From Geobacter sp. (GTDB lineage: Bacteria; Desulfobacterota; Desulfuromonadia; Geobacterales; Geobacteraceae), in NCBI GenBank assembly GCA_003857395.1, contig RPRC01000090.1, forward strand, positions 1 through 47,323: a stretch of DNA of 47,323 bases. The letters run 5' to 3'. Positions 1 through 47,323 of the stretch are shown one piece after another. The notes below the pieces were generated by a model. That model worked only from the letters and a program-made list of their open reading frames with translations. It was not told where the DNA came from and searched no databases. The position numbers were made by a program, and so were the translations under genes. Position 1 is the first letter of the stretch. Each line of letters starts with the position of its first letter.

Positions 1-24
1 TCTTTAAAAGGTAACGGGGAAAAA

Positions 25-86
25 GGGGGGGGGGGGGCTTGGGGGGCGTTGGGGAAACAGGGTGCCGTTCCCCCCCCCCCCCCCCC
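25..86. other. Long G and C homopolymer runs at window edge
   Basis: A run of 13 G (25-37), a second of 6 G (41-46) and a run of 17 C (70-86) lie within 65 bases. Nothing coding is supported across them. Runs this long are rare in bacterial chromosomes and are typical of low-quality contig ends, although a phase-variable tract cannot be excluded from sequence alone. The stop of the carotenoid oxygenase gene lies just inside (108), so the tracts sit downstream of that gene. Confidence 0.6.
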
Positions 87-107
87 GCAGGCGGGGAATT
101 GTTTGAA

Positions 108-1652
108 TTACCCGGCGCTCCACCAGCCGTGGTAGCTGAAGGGTGCGTGGTGGGTAAGATATATTCTGGCCAGCGGGCCGTCCGCAATCCTCTCTGCCCG
201 CAGGATGACCAGATAACTGGTCCGGCTTTCGCTGTCATAGACTTCGCTCAGTAGCCATCCCGGTTCTTCGGCATCATCCGGTGCGTATCGTTTGCCGGGA
301 ATCGGGATGAAAACCGGCTCGCTGCAGAACTGCTTCTTGCCGAAATCGTAAGAGGTTTTTTCCCCGGTCAGCATGTCGATCCTAGTGATGATCGACCAGA
401 AGAATTCTCCCTCATGTCCCTGGTTGATATAGCTGAACCGGTAGCGATGACAGCGATGGTGCTCATTGATGCGGGGCCACTCGAAATTCTCGCCTGCTAA
501 CAATTCCTCCTTGATACTTTTCCGTTCAGGATCGATCACGTAGCGCCTGATTTTGCCTGTGTACCGGTGGTTGCCTTTCTTTCCCTGCATGATTGCAGTT
601 GCAGCCGAGTCCTGGCCGATGAGATGGTCGGGATTATCGTAGCCGATGAAATCCCCGATTATTTCACCCTTGTTCTGGTAGGCGTTTATCGAGTGCCACA
701 TGAAACGGGCCTGCGTCTCCAGGTAGAGCGGCGGGGCGTTCCCCTGCCTCTCCACCAGCATCAGCAGGTTCCCTTCGTCTGGGTTCCATCTCAGGGAGTC
801 AAACATGCTCCGGAGTCCGAGGAGAAAACCCCAGACGCGGATCTCCACCGGCTGAAAATTGAAGATCAGCCAGCGGTCAGTGACGAACCAGTCGTGCATG
901 TAGACATTGCGGGGTAGGGGGAATGTGCGGTGATTGGTGAGCCTGCCGTCTCGTCCGAAGATGGTGATATGGAGCCGGGGTGACGGGCCGAACAGGATGC
1001 CGAAATGGAGCCATTCACCGCTCTTGCCATCGATTTTGGAGTGGGCGGCATAGACAGTCTGGTCGCGCGGCAGTCCGAAGCTGGTTTCCCCAATCGTGGC
1101 CAGGCTGACCGGATCAAGCTGGTAGGGGAGGCTCCCCTCGTCGAACGCGTAGAGCCGCTCTTTTACCCGGTAGACAGTGACACTCGCCTGGCTCGTGACC
1201 TCCTCGGCCCGCCAGAAGTTGGCGAGGAGCCCGCCCGGTGCCTGGGTTCCCCAGGTGGGGTAGAGGAAACTGCCGGCGGCTTCCTCCTCCACAAAGCGTT
1301 TCGTTCGTACGAAGCGGTTGCAATAACGTACCCCGCTTTCGTGGAAAGTGAAGGATTGCACCATGCCGTCCCCGTCCAGGACCGTCCGCCTGCGCAAGTC
1401 ATTCCTGTCAAACAAGCCGGGGCCGATGCGATAGAAGGTTCCTCGCAGCTGTCGCGGAATCGTACCTTCCACCCGGGTCTCGTAGTCGTGCTCTTTACGC
1501 AGAGAGGTGGCGAGGCCGAGATAGGGGCTGTCGGGTGCGCCGAAATCGGGAAAAATGTCCCGACGCAACGGTGGACTCGCGGCACACCCAGGCAAGGTCA
1601 GGGAAGCACCGAAAGCGGCGATGACGTTGAGAAAATCGCGACGTGTGATCAT
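108..1652 (-). CDS. Carotenoid oxygenase (RPE65/CCD) family lipoprotein
   Basis: A 514-residue non-haem iron dioxygenase-family protein, expected to cleave a polyene or stilbene-like double bond with O2. The four iron-ligand histidines of the seven-bladed propeller are visible: H204 (YAAHSKID), H253 (YMHDWF), H320 (FMWHSIN) and H508 (SYHGWW). The N-terminus combines a twin-arginine-like start (TRRDF) with a hydrophobic stretch and a lipobox (LPGC, Cys23), so it is probably exported and lipid-anchored. Length is normal for the family. An O2-using enzyme is unexpected in a lineage that otherwise looks anaerobic. The substrate cannot be read from sequence. No operon partner is visible: the next gene on the same strand starts about 300 bp upstream. 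Confidence 0.88.
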   Translation of the reverse strand: MITRRDFLNVIAAFGASLTLPGCAASPPLRRDIFPDFGAPDSPYLGLATSLRKEHDYETRVEGTIPRQLRGTFYRIGPGLFDRNDLRRRTVLDGDGMVQSFTFHESGVRYCNRFVRTKRFVEEEAAGSFLYPTWGTQAPGGLLANFWRAEEVTSQASVTVYRVKERLYAFDEGSLPYQLDPVSLATIGETSFGLPRDQTVYAAHSKIDGKSGEWLHFGILFGPSPRLHITIFGRDGRLTNHRTFPLPRNVYMHDWFVTDRWLIFNFQPVEIRVWGFLLGLRSMFDSLRWNPDEGNLLMLVERQGNAPPLYLETQARFMWHSINAYQNKGEIIGDFIGYDNPDHLIGQDSAATAIMQGKKGNHRYTGKIRRYVIDPERKSIKEELLAGENFEWPRINEHHRCHRYRFSYINQGHEGEFFWSIITRIDMLTGEKTSYDFGKKQFCSEPVFIPIPGKRYAPDDAEEPGWLLSEVYDSESRTSYLVILRAERIADGPLARIYLTHHAPFSYHGWWSAG

Positions 1653-1716
1653 TGTCTCTCCAGAGACCCGGGCAGGGTGGTTTCTAAGCTGTTATGGTGC
1701 GACGTTACTTAGTTTT

Positions 1717-1746
1717 ATCCGGAAACTCCAGATGAAAACTACTTAA
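1717..1746. repeat. Dispersed ATCCGGAAACTCC-type repeat, copy C
   Basis: ATCCGGAAACTCCAGAT followed by an ACTA-rich tail. It closely matches two copies at 14516-14580. The core is a near-perfect inverted repeat (ATCCGGA-AAC-TCCGGAT in the best copy). This copy overlaps the 3' end of the small lipoprotein gene. It looks like a short genome-dispersed element; its function is unknown. Confidence 0.6.
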
Positions 1747-1949
1747 CGATGCCAGCCTCCATGACCTCCATGGTGGTGGCTGAAGCCGCCGTAGTGGCCG
1801 CGTCCTCCATAGAAACCATAATGGAGGTTTATATTCGGACCCACATATCCATAAGGATATCCGTAGTAACCCGAATCATAATAGCCCGGATACACAACAC
1901 AACCGCTCAGCAGTACCATGACAGTTATCAGAAGGAGAAGTTTTTTCAT
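1743..1949 (-). CDS. Small Gly/Tyr/His-rich lipoprotein
   Basis: A 68-residue protein with a lysine start, hydrophobic core and lipobox ending at Cys17 (LLSGC), followed by a low-complexity tail of YGY, GGRGHYGG and HHHGGHGG segments. The start chosen is the ATG at 1949, which has a strong Shine-Dalgarno (gaggaggtg) on the minus strand; an upstream in-frame codon would add 15 residues and spoil the signal peptide. It is probably a surface or periplasmic lipoprotein. The His cluster could bind metal ions, but that is inference. No specific family is recognised. Confidence 0.7.
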   Translation of the reverse strand: MKKLLLLITVMVLLSGCVVYPGYYDSGYYGYPYGYVGPNINLHYGFYGGRGHYGGFSHHHGGHGGWHR

Positions 1950-2048
1950 ATGGCACCTCCTCGTGCTGCCTTTTTCTTGCTCTGATATATACAACGCTTA
2001 GAGCTTTTCGGGGTTTACTGCTGATGTCAGTTTAAATAAATTTTGGTC

Positions 2049-2092
2049 AAAACGAAAAGGGCGCGAAATTTTGTTCGCGCCCTTTTCGTTTT
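2049..2092. terminator. Bidirectional rho-independent terminator
   Basis: A perfect 19-bp inverted repeat (arms 2049-2067 and 2074-2092) around a 6-nt loop. It begins with AAAA and ends with TTTT, so it can terminate in both directions. It lies between the methyltransferase (ends 2170 on minus) and the lipoprotein promoter region. Confidence 0.9.
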
Positions 2093-2169
2093 GCCATGCA
2101 AATAGTTGAGATAACCTTTCGCCAAAAACAGAGTAAGACCACTTGGTCAAAGGGGCAGTCGCAAACCCT

Positions 2170-3168
2170 CTATGAACAGTCAAACGACCCGTAGTGAACC
2201 GTCCTGGTGCCGGTAATGATGAAATGTTTGCCGAAGCGGGTATCCTCGACCATGGCGCCCGAGTTGCCGCAGACCAGCATCGGTTTGTCGGTTATGAACA
2301 GGTGGTGGTCGTCGAGGGGAAACGCGTGGGGGAAACCGGGCATGGTGCCCTTGTAGACCGCAACCTGACCGTAGTCTTCGCAGATGTCTTCCAGGTTCAG
2401 TTTGAAGGTACGCACGATGCGATAGGTGAAGGCGGCAAGTCCTACTTTGGCGGCTGCTTCCGGCTCGCTGATGGTTAGCTGCTTTTTCAGGTAATTCCGG
2501 TAATCATTGCAGCCGAGGTCCCGCAGCAGCCTTCTGAAATCCTCGCTGTACAGGGCCCCGGCAACGCCGGCGAGGGCAAGGGGGGGAACTTCGATGAGTG
2601 CTGCCGGGAGTCTTCTATCGGCAAGAATCGTGGAAAAACAGAGCTCGCCGCCCGGTTTCAGAACTCGAAAAATCTCAGCGAAGACCGCTTTTTTGTCGGG
2701 TGAAAGGTTGATGATTTCGTTGGTTATCACCACGTCTACCGAATTGTCCTTGATGCCGAGGGATTTAAGGTCTTCCGGAAACCCTTTCAGAAACTCCACG
2801 TTCGGCTTCTTGTAACGGAATTTCTTCATCTGGCCGGCCAGATGCTTGTTGGCGATTGCAAGGAGCGAGTCCCGCATGTCCAGACCGATCACTTTGCCTT
2901 TGGACCCGACGAGACGTGAGGCGGCAAAGGCTGACTGGCCGCTGCCGCAACCGAGGTCGAGAACTACACATCCTTCGAGATCCGGTGGGAGAGGGGAGGC
3001 ACTGCCAAAGGGCGCTGACAGTATTTCCGGGTCGATTAGATCCAGAACCTCTTCCATGTCCGGATGCAGGAATTCCGACCGACACCCGCAGCCGACAATT
3101 TCACCGTCGCGCAATACTTTTTCATAGTACAACGTTGATTTCTTAAGCTTCTGCGGCTCCTTCGCCAT
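2170..3168 (-). CDS. ArsM-like SAM-dependent methyltransferase lacking the As(III)-binding cysteines
   Basis: A 332-residue class I methyltransferase with SAM motif I VLDLGCGSG (69-77), an acidic loop (VIGLDM, 93-98) and the KPGGELCFS strand, arranged as in arsenite methyltransferases (NLSPDKKAVF, LADRRLP, GALYSEDFRRLL). The cysteine that ArsM carries before NLSPDK is Glu151 here (ITNEIINL), and the cysteine before GALY is replaced (LALAGVAGALY). A GCGC cluster sits at 26-29 near the N-terminus. The substrate may therefore not be arsenite. Start: ATG at 3168 behind a G-rich Shine-Dalgarno. A candidate operator shared with arsR1 lies about 110 bp upstream. Family membership is clear; activity is uncertain. 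Confidence 0.75.
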   Translation of the reverse strand: MAKEPQKLKKSTLYYEKVLRDGEIVGCGCRSEFLHPDMEEVLDLIDPEILSAPFGSASPLPPDLEGCVVLDLGCGSGQSAFAASRLVGSKGKVIGLDMRDSLLAIANKHLAGQMKKFRYKKPNVEFLKGFPEDLKSLGIKDNSVDVVITNEIINLSPDKKAVFAEIFRVLKPGGELCFSTILADRRLPAALIEVPPLALAGVAGALYSEDFRRLLRDLGCNDYRNYLKKQLTISEPEAAAKVGLAAFTYRIVRTFKLNLEDICEDYGQVAVYKGTMPGFPHAFPLDDHHLFITDKPMLVCGNSGAMVEDTRFGKHFIITGTRTVHYGSFDCS

Positions 3169-3276
3169 GCGTGTTCCCCCCCCCTTAAAAAGATGTGGTC
3201 CGACAAATTTCCCGAACAGTAGCATTTCAAATAGTCATTTTCAAGGTACAAACGGGTTGATTGATAAATAATTGCT

Positions 3277-3296
3277 ATATGAGCATGCAGTCATGC
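3277..3296. promoter_or_regulatory. Candidate ArsR1-type operator, copy 1
   Basis: ATATGAGCATGCAGTCATGC. It shares ATGAGCAT-NN-AGTCAT with the site at 8712-8731 upstream of arsR1. The outline is a 6-8-6 inverted repeat (ATATGA...TCATAT). It lies upstream of the minus-strand ArsM-like gene, in the 425-bp gap before the TetR gene, and would place that gene in the ArsR1 regulon. Confidence 0.5.
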
Positions 3297-3538
3297 GATA
3301 TTGCGTGCAGCCACACATCTGGTGACGTTTAACAGTAGAGAGTTGTCTGCGGACAGCTGGTCCACTTGACTAGTTTACGGCCTTTTGAATTGATCAGTGT
3401 CGTTTTGCCCCATAACCTGAAACACGAAGAAGAGTGCTGTGATGAGAAATGGTCCTGGAAACGCAACCGTCGCAAAAGCATATTTTCCGAGCAAGCCCGG
3501 AACCGAGAGGAATGTTCCCTGCTTTTTGATAGTTTTGC

Positions 3539-3582
3539 TTGACATATATTTTTTTATGAATATTATGTGAATACATATTCAC
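3539..3582 (+). promoter_or_regulatory. Promoter and autoregulatory operator of the TetR efflux operon
   Basis: A -35 box TTGACA (3539-3544), 16-nt spacer and -10 TATTAT (3561-3566) are followed at once by the perfect palindrome GTGAATACATATTCAC (3567-3582, 7-2-7). A repressor bound there would cover the transcription start. This is the classic arrangement for a TetR regulator controlling itself and the downstream efflux genes. Confidence 0.8.
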
Positions 3583-3593
3583 ATGGAGGTGTT

Positions 3594-4184
3594 ATGCTTC
3601 TGAAGAAAAGCACACGCATACGTAAAGAAGAAATAGTGCAGGCGGCGCTCGAAGTAATCGGTAAAAAAGGGGTGCGGGCGCTTACCATCGCAGCTATCGC
3701 AGCGGCTGCGGGGATGAGCGAGGCTAACCTTTATCGGCATTTTGGCGGGAAAGACGAAATATTTTCTGCTCTTGCGGATTACATCGGTTCTGCGGTCATG
3801 GGCAAGGCCGCGACAATCGCTGCGGGTAGCCGTGGCCCCTTGGAAAAGCTCGAAATAATTTTCATGTCCCACATGAGTCTGATAACAGAACAACCGGGAA
3901 TTCCACGGCTCGTCTTTTCCGAGGATGTTCAGCTCGGAAACCGCAAGCTGGCCGAGACCATCGCCTTCCGTATGGGTAGCTATGTTGAGACCATAGCTGG
4001 CGTTATCGCCGCGGGAATCCAGGAGGGAGAGTTGCGGCCGGAGCTCTCTCCACGGGAGACGGCTATTACCCTTCTGGGAATGATTCCGATCACTGTGCTG
4101 CGTTGGAATTTAGCGGGAACATCCTTCGACATCAAGAAGGAGGCGGATCTGCTCTGGGGCAACTTCTTGCGGCTCATTCGCTAA
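3594..4184 (+). CDS. TetR/AcrR family transcriptional repressor
   Basis: 196 residues. The N-terminal helix-turn-helix is typical of the family (EEIVQAALEVIGKKG, then AAGMSEANLYRHFGGKDEI). The C-terminal half is a helical ligand-binding domain. I chose the ATG at 3594, 4 nt after GGAGG; a GTG at 3567 is in frame but lies inside the operator palindrome and has no ribosome-binding site. It is the first gene of a cluster with TolC, HlyD, permease and ATPase genes, so it most likely represses that exporter until the substrate or a related inducer binds. The inducer is unknown. Confidence 0.88.
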   Translation: MLLKKSTRIRKEEIVQAALEVIGKKGVRALTIAAIAAAAGMSEANLYRHFGGKDEIFSALADYIGSAVMGKAATIAAGSRGPLEKLEIIFMSHMSLITEQPGIPRLVFSEDVQLGNRKLAETIAFRMGSYVETIAGVIAAGIQEGELRPELSPRETAITLLGMIPITVLRWNLAGTSFDIKKEADLLWGNFLRLIR

Positions 4185-4247
4185 TTTTATTGCCATTAAC
4201 GTGAGTGAGTGGTCACACATAATAAATGAATCCATTGGTGGTCAGGT

Positions 4248-5507
4248 ATGAAACTTTTTTTGATTATCCCGGTACTTTTCTTTTTCATGACAACTTCTCT
4301 TTCTGCGGCAACTCCGCTGACTCTAAATGAAGCGCTGACTACGGCTTTGAAAAACCATCCTCTGACGGTTGAAGCGAGGGAGAGCCTGACAGGGGCCAAA
4401 GCAAGGACAGGCCAGGCGCTGGCAAACTATTTTCCGCAGATAACTATTGCCGCCGACTGGAGTAGAGGGCGTACTTTTCTCACCGCCAGTGAAAGTGTCA
4501 AGAGCATCGAGGTCCAGAGTGACGCCCTTTACCTCAAGCAGACCATTTATGATTTCGGACGGACCGCAGGGGCGGTGGAAGCGGCGCGTGGAAATAGTGC
4601 TGCGGCTGCGGAATCTCTCGCTGTAACGCGGCAGGATCTGGCCTTCAGGGTGCGTGCCGCCTATTATTTGGTGTTGGCTGCCGGGAAGCAGGTCGTTACC
4701 GTCAGAGAAACGGTGCTGGCACGGGAAGAGGTGTATAAACAGGCTCGCGGGTTCTATGCTGAAGGTATCAGGGCCAAAGTGGATATGGCGCGGGCCGAAG
4801 CCGACATGCACGCGGCTCGGACGTTGCTGATCCGGGCGGAAAATAATCTGGAAATTGCCAGGCTCGAACTGGCCAATGCCATGGGGGTGCCGTCACTGGG
4901 AGACCGTCTGCCGGTGGAGCCAGGGATCTCGGCGGTTGCTGTACCCGATCGGAGCCTGCTGCAGCAGGACGCACTTGCCAACCGGGCCGAGCTGAAACGG
5001 CTCAATGCCCTGAAAGAGGCGGCGGCAGGCAACCTGAAAACGGCGCGAAGCGGTTATCTCCCCATTTTGTCCGGGACAGCGAGCGTGGGATATGCGGACA
5101 AGGATTTTCCTCCCGGCGGCAATGTCTGGGCGGTGGGTTTGAATCTGACCGTGCCGATATTTTCCGGTTTTTCCACCGTAGAAAAGGAAAAGGAAGCGGT
5201 TTCGTCACTGCGGGCCGTAGAAGCCCGGGAGAACGACCAGAAGCTGCAAATCGTCAAGGATGTCGAATCCGCATGGCTTGGCGTACGGGAAGCATCCGCC
5301 CGCATCGTGTCGACCGAAAAGGAGGAGTCTGCCGCACGGGAAAACCGGGCTCTGTCCATGGGCCGGTACCAGGAAGGGGTCGGCAACATCATTGAAGTTA
5401 CCGATGCCCAGTCACAGGCGCTTGCCGCGGAGACGGCACATATTCAGGCGTTTTATGATTACCATACCGCACGTGCCCGTCTCGATCGGGCACTGGGAAA
5501 AATATAA
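4248..5507 (+). CDS. TolC-family outer membrane efflux protein
   Basis: 419 residues with a signal peptide (KLFLIIPVLFFFMTTSLSAA) and two outer-membrane-efflux repeats. The LTLNEALTTALKNHP start and the second-repeat tail (GRYQEGVGNIIEVTDAQ) are hallmarks of the family. Long heptad-like helices occupy most of the rest. It forms the outer membrane duct of the tripartite exporter encoded by the next three genes. The stop lies 10 bp before the adaptor start, with a Shine-Dalgarno (aaggagag) in the gap, so translation is probably coupled. Confidence 0.9.
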   Translation: MKLFLIIPVLFFFMTTSLSAATPLTLNEALTTALKNHPLTVEARESLTGAKARTGQALANYFPQITIAADWSRGRTFLTASESVKSIEVQSDALYLKQTIYDFGRTAGAVEAARGNSAAAAESLAVTRQDLAFRVRAAYYLVLAAGKQVVTVRETVLAREEVYKQARGFYAEGIRAKVDMARAEADMHAARTLLIRAENNLEIARLELANAMGVPSLGDRLPVEPGISAVAVPDRSLLQQDALANRAELKRLNALKEAAAGNLKTARSGYLPILSGTASVGYADKDFPPGGNVWAVGLNLTVPIFSGFSTVEKEKEAVSSLRAVEARENDQKLQIVKDVESAWLGVREASARIVSTEKEESAARENRALSMGRYQEGVGNIIEVTDAQSQALAAETAHIQAFYDYHTARARLDRALGKI

Positions 5508-5517
5508 GGAGAGAAGC

Positions 5518-6690
5518 ATGGAGCTGCTGAAACGCTTGGCATGTAAGAAAAAGTATCTGATTTGGTTGATAAGTATTGTGGCCGTCGTGGTCTTGCTCAA
5601 GGTGACTGTTCTGGCATCGCCGAAGGTCACGGTGGTGAAAGTCGAAAGACGCGATCTGGCGGCGCAGGTATACGGGAACGGCACTGTTGAGGCGAAAGTT
5701 GTTGTGGGCATCTCCAGCAGGATTACCGGCAGAATCGTCGAATTGTACGCCGACCAGGGGGACCATGTTAAGCGTGGACAACTGCTCGCCCGGCTTGAAA
5801 GCGACGATCTCGTTCAGCAACAACTAGAGTCGAAGGCCGGGGTGAACAGGGCCGCGGCCAACCTGAATGTGGAGCAGGCCGGTCTTGAAAAGGCCCGTGC
5901 CAATCTGGTCCTGGCGGAGAAGAATGCCCGGCGCTTTAAAAATCTTGCCGAGAAAAACTTCGTTTCGAGGCTGGAGGCCGAACAGTACGAAAATACCTGG
6001 CAGGTCGCCAAGGAGGAGGTAGTCCGCAGCTCTGCGGCGCTGGAAGCGGCCCGGATGGAACAGTCGGCAAACCGCGCCGGCCTTGGCTATGCGCGGAGCA
6101 AGGTGGCCGATACCCGTATCCATGCTCCGCAGGACGGGGTCATTATTACCCGGGATTTGGAAAAGGGCGCAACCGTTACCCAGGGAATGTCCATCTTTAC
6201 TTTGGCCGATCCGCGCATCGTCTGGGTCAAGGCCAACGTGGACGAATCGCAATTGAAGGGAGTTGCGATTGGCAACAAAGCTTTAATTTCCCTCCGTTCC
6301 TCACCCGAAGAGCAGATTCCCGGGCGAGTAGCCCGCCTTGGCCGCGAAAGCGACCGGATCACCGAAGAACTGGAGGTGGATGTGGCCTTTGAAGCTCCAC
6401 GTGTAAATTTTCGGCTGGGGGAACAGTCCGACGTCTACATTGTCACCGAAACCAGGAAAGAGGTTTCTTCGCTGCCCTCCGCAGCTATTGTGTCAAAAGA
6501 GAATAAGCGGGGAGTCTGGATCGTGGAGAAGTCGAAGCTGAAATTCCGGGCGGTGACGGTCGGGATCGAGGATAGTCGCAACTTCAGGGAAATTGTGAAC
6601 GGGCTTGATGGGAATGAACAAGTCGCAATTGCTCCTCCGCCGGTAATGGCAAAGTTCAGAGACGGCATGAAGGTCAGGGGTGCCCGATGA
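5518..6690 (+). CDS. HlyD/MacA-family periplasmic adaptor subunit
   Basis: 390 residues: a short cytoplasmic tail, one membrane anchor (about 13-32), a biotinyl-lipoyl-like half domain (ITGRIVELYADQGDHVKRGQ), an extended coiled coil (about 95-190), the second lipoyl half (IHAPQDGVIITRDLEKGATV) and a beta-barrel domain. It links the ABC permease to TolC. A longer frame open from 5260 is only the overlap with the tolC gene; the ATG at 5518 has a good ribosome-binding site (aggagag). The 3' end overlaps the permease start by 4 bp (ATGA), indicating translational coupling. Confidence 0.92.
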   Translation: MELLKRLACKKKYLIWLISIVAVVVLLKVTVLASPKVTVVKVERRDLAAQVYGNGTVEAKVVVGISSRITGRIVELYADQGDHVKRGQLLARLESDDLVQQQLESKAGVNRAAANLNVEQAGLEKARANLVLAEKNARRFKNLAEKNFVSRLEAEQYENTWQVAKEEVVRSSAALEAARMEQSANRAGLGYARSKVADTRIHAPQDGVIITRDLEKGATVTQGMSIFTLADPRIVWVKANVDESQLKGVAIGNKALISLRSSPEEQIPGRVARLGRESDRITEELEVDVAFEAPRVNFRLGEQSDVYIVTETRKEVSSLPSAAIVSKENKRGVWIVEKSKLKFRAVTVGIEDSRNFREIVNGLDGNEQVAIAPPPVMAKFRDGMKVRGAR

Positions 6691-7889
6691 ATCTTGCCCT
6701 ACGCGACATCCGATATCATCGGGGGCGATTTATCCTTACCTCCATCGGCCTTGGCCTGCTCCTCGGAGTAGTGATGAGCATGGGGGGCATCTACCGGGGA
6801 TTGTTCGCCGATGCTTTGGCGACCCTCAATGCAACCGGGGCGGACATCTGGGTGGTACAGCAGGACACCAACGGTCCGTTTGCCGAGTCGTCGCGTATTC
6901 CCGAGGACATCAAATACCGCATCGCGCTGGTTCCCGGCGTAGTAAAGGCCTCACCCCTTTCGTTTCAGACCATCCAGATCGAACGCCACGGGAAGCCTTT
7001 CCGCTTTTTTCTCATCGGCTACGACCAGCAGGGCTTGGGAGGTCCGCCTGAAATAATCGCCGGGCGGAATATTCGCCGCAAACACTATGAAATGGTGGTT
7101 GCACAAGGGATGATGATGGAGCTCGGTGAAAAAATCCGGCTAGGGCAGCATGAATACACCGTGGTGGGGATAACCGGCAAGATGGTTTCATCCGGCGGCG
7201 ATCCTTCCGCGTATGTGAGTCTGGCCGATGCCCAGGATATCCAGTTCAAGAAAGACAATAACCTGATCAGAAACGACCGGGAGCGGGTCGGTAAGAATCT
7301 GGCCGGGATACAGACCCTTTCTCCGGCACAGGCGAAATTCCTGCAGCAGAATATCAGTGCCTTATCTGAATCTACGCACACGGTAAATACCGTCGTCGCC
7401 AGACTGAAACCGGGAGCGAGTCTACAGGAGGTGCAGGAAAGGATCGGCCGCTGGAACCACTTTCGGGCAATTTCCGAAGAGGAACAGAAAATAATTCTTA
7501 CCAAAGGAATGATCGAGAAGGCGAGGCAGCAGTTGGGCCTATTTCGTCTCATCCTCCTTGTTATATCGGCGGTCATCATCTCTCTCATTATCTACACTTC
7601 GACCCTCGACAAGATCAGGGTCATCGCCACCCTGAAGCTGATCGGTTCCCAGAACCGGGTAATCATCGGCATGATCCTCCAACAGTCGCTCCTCATGGGG
7701 ATTATTGCCTATGGCATCGGCTATGTCCTGATCTCGTTAACCTATGATAAATTCCCCCGGCGGATCGTCCTTGAAGCCTTCGACCTGCAGGCTTTGTTTG
7801 TTATCGTTATCGCCATCTGTGCGATTTCCAGCTTCGTCGGTATACGCAAGGCCTTGAAGGTCGAACCGGCGGAAGCCTTGGGTGGATAA
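6687..7889 (+). CDS. ABC transporter permease, FtsX/MacB-like
   Basis: 400 residues. One N-terminal membrane segment (about 12-34), a large periplasmic MacB-core-like domain (about 40-270) and three C-terminal segments (about 280-390) containing the FtsX-type region and the VEPAEALGG tail common in this class. It partners with the ATPase 2 bp downstream and the adaptor just upstream. The layout resembles DevBCA/MacAB machines, which use a mechanical cycle to push substrates from the periplasm through TolC. The substrate is not evident. Confidence 0.88.
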   Translation: MNLALRDIRYHRGRFILTSIGLGLLLGVVMSMGGIYRGLFADALATLNATGADIWVVQQDTNGPFAESSRIPEDIKYRIALVPGVVKASPLSFQTIQIERHGKPFRFFLIGYDQQGLGGPPEIIAGRNIRRKHYEMVVAQGMMMELGEKIRLGQHEYTVVGITGKMVSSGGDPSAYVSLADAQDIQFKKDNNLIRNDRERVGKNLAGIQTLSPAQAKFLQQNISALSESTHTVNTVVARLKPGASLQEVQERIGRWNHFRAISEEEQKIILTKGMIEKARQQLGLFRLILLVISAVIISLIIYTSTLDKIRVIATLKLIGSQNRVIIGMILQQSLLMGIIAYGIGYVLISLTYDKFPRRIVLEAFDLQALFVIVIAICAISSFVGIRKALKVEPAEALGG

Positions 7890-7891
7890 AT

Positions 7892-8596
7892 ATGTATGCG
7901 ATAGAAGTGGAAAAACTGACGAAAATCTACGGCAAGGGTGAAACAGCGGTTACTGCCATTTCGGACGCCAGCTTTCAGGTCAGGCCGGGTGAGCTAGTTG
8001 CCATCCTCGGGCCCTCGGGTTCCGGGAAAACCACGCTGTTGACTTCCATAGGTCTCATTAATGAACCAACACACGGCAAGGTGGTCATTGATGGGACAAC
8101 CATAGCAAATGAGGGGTGGCTGCAGGGGCTTGACCTGAAAAGGATCCGCCGGGAAAAACTCGGTTTCATCTTTCAGGCACACAATCTGATACCGTTTCTG
8201 ACTGCTCTGGAGAATGTCATGATTGCACTGGAAATCACCCAGTTGCCGAAGACCGAAGCAAAGAAACGGGCGATTGAGCTGCTGACCTTGCTTAATCTTG
8301 GGCATAGACTGAACAACTATCCCTCCGCCTTGTCGGGAGGTGAAGCGCAGCGGGTGGCAATCGCGCGAGCCCTGGCGAACAGGCCAAAGGTAATCCTTGC
8401 CGACGAGCCGACCGCGGCCCTCGACACTGAGAACGGAAAAAATGTCATGGTCCTTTTGAAGAAGCTGGCGGTGGACAATCATTCAGCCATCCTGGTGGTC
8501 ACGCACGACCACCGGATGGTGGAGGGTTTTGACAGAATTTTGGAGGTACGAGACGGGGTGATCGTGCGAAAAATAGCTAACGGAGATATCTCCTGA
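7892..8596 (+). CDS. ABC transporter ATP-binding protein (MacB/LolD type)
   Basis: 234 residues with every catalytic motif: Walker [11 protein letters not shown]-loop IFQAHN, signature [15 protein letters not shown], Walker [10 protein letters not shown]-loop AALD and H-loop VVTHD. It is the energy module of the FtsX-type exporter upstream. It is the last gene of the TetR-controlled operon; a 150-bp gap with the arsR1 promoter follows. No strong terminator hairpin is seen between them. Confidence 0.95.
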
Positions 8597-8688
8597 TAGT
8601 CCATGGCTGTCGAGCCGGAAAGTGGTTTTCGAGATTCTTGCTGGTTCATGAAAGGCTACCATCGCAACAAATTATCTTGGAATACGGC

Positions 8689-8731
8689 TTGACATGGGCA
8701 TCAGTCTTGATGTATGAGCATATAGTCATAT
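8689..8731 (+). promoter_or_regulatory. arsR1 promoter with candidate operator copy 2
   Basis: A -35 TTGACA (8689-8694) and a weak -10 TATGAG (8713-8718, spacing 18). The -10 is embedded in GTATGAGCATATAGTCATAT (8712-8731), an inverted-repeat outline ATGA...TCAT that matches the site at 3277-3296. An ArsR repressor bound there would block RNA polymerase directly. Confidence 0.6.
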
Positions 8732-8744
8732 GGTGGAGGAAGAC

Positions 8745-9059
8745 ATGAGTGAACTTACCGTTGCGCGGGCCGAGATACTGAAGGCGATTGCTCAGCCGAC
8801 CCGTATGAAGATTATCGAGTTTCTGCGGGAGGGGGAACGCTGCGTGTGCGAGATATTCCCGGCTATTGACGAGGAACAATCGAACACCTCCCGGCACCTC
8901 AACATGATGCAAAGTTGCGGCATCCTTGCCCGGCGCAAGGAGGGCATAAAAATCATGTACTGGTTGAAACATCCGGAGGTGCTGGAAATTCTGGAATTGG
9001 TATCGGCAATCCTGAGGAAAGAAATCAGCGGCAAGAATGACCTGCTCAAGGCGGTCTGA
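8745..9059 (+). CDS. arsR: ArsR/SmtB-family metalloid-responsive repressor (arsR1)
   Basis: 104 residues with a winged helix-turn-helix. The metal-binding helix carries the vicinal cysteine pair RCVCEIF, equivalent to the ELCVCDL As(III)/Sb(III) box. The recognition helix is QSNTSRHLNMMQSCGIL. The ATG at 8745 is 7 nt after GGAGGA and is preferred over an ATG at 8730. Its own promoter contains an operator that is repeated upstream of the ArsM-like gene. It probably controls the thioredoxin and permease genes downstream. Confidence 0.88.
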   Translation: MSELTVARAEILKAIAQPTRMKIIEFLREGERCVCEIFPAIDEEQSNTSRHLNMMQSCGILARRKEGIKIMYWLKHPEVLEILELVSAILRKEISGKNDLLKAV

Positions 9060-9389
9060 GTGTACCTGCGAAAACAGGTGCGTTTCATCCCGGGCGCTGA
9101 TTCCTCAGTCAGCTTCCATCCGGAAATTCTCGGCAGGGTTTGGGTTGGAACTTTCCCGAAGCCTCTCGTAATCGGTCGCCACCCGAGACACGGATCAAGT
9201 AATTTGCTTGATTCTGGCGCTTTCCTCGCTATCGATAGCGTGCAATGAAACCGTACGAGAGACTCCGAAAAAGCCCCAGCCCAACGGGGGGTAGCACTGT
9301 TGGGGAGATTCCGAATGAAAATCAGGTAGAAAGATTGATGAAGAACAGGCTTGCACCTGACCTGTCATATACCAATAAAGGAGAAAATC
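9060..9389. other. Intergenic leader-like region with several hairpins
   Basis: 330 bp with no credible gene. It contains a hairpin ATCAAG/CTTGAT around position 9200, the perfect 14-bp palindrome CGCTATCGATAGCG (9227-9240), and a G/C-rich stem region from about 9265 to 9315 (GCCCCAGCCCAACGGGGG then TGTTGGGGAG). Such a length between arsR1 and its likely target is unusual and could be a structured leader or decayed sequence. It does not match a riboswitch family I can recognise. Confidence 0.4.
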
Positions 9390-9617
9390 ATGAAAATCGA
9401 AATTTTGGGAACCGGCTGCGCGAAATGTAAGAAGTTATACGAAAATACTCTTGAAGCAGTGAAGCTGAGCGGCAAAGAGGCTGAGGTATCGAAGGTGGAG
9501 GACATCAAGGACATCGTCGCGTACGGCGTCATGTCAACCCCGGCAATCGTGGTGGATGGTGTGGTCAAGGTTTCCGGCAAACTGGTTTCCCCTGAGGAAA
9601 TCAAGGCGATGCTGTAA
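9390..9617 (+). CDS. Small thioredoxin-like redox protein (TM0996/MTH895 family)
   Basis: 75 residues with the short thioredoxin fold: MKIEILGTGC then the active site CAKC (10-13), the cis-proline strand MSTPAIVVDG and the tail SGKLVSPEEIKAML. The ATG at 9390 follows AAAGGAG; an upstream frame adds only 13 residues without a ribosome site. These mini-thioredoxins are commonly encoded next to ArsP/DUF318 permeases, as here (permease 143 bp downstream), and are thought to supply reducing power for or interact with the permease or its substrate. That role is inference. Confidence 0.9.
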   Translation: MKIEILGTGCAKCKKLYENTLEAVKLSGKEAEVSKVEDIKDIVAYGVMSTPAIVVDGVVKVSGKLVSPEEIKAML

Positions 9618-9626
9618 TAGCTTGTC

Positions 9627-9670
9627 AAAGTCCTCCGGTCTCCCCTTTTAAGGGGGGCTCGGGGGACTTT
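9627..9670. repeat. Inverted repeat of the AAAGTCCYCC...GGGGGACTTT type
   Basis: AAAGTCC at the left and GGGGGACTTT at the right frame a central CCCCTTTTAAGGGGGG hairpin. The design (outer AAATCC/GGATTT-like arms plus a CCCCTTT-AAAGGGG core) is the same as in the 16715-16859 repeats, so it belongs to a dispersed miniature repeat family. It may also act as a transcription attenuator between the thioredoxin and permease genes. Confidence 0.6.
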
Positions 9671-9760
9671 ACCTTGCATGACCATCACAATAGGTAAAAG
9701 ACAGAATCGAACTGAATTTTCCCGTATACCGAGTGAAATTGATTACGAAAGGACTATCGC

Positions 9761-11062
9761 ATGAACTGGAGGGATGAATGGAAACCTCTCGCGCTTATCG
9801 TGGCCGTTTTCCTCGGCTGTTACTATCTGCCTGTGGGCACGGAGCGATTCAATAACGCAATTCTGGAAGCCTTTCATCTGGTCAAGTGGTATGCGCAGGA
9901 GCATGTGATTCTCTGTCTGGTGCCGGCCTTTTTCATTGCCGGGGCCATTGGCGTCTTTGTCAGCCAGGCTTCGGTCATGAAGTACCTGGGTCCCAAAGCA
10001 AACAAGGTCCTTGCCTATGGTGTGGCGTCGGTCTCCGGTACCATCCTGGCGGTCTGTTCCTGTACTGTGTTGCCGCTGTTTGCCAGTATCTATTTCCGGG
10101 GTGCGGGACTTGGTCCGGCTTCGGCCTTTCTCTATTCCGGTCCGGCAATTAATATCCTCGCCATCGTCCTCACCGCACGCGTGCTTGGGCCGGAACTGGG
10201 CATCGCCCGTGCTGTGGGCGCAATTTCATTCAGCGTTATCATTGGCGTGCTGATGCACCTGTTTTTCCTCAAGGAGGAGCGGGAGAAGGCTGATGCGCAG
10301 GTAATTTTTCCCGATGACGGCGTGAAACGGCCGCTGTGGCAGAATGGCCTTTACTTTGCGTCCATGGTCGGCATCCTGGTCTTTGCCAACTGGGGAAAAC
10401 CTGCCGGGGACACCGGTGTCTGGCAGGCGCTCTACCAAGCCAAGTGGTTGCTGACCTCGCTCTCCGCCATTGCCTTGGCAATCATGCTGGTTGCCTGGTT
10501 TGGAGTGAAGGCGTGGAAGGTCGTTTCCTCGGTTATTCTGGTTACGGCCCTGGTTTTGATCGTTCCCGATCAACCCTTGGTTCCTTTCATTGCCGGGATC
10601 ATTGCCCTCTCGATTATTACCAATACGGAAACCCCGGAGACCAGCGAGTGGTTCTCTTCCTCCTGGGATTTTGCCAAGAAGATACTTCCGCTGCTGCTCT
10701 TTGGTGTACTGATTGCCGGGGCACTCCTGGGACGGGTCGGTCATGAGGGACTCATTCCTTCCCAATGGGTTGCGAGCATGGTTGGCGGCAATTCCCTCTG
10801 GGCCAATTTCTTTGCCTCGTTCGCCGGGGCATTCATGTACTTTGCTACCCTGACCGAGGTGCCGATTCTGCAGGGGCTTATCGGCTCTGGCATGGGGAAG
10901 GGTCCTGCTCTGGCGCTGTTGCTGGCCGGTCCGGCACTGTCGCTGCCCAACATGCTGGTCATACGCAGCATCATGGGCACCAGGAAAACCGTGGTGTTTG
11001 TGTCCCTGGTCATTGTCATGTCGACCATAACCGGTATGCTGTATGGAGCGATTTTCGGGTAG
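9761..11062 (+). CDS. ArsP/DUF318-family permease (predicted organoarsenical or metalloid exporter)
   Basis: 433 residues with about 9-10 membrane segments in two homologous halves. The conserved family motif is CSCTVLPLF followed by GPASAFLYSGPAINI, with the matching second-half segment GKGPALALLLAGPALSLPN. Cysteine residues in CSC are the family's candidate thiol site. Characterised ArsP proteins export trivalent methyl- or aromatic arsenicals; assignment of that substrate here rests on context (two arsR genes, arsC, acr3) and a neighbouring redox protein, and is inference. A ribosome site (gaaagga) lies upstream of the ATG. Confidence 0.85.
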   Translation: MNWRDEWKPLALIVAVFLGCYYLPVGTERFNNAILEAFHLVKWYAQEHVILCLVPAFFIAGAIGVFVSQASVMKYLGPKANKVLAYGVASVSGTILAVCSCTVLPLFASIYFRGAGLGPASAFLYSGPAINILAIVLTARVLGPELGIARAVGAISFSVIIGVLMHLFFLKEEREKADAQVIFPDDGVKRPLWQNGLYFASMVGILVFANWGKPAGDTGVWQALYQAKWLLTSLSAIALAIMLVAWFGVKAWKVVSSVILVTALVLIVPDQPLVPFIAGIIALSIITNTETPETSEWFSSSWDFAKKILPLLLFGVLIAGALLGRVGHEGLIPSQWVASMVGGNSLWANFFASFAGAFMYFATLTEVPILQGLIGSGMGKGPALALLLAGPALSLPNMLVIRSIMGTRKTVVFVSLVIVMSTITGMLYGAIFG

Positions 11063-11091
11063 TGCAATGTAACACCTAAACGTCGGGAATT

Positions 11092-11295
11092 GTGCTGCCG
11101 GTGCTCTACTGTATAGCTACCGGCTTGCCGGTCGCCCTGTTTTCGCTGGTCATCGCGATCGGTCTGCAACAGTTGGCAGAAGCATACAAGGCACTTGCTG
11201 GGTACGAGTTATGCTCACGGCGCCTGACAGGCCTTTTATTCATCGGCATTGGTATCTACTACAGCATGACAAAGATTTTTGGCGTCGGTATCTAA
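11092..11295 (+). pseudogene. C-terminal remnant of an ArsG-family/TauE-like (CcdA-type) efflux permease
   Basis: The frame VLPVLYCIATGLPVALFSL...RRLTGLLFIGIGIYY...IFGVGI resembles the last two to three membrane segments of the ArsG-family aromatic arsenical permeases (cytochrome c biogenesis/sulfite exporter fold). Full proteins are over 200 residues; here an in-frame TAA at 11077 closes the frame 15 nt upstream, and the preceding sequence is the end of the ArsP gene. The 5' part is gone, so this is most likely a deletion scar. A functional 67-residue membrane peptide starting at GTG 11092 is less likely because no ribosome site precedes it. Confidence 0.65.
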
Positions 11296-11331
11296 TTGCC
11301 GCACGATGCAGTCGCCGGTGGTGAAAAATAA

Positions 11332-11363
11332 CCTACTGTATCCGCTTATGCGGATACAGTAGG
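11332..11363. promoter_or_regulatory. arsR: Perfect palindrome, candidate ArsR2 operator (site i)
   Basis: CCTACTGTATCCGC-TTAT-GCGGATACAGTAGG: 14-bp arms, 4-nt loop. The core CCGC-TTAT-GCGGATA recurs upstream of arsR2 (12213-12236) and arsC (12602-12617). No T run follows, so a terminator is unlikely. It is about 50 bp upstream of the GTG of the next gene and so could control the 11414-12212 genes. Confidence 0.6.
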
Positions 11364-11413
11364 ATGTGCGGTAACAATAACGAAAATTTTAACCGCTATC
11401 GAGGAGGACGGCA

Positions 11414-11614
11414 GTGGGAAAAAAAGGATTCGTACTGTGTGTCTGTCAGGGAACGTGCCCGAGTTTCACCAAGATGGCTATTTTTGGCGTGCTTTCCGAT
11501 ATTCGGCGGGTAAAACTCTTCGACTATGTCTGCCTTCATCCACAACTCTGCGTCAGTGACGACACCGTTGCCAATCGTGAAATGGTCCACACGTTTCAAG
11601 GCAGACGGTCATGA
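11414..11614 (+). CDS. Truncated cysteine-rich protein, possibly the N-terminus of an HdrA-like Fe-S protein
   Basis: 66 residues starting at GTG 11414 behind GAGGAGGAC. The first 50 residues (GFVLCVCQGTCPSF, then FDYVCLHPQLC) look like the N-terminal segment of longer Fe-S or heterodisulfide-reductase A-like proteins; after about residue 52 the sequence no longer resembles them and stops. The TGA stop overlaps the ATG of the zinc-ribbon gene (ATGA), so translation is coupled. It may be a relic fused by deletion, yet it keeps a good ribosome site. The family assignment is weak. Confidence 0.45.
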   Translation: MGKKGFVLCVCQGTCPSFTKMAIFGVLSDIRRVKLFDYVCLHPQLCVSDDTVANREMVHTFQGRRS

Positions 11615-11853
11615 AAAGAAGATTCTGCCGAGAATGTGGTCATGAAATGCTGAAGGAACTAACCCCGGAAGCTCCCAGGTTTTTCTGTAAGAAGTGCGAA
11701 AGCTATAGCCTCTACGATGAATTTGACATGGATCCGTATTGCCCGGTGTGCGAAACAAGACTCCAGGTCTGCTCCAAATGCAGCCATGGGTATTTCTGTA
11801 CTACCTGTGGGGGGCTCGTATCGAGGAAAAAGATCGTCTGGAAACTGCTGTAA
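11611..11853 (+). CDS. Small multi-zinc-ribbon protein
   Basis: 80 residues with five CxxC-type pairs: CREC, CKKC, CPVC, CSKC and CTTC, spaced as two to three zinc-ribbon knuckles. The start overlaps the previous stop. No known family is recognised with confidence. The gene lies between a probable ArsR2 operator and the AhpD-like gene. The many thiols could bind Zn(II) for structure or capture As(III), but only Zn-ribbon-like spacing is actually visible. Confidence 0.65.
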   Translation: MKRRFCRECGHEMLKELTPEAPRFFCKKCESYSLYDEFDMDPYCPVCETRLQVCSKCSHGYFCTTCGGLVSRKKIVWKLL

Positions 11854-11909
11854 CCACTACTGATTTCGGCCTGGCGAAAATTTCACTAGATAAAAAGGAG
11901 AGTAATGTA

Positions 11910-12212
11910 ATGGATGAACGTACCAGGGAACTTATTGCCATCAGTGTTTCAGCAGGCGTTAACTGCCAACCATGTCTTGCCTGGCATCTGGACAAGGCCC
12001 GTGAGTTGGGCATTGACGACGAGACCATTCGTGCTGCAATTGAAGTAGGTCATATGGTTGAAAAGGGCGCCATGAGCACGATGCGAAAGTTTTCTGCCGA
12101 GATTCTGACACAAGAAGCGGCTCCGGATACTGCCTGTTGTTCCGGTGGCAATAAGGGTGGAGGGTCTTGTTGCTGTCAGGGTATCCTTCACCTTGGGAAA
12201 TTTTTGCCTTGA
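11910..12212 (+). CDS. AhpD-like carboxymuconolactone decarboxylase-family protein with Cys-rich tail
   Basis: 100 residues. The CMD/AhpD core shows TRELIAISVSAGVNCQPCL with the redox CxxC (QPC preceded by NC) and the downstream His (AWHLDKA). Such proteins act as alkylhydroperoxidase-type thiol redox enzymes. The ATG at 11910 has an AGGAG 10 bp upstream; a longer frame beginning at 11739 is the overlap with the zinc-ribbon gene. The C-terminal tail is unusual: ACCSGG followed by GGGSCCCQG, five cysteines in about 18 residues, a pattern suited to soft-metal or metalloid binding. Followed directly by the arsR2 promoter. Confidence 0.8.
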   Translation: MDERTRELIAISVSAGVNCQPCLAWHLDKARELGIDDETIRAAIEVGHMVEKGAMSTMRKFSAEILTQEAAPDTACCSGGNKGGGSCCCQGILHLGKFLP

Positions 12213-12237
12213 CCGCATCTGTCTATGCGGATATATT
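12209..12237 (+). promoter_or_regulatory. arsR: arsR2 promoter with operator in the spacer (site ii)
   Basis: A -35 TTGACC (12209-12214), exactly 17 nt, and -10 TATATT (12232-12237). The palindrome CCGCAT-CTGTCT-ATGCGG (12213-12230) fills the spacer. Only 6 nt separate the -10 from the ATG at 12244, so the predicted transcription start coincides with the start codon: a leaderless message. Confidence 0.75.
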
Positions 12238-12243
12238 AAACAC

Positions 12244-12582
12244 ATGAAAACTACGGCACGTATGTTTAAAGCGCTTTCCGACGAAACACGTCTTCGTATC
12301 CTCTGTCTCCTGCTGGAGGGTGAGCTTTGCGTCTGCGATCTGATGGCTGTTTTGCAACTTCCCCAATCAACGGTCTCGCGCCATCTGGCCTATCTTAAGA
12401 ACTCTGGCTGGGTCGATGACCGCAGGTGCGGTGTCTGGATGTACTACTCCCTTGCGGAAAACGGCAGTGAGCTGCGAAAAGGTGTTCTTGGTACTCTGCA
12501 TGCGACGCTACCTTTTCTGGAAGTAGCGGTAGCAGATCGCCTACGCTTACGCGAACTAAGCCGCAATAACATGTGCGCCTGA
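12244..12582 (+). CDS. arsR: ArsR-family arsenical repressor (arsR2)
   Basis: 112 residues with the canonical ELCVCDL metalloid-binding box in the DNA-binding domain and the recognition helix LPQSTVSRHLAYL. The wing is RRCGVWMYYSL. The ATG at 12244 is chosen because the promoter -10 ends 6 nt before it; a frame open from 12145 overlaps the AhpD-like gene. No Shine-Dalgarno is present, consistent with a leaderless mRNA. It sits just ahead of arsC and acr3, and matching palindromes at 11332, 12213 and 12602 suggest that it controls the island's right part and itself. Confidence 0.93.
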   Translation: MKTTARMFKALSDETRLRILCLLLEGELCVCDLMAVLQLPQSTVSRHLAYLKNSGWVDDRRCGVWMYYSLAENGSELRKGVLGTLHATLPFLEVAVADRLRLRELSRNNMCA

Positions 12583-12601
12583 TTTTTTTATGCCATACCA
12601 C

Positions 12602-12617
12602 CCGCTCATGCGGATAT
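12602..12617. promoter_or_regulatory. arsR: Candidate ArsR2 operator (site iii) ahead of arsC
   Basis: CCGC-TCAT-GCGGATAT, the same core as sites i and ii. It lies 18 bp before the arsC ATG, where a bound repressor would block transcription of arsC-acr3. Confidence 0.6.
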
Positions 12618-12634
12618 GCCGAAAGAGAGATAGG

Positions 12635-13072
12635 ATGAACAAAAAGGTTTTGTTCCTTTGCACCGCTAATTCCTGCCGCTCACAAATGGCGGAGGGAATT
12701 GCCAATTATTTCCTGGGCGACCGGCTGGAAGCCGTTTCCGCGGGGACCGAGGAGTCTTTCGTTAACCCGCGAGCAATCGCGGTGCTAAAGGAAATCGGTA
12801 TCGATATTTCTCAACACCGTTCCAAAAATCTGGACGAATTTTCCACGCAGGATTTCGAATATGTCATTACGCTGTGTGGTGATGCGAACGAGAAATGTCC
12901 GCTCTTCTTTGGAGGTGTGCGGAGAACGCATCTCGGTTTTTCCGATCCGGCCAAGGCTACAGGAGGCGAAGAAGAGATTCTGACGGAATTCCGGAAAGTC
13001 AGAGACAAGATAAAAAACACTTTGATTGATTTTTTCGGGAGAGAATTCAACGAGCGATCTGTTTCCAGGTAG
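12635..13072 (+). CDS. arsC: Arsenate reductase, thioredoxin-coupled LMW-phosphatase type
   Basis: 145 residues. It reduces As(V) to As(III) in the cytoplasm. The P-loop CTANSCRSQMAEG holds the nucleophilic Cys plus a second Cys; the two resolving cysteines are in CGDANEKCP, the layout of the thioredoxin-dependent ArsC. The Asp of the DPA motif (FSDPAKATG) completes the site. The ATG at 12635 follows AGATAGG; an upstream in-frame codon at 12590 overlaps the operator. The As(III) produced is the substrate of ACR3, encoded 29 bp downstream. Confidence 0.95.
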   Translation: MNKKVLFLCTANSCRSQMAEGIANYFLGDRLEAVSAGTEESFVNPRAIAVLKEIGIDISQHRSKNLDEFSTQDFEYVITLCGDANEKCPLFFGGVRRTHLGFSDPAKATGGEEEILTEFRKVRDKIKNTLIDFFGREFNERSVSR

Positions 13073-13101
13073 TCTGATCTCAGCTACAGGAGGAGAATCA
13101 A

Positions 13102-14184
13102 ATGGTACAGGGACTAACTAAAAGACTGTCTTTTCTCGACCGCTATCTGACCGTCTGGATCTTTGCGGCCATGTTTCTCGGGCTTGCGTTGGGCTACTTT
13201 GTTCCCGCGTCGAAGGTCCTCATAAACAAGTTTTCGGTGGGGACGACCAACATACCCATTGCCATCGGCCTGATTCTGATGATGTATCCACCTCTGGCCA
13301 AAGTCAAGTACGAGGAGATGCCGCTGGTTTTCCGGAACAAGAAGGTTCTCGGTCTCTCCCTGGTGCAGAACTGGGTGATTGGACCGATCCTGATGTTCGT
13401 GCTGGCCATCGTCTTTCTTCACAACTATCCGGAATACATGATTGGCCTGATTATGATGGGTATGGCCCGTTGTATCGCCATGGTCATCGTCTGGAACGAC
13501 CTGGCCTGCGGCGACCGTGAATATGCCGCCGGTCTGGTGGCCTTCAACTCTATTTTTCAGGTGCTGTTCTTCTCTGTCTACTGCTACGTCTTCGTGACGA
13601 TTCTGCCACCCTTGTTCGGCATCAAGGGCGCGGTGGTGAATATTACCATGGGTGAAATTGCCAAAAGCGTCTTCATCTACCTGGGAATTCCGTTCATTGC
13701 CGGGATGATCACCCATTTCAGCCTGACCCGGATCAAGGGGAAGGAATGGTTCGAAAATTCCTTTGTCCCGGTCATTAGTCCGCTTACTCTGATCTTTCTG
13801 CTCTTCACTATCGTGGTCATGTTTGCCACCCAGGGAGACAAGATCCTCAGCCAGCCACTGGATGTGGTTGTGATAGCTATTCCGCTCCTTATCTACTTCG
13901 TCGTCATGTTCGTAGTCTCCTTTTTCATGAGCAAGAAACTTGGAACCAACTACGAGAAGAGCGCGACCCTGTCGTTTACCGCCGCGAGCAACAACTTCGA
14001 ATTGGCCATTGCTGTGGCAATTTCCGTGTTTGGCCTCAACTCCGGTCAGGCCTTCGCCTCGGTCATTGGCCCCTTGGTTGAGGTGCCGGTCCTGATCAGT
14101 CTGGTAAACTTGGCCTTCTATTTCCAGCGAAAATATTTTACCAACCAGATGGCCTGCAAAGTGAAAGACGTGACGCTTCCGTAA
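13102..14184 (+). CDS. acr3: ACR3-family arsenite efflux permease
   Basis: 360 residues and ten predicted membrane segments, the usual size. The essential membrane cysteine lies in [19 protein letters not shown], the signature of ACR3 proteins; a second conserved stretch is [16 protein letters not shown]. It exports As(OH)3 using the membrane potential or proton gradient. The Shine-Dalgarno is AGGAGGAG. It forms an operon with arsC under the site iii operator. Confidence 0.95.
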
Positions 14185-14228
14185 CCTTGAAAGTTGGATG
14201 TAAAGTTTACGATTGGATGATCCAATGA

Positions 14229-14422
14229 ATGAACAGGAGAGAGAAAGAACTTCGCTATGACTATGATGACGTCTCAAATACGAATATCCTTTTTGCTCCA
14301 ACTGCAACCTGCTTCCCTGTGAATATATCTATTGCGAGGAGTTCGAGCAGGACTGCTACACCAACACCGTGCCCTGAGGCGATTGCTTCTGGTGCATGGG
14401 ACTTTTCCAGTGTCTCTCCTGA
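14229..14422 (+). pseudogene. C-terminal remnant of a radical SAM/SPASM gene with TGA at a Cys position
   Basis: From 14282 the frame reads YEYPFCSNCNLLPCEYI, EEFEQDCYTNTVP, TGA (14375-14377), then GDCFWCMGLFQCLS and TGA (14420-14422). It aligns with the last 45 residues of the intact radical SAM protein at 22818-24500 (AYDFPYCSNCNVVPC ... NTVPCGDCFWCMGVFNCLQ). The TGA is exactly at a Cys of that protein. Just upstream, DYDDV (14259-14273) continues the homology in a different frame, as if one base had been lost. No other part of the ~500-residue enzyme remains between acr3 and here. It is therefore a relic; whether the TGA was selenocysteine in the intact gene is open. Confidence 0.7.
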
Positions 14423-14449
14423 TTTTTCCTGAAGCTTTTTCACCCTCAT

Positions 14450-14480
14450 GCCCCCACCGCGACCGGCGGGGGCTTTTTTT
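14450..14480 (+). terminator. Rho-independent terminator after the radical SAM remnant
   Basis: GCCCCCACCG-CGAC-CGGCGGGGGC followed by seven T. One A-C mismatch interrupts the stem. It ends transcription from the arsC-acr3 operon and remnant before the ATPase operon. Confidence 0.88.
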
Positions 14481-14515
14481 GTCTCAATCTGCGGCTATAC
14501 TAATAACTAGAGGCT

Positions 14516-14580
14516 ATCCTGAAACTCCGGGTGGAGACTAGCTAGTTACCATCCGGAAACTCCGGATAAAAACTAGCTAA
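14516..14580. repeat. Two tandem copies of the ATCCGGAAACTCCGGAT repeat (copies A and B)
   Basis: Copy A (14516-14546) is ATCCTGAAACTCCGGGT with an ACTAGCTAG tail; copy B (14551-14580) is ATCCGGAAACTCCGGAT with AAAAACTAGCTAA. The B core is a perfect 7-3-7 inverted repeat. A third copy is at 1717. They lie 30 bp upstream of atpD and may affect its expression, but two copies are too few for any array. Confidence 0.7.
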
Positions 14581-16398
<1,818 letters not shown>

Positions 16399-16406
<8 letters not shown>

Positions 16407-16710
16407 TCAGGAACCGCATAAAGGGACAGAGGCCTCGACTGAAATGGAGAAGAGCGTTGCCGCGAAAGAGGCACGGAAGATCTCTGCCCGCCGGGAACGG
16501 GACCATAGCCTGCTGTTCGGCCTGAGCATCTTCGGCATTGTTGGCTGGTCGGTGGTGGTTCCCACGCTGCTCGGAGTAGCCCTCGGTATCTGGATTGACG
16601 GACGCTGGCCGGGACGTTTTTCCTGGACCCTGATGCTGCTGTTCGGCGGACTCATCTGCGGATGTCTGAACGCCTGGTACTGGGTCAGCCATGTGTCGAA
16701 GAATGAGTGA
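16399..16710 (+). CDS. atpQ: N-ATPase AtpQ (AtpI-like membrane protein)
   Basis: 103 residues starting at GTG within the end of atpC. A charged N-terminal 35 residues precedes two membrane helices (about 46-68 and 76-96) with the AtpI-type motif GVALGIWIDGRWPG. AtpQ is one of the two small membrane proteins that distinguish N-ATPase operons; it is thought to help assemble the c-ring or to act in Mg2+/Ca2+ handling, by analogy with AtpI. Confidence 0.85.
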
Positions 16711-16714
16711 AGTC

Positions 16715-16859
16715 AAATCCCCACTGACCCCCCTTTCATAAAGGGTGGAAATGAAATATCGCTCCCTTTAAGAGGAGGGGACTGAAGGATTTCAACTTTT
16801 AAAAAGAAGGGAGAAACAAAACTTCCCCCTTTGAGAAAGGGGGATTGAGGGGGATTTAG
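16715..16859. repeat. Cluster of AAATCCCC / CCCCCTTT-AAAGGGGG inverted repeats inside the ATPase operon
   Basis: The 180-bp gap between atpQ and atpR is filled with repeats: AAATCCCC...CCCCCCTTTCATAAAGGG near 16715-16745, a middle CTCCCTTTAAGAGGAGGGG part, and CCCCCTTTGAGAAAGGGGG followed by ATTGAGGGGGATTT (16825-16857). It is the same family as the element at 9627-9670. The hairpins could reduce readthrough or stabilise upstream mRNA inside the operon. Confidence 0.7.
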
Positions 16860-16891
16860 AGCGATATCCTGTTGAAATGGAGATTCCACAC

Positions 16892-17188
16892 ATGAATTTT
16901 TCAGCCATAAATCTTTTACTTACTGTCTTGGCCGGAGTAGCACTCGGCCTGTTCTACTTCGGGGGGCTGTGGCTCACGGTGCGGAAAATTGCCGTCACCG
17001 CAAGGCCGGGCTTCCTCATGTTCGGCAGTTTCGTCGTACGGTTGCTGGTGACGCTGTGCGGATTCTATTTCGTTATGGACGATAGTTGGGAGTTGCTCGT
17101 GGCCTGTCTTGCCGGTTTCCTGCTGATGAGGATTGTTCTAACCCGCCTGCTGGGCTCTGGGAGTAGTGAATCACATCTTTCCGCCTGA
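16892..17188 (+). CDS. atpR: N-ATPase AtpR
   Basis: 98 residues with three membrane helices (about 5-28, 38-60, 62-80). Small AtpR proteins occur only in N-ATPase operons; a conserved Arg in the second helix (FVVRLLVTLCGFY) has been proposed to interact with the c-subunit carboxylates. I prefer ATG 16892 (GGAG 9 nt upstream) over ATG 16877, which has no ribosome site. The gap before it holds the inserted repeats. Confidence 0.82.
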   Translation: MNFSAINLLLTVLAGVALGLFYFGGLWLTVRKIAVTARPGFLMFGSFVVRLLVTLCGFYFVMDDSWELLVACLAGFLLMRIVLTRLLGSGSSESHLSA

Positions 17189-17200
17189 TCTGGAGGCTGT

Positions 17201-17911
17201 ATGGAATTGAGTCCCGACAGCACGATATTCTGGCAATGGGGGCCGATCAAGCTCAATGCCACCATTGCCTTTACCTGGGTCGTGATGGCGGTTCTGGTCG
17301 TCGGCTCGTGGCTGATCACCCGTCGTCTCTCTTCCGATGGGAAACTTTCCCGCCGGCAGAATCTGTTGGAGACCCTGGTCACCTTTATGAACGACCAGAT
17401 CAGGTCCACCAGTCGGCAGGAGCCAGGACGTTTCCTCCCTTTTGTCGGGACTCTGTTCCTTTTTATTGCCTTTTCCAACTGCCTGGAAATATTTCCCGGA
17501 TTCGAGCCTCCCACCGGTTCCCTTTCCACCACCGCTGCCCTGGCAATCTGCGTCTTTATAGCTGTTCCGTTTTTCGGTGTGCTGCAGAAGGGGGTCTTCG
17601 GCTACCTGAAACACTATATCAAGCCGTCGGTTTTCATGATGCCGTTTGAGGTGATCGGTGAATTCTCACGAACCCTCGCCCTGGCGGTCCGTCTTTACGG
17701 GAACATCATGAGCGGCACCATAATCGTGGGGATTCTGCTCAGTATAGCCCCCCTGTTTTTCCCCATCATCATGCAGGCGCTGGGGCTTCTCATCGGGTTT
17801 ATCCAGGCGTACATCTTCGCCGTTCTTGCAATGGTCTACATCGCTTCCGCCACGTCGGTCCAGAAGGGTCAGGAGGCAGAGAGTGAAAAAGAAGTAAAGG
17901 GAGGTAGCTGA
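17201..17911 (+). CDS. atpB: N-ATPase subunit a
   Basis: 236 residues and about five to six membrane helices. The essential stator arginine sits in EFSRTLALAVRLYGNIMSG, the canonical subunit a signature; the last helix GLLIGFIQAYIFAVLAMVYI is also typical. Together with the c-ring it forms the ion half-channels. Start ATG 17201 is 12 bp after atpR, with TCTGGAGG upstream. Confidence 0.95.
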   Translation: MELSPDSTIFWQWGPIKLNATIAFTWVVMAVLVVGSWLITRRLSSDGKLSRRQNLLETLVTFMNDQIRSTSRQEPGRFLPFVGTLFLFIAFSNCLEIFPGFEPPTGSLSTTAALAICVFIAVPFFGVLQKGVFGYLKHYIKPSVFMMPFEVIGEFSRTLALAVRLYGNIMSGTIIVGILLSIAPLFFPIIMQALGLLIGFIQAYIFAVLAMVYIASATSVQKGQEAESEKEVKGGS

Positions 17912-17913
17912 GT

Positions 17914-18186
17914 ATGGACAACATCGGACTCATCGGAATGATTTCCATCATTGTGGCGGGGGGAACCATGGCCGTCGGCTCCATTGGTCCGGCTCTCGGC
18001 GAGGCCCGCGCAGTGTCGCAGGCGCTGAGTGCCATCGCCCAGCAGCCTGATGCCTCAGGGACCATCAGCCGGACACTGTTCGTAGGCCTGGCAATGATTG
18101 AGTCAATGGCCATCTATTGTTTCGTGGTGGCGTTGATCCTGGTCTTTGCCAATCCGTTCTGGAAATACGTCATTGAACACCCGTGA
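17914..18186 (+). CDS. atpE: N-ATPase subunit c with two membrane carboxylates
   Basis: 90 residues forming a two-helix hairpin. The ion-binding Glu63 is followed by Ser64 and a Tyr68 (LAMIESMAIY), and helix 1 carries Glu30 (GPALGEARAV) where the Na+ enzyme of Ilyobacter has Gln32. The Glu-Ser pair and Tyr are sodium-type ligands; the Thr of the full Na+ motif is Met65. A second carboxylate in helix 1 is a known feature of N-ATPase c subunits. Na+ coupling is therefore likely but not proven. Confidence 0.93.
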   Translation: MDNIGLIGMISIIVAGGTMAVGSIGPALGEARAVSQALSAIAQQPDASGTISRTLFVGLAMIESMAIYCFVVALILVFANPFWKYVIEHP

Positions 18187-18195
18187 GGATAGAGG

Positions 18196-19041
18196 ATGGG
18201 AACCGACTGGTTTACGATTATCGCGCAGATAATCAACTTCCTGATACTTGTCGCCCTTCTGAAGCGCTTTCTCTATGGCCCTATCGTACGGGCCATGGAC
18301 CGGCGCGAAGCGGAAATCTCCTCCCGGCTGAATGTGGCCTCGGAAAAGACCGCAGAAGCGGAGAAAGAGAGAGCGCGCTACGAAGGATTGGCGAGTGAGC
18401 TTGCCGGAAATCGTGATGCGATGCTCGCCAAGGCAAGGGATGAGGTGACTGCGCTTCGTCAGAATCTTCTGGAAAATGCTCGTCAAGAGTTGGACAGGAA
18501 TCGGAGCCAATGGCAGGAATCGTTTCATCGGGAGCGGGAGTCGTTTCTGCTCGCTCTGCGGCGTCATGTCAGCCAGGAGGTCTGCGCTGTTGCTCACCAG
18601 GCCGTAACCGAGATGGCCGATACCTCCCTCGAAGAGAGAATGGCTATTTGTCTTGAGCGACGGATACGCGAGTTGGACGAAACGGAACGTACCAAGTTGG
18701 CAGCTCACTTCCTTTTGGCCGGGCAGGAAATCGTTGTCAGGAGTGCTTTTGAGATGAATTCGGAGGCGCGGAAAACAATTTTCCGAGCGCTGCATGACTT
18801 GACAGCGGTGGCTGCGGAAACGGGAGGTTACTCCGGCAGCGGAGACCATGATCCGCGGTTGCCCGTTGAAGCGAGTGTGGCCGGGAGCGGCGGAGTTCGT
18901 TTCGAAGTGGATCCTGCCATGGTCTGCGGCATTGAAATAGTTTCCGGCGGCAGGTCTCTGGCCTGGAACCTGGAGGTATATCTGGACGAGATGGAGCAGC
19001 GTCTGCTGGAGGCTATCGGGAAAGGTTCGGGCGGGGATTAG
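18196..19041 (+). CDS. atpF: N-ATPase extended subunit b (delta-like C-terminus)
   Basis: 281 residues, far longer than a normal b subunit (about 160). One N-terminal membrane helix (about 8-28: [20 protein letters not shown]), a long charged coiled coil (about 40-170) and a C-terminal globular part ending [20 protein letters not shown], which resembles the C-terminal domain of subunit delta. The operon has no separate delta gene, so this protein probably fills both stator roles. The ribosome site is AGGATAGAGG just ahead of the ATG. Confidence 0.88.
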
Positions 19042-19072
19042 AAGGAGATATTCCGTCAAAAAGCAGGAGAAT

Positions 19073-20608
19073 ATGGAAGCTGACAAGGTAATCACCGATT
19101 CATCAAGGGTTTTTGACGAGGTTCTGCAAGAATACCATTCCGAGGTGCGTCTGATCGATGCAGGTTCGTTGATCTATCTGAACGGCGGCATTGCCAGGCT
19201 GACAGGCCTGCCGAATGTTCAGTCCAACGAACTGGTTCGTTTCCCCGGCGCTGTGTTCGGTATCGCTTTCAATCTGGACCCGGACGAAGTAGGGGTTATC
19301 ATGTTGGGCGATAGCGGGTCTCTGCAGGTCGGCTGCTCCGTGCGACGCACCGGACGGGTGCTGGATGCCCCGGTTGGCGAGGAATTGCTGGGCCGGGTTA
19401 TTGATTTTCTCGGCACACCCCTGGACACCCTCGGCTCGTTGCAGAACTCCCAACGGCGTCCTGTGGAGCGGGAGGCTCCCGCCATCATGCACCGGGCTCC
19501 GGTGACCGTGCCGCTGCAGACCGGCATCAAGGTCGTGGATGCCCTCATTCCTATCGGCAGGGGGCAGCGTCAGCTGATCATCGGCGACCGACAGGCGGGC
19601 AAGACTGCACTCATCCTCGACACCATCATCAACCAGAAGAATAAAGACGTTATTTGCATCTACTGTGCTATCGGCCAACAGGGCTCGGCGGTGGCGAAGC
19701 TGGTGGCCGACCTTGTCAGTCACGACGCCATGGGGCACTGTATCGTGGTGGTCGCCGAAGGTTCCGACCCGGCCGGACTCCAATATGTTACCCCCTATGC
19801 GGCCACTACCATGGCGGAATACTTTATGGAACAGGGGCGCGACGTCCTTATCATCTATGATGATCTGACCCGGCACAGTCGGGCATACCGGGAGCTTTCC
19901 CTCCTCCTGCGGCGGCCGCCGGGACGCGAGGCTTTTCCCGGCGATATCTTTTATATCCACTCCCGGCTTCTGGAGCGCTCTACCCATCTGGATGAAGAGC
20001 ACGGCGGTGGTTCGCTGACCGCCCTGCCGGTAATTGAAACCGAGGCGCAGAACCTTTCCGCCTATATCCCCACGAACCTCATTTCCATCACCGACGGACA
20101 GATCTACCTGTCGCCAGAGCTGTTCCAGAAGGGAATCCTTCCGGCCGTGGATGTGGGCAAATCGGTATCACGGGTCGGCGGCAAGACCCAGCTTCCTGCC
20201 TATCGAACTGTGGCAGGCGATCTGCGGCTTTCCTATGCCCAGTTCGAGGAGATGGAGGCCTTTTCCCGCTTCAGCAGCCGTCTGGATGAAGCGGCACGGC
20301 GGATCCTGGAGCGGGGCAGGAGGGTGCGGGAGACTCTCAAGCAGCGGCAGTACGATCCCATGCCGGTCAGTGAGCAGATCGCGGTACTTGTTGCAGTAAC
20401 CGGCGGTCTTTTCGACGCGCTGATGCCGGAGCAGGTCTCGGAAGCTGAAAGCCTGGTGCGAAGTGCCATGCCCAGCTCTCTTCCGGACCTGTGCGAACGG
20501 ATCGAGGCGGGGGACGACCTCAACGAGCAGGACCGGGACCGGATCCTGGCTATGATCCGATCCCTCATATCTTCCTTGCAGGGAAATGAAAACCATGCCG
20601 ACCCTTGA
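19073..20608 (+). CDS. atpA: N-ATPase subunit alpha
   Basis: 511 residues, the non-catalytic F1 subunit. Walker [14 protein letters not shown], the segment [21 protein letters not shown] and the arginine-finger region [15 protein letters not shown] are all present. Start ATG 19073 follows AGCAGGAG. Its 3' end overlaps atpG by 23 bp. Confidence 0.95.
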
Positions 20609-21488
20609 GAGCCTTAAGACGCAGATCGGGACGATTGATCTCCTTCAGTCTGTTGTCAGGACCATGAAAACTCTGGCCGCGGTGAGTATCCGCCAGCAGG
20701 AGAAGGCCATTCAGACACTTTCTGACTACTCCCGGACTATCGATATGGGTCTGGCCATCCTGCTGAACCAGGGAGCCGGTGAGATTGTCGAGCAACTACC
20801 GATTTCGGACGGAAAACTCGGCGCCGTCATTATCGGTTCGGACCAGGGGCTGTGCGGCCGCTTCAACGAACAGGTTGTTTCCTTTGCCCTGGAAACGCTG
20901 CGAGATCAGGAGCCGGAGGAATCACGTCGCCATACTCTCTGTGTTGGTGGGCGTACCCATATCTACCTTGCCGAGTCGGACGTAAGGGTTGACGGGGTCA
21001 TTTCGGCGCCGGTGTCGGTGACCGGGATCATTCCTGCGGTGAATTCCCTTCTTGTCACGATTGAGCAGTGGCATGCACAGCTTGGCATCGAACGGGTGGT
21101 GATCTGTTCTAACCGGCTCCTTACCGGAACCACCTGTCATCCCGAAATCCTGCATCTTTTGCCTTTTGACCTGGACCGCTTGCGCGAACTAGCCTCCAGG
21201 CCGTGGCCGGGGACAACCATCCCCCTGTATACCATGGATCGGAACCGGCTGTTTTCGCTTCTGATTCGCCAGTCCCTTTTTGCTTCACTGTACCGGGTAC
21301 TGGCCGAGTCCATGGCCGGCGAAAATGCCAGCCGTCTCGCATCCATGCAGGCGGCGGAGAAAAACATCGGCGAACGGCTGGATGAACTGAACCTTCGGTT
21401 CAGAGACCTGCGCCAGGGTGCCATCACGGAAGAACTTCTCGACATTGTGGCCGGATTTGAGGCAATGACGTCGGGGGGCAGATCCTGA
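20586..21488 (+). CDS. atpG: N-ATPase subunit gamma
   Basis: 300 residues, the rotor shaft. N-terminal helix [25 protein letters not shown] and C-terminal helix [20 protein letters not shown] enclose a Rossmann-like middle ([19 protein letters not shown]). This is a divergent gamma, as usual for N-ATPases. The start could also be ATG 20595; the 20586 ATG overlaps atpA. Last gene of the operon. Confidence 0.88.
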
Positions 21489-21543
21489 CGCGGTGCATTC
21501 TGTTGTCATTCTGCATTGCTTTTCAATGGATACGAACTGAAAT

Positions 21544-21600
21544 GTAGGGGCGGCCCCCCGTGGTCGCCCAATCAGGGCAGGCACAGGGGCCTGCCCCTAC
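21544..21600. repeat. GTAGGGGC...GCCCCTAC dispersed inverted repeat
   Basis: 57 bp with outer arms GTAGGGGCGG/CTGCCCCTAC and an inner GGGGGCC-type core and AGGGCAGGCACAGGGGCC stretch. This architecture is that of a widespread short intergenic repeat. It separates the ATPase operon from cfa and may terminate transcription. Confidence 0.7.
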
Positions 21601-21641
21601 CTGTAAATCTTTTTGCCAGCGAATTGGTGTGAGGAGTGAAC

Positions 21642-22754
21642 ATGTCATCCTACCAAAAGCGTATTGAACAACTGTTTGCCCCGGCTGATATTGTCATTAA
21701 CGGTAATCGTCCCTGGGACATTACCGTCCATAACGGCCACCTCTTCAGACGACTTCTGGCCCACGGTTCTCTTGGACTTGGCGAGACCTACATGGATGGC
21801 TGGTGGGACTGCGAAAAAATTGATGAGTTTGTCTGCCGACTCTGCAGCAGGGGCATTGACCGGCAGGTGCGGACTTGGGGGATGGCAGTTGCCGCGATTA
21901 CGGCGCGGCTTTCCAACCGGCAGTCGCGGGCACGCTCCTTTCAGGTCGGCAAGCACCATTACGATATTTGTAACGATCTCTACCAGCGGATGCTCGACTC
22001 CCGCATGATATACAGTTGCGCATACTGGAAGGAAGCTGCTACTCTGGACGCGGCTCAGGAGCAAAAGCTTGACTTGATTTGCCGTAAATTGCATCTGGAA
22101 CCGGGACAGCGGTTGTTGGACATCGGCTGCGGTTGGGGCGGGATGGCTCAATTCGCGGCCGAACGCTACGGTGTCGAAGTGGTCGGGGTGACTGTGTCGC
22201 AAGAACAGGCTAAAGGAGCCCAACAGAGGTGTTCCGGCTTGCCTGTTGAAATACGGTTTCTGGACTATCGCGGTCTCAATGAGCCCTTTGACCGGATCGT
22301 CTCAATTGGCATGTTCGAACATGTCGGTTACAAGAATTATCGAACGTACATGTCCGTGGTTGATCGTTGCCTGAAGGACGACGGGCTCTTTTTGCTGCAC
22401 ACTATCGGCGGAAACACCTCGGTAACAACCTGCGACCCCTGGCTTGAGCGCTATATCTTTCCCAACGGGATGCTTCCTTCCGCGGTACAGATTTCTTCCG
22501 CTTTTGAGGGTCTCTTCATCCTGGAAGACTGGCATAACTTCGGTCCTCATTATGACAACACCCTGCTGGCCTGGTGGCAGAGGTTCGAGGATTCCTGGCC
22601 GGAGCTGTCCGCCCGATATGGTGAGAGATTCTACCGCATGTGGCGCTATTATCTGCTATCATGCGCCGGTGCTTTCCGCGCCAGGGCCAACCAGGTGTGG
22701 CAGATAGTTTTGTCCAAAGAAGAGCCCTGCGGATGTTACCGTACTGAACGCTGA
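21642..22754 (+). CDS. cfa: Cyclopropane-fatty-acyl-phospholipid synthase
   Basis: 370 residues. It transfers a methylene from SAM to unsaturated acyl chains of membrane phospholipids. The SAM motif LLDIGCGWGGMAQFA, the catalytic region GMFEHVGYKNY and the C-terminal AWWQRFEDSWPEL...RMWRYYLLSCAGAFRA are all diagnostic. Start ATG 21642 lies 5 nt after GAGGAG. It follows the ATPase operon after a repeat; membrane tightening is a sensible partner for Na+ bioenergetics, though this is speculation. Confidence 0.95.
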   Translation: MSSYQKRIEQLFAPADIVINGNRPWDITVHNGHLFRRLLAHGSLGLGETYMDGWWDCEKIDEFVCRLCSRGIDRQVRTWGMAVAAITARLSNRQSRARSFQVGKHHYDICNDLYQRMLDSRMIYSCAYWKEAATLDAAQEQKLDLICRKLHLEPGQRLLDIGCGWGGMAQFAAERYGVEVVGVTVSQEQAKGAQQRCSGLPVEIRFLDYRGLNEPFDRIVSIGMFEHVGYKNYRTYMSVVDRCLKDDGLFLLHTIGGNTSVTTCDPWLERYIFPNGMLPSAVQISSAFEGLFILEDWHNFGPHYDNTLLAWWQRFEDSWPELSARYGERFYRMWRYYLLSCAGAFRARANQVWQIVLSKEEPCGCYRTER

Positions 22755-22817
22755 ATTGACTAAGACCTGCCAGGTTTTGAAAACCTGGCAGGTCTCTGAA
22801 GCAGACGAAAGGCATCT

Positions 22818-24500
22818 ATGACCCAGAACAACGAAACCCCACAAACGGAAATGCCCATTCCGCCACGCCGGCTCTGGCCTTCGAAACTGTTCGTGGAGAC
22901 CACGACGCGCTGCAACCTGCGCTGCAGGATGTGCGTCAAGGAAACCTGGGATCGGAGCACCATGGAAGGGGAGATGTCCGATGAGACCTTTGCTGTGTTG
23001 GAGTCGGCCTTCCCGCACCTGGAGGCCCTGGTCCTCAACGGCGTCGGTGAACCGCTCCTGGACCCTCGACTGGAGGAGTTCATCAGCAGGGCCAAGATGC
23101 TGATGCCGGCCGGAAGCTGGGTCGGTTTCCAGAGCAACGGCATGCTGCTGGACGGGGCGAGGGCAGTTTCCCTGCTGGAGGCCGGGCTCGACAGAATCTG
23201 CATCTCCGCCGATGCCCTCAATCCCGAGACCTTCCGTCAAATCAGGCGGGGAGGGGAAGAACAGGGAGTTGAACGGGCCTTGGTTGCCCTGCACGAGGCA
23301 AAGGAACGCTGTGGAAGGCCCGATTTTCAGATTGGGCTGGAGTTCGTACTCATGCGGGACAACACCCGGGAGCTTCCCGACCTACTGCGGCGGGCGGCCT
23401 CACTCGGCGCATCCTTCGCCATCGTCACGCACGTGCTTGCCTATGCTGAAAGCAGCGGGACCCAGACGGCATTCGAATCCAATATGGACGGCGCGGTAGA
23501 ACTCTTCAACGAATGGCGGAACAAGGCAGAGTCGGAAGGGTTGGAACTGGCAAACTATTTCAAGGTTCTCTGGAAGTATATGCGTACCCCTTCTGAGCAG
23601 GAACTGGCCGGCTTTCTGGCGGAATTCGCAACCACGGCATCCCTGGACGAAGGTCTGGATAAAGTCCGAGAAATTATGGGTTCCAGTCTGCCGAGCAAGC
23701 AGATAACCATCAAGAGTTTTGCCGATACCCGTGGACAACTTCAGCAGCTCTTTGGCGATGACCAAGGATGGAGAGACGCGCTGGAGAGGCTCTTCGCGGT
23801 TCTGGGAGATCCGGAGTTACGCGGCGATTCCGGCTTCGGTCGGGCAGAGGCTCTGATTCGCTCCTGGAAGGAAGGGGTGGCAAACGGAGAGGCGTGTCTC
23901 GCTGATTACCTGACGGTAATCTGGAAGTACTCGCGGACACCGAAGGAACAGCGACTCTATGACCTGGTTGAGGAGATGAAAGCCGAGGCCCGGAGCCGGG
24001 ACATCTCTCTTCACCTTAAGAACCTCATGGCTCGGGACGAGGAATGGGCCGCCGAGATGGAGCGGGTGTTTGCCGAGGCGCGGACGGTGGCCCTGGAAAC
24101 CGGCCTTGCCCTGACTCTCCCCGGAATCGCGCCGGTCAGCAGTCGGCGGTGCGAGTTCGTGGAAGGGGGCGGGGCCTTTGTCTCGTGGAACGGCAACGTC
24201 CATCCCTGCTATTTCCTCTGGCACCAGTACGGCTGCCATCTCTTCGGGCGTAAGAAATTCGTGAACGCGAAATCCTTCGGCAATCTATCTGAGAGCGGCA
24301 TTCTTGATATTTGGAATGCCCCGGCATTCCGGGCGTTCAGGGATGATGTGCTGGCTTACGACTTTCCCTACTGTTCCAACTGCAACGTTGTGCCGTGCCA
24401 GTATCTCAAGGCGGAGGAATTCGAACAGGACTGTTATGGCAATACCGTACCGTGCGGCGACTGTTTCTGGTGCATGGGAGTGTTTAACTGTTTACAATAG
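22818..24500 (+). CDS. Radical SAM/SPASM-type protein with inserted helical repeats and Cys-rich tail
   Basis: 560 residues. Radical SAM motif CNLRCRMC near residue 33-40 (CxxxCxxC), then a TIM-barrel region with GVGEPLLDP. Residues about 235-450 form a helical insert with an internal duplication: WKYMRTPSEQEL and WKYSRTPKEQRL. The C-terminus carries SPASM-like auxiliary-cluster cysteines (CSNCNVVPC, then DC, VPCGDCFWCMGVFNC). It catalyses an unknown radical reaction, probably on a peptide or protein. The same tail, with TGA replacing one Cys, is left as a relic at 14229. Function unknown. Confidence 0.85.
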   Translation: MTQNNETPQTEMPIPPRRLWPSKLFVETTTRCNLRCRMCVKETWDRSTMEGEMSDETFAVLESAFPHLEALVLNGVGEPLLDPRLEEFISRAKMLMPAGSWVGFQSNGMLLDGARAVSLLEAGLDRICISADALNPETFRQIRRGGEEQGVERALVALHEAKERCGRPDFQIGLEFVLMRDNTRELPDLLRRAASLGASFAIVTHVLAYAESSGTQTAFESNMDGAVELFNEWRNKAESEGLELANYFKVLWKYMRTPSEQELAGFLAEFATTASLDEGLDKVREIMGSSLPSKQITIKSFADTRGQLQQLFGDDQGWRDALERLFAVLGDPELRGDSGFGRAEALIRSWKEGVANGEACLADYLTVIWKYSRTPKEQRLYDLVEEMKAEARSRDISLHLKNLMARDEEWAAEMERVFAEARTVALETGLALTLPGIAPVSSRRCEFVEGGGAFVSWNGNVHPCYFLWHQYGCHLFGRKKFVNAKSFGNLSESGILDIWNAPAFRAFRDDVLAYDFPYCSNCNVVPCQYLKAEEFEQDCYGNTVPCGDCFWCMGVFNCLQ

Positions 24501-24515
24501 GAGAGGTTATTTTTG

Positions 24516-25325
24516 ATGAAACGCACTAAAAATATCTATATTTTTTCCAACTCCACCGGGGAGACCGCGGAAAGGGTGATCAGGGCGACACTTGCCCAGT
24601 TTGACGCCCCCGATACCAAGATTTACCGGAAAAGCTATCTGAAGACTCTCGATGATATCAGGATCGCCGTGGAAGATGTTGCGAAACGCCCCGGCCTCAT
24701 TGTCTTCACCCTTATGCACCAGGCTCACATTGCCGAGCTGAACGCGGAAGTGGAACGCCGCGGATTGGAGTCATTCGACGTCATTACGCCGATTCTCGAA
24801 AAGATGCAGAGTTTTCTCGGGGTTCCGGCAAAGCGGCGTCCGGGGATTATCTACAAGGTGGACGAAGAGTATATCCGGCGCCTGGATGCAGTGAACTTTA
24901 CGGTCAAGCATGATGATGGTCAGTATACCCAGAATCTTGACCAGGCTGATATCGTGCTGGTGGGTGTTTCCCGGACCTCAAAGACGCCCCTTTCCATGTA
25001 TCTGGCCGGCAAGGGCTATAAGGTGGCAAATATTCCGCTGGTTGAGGGACTTCCCACTCCTGAGCAGCTTTTCAAGATTGAGCAGGAAAGGATCATCGGG
25101 TTGACCATTGACGTCCAGCAGCTCATCAATATCAGGGCCTCCCGGATGCGGAACATGAGGCAATCGACCATCGGCCGCTACACTGAGTATGATTCGGTGG
25201 AATCGGAGCTTCTCTATGCAACGCGACTGTATCGTCAAAACAAGAAGTGGATGGTCGTTGACATGACCAACAAGGCTATCGAAGAGGCAGCTGCGGAGAT
25301 CATGAAAAAATTCCAGCAGAAATAA
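24516..25325 (+). CDS. ppsR: PPDK/PEP synthase regulatory kinase-phosphorylase (DUF299)
   Basis: 269 residues. Members reversibly phosphorylate a Thr of pyruvate phosphate dikinase or PEP synthase using ADP, shutting off gluconeogenic flux. The P-loop-like GVSRTSKTPLSMYLA (about residues 150-164) and the N-terminal IFSNSTGETAERV are conserved. ATG 24516 has TAGGAGAGG upstream; TTG 24513 is a poorer start. It runs convergently towards pyruvate kinase, whose reaction it opposes functionally. Confidence 0.93.
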   Translation: MKRTKNIYIFSNSTGETAERVIRATLAQFDAPDTKIYRKSYLKTLDDIRIAVEDVAKRPGLIVFTLMHQAHIAELNAEVERRGLESFDVITPILEKMQSFLGVPAKRRPGIIYKVDEEYIRRLDAVNFTVKHDDGQYTQNLDQADIVLVGVSRTSKTPLSMYLAGKGYKVANIPLVEGLPTPEQLFKIEQERIIGLTIDVQQLINIRASRMRNMRQSTIGRYTEYDSVESELLYATRLYRQNKKWMVVDMTNKAIEEAAAEIMKKFQQK

Positions 25326-25361
25326 AGGCAGCTGGCGGGCCTGAATACTGGTCCTCTTTTC

Positions 25362-26798
25362 TCATGATTGTCTGTATTTTAAATCAATGATATCCATGCG
25401 ATGGTTGGCGTCGGGATGTTTCGATGAAGGTCCCTCGGTGAGGATAACCATGTCCCCGTCGAGGCCCCGATCTGAAATCCATTGTTTTATAAATACATTC
25501 CAGTCTTCGGGGTGGTCCTGTTGCTTCACCGGCCAGACACCGGAGGAAAACTGCAGCCTTTGACAGGTGGTTTCCTGGGAGCTGAGCGCTACAATCCAGA
25601 CGGGAAGACGAAATTGTGCGATTCTCCGGGCGGTTGCTCCACTGCGAGTCGGCACGAAAACCGCTGCCGGTTTTATGTATTCAAGGCTTGTTTCAACACT
25701 CAATGCGATGAGGTGGGAGGGTTGAATGCTTCCCTTTGCTTCATCACCCTCGAACAGTTCCTTGACTTTCAGCATCGGGCGATTCGGTTCGATGGCGGCC
25801 GCAATCTTCGCAAGCATGGCAACAGACTCCACCGGGTAGTTTCCCATTGCCGATTCTCCCGAAAGCATGACACAGTCGGTGCCATCGAGAATGGCATTGG
25901 CAACATCCGTGGCTTCCGCTCGAGTCGGTCGGCTGTTATATGTCATGGACTCCAGCATCTGGGTTGCTGTTATTACCGGCTTTCCTTTCAAATTTGCCAA
26001 TTTCATCAACTGCTTCTGGATAACCGGTATTGTTTCAATGGGGACTTCGACACCCAGGTCACCCCGTGCGATCATGATGCCGTCAGCCGCCTCGATGATT
26101 TCATCAAGATGCTGGAGAGCATTCGATCGTTCAATTTTTGCGATGATGAAAGGATTATGGCCCAGTGAGGCTGCGGCCGAACGGACAGCACTGATGTCCT
26201 CAGCGCAGTTTACGAAGGATTGACTGATAGCGTCGACACCATGCTCCAGGGCAAACTTCATACAGGATAAATCATGGTTCGTAAAGGCACTGATTCCGAG
26301 ATCGATTCCCGGCAGGTTCAAGCCTTTGCGGGATCTGAGTTCACCTCCCACCACCACGCGGCACTGAACATCGTTTCCCTGTACCTGCAGAGCTTCCAGT
26401 TGGATAAGGCCATCATTCAGAAAGAGCGTATCGCTTGGTTTGACAGCCAGAGGAAGTCGGGAAAAACTCACCGAAACCCGGTTCGCATCACCGAGGATTT
26501 CCTCCGTGGTCAGGGTGAGAGAATCGCCGGGTCTGAGAGTGATCAGGTCCTCTGCAAGCATGCCAATTCGCATTTTGGGGCCCGGCAGATCAGCCATAAT
26601 GGTAAGTCGGTGGCCCGTGGCATGGGCAGCAGAACGGAGATTTTTGATAATTTGCTGATGACCGGAAAAGTCGCCGTGAGAAAAATTGAGTCGGGCAACG
26701 TTCATGCCTGCTACCAGCATCTTCTTCATGACCTCGATGGATTCCGAGGCAGGACCTATGGTACAAACTATTTTTGTTTTATGGTTCGGCAGTGGCAT
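25362..26798 (-). CDS. pyk: Pyruvate kinase
   Basis: 478 residues. It converts PEP and ADP to pyruvate and ATP. The signature IIAKIERSNALQHLDEII with the catalytic Lys, the ARLNFSHG and MADLPGPKMRIG segments and TAT-type VITATQMLESM are intact. It is the last gene of a minus-strand glycolytic operon, 45 bp after pfk, and converges on ppsR with a 36-bp gap. Confidence 0.95.
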   Translation of the reverse strand: MPLPNHKTKIVCTIGPASESIEVMKKMLVAGMNVARLNFSHGDFSGHQQIIKNLRSAAHATGHRLTIMADLPGPKMRIGMLAEDLITLRPGDSLTLTTEEILGDANRVSVSFSRLPLAVKPSDTLFLNDGLIQLEALQVQGNDVQCRVVVGGELRSRKGLNLPGIDLGISAFTNHDLSCMKFALEHGVDAISQSFVNCAEDISAVRSAAASLGHNPFIIAKIERSNALQHLDEIIEAADGIMIARGDLGVEVPIETIPVIQKQLMKLANLKGKPVITATQMLESMTYNSRPTRAEATDVANAILDGTDCVMLSGESAMGNYPVESVAMLAKIAAAIEPNRPMLKVKELFEGDEAKGSIQPSHLIALSVETSLEYIKPAAVFVPTRSGATARRIAQFRLPVWIVALSSQETTCQRLQFSSGVWPVKQQDHPEDWNVFIKQWISDRGLDGDMVILTEGPSSKHPDANHRMDIIDLKYRQS

Positions 26799-26843
26799 AG
26801 TCGATCTCCGGAAAACAGCAGGGACGTTTCGTTAGTAAGCCGG

Positions 26844-28133
26844 TTACAGCATATTGCGAGGCTGACCGGTTGATGCAAGGACTGTGCTCCAGAACCATCC
26901 TTCCGGATCGATTTTTTTGCGTTTGGATACGGCAAGAGATATCGGAACATAGGTGAATTCACCTTTCCAGTAGCCAACCACCATGTTGGTCCGCCCGCTC
27001 ATCCCGGCATGGACCGCATTATGACCAAGAAGCAGGCAGAAGGCAGCGTCGTGGGGAGTTGCGGGTACGCTCCTGATAGTGTAGCTGGGGTCGATATATT
27101 TCAGGTTTGCTGTTATGCCAAGTTCCATGAAATGCCGGTTTATGGCATCTTTCAGAAAAATGCCGATGTCGCAGAGGCGTTTGTTGCCTGAGGCATCCGT
27201 TTCGACTCTCTGCGTCATAAGCTCCTGTCCGGCACCCTCCGCAACTACTATTACCGCATGTCCCCGTAGCTCCAGCCTGTCACGGAGCGCGGCAAGGAAG
27301 CCTTCGAGACTAAAGGGCGATTCTGGAATGAGGCAGAAATTGACGTTATTGTCTGCAAGCACGGAGTAGGCGGCGATAAAACCGGAATCACGCCCCATGA
27401 GCTTGACCAGGCCGATTCCGTTTCGTGCTCCGGTTGCCTCGTTATGGGCGGAGTTTGTTATTTTGCTTGCTTCGGTTACTGCAGTCTCGAAGCCGAACGA
27501 TTTTTCGATGAAAGAAATATCATTGTCGATGGTCTTGGGGATGCCAATCACCGAGATTTTCAAACCGCGCTTTTCAATCTCTGCGGCAATTGCGCCGACA
27601 CCTTTGAGAGTCCCGTCACCGCCAATGGCAAACAGCATCTGCACATTCATCCGTTCGAGTGTGTCGACCATTTCAGAAACATCCTGGGGGCCACGAGAAG
27701 ACCCGAGAAGACTCCCGCCTATTCCATGAATGTAGTTGACGTTCTGCGGATTCAATTCACGTACTGGGTGCCCGTACCGCCAACTGAGTCCCTCAAAACC
27801 ATAGGGAAAGCCGTAAATGGTTTTCACTCCGTAGTGGTGGAAGAGGCTCATCACCAGCGCTCTGATCACATCATTGACACCGGGGCAGATGCCGCCGCAG
27901 GTTACGATACCACATTTCACTTTTGACGGATCAAAGTAGATTTTCTCTCTTGGGCCGGCCAGTTCCATCATCGGAAGCTGTTTTCCCTGTTCAAGGCATT
28001 GCATGACTTTGGATGAGTGGGAGTCATAGAGCATCCGTTCGTCGTCGGTGACAAACCGTACGCCTTGCATCGGAGACTGGACAGTGCATTTACCCAGAGT
28101 GGGTATGGTGAAGTTCAGTTCTGGATCATTCAC
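26844..28133 (-). CDS. pfkA: 6-phosphofructokinase, group III type
   Basis: 429 residues, about 100 longer than E. coli PfkA because of an N-terminal extension. GGDGT (171-175) carries the Gly that favours ATP over pyrophosphate (Asp is usual in PPi enzymes), whereas PKTIDND (199-205) has Lys where ATP enzymes of the E. coli type have Gly. This Gly/Lys combination is that of the long ATP-using PFKs found in some protists and bacteria. It phosphorylates fructose 6-phosphate; the phosphoryl donor is best called likely ATP. It is 5 bp downstream of fba. Confidence 0.9.
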   Translation of the reverse strand: MNDPELNFTIPTLGKCTVQSPMQGVRFVTDDERMLYDSHSSKVMQCLEQGKQLPMMELAGPREKIYFDPSKVKCGIVTCGGICPGVNDVIRALVMSLFHHYGVKTIYGFPYGFEGLSWRYGHPVRELNPQNVNYIHGIGGSLLGSSRGPQDVSEMVDTLERMNVQMLFAIGGDGTLKGVGAIAAEIEKRGLKISVIGIPKTIDNDISFIEKSFGFETAVTEASKITNSAHNEATGARNGIGLVKLMGRDSGFIAAYSVLADNNVNFCLIPESPFSLEGFLAALRDRLELRGHAVIVVAEGAGQELMTQRVETDASGNKRLCDIGIFLKDAINRHFMELGITANLKYIDPSYTIRSVPATPHDAAFCLLLGHNAVHAGMSGRTNMVVGYWKGEFTYVPISLAVSKRKKIDPEGWFWSTVLASTGQPRNML

Positions 28134-28138
28134 GTAAG

Positions 28139-29176
28139 TTATTCTCCTGCTGAAGAAAAGATGGTTGTTCCGGTTCCATCCAGGTCACTTACTGCCCGCT
28201 TCACGCGTTCCGCAAGCGAAGTTTCTGCCAAGGTCAAATACGTTCTCGGATCATATTCTTTTTTTCTGCCTACGTCGCCATCTACCTTGAGCACTCCGTC
28301 ATAATTTCTGAACATATGATCTGCAACAGCGCGCGTGAAAGCGTATTGCGTGTCGGTATCAATATTCATTTTTACCACTCCATAACTGATGGACTCTCTG
28401 ATCTCTTCAGGGGATGAGCCGGAGCCGCCGTGGAAAACCAGGTCGAAGCGTGATCCGATACCGTACATCCGTTCCACGGCATCCTGGCAATCCTTGAGAA
28501 TAGATGGTTTCAACATGACATGCCCCGGCTTGTAAACACCATGAACATTGCCGAAGGTCGCGGCCAACAGGTATCGGGAACCCTCGACGGCATTCAATCG
28601 GCGTGCCGCCTCAAGGGTGTCTTCTGGTGTGGTGTAGAGTTTCGCTGATGCTTCGGCTTTTATTCCATCTTCCTCACCACCTACTACACCTGTCTCTATC
28701 TCGAGAATGAGGTCGTTTTTTCTGAAGCGTTCCAGGAGAGGAACCGCAATATCAAGATTTTCCTTTAAGGGAAGTGCACTTCCGTCGAACATGTGACTAC
28801 TGAAGAGATTGGGCCGACCTGCTGCCCTTCGACGTTCTGTTTCCGCCACCAAGGGCAGGACGAAGCTGTCAAGTTTGTCTGCCTGGCAATGGTCGGTGTG
28901 GAGTGCAACATAAATGGGATACCGCTTGGCCACCCGGTGAACATGTTCGGCGATGGAAATAGCTCCCAGCACCATGTCTTTCAACGATGAGCCCGAGGCG
29001 AAGGCAGCCCCTCCGGTCGAGACCTGGATAATGCCGTCGCTGCCGCTTTCGGCAAGACCTTTGAGTACACCATTTACCATTGTCAATGAGGTAACGTTGA
29101 TGGCGGGATATGCAAAACGTCTCTCACGTGCCCTGTCGAGCATTTTGCAATATGTTGAATAATCGGCAACCGGCAT
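28139..29176 (-). CDS. fba: Fructose-bisphosphate aldolase, class II
   Basis: 345 residues, Zn-dependent. YVALHTDHCQ contains the metal His and the catalytic Asp; later metal ligands are in GNVHGVYKPG and VFHGGSGSS, and NIDTDTQYAF closes the site. It cleaves or condenses fructose 1,6-bisphosphate. The length and the ADKLDSFV insertion fit class IIA. It lies between glgX (29 bp) and pfk (5 bp), so the three steps are co-transcribed. Confidence 0.95.
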   Translation of the reverse strand: MPVADYSTYCKMLDRARERRFAYPAINVTSLTMVNGVLKGLAESGSDGIIQVSTGGAAFASGSSLKDMVLGAISIAEHVHRVAKRYPIYVALHTDHCQADKLDSFVLPLVAETERRRAAGRPNLFSSHMFDGSALPLKENLDIAVPLLERFRKNDLILEIETGVVGGEEDGIKAEASAKLYTTPEDTLEAARRLNAVEGSRYLLAATFGNVHGVYKPGHVMLKPSILKDCQDAVERMYGIGSRFDLVFHGGSGSSPEEIRESISYGVVKMNIDTDTQYAFTRAVADHMFRNYDGVLKVDGDVGRKKEYDPRTYLTLAETSLAERVKRAVSDLDGTGTTIFSSAGE

Positions 29177-29204
29177 GGGTGATTCTCCTTGTTATAAATT
29201 AGTA

Positions 29205-31403
29205 TCAGGCTCCTGATGAATGACGGTTCGATAGCCTCGCACAGAGAACAATGACCGAATGGGGAAGGACAGTGTAGCTGGTGCCGGAAATTACGGGTGC
29301 ATCCTTCCAATAGCAGATATCATGCGGTGACGTGAGACTGGTATCCAGCAGGCGACGCCACCCTGAGCTGGTATCCGGGGAAACTGGAGGAATCTGAAAT
29401 TCCAGAGCCTCTTGGTAGGCATTGAAAATAAGGTGATACATGAGACGCTCGTCATGGCTCCAAGCGGTAAGGGCTATGCTGTGAGAATCATAACTCCAGT
29501 CCGGCTGGTGGAGCCGTACCCCGTGCCATTCAATACGTGATTTCCGAAGGAGCTGATTAAGGCTCATGATGACATTTTCTGCAGATAAAAGGTCACGTCG
29601 CAGTCTGCGATAAATAAGGTGTTTGCAGAAACGGTGAACATCGCTATGGACGGGGAGCAGGTCCCAGTCAAACCAGCTCAGTTCGTTGTCTTGACAATAT
29701 GCATTATTGTTGCCCTGCTGCGTCTTTCGGACTTCGTCACCCATGTGCAGCATGGGAGCGCCGAGAGCAAGAAGCGTCACGGTTAAGAAGTTTTTTGTCT
29801 GCCGATTTCTGAGACTTTCGATATCTGGTTCATTGCTTGGACCTTCGACTCCGCAGTTCCAACTCAGGTTTTCATCGCTGCCATCACGATTGCCTTCATT
29901 ATTTGCTTCATTATGTTTGAAATTGTAGGAGACAAGGTCATTGAGGGTGAAGCCATCGTGACAGGTAATGAAGTTGATGCTTTGTTCCGGTTCCCGCTCT
30001 TCATGTCCGAAAATATCAGGGCTTCCCAGTAGCCTGGTTGCGAAGTTTTGGACAGTCCCGCTATCTCCGCGAAAAAAACGACGAACATCGTCCCTGAATT
30101 TTCCGTTCCACTCTTTCCAGTTGTCTCCTACAAAACTGCCAACCTGATAAAGACCGGAAGCATCCCAGGCTTCAGCGATCAGCTTGATTCCTGCGAGTAC
30201 AGGGTCTGAGTCGATATCCCAGAGTACGGGTGGGTTTGACATTGGTTTTCCGGTCTCGTCACGGGACAGGATGGCTGCCAAGTCAAAGCGAAAACCGTCA
30301 ACATGCATCACTTCCACCCAATAATGAAGGCAGTCCATGATCATTCTTCGCACGATGGGATTGTTTGCGTTCAGGGTATTTCCCGTTCCGCTGAAATTTC
30401 TGTAGGAGCCGTCAGTGTTGTCGAGCAGGTAGTAGACGCTGTTTTCAAGACCTTTGAAACTGAGGGTCGGGCCCTTTTCATCACCTTCGGCAGTATGGTT
30501 GAAAACTACATCAAGAATGACTTCGATGCCATTTCGGTGCAGTTCTTTGACCATATCCCGAAATTCGTCCAGGGCTCCTCGTGGATCTTTGCAAGAACAG
30601 TAATCGGCATGAGGTGCAAAAAATGAAATGGGACTATATCCCCAGTAGTTGACAAGACCTTCAGGGCAATCGTAGCTGTCAAATTGAAAAATAGGCAGAA
30701 GTTCGACAGCACTAATGCCGAGGTCTTTCAGGTACGGGATCTTTTCAATCAGTCCGGCAAAAGTTCCGCGTTTGTCGGGAGTTACCCCGGAATTTGGGTG
30801 GCGGGTAAATCCCCCCACATGCATTTCATAAATGACGGTGCGGGAAAAGGGGCGTTTGAGAGGGATATCTCCTTCCCAATTATAGGAGCGTGTCTCTGTT
30901 ACCACGCTTTTCATGGCTGTGGCAAAGTTTTCACCCACACCGCAGGCTTCGCTTCGACAGTAATCATCAGGGACGGCAACGGCCTTTCCATAGGGATCAA
31001 GAAGAACTTTTCCAGGATCAAATCGATGCCCCTGGTGAGGGGAATAGGGGCCGTGTGCCCGGTATCCATATAACTGACCAGCTTTCAGGCCGGGTACGAA
31101 AACATGCCAGTAGTGATAGGATTTGTTGTGTTTTGGGTCGAGAGTTATCACCTGGGCGGGAAGGGGATCGGAGACATGGTTGAAAAGGAGCAGTTCCATG
31201 GATGTGCAGTTTTTAGAGTAAACACTGAAATTCACGCCGCTACACTGGAGCGTAGAACCAAGAGGATGGCTTTTGCCGTTAACCGTAATGCGGTACTCGG
31301 AAAAATCATCTCTCTGAATATCTCCGGAAACTGCGTCTGAAGTGACGCTTGTACATTTTGCCGGTGCTGATTTTTTCGTTCGCAGCATGCAGATTTTCTC
31401 CAA
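29205..31403 (-). CDS. glgX: Glycogen debranching enzyme (GH13 isoamylase type)
   Basis: 732 residues. An N-terminal CBM48 region (LGSTLQCSGVNFSVYSKNC...) precedes the GH13 barrel: DVVFNHTAEGD, GFRFDLAAIL with the nucleophile Asp, LIAEAWDA with the acid Glu and NFITCHDGFTLNDL. It hydrolyses alpha-1,6 branches of glycogen, feeding the glycolytic genes downstream. The exact start is uncertain: the first ATG gives 30 extra residues before conserved sequence and no clear Shine-Dalgarno. Confidence 0.93.
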   Translation of the reverse strand: MEKICMLRTKKSAPAKCTSVTSDAVSGDIQRDDFSEYRITVNGKSHPLGSTLQCSGVNFSVYSKNCTSMELLLFNHVSDPLPAQVITLDPKHNKSYHYWHVFVPGLKAGQLYGYRAHGPYSPHQGHRFDPGKVLLDPYGKAVAVPDDYCRSEACGVGENFATAMKSVVTETRSYNWEGDIPLKRPFSRTVIYEMHVGGFTRHPNSGVTPDKRGTFAGLIEKIPYLKDLGISAVELLPIFQFDSYDCPEGLVNYWGYSPISFFAPHADYCSCKDPRGALDEFRDMVKELHRNGIEVILDVVFNHTAEGDEKGPTLSFKGLENSVYYLLDNTDGSYRNFSGTGNTLNANNPIVRRMIMDCLHYWVEVMHVDGFRFDLAAILSRDETGKPMSNPPVLWDIDSDPVLAGIKLIAEAWDASGLYQVGSFVGDNWKEWNGKFRDDVRRFFRGDSGTVQNFATRLLGSPDIFGHEEREPEQSINFITCHDGFTLNDLVSYNFKHNEANNEGNRDGSDENLSWNCGVEGPSNEPDIESLRNRQTKNFLTVTLLALGAPMLHMGDEVRKTQQGNNNAYCQDNELSWFDWDLLPVHSDVHRFCKHLIYRRLRRDLLSAENVIMSLNQLLRKSRIEWHGVRLHQPDWSYDSHSIALTAWSHDERLMYHLIFNAYQEALEFQIPPVSPDTSSGWRRLLDTSLTSPHDICYWKDAPVISGTSYTVLPHSVIVLCARLSNRHSSGA

Positions 31404-31846
31404 GGCGCTGCTTCAGAACTTTTAGTCCGCAACTCTGGCCGCACGAGTTGAAATGGAATATAGCGCGCGAATTATCTGAGAAGTTGAATGTCTGCTCTGG
31501 AAAGACCAAGTATGCTCGGCAGAAATCGAGCCTAGCATCAATAGTAAGGGAAAATCAAGGGCAGTCAATAGAGATAGTTAATGATGCTGGTATATTTTTT
31601 GTACTGATGTAATAGTAGTAATAGTGTCAAGGACGAGTGTGGCTATTTTTTACTGAATATACGCAGGATTCTCTTTAATGACAAGAAGACTGTTTTATAT
31701 TTGAGCTATAAAATTCAGACCAGTTCAGTATTATTTCATTATTTTCAGTACTATAGCGGCCTATAAGACCGTTCTTTCAGTCGCTGGACAAGAGCTGTTT
31801 TTTTTGTATAATTCAGAAAAATACAAATGTGCAGGAGGGGCATACT
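31404..31846. promoter_or_regulatory. Divergent intergenic region with a strong plus-strand promoter
   Basis: 443 bp, very A/T-rich, between glgX (minus) and the small gene at 31847. A plus-strand promoter TGGACA (31785-31790), 16-nt spacer, TATAAT (31807-31812) faces the small gene. I see no convincing minus-strand promoter for glgX and no further gene. Confidence 0.6.
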
Positions 31847-32053
31847 ATGATGGTTCGTGTGATTTACAAAGATCAGACGGCAGGTGTGGTTGAAAGTCAT
31901 CTCCTCGATACTTTGATCGGGAAGGGCAGGATAGTAGCCTATCATTCAGCAGACAGATGGATTCCCGTTGAAACGAAAACTGTTCGGTCGGTTGCAGGTA
32001 TTGCTGATGCCCAGCGCTATCGCAATGATCTTCGGAGATATAATTCGCATTGA
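31847..32053 (+). CDS. Small GSU3473-family-like protein
   Basis: 68 residues. The layout VRVIYKDQTAGVVESHLLDTLI, GKGRIVAYHSADRWIPV resembles the short Geobacter GSU3473 family (a beta-rich domain with RIxxFxRSxGWV). The ATG at 31847 follows a strong AGGAGGGG and a good promoter. Function is unknown. It is upstream of hgcA, separated by 320 bp and an own promoter, so co-transcription with hgcA is not required. Confidence 0.65.
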   Translation: MMVRVIYKDQTAGVVESHLLDTLIGKGRIVAYHSADRWIPVETKTVRSVAGIADAQRYRNDLRRYNSH

Positions 32054-32126
32054 CTATTTTGAGTGCATGAATATTTGTTCTACACATCTTCCCTTTAAAA
32101 CGTAATTTTCCCCCCTTTTATCTGTT

Positions 32127-32198
32127 TTGTCTTGAAAAATGAATAACTTATAATAGGTCGACATTGTATCGATGAGGCTGATGTTCAAAACGAACATC
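32127..32198 (+). promoter_or_regulatory. hgcA: Candidate hgcA promoter and leader palindrome
   Basis: TTGTCT (32127-32132), 16-nt spacer, TATAAT (32149-32154) gives a good promoter, starting a leader of about 210 nt before the hgcA ATG. In the leader lies GATGTTC-AAAAC-GAACATC (32180-32198), a perfect 7-5-7 inverted repeat that could be an operator or RNA hairpin. The remainder of the 320-bp gap (32054-32373) shows no gene. Confidence 0.5.
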
Positions 32199-32373
32199 GT
32201 GCTCACGCATGCTCTTGTGCGAAGAGTCTCGTAATTTGAGATTGGTGTTTTCTTTTGTCTGGATAAGATTGTACAATAGGAACTTCAGTACGAGTGTGTT
32301 TTCCGCGTGAGAATGATTAACCTGCACGAGATGTATGCTAAACAATATATTTTTAGATACTTGTGAGAAAGAA

Positions 32374-33522
32374 ATGAACTATTCGGGAAAAACAAAGAAA
32401 GAAAGCATTTCCGCTGAGTCTGTCCGTTGCAGTACGTCGCCTGACCTGCTTTACGATTCCTCTTCCTGTTGAGGTCCAAAAACATTTTCCCAGGGTGGGG
32501 AAATTAGCGAAACGGTTCCCGGTTTTTTAGCCTGGCTTGACACTCCTGCCGGCCGAATTCCACGAATATCGACAAATTTGACATTATCTGATCGGGCAGG
32601 TGCATGGCTGGTTCGGTGGGGGATTGGGCGACTGTCGTATCTCGTTCCTGCTGGAATTTATGCTGTCGGTCAGCCGACAGCACAAGACCCAATTCTCGTT
32701 ACGGCCAACTATAAAATGAGCTTCGACATTCTGCGCAGCCAGTTGGCCGGACGCAATGTGTGGATTCTCGTACTTGAAACCAATGGCGTGAATGTCTGGT
32801 GTGCAGCCGGTAAAGGAACCTTTGGGACTCATGAACTTGTCCGGAGAATCGAGCGAACAGGTCTGCCTCAGCTGGTTTCACATCGCAGGTTGATTGTGCC
32901 GATTCTCGGCGCAGCCGGGATTGCCGCCCATGAAGTAAGGGCTTTGTCAGGATTTGAAGTTTGCTATGCGACTGTCAGGGCTGGAGACCTTCCGGAATTT
33001 TTTGATAACGGCATGATTACAACGCCAAATATGAGACAAATGACATTCACTTTGCGGGAACGGCTCATTCTGATTCCCGTGGAATTGATGCTGTCCTTGA
33101 AGCCGCTCGCGCTCATTGGTTTTCTGCTTCTGATTGTCCCTCTACTGCTGGGTTTGCCCACGGCAGGGTTTCAAATGATGGCAGCTTTTTATGCCGCGGC
33201 CTTGACCGGATTAGCTGTGACACCGATACTTCTGCCCTGGCTCCCGGGGCGGTATTTTTCTTGTAAAGGAGCCGTGGCAGGTCTTGCACTAGTACTTGGG
33301 TACTATTTTATCGGTCCCAAGTCTGATCATGAAATGTTCATAATTCCAGCTGCTGTCCTGATTCTGCCGGCGGTAAGTGCTTTTTATGCGCTCAATTTTA
33401 CCGGATGTACTCCCTTTACTTCCAGTTCGGGCGTGAAGAAAGAAATGCTTATTGCCCTGCCGATTATGGGTGGAGGTATTCTTGTGGGAACAGTTCTGGC
33501 GTTAGTCGGTATTTTTCTTTAA
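32374..33522 (+). CDS. hgcA: HgcA mercury-methylating corrinoid protein, with in-frame TGA (candidate selenocysteine)
   Basis: HgcA transfers a methyl group from its corrinoid to Hg(II). The cap-helix motif NVWCAAGK (Cys143 if read from 32374) provides the Co ligand; five membrane helices follow (about residues 235-380) and the family tail FTGCTPFTSSSGVKKEM is intact. The frame from ATG 32374 (GAGAAAG upstream) runs 32 codons, meets TGA at 32470-32472 (codon 33), and continues through WLDTPAGRIPRIST and DRAGAWLVRWGIGR, residues conserved at HgcA N-termini. No ATG, GTG or TTG lies between the TGA and TTG 32578, which would delete those residues and has no ribosome site. Total 382 codons. Sec reading is supported by the SECIS-like hairpin. 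Alternatives: an ATT start at 32503 or a sequencing error. Confidence 0.85.
32470..32504 (+). other. hgcA: In-frame UGA with SECIS-like hairpin in hgcA
   Basis: TGA at 32470-32472 sits in Ser-Cys-TGA-Gly-Pro. From 32484 to 32504 the RNA can form an 8-bp stem (ATTTTCCC with GGGGAAAT, one G-U pair) closed by the loop AGGGT. The loop begins 20 nt after the UGA. Bacterial SECIS elements (for example E. coli fdhF) lie directly downstream of UGA with a G-rich apical loop at about this distance. No sequence-independent proof is available from the window; genes for SelA/B/C/D are not in it. Confidence 0.65.
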
Positions 33523-33538
33523 ATAAACAGGAGTTTAG

Positions 33539-33826
33539 GTGAAAGGTTTCAGATACCTTGATCGGGTAACCTCTTTGAGTTTGGATGCGGATGTATGTGT
33601 TGCCTGCGGCATGTGCCTTGAGGTGTGTCCTCATCAGGTTTTCGAAATTATTGAGAGTTCTGCTTGCCTTCAGGACAGGGACGCGTGTATGGAGTGTGGC
33701 GCATGTATGCGAAACTGCCCGGTCTCCGCTCTACGGGTTAATGTTGGCGTCGGCTGTGCGACCGGCCTTATTCATGAATGGCTCAAGGCTAAAAAGCTCG
33801 TGAAATCTTCAGGAAACTGCTGCTGA
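33539..33826 (+). CDS. hgcB: HgcB ferredoxin for mercury methylation
   Basis: 95 residues starting at GTG 33539 (ACAGGAG upstream), 16 bp after hgcA. Two 4Fe-4S binding motifs, CVACGMCLEVCP and CMECGACMRNCP, then the conserved extra Cys in GVGCATG and a C-terminal Cys-Cys pair (GNCC) used for Hg(II) handling in known HgcB proteins. It reduces the corrinoid of HgcA. All functional cysteines are present, so the pair is expected to be active. Confidence 0.97.
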   Translation: MKGFRYLDRVTSLSLDADVCVACGMCLEVCPHQVFEIIESSACLQDRDACMECGACMRNCPVSALRVNVGVGCATGLIHEWLKAKKLVKSSGNCC

Positions 33827-33926
33827 GATGGCTGTAATTTCCCCCGGCATGATTTAGTTGTAAACCATTTTCACGTTCTGGCGTTGTTAATAGCAACGTA
33901 ACGAATTCTGAAATGGAGAGACTAAC

Positions 33927-34424
33927 ATGCGAAAATTGCTTCTCAGTAGTGCGCTGGTCATGTGTATGGGGTCATTTGCCCATGCTTCCAATGTTGGCGT
34001 CAACATTGGCGTGAATATTGGAGGTCCTGCGGCCGTTTATGTCAACCCACCGGTGGTTATCGCCCGACCGCCACTCTTTCTGTATCCTCCTAAGCTTGGT
34101 TTCTATGTAGCTGTCGGTGTTGAGTATGATTTGTTCTTTTCCGGGAATGTATACTATCTGAATAGTGGCAACGCCTGGTATTCTTCGCCCTATTATAATG
34201 GGCCGTGGGTGAAGTTGCAGTATAAGCAGATTCCCTATGGGATAAGAAAGCACCCCCACAAACGTATCCATTATTACCGGGATGATTCCTACCGGAAGTA
34301 CAAGGTAGGGAAGGTTTCTCATCGTTACAAGCATTTTCAGCCAGAAGATCGTGGTCATCGTGCTGAAGGACAGGGTAAAGGGCAAAGCCGAAATGACGAC
34401 GGTCATCGTGGCCATAAACGATAA
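33927..34424 (+). CDS. Secreted hypothetical protein, Tyr/Pro-rich with basic His-rich tail
   Basis: 165 residues with a signal peptide cleaved near HAS (residues 19-21). The mature part is NVGVNIGVNIGGPAAVY, a PPLFLYPPKLGFYVAVGVEY segment, and aromatic YY/WY patterns like those of the small beta-rich secreted proteins common in delta-group genomes. The final 60 residues are basic and His-rich (HKRIHYYRDDSYRKYK, DDGHRGHKR). AAATGGAGAG precedes the ATG. Function unknown; the tail may bind surfaces or metals, which is inference. Confidence 0.75.
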   Translation: MRKLLLSSALVMCMGSFAHASNVGVNIGVNIGGPAAVYVNPPVVIARPPLFLYPPKLGFYVAVGVEYDLFFSGNVYYLNSGNAWYSSPYYNGPWVKLQYKQIPYGIRKHPHKRIHYYRDDSYRKYKVGKVSHRYKHFQPEDRGHRAEGQGKGQSRNDDGHRGHKR

Positions 34425-34446
34425 GGTAGTTAATTTCAAATGCCAG

Positions 34447-34479
34447 GGGGGCAGGCTTACTAGCTGCCCCCTTTTTTTT
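34447..34479 (+). terminator. Rho-independent terminator
   Basis: GGGGGCAG (34447-34454), loop GCTTACTAG, CTGCCCCC (34464-34471) then eight T. It follows the secreted protein gene and ends the transcript that may begin at hgcA. Confidence 0.93.
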
Positions 34480-34661
34480 GCACACTGCTTGCTTGGTGCC
34501 ATACTGCCGTTATTTTTCTGGTTTGTAAGGTGACAATCGTTAGCTCTGTCCTCGAAAAAGGCTGGATTCGCAGCTGGTCGGCTGTGCTATACTAAATACA
34601 CACTAGTACTCGTTATCAATGTCTAAAAACTGATTCATCTTTTTTTCAGAGGAATCCGAGA

Positions 34662-36224
34662 ATGACCAGCCGAAATGCTATCCCATCTTCTGTTGATGAT
34701 GTTCATCTTCTTGTCGCAACTCTTCCTGGTGAGTTGCAGGCCGCCTTGCGGAAATTGCCACTGGAACAATTGCTTGAGGTGATAATGGATTTGGGGCGTC
34801 TTGCTGAGGCCCGCTTTCCTGACAGAGTGGTCAGGTTGAGTGAGAAGCCTGTCACCCATGAAGAGTTGGCTCATGTTTTAGCCTTGCTGGGCGAATTTAC
34901 GGATGATAACCGGGCCGGAATAGAGCGAACTTTGCATCGGATATCTGCGATCCGTAACCGGAAAGGGATTGTAATAGGGCTTACCCTCCGTGTTGGCCGG
35001 GCAATTTTCGGCACCATCGAACTCCTGCGCGATCTGATAGAAACAGGTCAGAATCTTTTGATCCTCGGCCGGCCTGGAGTCGGGAAAACGACCAAGCTCA
35101 GGGAGATGGCCCGCGTGCTGGCTGATGATTTGAAGAAAAGGGTGATTGTGATCGATACGTCCAACGAAATTGCCGGTGACGGTGACATCCCCCATCCAGG
35201 GATTGGTAATGCCCGACGAATGCAGGTTCCACGGCCGGATCGCCAGCACGCAGTCATGATAGAAGCTGTTGAAAACCATACGCCTGAAGTCATAATCGTC
35301 GACGAGATAGGGACCGAGGCAGAAGCAGCCGCAGCCCGTACAATTGCAGAGCGGGGAGTGCAGCTTATCGGTACTGCGCATGGCAACACCCTGGAAAACC
35401 TGATTATGAACCCCATCCTTTCGGACCTTGTCGGTGGTGTGCAGACCGTTACCCTTGGCGACGATGAGGCTCGGCGAAGGGGCACCACCAAAACGGTAAG
35501 TGAACGCAAGTCTCCACCTACATTTGACATTCTTGTTGAGATGGTTGACAGGCAGGAAGTTATTGTCCATAAGGATACGGGTTCAGCCGTGGACAGTACC
35601 CTGCGGGGCTATCAGCCGCGTGGCGAAAAAAGAAAACAGTCTGAAGATGGGCAGATTCATGTGGAGGCGGCAAAAAGTGAAGTAACGTCACCGCGGGTTC
35701 CCCCTTCACCTGGTACGGCTCTTGAGAGGCGACGGCCGGAAACGTCAGGTCCGGTTCGAGTTTATCCTCACGGGGTAAATAAGGAGACTCTGGAAAGAGC
35801 AGGTCGGGATCTTGATCTCGACATTAGAATCGTTTCCCGTGTCGATTCTGCGGACCTGATTATTGCACTCCGTTCCCGTGCTGAAGACATGGGGCTGAGA
35901 AAAATTACCCGGCTTTCCGATGCCCCCCTTCATTTTATCAAGAGAAATACGACCGCGGAGATGAGGCGGCTTTTACAGAGAATCTTCAACCTCGTGCAGG
36001 GAATGGATGAAGAGGAAGTTCGAGAGGCTGTCGAAGAAACTGAGCAGGCCGCACGCATGGCAGTCGAGGAAGGAATTGAAGTGGCCCTGCTTCCACGTCG
36101 ACCGGCACTGCGAAAGGTTCAGCATCGTTACATTTCGAGTCTCGGTCTCGTGGCACAGAGTGTGGGACGGGAACCTGACAGGCACCTGGTTATTTATCCC
36201 GTGGAAACAGAGTTGGTTCCTTAG
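34662..36224 (+). CDS. R3H-domain AAA ATPase (SpoIIIAA/Ycf45-like)
   Basis: 520 residues. A helical N-terminal part precedes a P-loop ATPase: Walker A GRPGVGKTT (136-144), Walker B VIIVDEI (209-215) and a GTAHGNTLENLI segment like SpoIIIAA/PilT-type ATPases. A variable linker (about 315-370) leads to an R3H-type single-strand nucleic-acid binding C-terminus (RRPALRKVQHRYI...). Cyanobacterial and plastid relatives (Ycf45) exist; the cellular role is not established. Not clearly in an operon with its neighbours. Confidence 0.85.
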   Translation: MTSRNAIPSSVDDVHLLVATLPGELQAALRKLPLEQLLEVIMDLGRLAEARFPDRVVRLSEKPVTHEELAHVLALLGEFTDDNRAGIERTLHRISAIRNRKGIVIGLTLRVGRAIFGTIELLRDLIETGQNLLILGRPGVGKTTKLREMARVLADDLKKRVIVIDTSNEIAGDGDIPHPGIGNARRMQVPRPDRQHAVMIEAVENHTPEVIIVDEIGTEAEAAAARTIAERGVQLIGTAHGNTLENLIMNPILSDLVGGVQTVTLGDDEARRRGTTKTVSERKSPPTFDILVEMVDRQEVIVHKDTGSAVDSTLRGYQPRGEKRKQSEDGQIHVEAAKSEVTSPRVPPSPGTALERRRPETSGPVRVYPHGVNKETLERAGRDLDLDIRIVSRVDSADLIIALRSRAEDMGLRKITRLSDAPLHFIKRNTTAEMRRLLQRIFNLVQGMDEEEVREAVEETEQAARMAVEEGIEVALLPRRPALRKVQHRYISSLGLVAQSVGREPDRHLVIYPVETELVP

Positions 36225-36421
36225 ACCATTTGTGGTGGAGAAGAGGATTGAACTTCAAAGACGCTCAAGCCTGCTGCCATTTCCTGCAGGAATTTCTCGT
36301 GATCAGACTGCTTCGCGTTTTCTCATCTGTTTTTGGTACTGATTTCCTCCATATTTGCTAAAGAAATTTACTTTTCTGCCGATAGAAATTTAAACAACAG
36401 TATGTTCTCGGGAGGGATGCT

Positions 36422-36904
36422 ATGAAGGGTACAAATTCACGGGTGGAAGATACGCATCACATGGTTGGATTCACCGTGGGTAATGAAGAATTCTGCGTGG
36501 ATATACTGAAAGTCCAGGAAATCATCAGAATGATGGGTATTACAAAAATACCCAATGCGCCGGATTATGCCGAGGGTGTTATTAATTTAAGAGGCAGGGT
36601 TATTCCGGTTATCGATTTCAGGAAACGTTTTAATCTCCCTGAATCTGCGGATGATAATGACGACTCGCGGCGCATTGTTGTCGTTGATATCGTTGGGACC
36701 ACCATCGGACTAATTGTGGATGAGGTTTCCCATGTTATCAAGCTGGAAAATGATTGTGTCTCTCCGACACCGGAATCAGTAAAAAGTTCTGGAGGGGCCT
36801 GTTTCAGCGGGATAGGTCGGATGGGAGAAAAACTGATTATCCTTCTCGATGTTGAAGAGATGTTTTGCCAGGGTGAACTTTCCTGGGCAGAGGAGGCTGC
36901 CTGA
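36422..36904 (+). CDS. cheW: CheW-type chemotaxis coupling protein
   Basis: 160 residues. It bridges CheA to chemoreceptors. The domain runs from HHMVGFTVGNEEFCVDILKVQEIIR to the end, with the conserved NLRGRVIPVIDFRKRF and a final GEKLIILLDVEEMF. It stands alone here, about 200 bp after the R3H gene; a short Shine-Dalgarno (GGGAGGGATG) precedes the ATG. Confidence 0.95.
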   Translation: MKGTNSRVEDTHHMVGFTVGNEEFCVDILKVQEIIRMMGITKIPNAPDYAEGVINLRGRVIPVIDFRKRFNLPESADDNDDSRRIVVVDIVGTTIGLIVDEVSHVIKLENDCVSPTPESVKSSGGACFSGIGRMGEKLIILLDVEEMFCQGELSWAEEAA

Positions 36905-37091
36905 AGGCAGAACCTTACCTGTAGAGCTGCAGTCGGGGGCGTAATGTGATTAGTTGTGCTCGTTGGGGGTAGGGCTTGTGGTTGAAAACCATTGACACTC
37001 TGGATTCGAAAGGTGTAGAAAGAGTGCGTCCGTACGCTATCGGAGTGACTTTGCTCCGCCTGAAGATGCACCCTTGAAGGGAACGCCCCCC

Positions 37092-39152
37092 ATGAGCCAG
37101 AAGAACGAATTCCTGAATCTCTATAATCACAATTTTATCCGGACTGCCGTTGTTATTCCGAAACTGAAGGTGGCAGACCCCCAGTTTAACTCCGCTGAAA
37201 CTATTAACCTGCTTAGACAAGCGATGGAGAACAGTGCCATTATGGCTGTTTTCCCCGAACTTGGTCTTTCAGCCTACTCATGTGAAGATCTTTTTCATCA
37301 GCAGACTCTCCTTGATGGATGTCTTGCCGGTCTCACATCAATACTGGAGGAGTCTCGAAGCATGCCGATTATCGGCATCGTGGGACTGCCTCTGAGAATA
37401 GACAGCCAGCTTTTTAACTGTGCAGTTGTTTTTTACCGAGGGAAAGTGCTCGGTATTACCCCGAAAACCTACCTTCCGAATTACCGCGAATTCTATGAGT
37501 TGCGTCAGTTTACACCTGCGGATCATTCCTTGCGGGACACAATGGATCTGCTCGGCCAGTCAGAAATCCCCTTCGGTAACAGGCTCCTCTTTCAGGTGGA
37601 GAATCAACCACTCCTTACCTTCAATGTCGAGATCTGCGAGGACGTCTGGGTTCCGATTCCTCCTTCATCGTATGCTTCTCTGGCGGGAGCAACGGTTCTC
37701 GTTAATCTTTCGGCATCAAATATTACTGTTGGCAAGGCTGATTACCGCCGTCAGTTGGTGGCGAATCAATCAGGTCGTTGTCTTGCTGCATATCTATACA
37801 GCGCTGCCGGTTTGGGTGAATCTACTACCGATCTTGCTTGGGACGGCCATGGGATGGTTTATGAAAACGGCACCATGGTGGCCGAGTCGAAGCGTTTCAG
37901 TTATGAGGATCAGATTGTCTATGGAGACCTTGACTTGGACAGGCTTGTTCAAGAACGGATGCGTCAGAACAGCTTCGGGCAGTCAATCCTTCGTTTTCGT
38001 GATTCTCTGCAGGGATTTCGAACCATCAAGTTTTCAATCGACCTGCCATTGACGGAGAAAATTCCCATGGCACGGCGTTATGAACGATTCCCCTTTGTGC
38101 CGAGCGATCCGGCCCGGCGTGACGAAAGGTGCCGGGAAGTTTATGAAATTCAGGTCCAGGCCCTGGTAAAGAGATTCAAGTCCACCGGTGCCGACAAAAT
38201 GATTATCGGTATCTCCGGTGGTCTCGATTCTACCCAGGCGCTGATAGTCTGTGCACGAGCCATGGACGTTATGGGGCTTTCACGCTTTCATATCCTGGCC
38301 TATACCATGCCCGGTTTTGCCACGAGCCAACGGACTCTCGAGCAGGCACGTCGACTGATCAGGACCGTAGGGTGTACCTATCGTGAAATCGATATCCGGC
38401 CGAGTTGCCATCAGATGCTGAAAGATATCGGGCATCCTTTTCATGAAGGTCAGCCTGTTTATGACGTTACGTTCGAAAATGTCCAGGCCGGAGAGAGAAC
38501 CAGCCATCTTTTCCGTTTGGCAAATCAGTACGGTGGGATTGTCGTGGGGACTAGCGATCTGAGTGAAATGGCCCTTGGCTGGTGTACCTATGGGGTTGGT
38601 GATCACATGGCCCACTACCACGTGAACGCCAGTGTTCCTAAAACCCTGATCCAGTACCTGATTCGCTGGACAGCATTGACCGATCAGCTTGGCCAGGAGG
38701 TGAGTCCGGTCCTCAATGATATTCTGGAAACAGAAATCAGTCCTGAACTTGTTCCTGGTGACGAGACCAGCGGTCAGCCGGTTCAGCGCACTGAGGATAT
38801 TGTCGGTCCCTACGAACTTCAGGATTTTACACTCTATTACACTCTGAGACTGGGTTACCTCCCTGCCAAGGTTGCTTTTATGGCTTGGAGCGCCTGGCAC
38901 GACAAGAAAATTCCCGGCTGGCCGGACATTCCGGAATCAAAACAGCATGAGTATAACCTCCACGACATCAAGCGGTGGCTCAAGGTTTTTCTCTGGCGCT
39001 TTTTTAAGACCAGTCAGTTCAAACGAACTTGTGTGCCCAACTCTCCGAAAGTTGGATCTGGAGGCTCGCTTTCTCCTCGTGGAGACTGGCGTGCGCCCAG
39101 CGATGGCGAGGCAGCGGCTTGGATGGCCGAACTGGAACGGATTCCTGACTGA
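37092..39152 (+). CDS. nadE: Glutamine-dependent NAD+ synthetase
   Basis: 686 residues, two domains. The N-terminal nitrilase-type glutaminase has the Glu of VFPELGLSAYS, the Lys of ITPKTYLPNYREFYE and the Cys of VEICEDVW. The C-terminal synthetase has the ATP-pyrophosphatase loop SGGLDSTQA (about residue 375) and GTSDLSEMALGW. It makes NAD+ from deamido-NAD+ with ammonia from glutamine. I chose ATG 37092; a TTG at 37074 is in frame but has no better ribosome site. Confidence 0.96.
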   Translation: MSQKNEFLNLYNHNFIRTAVVIPKLKVADPQFNSAETINLLRQAMENSAIMAVFPELGLSAYSCEDLFHQQTLLDGCLAGLTSILEESRSMPIIGIVGLPLRIDSQLFNCAVVFYRGKVLGITPKTYLPNYREFYELRQFTPADHSLRDTMDLLGQSEIPFGNRLLFQVENQPLLTFNVEICEDVWVPIPPSSYASLAGATVLVNLSASNITVGKADYRRQLVANQSGRCLAAYLYSAAGLGESTTDLAWDGHGMVYENGTMVAESKRFSYEDQIVYGDLDLDRLVQERMRQNSFGQSILRFRDSLQGFRTIKFSIDLPLTEKIPMARRYERFPFVPSDPARRDERCREVYEIQVQALVKRFKSTGADKMIIGISGGLDSTQALIVCARAMDVMGLSRFHILAYTMPGFATSQRTLEQARRLIRTVGCTYREIDIRPSCHQMLKDIGHPFHEGQPVYDVTFENVQAGERTSHLFRLANQYGGIVVGTSDLSEMALGWCTYGVGDHMAHYHVNASVPKTLIQYLIRWTALTDQLGQEVSPVLNDILETEISPELVPGDETSGQPVQRTEDIVGPYELQDFTLYYTLRLGYLPAKVAFMAWSAWHDKKIPGWPDIPESKQHEYNLHDIKRWLKVFLWRFFKTSQFKRTCVPNSPKVGSGGSLSPRGDWRAPSDGEAAAWMAELERIPD

Positions 39153-39173
39153 GCTGTTCCTTAGACTTTTAAC

Positions 39174-39215
39174 AAAAAAAACCGGTAGCCCTTACATTGG
39201 CTACCGGTTTTTTTT
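39174..39215 (+). terminator. Terminator after nadE (bidirectional)
   Basis: A 17-bp stem (arms 39174-39190 and 39199-39215) containing ACCGGTAGCC/GGCTACCGGT, with an 8-nt loop. The A8 and T8 ends make it usable from both sides, for nadE and for the rubredoxin gene on the minus strand. Confidence 0.95.
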
Positions 39216-39290
39216 GTTTTCACGTCTGCACGATGGTGACTTGTTCGTCCGTACAATCATCAGCTGATTTCTACCCTGGTTAGCTAGTGA

Positions 39291-39410
39291 CTATTTGAAG
39301 GGAACAAATTTGCACGCATCAGCGCCACAGGGAGGACACTGCTTTGGTGGTGCCGGGCTTTCACATTTGTATCCGCAGACGGTGCACTGCCATTGCTTTG
39401 GTTTGGGCAT
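39291..39410 (-). CDS. Rubredoxin-like electron carrier (short)
   Basis: 39 residues with two Cys pairs for one Fe(Cys)4 site: CTVCGYKC (Cys9, Cys12) and CPPCGADAC (Cys25, Cys28). It is shorter than a classical rubredoxin (about 52) and close to the desulforedoxin-type or rubredoxin-like domain of rubrerythrins. ATG 39410 follows AAAGGAG. It lies 32 bp after fprA and probably donates electrons to it. Confidence 0.85.
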   Translation of the reverse strand: MPKPKQWQCTVCGYKCESPAPPKQCPPCGADACKFVPFK

Positions 39411-39442
39411 TTCAGACTCCTTTCTTTGCTGAGATTGCGCTC

Positions 39443-40657
39443 TTAGAAGCGCGCTTGGTATTCCTTGAGACGTAACGCGAATGCTTTCCCGAATTGATAG
39501 CATTTTTCCTCGTCTTCGGATGAAGGTTTATAGATTACCTGGAGACCGGGTTCGAATTTCTCAAGGCCCATCTTTTCAAAAATTTCATAGGCTTCTTTAA
39601 CTGCACCGCCACCCCAACCATAACTTCCGAAGGCACCGGCAAGTCTGTTCTTTGGCCGGAGACCACGCAAGTGAGTAAGACACTCTGCCATGGATGGATA
39701 CATAATGTTGTTGAGAGTTGGCGTGCCGAAAAGTGTGCCCCTTGCTTTCCAAAACTCCTTGATAACAACATTCATCGGGGTAGCCCTCAGCTTCAGAATT
39801 CTACAATCGACACCTTCGCTCATGATACCTTCGGAAATTGGGACCGACATCATCTCTGTGCTTTTCCACATGGTATCGTAGACGATAATGGCCCGAAGGT
39901 CTGCTTTTCCGTTTGCCATCTCGAGATATGACTCAATAACCTTTTGTGGCTTTGCTCTCCAGATAATGCCGTGGTCAGGGGCAATAATTTCAGGATTTAT
40001 TCCTAGTTTCTGCAGGTCGGCAATCTTTTCTAGAATAAGCTGTCCGAATGGCATGAGGATATTTGCATAATAATCAATTACGGCATCATCCAATACATCA
40101 GCGGAGACGATGGTGCTGAACTCATCATCAAAGCGTGCGGAGGAAGCCAGATGTTGCCCGAAACCATCCTGGCTGAACAGGACTCCCGCCTCCTGACAAA
40201 ACGTCATCATGGAATCCGGCCAGTGAATCATTGGGGTTTCAAGGAATAGCAGGGTGTTTTTTCCGATTTTCAGTGTGTCACCGGTTTTAACCAGATTCAT
40301 TTTCCATTTGGAAGTGTCAAAGAACTTGTCGAGACCTTTTTTGCCACGTCCTGTTATGTGGATCGTCGCATTGGGTGCCACTGCCATGATTTTATCAAGA
40401 CTCGTGGCATGATCATTTTCGATGTGATTGATTACGACATGCTTTATTTTTTCAGGATCAACCAAACTCTTGATGTGGTTGATGGTAATGTCGGAAAAAT
40501 CATATTTAACGGTGTCAATGAGCGTAACTTCTTCATCCATTATCAGATAATTGTTGTACGTAGTCCCTCGAGGTGTTTCATACCCGTGAAAGTCTCGTAC
40601 CGCCCAGTCAATTGCCCCTACCCAGAATATATCTTTTTTCAATTCAACCGGTTTCAT
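39443..40657 (-). CDS. fprA: Flavodiiron protein (A-type flavoprotein)
   Basis: 404 residues. The metallo-beta-lactamase domain holds the diiron ligands H78, E80, D82, H83 (NHIENDH), H145 (MIHWPDS) and D164 (SQDGFGQH); the flavodoxin domain starts about residue 255 and ends with the GSYGWGGGA FMN loop. It reduces O2 and/or NO to water or N2O, protecting an anaerobe. It lies between perR and rubredoxin on the same strand, so expression is probably PerR-controlled. Confidence 0.96.
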   Translation of the reverse strand: MKPVELKKDIFWVGAIDWAVRDFHGYETPRGTTYNNYLIMDEEVTLIDTVKYDFSDITINHIKSLVDPEKIKHVVINHIENDHATSLDKIMAVAPNATIHITGRGKKGLDKFFDTSKWKMNLVKTGDTLKIGKNTLLFLETPMIHWPDSMMTFCQEAGVLFSQDGFGQHLASSARFDDEFSTIVSADVLDDAVIDYYANILMPFGQLILEKIADLQKLGINPEIIAPDHGIIWRAKPQKVIESYLEMANGKADLRAIIVYDTMWKSTEMMSVPISEGIMSEGVDCRILKLRATPMNVVIKEFWKARGTLFGTPTLNNIMYPSMAECLTHLRGLRPKNRLAGAFGSYGWGGGAVKEAYEIFEKMGLEKFEPGLQVIYKPSSEDEEKCYQFGKAFALRLKEYQARF

Positions 40658-40714
40658 GTTTTCTCCAATAAATAGTATAGTTGTAACCGTGAAAATTCTT
40701 TTACAAGAGCAAGT

Positions 40715-41206
40715 TTAGCTCTCTGAGCATGAACGATCTTTTTCTGCACTCTGAGCAGAAACATTCCGGCAACAGTTGCAGAGGCCGTTAAACGTAATGG
40801 AGTAATCAAGGATATCAAATTCCGCCAATGTGCCGACGTTTGGTACGAGATTGTCCAGTGTAGGATCATGAAGGTCGATAACTTTTCCACAGCTGATACA
40901 CGTGAGATGATGATGACGTTTCGTGTCAGCATCAAACCGTGCCTTGGATTCTGGGTTGCTTATTTTTTTTGCAATGCCAATGGAAACAAATGTTTCAAGT
41001 ACACGGTACACAGTAGTTCGGGAAACACCCTTTAAGCTTTCTTTTATATCTTCATACACCTGATCAACCGTAGGGTGATCAGTACGTGCTGCCAACGCAT
41101 CAAGAATCGTCCGTCTCTGAATTGTCATGGCAAGCCCGTTTTGCCTGCACACGGTTTCAAACTCTTTTTTTTTGATCTCTCGTATGTTCTGAACATTATT
41201 TTTCAT
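40715..41206 (-). CDS. perR: Fur/PerR-family peroxide-type regulator
   Basis: 163 residues with a winged helix (TIQRRTILDALAARTDHPTVDQVYEDI; recognition helix GVSRTTVYRVLETF), the HHHLTCISCGKVIDL metal site and the C-terminal CNCC pair (NGLCNCCRN). The HHH box and the Cys pairs are of the Fur/PerR structural zinc type. A PerR role is inferred from the fprA-rubredoxin operon next to it. ATG 41206 lies 6 nt after a perfect -10, with no Shine-Dalgarno: a leaderless transcript is likely. Frame extends to 41287 but overlaps the promoter. Confidence 0.9.
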   Translation of the reverse strand: MKNNVQNIREIKKKEFETVCRQNGLAMTIQRRTILDALAARTDHPTVDQVYEDIKESLKGVSRTTVYRVLETFVSIGIAKKISNPESKARFDADTKRHHHLTCISCGKVIDLHDPTLDNLVPNVGTLAEFDILDYSITFNGLCNCCRNVSAQSAEKDRSCSES

Positions 41207-41212
41207 GATTGG

Positions 41213-41241
41213 AATATATTGCAACTGGTAATTATTGTCAA
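41213..41241 (-). promoter_or_regulatory. perR: perR promoter, leaderless geometry
   Basis: On the minus strand: TTGACA (41241-41236), 17-nt spacer, TATATT (41218-41213). Six nt later the perR ATG begins at 41206. The predicted +1 coincides with the A of ATG. The arsR2 promoter has the same TATATT-6-ATG spacing. Confidence 0.8.
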
Positions 41242-41378
41242 CTGAAAATCTGGCAAAATAATTCCATAGCCACTTGACGGGTCTCATCTGTTCGCCTGGA
41301 AACTATTTGTATATCAATGTGGGGGGGATATTGTTGTGCAGAGTGATAAGGAAACTGCTGAAAGATTGTCAATATTTA

Positions 41379-41984
41379 TCAACTGGAACTGATTTGATAA
41401 GGAGGATTTGCTTGTATCAAGTTGTCTTTAAGACCAAGTTCTGTATGGATTGAGCTTAACTGCACGTAGCGAGATAGAAGACGCTTTTTCCAGGGTGTGT
41501 CGGTAAGATCAAAAAGAACGACAGTACATTTTTCCCGAGCAAGGTTTCTGTTATCATGGACCCTGCAGGAAATTTGGAAAAATCTTGAAATGCCCTCAAT
41601 GGGTAACGCAAATGATATATCTATGCGGCTACCAACGGAAAATACTGAATCGTATGAGTGGTGAAATGCTGCACCAGCAATAGAAAGATCTTTCAGGTAT
41701 CCACGGATTTTTTTGCCCTCAACTATCATGACCGGAATTTTTTCAGAGGGATTAACCCTGATCGTTCTTCTGTTGTCGGCCAGTTCGTCACAGCGAATTA
41801 CGACTCCGTTACGTAAAACGATAGTTGAGATACTGCTTTTGTCGTATAAATAAACCTCCTCGCTGTGGAAATTATAGGATGCGAATGGTTCCCCCGTGTG
41901 CGGGATAATTTCTTTGACGGTTTTCCCCAGCAGGTGTTTCCAGTTGTCGGTACTATTCGTTTTTATCTTTGGTTGAGCGTTCAT
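41379..41984 (-). CDS. PilZ-domain (c-di-GMP receptor) protein
   Basis: 201 residues. The PilZ motif is split in the normal way: RRTIRV (RxxxR, about residues 72-77) and DLSIAGAAF (DxSxxG-type, about 99-107), followed by a beta-barrel region. The N-terminal 70 residues form a YcgR-N-like domain. It binds cyclic di-GMP and probably affects motility or surface behaviour. Transcribed alone; the ATG start has a plausible CAAAGGG-type region. Confidence 0.88.
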   Translation of the reverse strand: MNAQPKIKTNSTDNWKHLLGKTVKEIIPHTGEPFASYNFHSEEVYLYDKSSISTIVLRNGVVIRCDELADNRRTIRVNPSEKIPVMIVEGKKIRGYLKDLSIAGAAFHHSYDSVFSVGSRIDISFALPIEGISRFFQISCRVHDNRNLAREKCTVVLFDLTDTPWKKRLLSRYVQLSSIHTELGLKDNLIQANPPYQISSS

Positions 41985-42319
41985 AATGGGTTTGTTCCCT
42001 TATGTTTATTTATATATTTTATTATATCGGCAGTAAGTAAATTTTTCTTGAGATATTTCACTGTCAGGTCCTTAATTGCTGAAATATCTTTGCAATTGCG
42101 GTGATTTTGGCAATGGAAGTCGCTTTTATGCTACGCTTAGAACATAGGTAAATTGTCTGCTCGCTGAAATTTGTGATGCAAATCTTCTTGTTTTCAAGTA
42201 AAAAAGAAAGGGAAGTGACGTATTATATTTGATGCATATGGTAGAACCCCTTCGATAAGACCAGCCATTTATCAGTGTTTCCGTAGTACACTCCTTTTTT
42301 AGTTTTTGAGGAATAGTGC
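41985..42319. other. Intergenic region between PilZ and arn genes
   Basis: 335 bp of A/T-rich sequence. It must contain divergent promoters. I see short T-rich runs and no gene, RNA structure or palindrome I would defend. Confidence 0.4.
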
Positions 42320-43255
42320 GTGCCATATATTGCTAAAATAGTTGTTTGTGCCTATCATACGGTCGGTTATCGCTGTCTCCAGGAGCTTTTGGCTCAGGGT
42401 GCTCAGATTTCAGCTGTATTTACCCATGAGGACTCGCCGTCAGAAGCAATCTGGTTTGAATCGGTGCGGGAACTTGCCCTGAGCAATCAGATTCCCTATT
42501 ACACGACAGACGTGAACCTGCCAGAAAATGTTGAATTGCTTCGCACCATAGCTCCGGATTTCCTTTTTTCCTTCTATTACCGTTCTATGATAAAGAAAGA
42601 AGTCCTGGATATTTCCTGTAGAGGTTCTCTCAATCTTCATGGTTCACTTCTTCCGAAATACCGCGGAAGGGTGCCGGTGAACTGGGCAGTTATTCAGGGT
42701 GAATCCGAAACTGGAGCAACTCTCCATTACATGGTTGAAAAACCTGACGCTGGGGATATCGTTGACCAGGAACGAGTTTCTATCGAATTTACTGAAACTT
42801 CCCTAGATATTTTTCGTAAGGTTGCCGATGCGGCTGTTCGGGTTTTAGCACGGTCATGGCCACAACTTTTGGCTGGGACTGCGCGACGTTTGCCGATGGA
42901 TTTGGCCGCAGGGAGTTACTACGGAGGTCGGAAGCCTGCTGATGGCTTGATTGACTGGCGAAAAAGTTCGACGGAGATATACAATCTGATTCGTGGGGTT
43001 ACTCACCCGTACCCAGGGGCGTTCACGTACCTGGCCGGGAAAAAAGTATATATTTGGGGTGCCACACCGAGGTCCGGTAAGGGAAGGGCAGGAGAAGTCC
43101 TTTCTGAAAAACCGTTGTTGGTGGGGACCGGGAGCGGCACACTGGAGGTACTTTCTCTTCAGTTTGAAAGGGAAAAAGAGCTCAATGCCCTAATATTTAT
43201 TAAAGAGAATCCTGTTCTCGGAAAATCCTTCTCTTCTTTTCAAAAATCTGAATGA
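42320..43255 (+). CDS. arnA: UDP-L-Ara4N formyltransferase (ArnA N-terminal half as a separate gene)
   Basis: 311 residues. It adds a formyl group from 10-formyl-THF to UDP-4-amino-4-deoxy-L-arabinose. The formyltransferase site has NLHGSLLPKYRGR (catalytic Asn-His) and the Asp of PDAGDIV, with the GGRKPADG region typical of ArnA. In E. coli this domain is fused to the decarboxylase; here the two are separate genes with a 65-bp gap. It starts at GTG 42320. Confidence 0.9.
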   Translation: MPYIAKIVVCAYHTVGYRCLQELLAQGAQISAVFTHEDSPSEAIWFESVRELALSNQIPYYTTDVNLPENVELLRTIAPDFLFSFYYRSMIKKEVLDISCRGSLNLHGSLLPKYRGRVPVNWAVIQGESETGATLHYMVEKPDAGDIVDQERVSIEFTETSLDIFRKVADAAVRVLARSWPQLLAGTARRLPMDLAAGSYYGGRKPADGLIDWRKSSTEIYNLIRGVTHPYPGAFTYLAGKKVYIWGATPRSGKGRAGEVLSEKPLLVGTGSGTLEVLSLQFEREKELNALIFIKENPVLGKSFSSFQKSE

Positions 43256-43320
43256 TAATCTGTCGAAAGAATATTTTCACTTTTTATCCATTTTTCTCAA
43301 TTATTTAATAGGGAGCTGTT

Positions 43321-44367
43321 ATGAAAATTCTTATTCTCGGTGTAAACGGCTTTATTGGAAACGCCTTGACTCGCCGGATTCTTACCACAACAGACTGGGA
43401 AGTTTTTGGTCTTGACATGAGTACCGATAAACTTGAGCATTCAATGGGGCATCCCCGTTTTCATTTCCTTGAGGGCGACATCACAATAAATAAGGAATGG
43501 ATTGCCTATAACATTAAAAAATGTGATGTGATTCTTCCGCTCGTGGCCATAGCAACACCAGCTTCCTATGTGAAGGAGCCGTTGCGCGTCTTTGAGCTTG
43601 ATTTTGAGGAAAACCTTGCCATTATCCGGCAGTGTGTCAAATATAAGAAACGAGTGGTGTTCCCTTCTACATCCGAAGTTTATGGAATGTGCCCAGATTC
43701 AGAGTTCGAAGAGGATGCCTCACCACTCGTTCTCGGACCCATCCATAAAGAGCGTTGGATATATTCCTGTGCGAAGCAGATGCTTGACCGGGTTATCTAC
43801 GCATACGGAATGCATGAAGGTTTACGTTATACGCTCTTCCGGCCTTTCAACTGGATTGGCCCTCGTTTGGACAGCATTGACACGGCCAAGGAAGGAAGCT
43901 CTCGTGTCCTTACCCAGTTCCTCTATAATATTATTTTGGGAGAGCCGATTAATCTCGTTGATGGCGGGAATCAGCGACGGTCATTCACGTATCTGGAGGA
44001 TGGTATTGATTGCCTGATGAAGATTATTGAGAACAAAGATGGTTGCGCTGATGGTGGAATCTTTAATATTGGCAACCCGGAAAATGACCTTTCGGTAAAA
44101 GAGCTCGCTCACAAGCTGAGAGACATGGTCAAAGAGTATCCTCAATACCTGGACCGGGCTGAAAATTGTCAGATTGTGGGAGTTACTTCGGAAGAATTCT
44201 ATGGAAGCGGATATCAGGATATCGTAACCAGGGTTCCATCCATCAGACGAGCCGCTGAAATACTCGGCTGGGAGCCAGTGACGGGAATTGACGAAGCGTT
44301 GAAGCATACCCTGGATTTCTATCTGATAGACGAGGGAAACAAGATCGAGAAGTTTGTCCCGGCATGA
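43321..44367 (+). CDS. arnA: UDP-glucuronate oxidative decarboxylase (ArnA C-terminal half)
   Basis: 348 residues, SDR fold. The NAD+ loop is [10 protein letters not shown], the active site has PSTSEVYGM and the Tyr/Lys of [10 protein letters not shown], and [13 protein letters not shown] with its Arg is diagnostic of ArnA. It makes UDP-4-keto-pentose from UDP-glucuronate. The ATG is preceded by AGGGAG. Its stop overlaps the arnD start by 4 bp (ATGA), so these are co-translated. Confidence 0.95.
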
Positions 44368-45266
44368 AGACCCCGATTATTGCTATAAAGGTAGATGTTG
44401 ATACCTATTCCGGTACTCGCGAGGGAGTTCCTCGTCTGCTGGAAATGCTGGATTTGTTGGGCATTAAGGCAACATTCTACTTTTCCATGGGGCCTGATAA
44501 TTCGGGGAAGGCTATCCGGCGCATCTTTACGCGAAAAGGCTTTCTGAAAAAGATGATCCGAACGAAAGCCCCAGCCATGTATGGTGTTAAGACGCTTCTT
44601 TACGGCACTATTCTGCCGGCGCCTCAAATAGCAGAGGCTTTTCCTGCAATTCTCCAAAGCGTGTATTCCAGGGGGCATGAGGTAGGTATTCACTGTTGGG
44701 ATCATGTCCATTGGCATGATAAGTTGCCAGAAATGCCCATTGACAAGGTGCAAGGGGAGCTTGATAAAGCCAGTCAACTTTTTATTGAAACTTTTCACTT
44801 TCGAGCTGAAACTACGGCTGCCCCAGGTTGGACAGTTTCACCAGCATCACTTCAGGTGCAGGATACAATGTCGCTAAAGTATTGCAGCGACTCACGTGGC
44901 TGCTCACCCTTTTACCCCGTAGTTGATGGGAAGCGGTATTCAACGCTGCAGATTCCCACAACTCTTCCTACGATGGATGAGCTGCTGGGAATGGATGGCA
45001 TTTCTCCAAGTACCATTAACGACCATTATCTTGCTCTTATCAGGCCAGGATTAAATGTGCATACGATCCATGCAGAGCTTGAGGGTGGGGGGATGGCAGA
45101 TGTATTTATGGATCTTTCGCAGCGTCTTCAAAAGGCAGATGCCCGCTTTCTAACCCTTTCACAGGCAGCTGAAGCGGCAAAGGTAACTACTCCCCCCGAT
45201 TGCGAGCTTGTCATGAAAGATATCCCGGGTCGGGCAGGACTCGTTGCGGTCCAGGTACTTCCTTAA
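44364..45266 (+). CDS. arnD: 4-deoxy-4-formamido-L-arabinose-undecaprenol deformylase
   Basis: 300 residues of the polysaccharide-deacetylase (NodB) fold. Metal Asp in VDVDTYSG, His pair in [14 protein letters not shown] and the final [14 protein letters not shown] are present. It removes the formyl group on the carrier lipid before L-Ara4N transfer to lipid A, giving polymyxin resistance. arnB, arnC and arnT are not in the window. Confidence 0.92.
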
Positions 45267-45319
45267 CGTTTAAATCTCAGGGTAAATACTGCTTGCGTTG
45301 TGTAGCTGCAAACTTGCAC

Positions 45320-47095
45320 CTATAAAAGACTCTGCAACTCCCCGATCATTCCTCCAAGCAAGTCGTATCCTTCCTGCCAAAAGTTATTATCTGCCAGGTT
45401 GATTCCTGCACTTTTTACTGTTTCAGCCGGTGACAGTGATCCTCCGCTTTTCAGAATTTCCGTAAAAATTGGTACGAATGTGGTTTCCGAGCTCAGATAT
45501 TTCTGAAAGAGTGCGAGTACAAGTAATTCAGCGAAAGTGTACGAATAGCAATAAAAGCGGGAATGAACAAAGTGAGAGATATAACTCCACCCCCATCGAT
45601 AGGGCTCAATCATTTCAACTGTATTTCCATACAAGTTGGCGTTTTCTTCCCACCAGATATCGCAGATCTCTGACGCTGAGAGCAGGCCATGTTCTCTACC
45701 ATTGTGCAATCGTTCTTCAAAACGTGTAAGTACGTTCTGACGAAACGTTGTTGCTATAATATCCTCTATTTGTGCGCAGAGAAGAGAAATCTTCACGGCG
45801 GGGTCGGCCTCGCGTTCCAATAGAAATCGAGTTAACAGCATTTCGCCAAATACTGAGGCAGTTTCCGCAAGGGGAAGGGGCGGGTGGTAATTCAGCATAC
45901 TTTTATTCTGGGCCAGCACATAGTGGAGTCCATGACCGAGTTCATGTGCCAGCGTTGCCACATCACGCAGATTTCCGGTATAGTTCATCAGGACAAAAGG
46001 CGGAAGGGAGGGCGATATTCCCATGCAGAAAGCACCCCCACTTTTGCCGGGTCGAGGAAATGCATCAATTCTTTTTTCTGCAAAAAAGCTTTCAATGATC
46101 TCTCGGAAATCAGGGTTAAATGCAGAGTATGACTCCAAGACCATTGCATGTGCTTGAGAAAAAGAAAATTTCTTGTCTGTCTTGCGTATTGGGGCATAGA
46201 TATCCGTGTTCTTCAGTTTTGGGATTCGCAAGATGCGAGCCTTGAGGAGAAAATACTCCCTTGCAAGTTGATAATTTCTTTCTGTTGTCTCCATGAGGCT
46301 ACTAACTGATTCAGTCGACAGTTCGTTGGTAAGATGAGTTGGCTCCATTGGAAAGCTATAGTTGCGCAGTTGCCGCTCCTGGTGATGATCGAGCGCAATA
46401 GTATTCATAATGGTGCTGAAGATGATTGACTCCCCTTGGAAACGATTGAGAAACACCGTAAACGCCTGCTCACGCACAGAAGCATCGTCATGGTGAAGTA
46501 GCCCCAGCAGTTCCTCCCCCGTTAATTCTTTTTCAGTACCATCAATTTCCATGCGATAGCTGAATGAAGCAGTCAACTCGTCAAAAAGTCGAGTAAAGGC
46601 TTCAGTTCCCGTTAAGCTCTTTTGCTTCAAAAGGCGCTCTTCTCTTTCGCTAAGGGTATGAGATTTGAATCTTCGGAGTCCTTCGAGATAGTGTCTGTAT
46701 TGTTGGAGTTGCTCACTTTGGAGAAGGGGCTGAAATATCTCCTCAGCAATCTCATTAATTTCTAACTCGAAAAACAAAAGTTCTTGTGCAGAAATATTTG
46801 CCAGCTCAATTCCGCGTTGCGATAGTTTTTGGTGCAATGCGTCTTTACTGTCTGCCGCAAAAACCAGATAGGCATAGACTTCTGGTACGATGATACTCTC
46901 GTAGACAGCCTCTAGTTCTGTGAGTGCATAACGTAGATTCGTCGCATCGAGTAACGATACTTTTTTAAAATATTTTGTACGAAAATAGCTGATGCGCGCT
47001 GTTGCTTTCGAGAAATCTCCGTCAAGTTCAACGGATTCTGGAGAAGGGTAAAGCGATCTGGTTTCCCAGATATATTTTTCTTGAAGACTATTCAT
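45320..47095 (-). CDS. pepF: Oligoendopeptidase F (M3 metallopeptidase)
   Basis: 591 residues. The zinc site HELGHGLH (near residue 385) and a distal Glu (AETASVFGE) are canonical of M3B peptidases. It cleaves short cytoplasmic peptides. Strong N-terminal helical region, no signal peptide. It converges with arnD (54-bp gap). The start ATG at 47095 is used because the next residues (NSLQEKYIWETRSLYPS) already belong to the domain. Confidence 0.95.
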   Translation of the reverse strand: MNSLQEKYIWETRSLYPSPESVELDGDFSKATARISYFRTKYFKKVSLLDATNLRYALTELEAVYESIIVPEVYAYLVFAADSKDALHQKLSQRGIELANISAQELLFFELEINEIAEEIFQPLLQSEQLQQYRHYLEGLRRFKSHTLSEREERLLKQKSLTGTEAFTRLFDELTASFSYRMEIDGTEKELTGEELLGLLHHDDASVREQAFTVFLNRFQGESIIFSTIMNTIALDHHQERQLRNYSFPMEPTHLTNELSTESVSSLMETTERNYQLAREYFLLKARILRIPKLKNTDIYAPIRKTDKKFSFSQAHAMVLESYSAFNPDFREIIESFFAEKRIDAFPRPGKSGGAFCMGISPSLPPFVLMNYTGNLRDVATLAHELGHGLHYVLAQNKSMLNYHPPLPLAETASVFGEMLLTRFLLEREADPAVKISLLCAQIEDIIATTFRQNVLTRFEERLHNGREHGLLSASEICDIWWEENANLYGNTVEMIEPYRWGWSYISHFVHSRFYCYSYTFAELLVLALFQKYLSSETTFVPIFTEILKSGGSLSPAETVKSAGINLADNNFWQEGYDLLGGMIGELQSLL

Positions 47096-47226
47096 TGCAG
47101 ATATTCCCCTTCATCTATTATGATTTTCGTGTATAATTATAACTGCCATGTGAAGCGTATCCTGTCAATGGCTCGATTAAGCTAAATTGCGAAAAACACC
47201 TCGGCGAAAAAACCTGCACAAAGTAC

Positions 47227-47255
47227 TTGACAGGGAAAGGCCTACTTGGTATAAA
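47227..47255 (+). promoter_or_regulatory. Strong consensus promoter reading off the window
   Basis: TTGACA (47227-47232), exactly 17 nt, TATAAA (47250-47255). Transcription would run rightwards into sequence beyond the window; the last 68 bases (G/C-rich ACCGGGGATTAGC and CAGCGGGGC) contain no start I can support. The other 130 bases after pepF (47096-47226) hold only its presumed promoter. Confidence 0.75.
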
Positions 47256-47323
47256 CGATCCTCTTGCGCACCGGGGATTAGCAGTTGGTGCAGCGGGGCA
47301 GAAAAAAGATCTTTCAGAAGAAA

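Follow-up and report, generated by a model that had tools for sequence, protein, structure and literature searches.

Microbial formation of methylmercury, a toxic compound, has hgcA as its key gene, and the cap-helix motif of the gene product, N(V/I)WCAAGK, holds the Cys that serves as cobalt ligand. Among the available parts of the work on Pseudodesulfovibrio mercurii ND132, the importance of C93 in HgcA is described in PMC11588087, the corrinoid domain is given as starting at residue 15 (PMC11588087, PMC7305189), and the C-terminal Cys pair of HgcB is placed by modelling on a disordered tail and may take part in Hg transfer (PMC7305189).

Selenocysteine (Sec) forms of these proteins are also on record. 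The accessible text of PMC11588087 raises the possibility that selenoproteins occur among hgcA and hgcB homologs. A 2026 review (PMC13188914) lists, in its accessible portion, HgcA (NF040863) with the motif CU and Sec-containing HgcB (NF040864) with the motif GVGU, names accession WP_250697417.1 for HgcA, and credits Sec-HgcA to Haft and Gwadz 2023 and to an earlier survey. The author of the earlier note on the present DNA knew of no described Sec-containing HgcA, a statement that this entry overturns. A term search of the main text of the earlier survey (PMC2398784) did not find the family name. A table in PMC9312934, the part of that paper at hand, includes a CO dehydrogenase/acetyl-CoA synthase gamma subunit selenoprotein (COG1456, WP_012647565.1) without a motif. 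It appears to be the same family as HgcA under an older name, because the later review, in the portion available, brackets that name beside HgcA (NF040863). By the bacterial SECIS model given in the same portion of PMC13188914, the stem has 4-16 bp, the loop is 3-9 nt long and has G in the first two positions, the distance from the UGA is 16-37 nt, and the energy is -7.5 kcal/mol or lower.

The hgcA-hgcB locus

The window, which is the whole stretch of 47,323 nucleotides of Geobacter sp. DNA that was analysed, contains the following features of hgcA and its neighbour:

32374..33522, plus strand: hgcA with one TGA read through (NF040863 and PF03599 matches)
32374..32490, plus strand: N-terminal arm, residues 1-39, with the putative Cys-Sec pair, predicted flexible (AlphaFold)
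32470..32472, plus strand: TGA codon, predicted Sec-33, adjoining Cys-32 (Cys in homologs, recurring TGA)
32484..32504, plus strand: SECIS-like hairpin, apical loop 19-20 nt past the TGA, G in the first two loop positions (folding)
32578..32580, plus strand: TTG, the first usual start past the TGA and the start of the shortened database form
32800..32802, plus strand: codon of Cys-143, the cap-helix Cys in NVWCAAGK (sequence)
33052..33516, plus strand: membrane part with five long helices, residues 227-381 (AlphaFold)
33539..33826, plus strand: hgcB, with two [4Fe-4S] motifs, GVGC and a C-terminal Cys-Cys (NF040864)

The frame opens with ATG 32374 and runs for 32 codons through Cys-32 to the TGA at 32470-32472, in the context SSSC-TGA-GPKTF; the earlier note had described this Ser-Cys-TGA-Gly-Pro arrangement with the right coordinates. 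Its observation that the frame stays open past the TGA also holds, with 349 sense codons up to the TAA at 33520-33522, and the read-through product has 382 residues with the predicted Sec at residue 33. The residues before the TGA read MNYSGKTKKESISAESVRCSTSPDLLYDSSSC and those after it GPKTFSQGGEISETVPGF; the two stretches cited as typical of HgcA N-termini, WLDTPAGRIPRIST and DRAGAWLVRWGIGR, are both present in the frame. No in-frame ATG, GTG or TTG occurs between the TGA and TTG 32578, as the earlier note had said. The database form of the protein (P0002) starts at this TTG, comprises 314 aa and is devoid of the arm.

The read-through product scores 427.3 bits against NF040863 (cut-off 275) and 37.7 bits against PF03599 (cut-off 24.8). 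The NF040863 match starts at residue 62, and the N-terminal arm thus lies outside the model. NVWCAAGK occupies residues 140-147 and is invariant in 30 chosen alignment rows; by this motif, Cys-143 presumably corresponds to Cys93 of ND132. The AlphaFold helices of the membrane part span residues 227-258, 262-289, 295-313, 320-343, and 354-381. The adjoining hgcB gene has a product that scores 116.8 bits against NF040864 (cut-off 99). The family score, the cap motif, the five helices, and the hgcB neighbour make it clear that the gene is hgcA. Read-through of hgcB at its own NCC-TGA was considered and rejected: the sequence past this stop is unlike in relatives (by eye), and the TGA of hgcB is therefore taken as a normal stop. 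Rfam and tRNA scans of the window gave no matches.

The window also comprises an arsenic-type gene cluster (8730-14184), genes of an alternate F1F0 ATPase (14611-20608), and an arsenite methyltransferase-like gene, which shares the window with the mercury methylation genes:

2170-3225, minus strand: arsenite methyltransferase-like protein (PRK11873, 140.9 bits, below the cut-off of 263)
near 8730-9059: ArsR-like frame (read from sequence)
9351-9617: small thioredoxin-like protein (read from sequence)
9761-11062: ArsP-type permease (PF03773)
about 11739-12212: AhpD-like protein ending in CCSGGNKGGGSCCCQ (read from sequence)
12145-12582: ArsR-family regulator (PF01022)
12590-13072: low-molecular-weight phosphatase/ArsC-type protein (PF01451)
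13102-14184: SBF-family transporter (PF01758)
14611-16014: alternate F1F0 ATPase beta (TIGR03305)
19073-20608: alternate F1F0 ATPase alpha (TIGR03324)

The TGA, its hairpin and the Sec machinery in relatives

Database homologs: The TGA column was read in the best 120 of 7398 database homologs, where the earlier note expected Cys or TGA. The arm is present in 99 of these 120 (98 by motif, and P0092 by eye), with Cys-Cys at the place of Cys-TGA. The other 21 begin downstream of the column, the window form P0002 among them, and are probably TGA forms; one of them, P0113 from Geobacter sp. DSM 9736, matches a surveyed TGA locus (L024) by eye. The closest full-length homolog among the best 120 is P0003, with 72% identity and Cys at the TGA column. 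It reads SCCGPKTFPQGGEINENVPGF where the window reads SCUGPKTFSQGGEISETVPGF. Conservation is thus found upstream of the TGA as well, the full-length homologs being alike on both sides. In the 30-row alignment, C32 and C33 (with Cys entered for the TGA) do not vary; its rows were picked from arm-bearing proteins, so that it shows the place of the column and not the frequency of the arm.

Geobacter order: The order surveyed is that of Geobacter sp. GAC1 (genome G003). HgcA scores above the cut-off in 94 of its 141 genomes, and 98 genomes have an HgcA match of any kind. Loci were classed by a tblastn-anchored walk upstream from the HgcA core to the first in-frame stop. This was done for 93 loci in 92 genomes, with G093 and G096 (above the cut-off, cut at contig ends) and G039, G078, G087, and G101 (partial, below it) left out. 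The 93 loci comprise 82 with TGA directly after a Cys codon, 10 Cys forms, and one cut by a contig end; L067 was excluded, as its contig ends within the arm. Gly-Pro directly follows the TGA in 82/82 TGA loci. The stop at the Cys-x-Gly-Pro place is TGA in 82 of the 93 loci and TAA or TAG in none.

Class and beyond: Outside the order, the class has 63 genomes with an HgcA match, of which 60 were read (G172, G177, and G241 were omitted). Their 60 loci consist of 22 TGA forms, some of which read C-U-PPKAPPG, 37 Cys forms, and the discarded L173. The 32 class loci lacking CCG were counted as Cys forms where CC occurs in the arm. L173 had been a candidate TGA form and was rejected, since its TGA lies upstream of the ATG that opens a Cys-rich arm and the hairpin is absent; it belongs to neither of the two class groups (105 TGA, 47 Cys). 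Beyond the class, 2 of 17 loci have TGA at this place, those of Hathewaya massiliensis (L019) and Clostridium tunisiense (L020). The CCG motif is present in 4 of the other 15 and absent in 11, and several have no Cys-rich arm. In a quick tree of 100 HgcA cores, the TGA and Cys states need 4 changes, 3 of them forced by well-supported branches; within the order they need 3 changes. The two clostridial loci combine C-TGA-TP in hgcA with GVG-TGA in hgcB, and both partners look like selenoproteins.

Hairpin: The earlier note had reported a hairpin at 32484-32504, and its 8 pairs, AGGGT loop, and position 19 nt past the TGA are as described. ViennaRNA adds one pair, giving 9 pairs and a GGG loop 20 nt past the TGA, with -8.6 kcal/mol for 48 nt. 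Applied to the region as the earlier note had advised, the bacterial SECIS model finds the 9 bp, the GGG loop, the 20 nt spacing, and a core of -8.0 kcal/mol, all within its ranges. By itself, the hairpin does not stand out from shuffled sequence: a fold of equal or greater stability arises in 109 of 200 shuffles (z 0.18), and its core energy is reached by 300 of 5000 synonymous recodings. Being unremarkable alone, the hairpin draws its support from comparison with relatives, which were scanned with the geometry of the bacterial SECIS model and with bulges disallowed. A core hairpin of -5 kcal/mol or lower is found in 82/82 TGA loci of the order versus 0/10 Cys loci, and one of -7.5 kcal/mol or lower in 75 of the 82. 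For 70/82 TGA loci, no more than 5% of synonymous recodings match the stability of the hairpin. In the commonest hairpin class, most stem pairs hold in 77-82 of the 82 TGA loci, and several of those pairs are disrupted in the Cys loci. The SECIS-type hairpin thus tracks TGA, not Cys, in the order. Elsewhere in the class, the core hairpin reaches -5 kcal/mol or lower in 21 of the 22 TGA loci. The hgcA hairpins of L019 and L020 are weak, at -0.3 and -4.1 kcal/mol.

Sec machinery: SelB was scored on up to 8 candidates per genome in the order and up to 4 in the rest of the class. Of the 141 genomes of the order, 121 have a SelB match above the cut-off. Across the 92 order genomes with a read locus, SelB occurs in 75/81 TGA genomes versus 7/10 Cys genomes (Fisher p 0.057), a weak test because nearly all genomes of the order have SelB, and also in the genome whose locus is cut by a contig end. 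Six TGA genomes of the order have no SelB match. Of these, G005 has SelB in pieces together with SelA, and G042 and G069 have SelA. In G036, G098, and G109, searches for SelA, an above-cut-off SelB, and an above-threshold tRNA-Sec found none of them, which points to gaps in the assemblies or to Sec decoding having been lost recently. For the class outside the order, SelB is present by eye in 20 of 22 TGA genomes; G264 has none, and G290 is absent among the SelB matches listed. Both clostridial TGA genomes have SelB. The nearest genomes to the window by NadE identity, G080 (94%) and G076 (92%), are also the nearest by HgcA, and both have the same hgcA TGA along with SelA and SelB. A tRNA-Sec above the threshold was found in G076, and none was found in G080 among the 150 of 379 candidates scored.

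The Cys residues in homologs, the recurring TGA, the TGA-linked hairpin, and the SelA and SelB of the nearest genomes strongly support the proposal of the earlier note that codon 33 is selenocysteine. On this comparative evidence, the TGA at 32470-32472 is very likely decoded as Sec.

The predicted Cys-Sec arm and rival readings

The AlphaFold model, made with 30 rows and with Cys in place of Sec, has pLDDT values below 50 at residues 1-39, and mostly confident structure beyond residue 39 (mean 75.9). The Cys-Sec pair is thus predicted to sit on a flexible arm.

The arms of TGA and Cys forms vary in their Cys pairs. Within the 28 residues that precede the motif, a second CC pair was counted in 10/10 Cys forms of the order versus 2/82 TGA forms (the window plus 81 loci; L102 was dropped, as it lies near a contig end). 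The same second pair is present in 70 of 98 Cys-form database proteins from the best 120 of 7398. For the class, pairs were counted up to 85 residues before the core, with Cys-Sec taken as one pair. At least two C-C or C-U pairs are found in 45/47 Cys forms versus 8/105 TGA forms, the window included, and TGA forms mostly carry the one Cys-Sec pair. The Cys-form loci among L116-L174 mostly have three to five CC pairs, often as CCPP, and 32 of 37 have at least three. Fewer CC pairs in TGA forms would be expected if one selenol replaces extra dithiols. On the tree, the pattern takes 10 state changes, with only 4 independent pairs on well-supported branches; in a sign test, on average 2.8 of the 4 pairs go in the same direction and almost none in the opposite one, which is not significant. 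The Cys-pair pattern is accordingly a lead that rests on few independent switches.

Sec decoding and the arm together very likely make up a soft-metal or redox thiol-selenol site. Binding of Hg(II) is tentatively put forward as the job of the Cys-Sec pair. SelB and tRNA-Sec would decode the hgcA TGA as Sec, and the selenolate of the arm may then bind Hg(II) or methylmercury. The flexible arm could present Hg(II) to the corrinoid, and the Hg might pass towards the methyl-corrinoid or to the Cys pair that ends HgcB. Methylation would proceed as it does in other HgcAB: Cys-143 would be the cobalt ligand, and HgcB would supply the electrons (PMC11588087, accessible portion). The arm would not be essential for methylation, because several HgcA proteins outside the class have no arm and the ND132 protein, with its cap Cys at 93 and its corrinoid domain from 15, seems to be without a Cys-Sec arm too. 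The Cys-Sec site would therefore be an aid, not a must, for methylation.

It is quite possible that the pair is present but does not handle mercury and instead works as a redox switch, binds another metal or metalloid, or is an HgcA docking signal. This agrees with the place of the arm outside NF040863, which starts at residue 62, with the HgcA proteins outside the class that have no such arm, and with the arsenic genes in the same window. Against it stand the vicinal thiols within a protein that acts on Hg(II), the arrays of CC pairs in Cys forms, which suit a soft-metal site, and the flexible Cys pair with which HgcB ends, a second such pair that is proposed in the available part of PMC7305189 to take part in Hg transfer. 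For the class that includes Geobacter, it is conceivable, though less likely than not, that one mobile-arm selenol does the work of the several vicinal Cys pairs of Cys-HgcA, with lineages swapping a single Cys-Sec for Cys-Cys arrays.

The readings in which Sec is not inserted fare less well. It is very improbable that the TGA is a real stop, which would leave the first 32 codons as a fossil or chance frame and have HgcA translated from TTG 32578. The 314-aa database form (P0002) and the ordinary stability of the window hairpin are in line with such a stop. Full-length homologs, however, show similarity both before and after the TGA and have Cys at the column, 82 of 93 order loci have TGA here and none has TAA or TAG, and the hairpin tracks TGA, not Cys. 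An upstream leader peptide that ends at the TGA and couples or attenuates translation of a shorter HgcA could account for a hairpin directly after the TGA; it is extremely improbable, as its end and the next residues align as one continuous protein in Cys forms, and 35 codons without a usual start codon follow the TGA. A sequencing error, or Trp under another genetic code, is vanishingly improbable given the same TGA in 82/93 order loci, Cys rather than Trp at the column in homologs, and an hgcB that ends at TGA with sequence beyond it unlike in relatives (by eye).

Selenium and mercury are antagonists, and decoding of the TGA as Sec would bear on this. If the Sec form is the majority in the Geobacter order, the antagonism could act on the methylating enzyme itself, many database HgcA entries are without the N-terminal arm, and studies on the shortened proteins would miss the Cys-Sec site. 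If the selenol exchange is true, most methylators of the Geobacter order would be selenium-dependent, and selenium supply would then set the amount of full-length HgcA. The Cys-pair pattern offers a simple test of the purpose of the arm.

Comparison with known systems

The window proteins resemble HgcAB of P. mercurii ND132, as far as the available parts of the ND132 papers describe it, in having a corrinoid domain with a cap Cys, five helices, and a Cys pair at the C-terminus of HgcB. The cap Cys is residue 93 in ND132 and residue 143 in the window HgcA. The C-terminal Cys pair of HgcB (PMC7305189, accessible portion) and the Cys-Sec pair of the window HgcA are both on predicted flexible segments. 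The window HgcB has GVGC, in contrast to GVGU of Sec-HgcB, and L019 and L020 have TGA in both genes.

A Sec-form majority in the order and the Cys-pair pattern were not reported in the titles or abstract openings searched. This is not proof of absence, because the searches combined HgcA with selenium or N-terminal terms and subscription papers were largely outside them. The Sec-HgcA of PMC13188914, likened here from its table entry, is of the same family and has the same Cys-Sec motif as the window protein. No difference of kind is seen, and the window HgcA is one more member of an already described kind of Sec-HgcA, to which the present analysis adds the survey counts, the control showing that the hairpin is linked to TGA, and the Cys-pair pattern.
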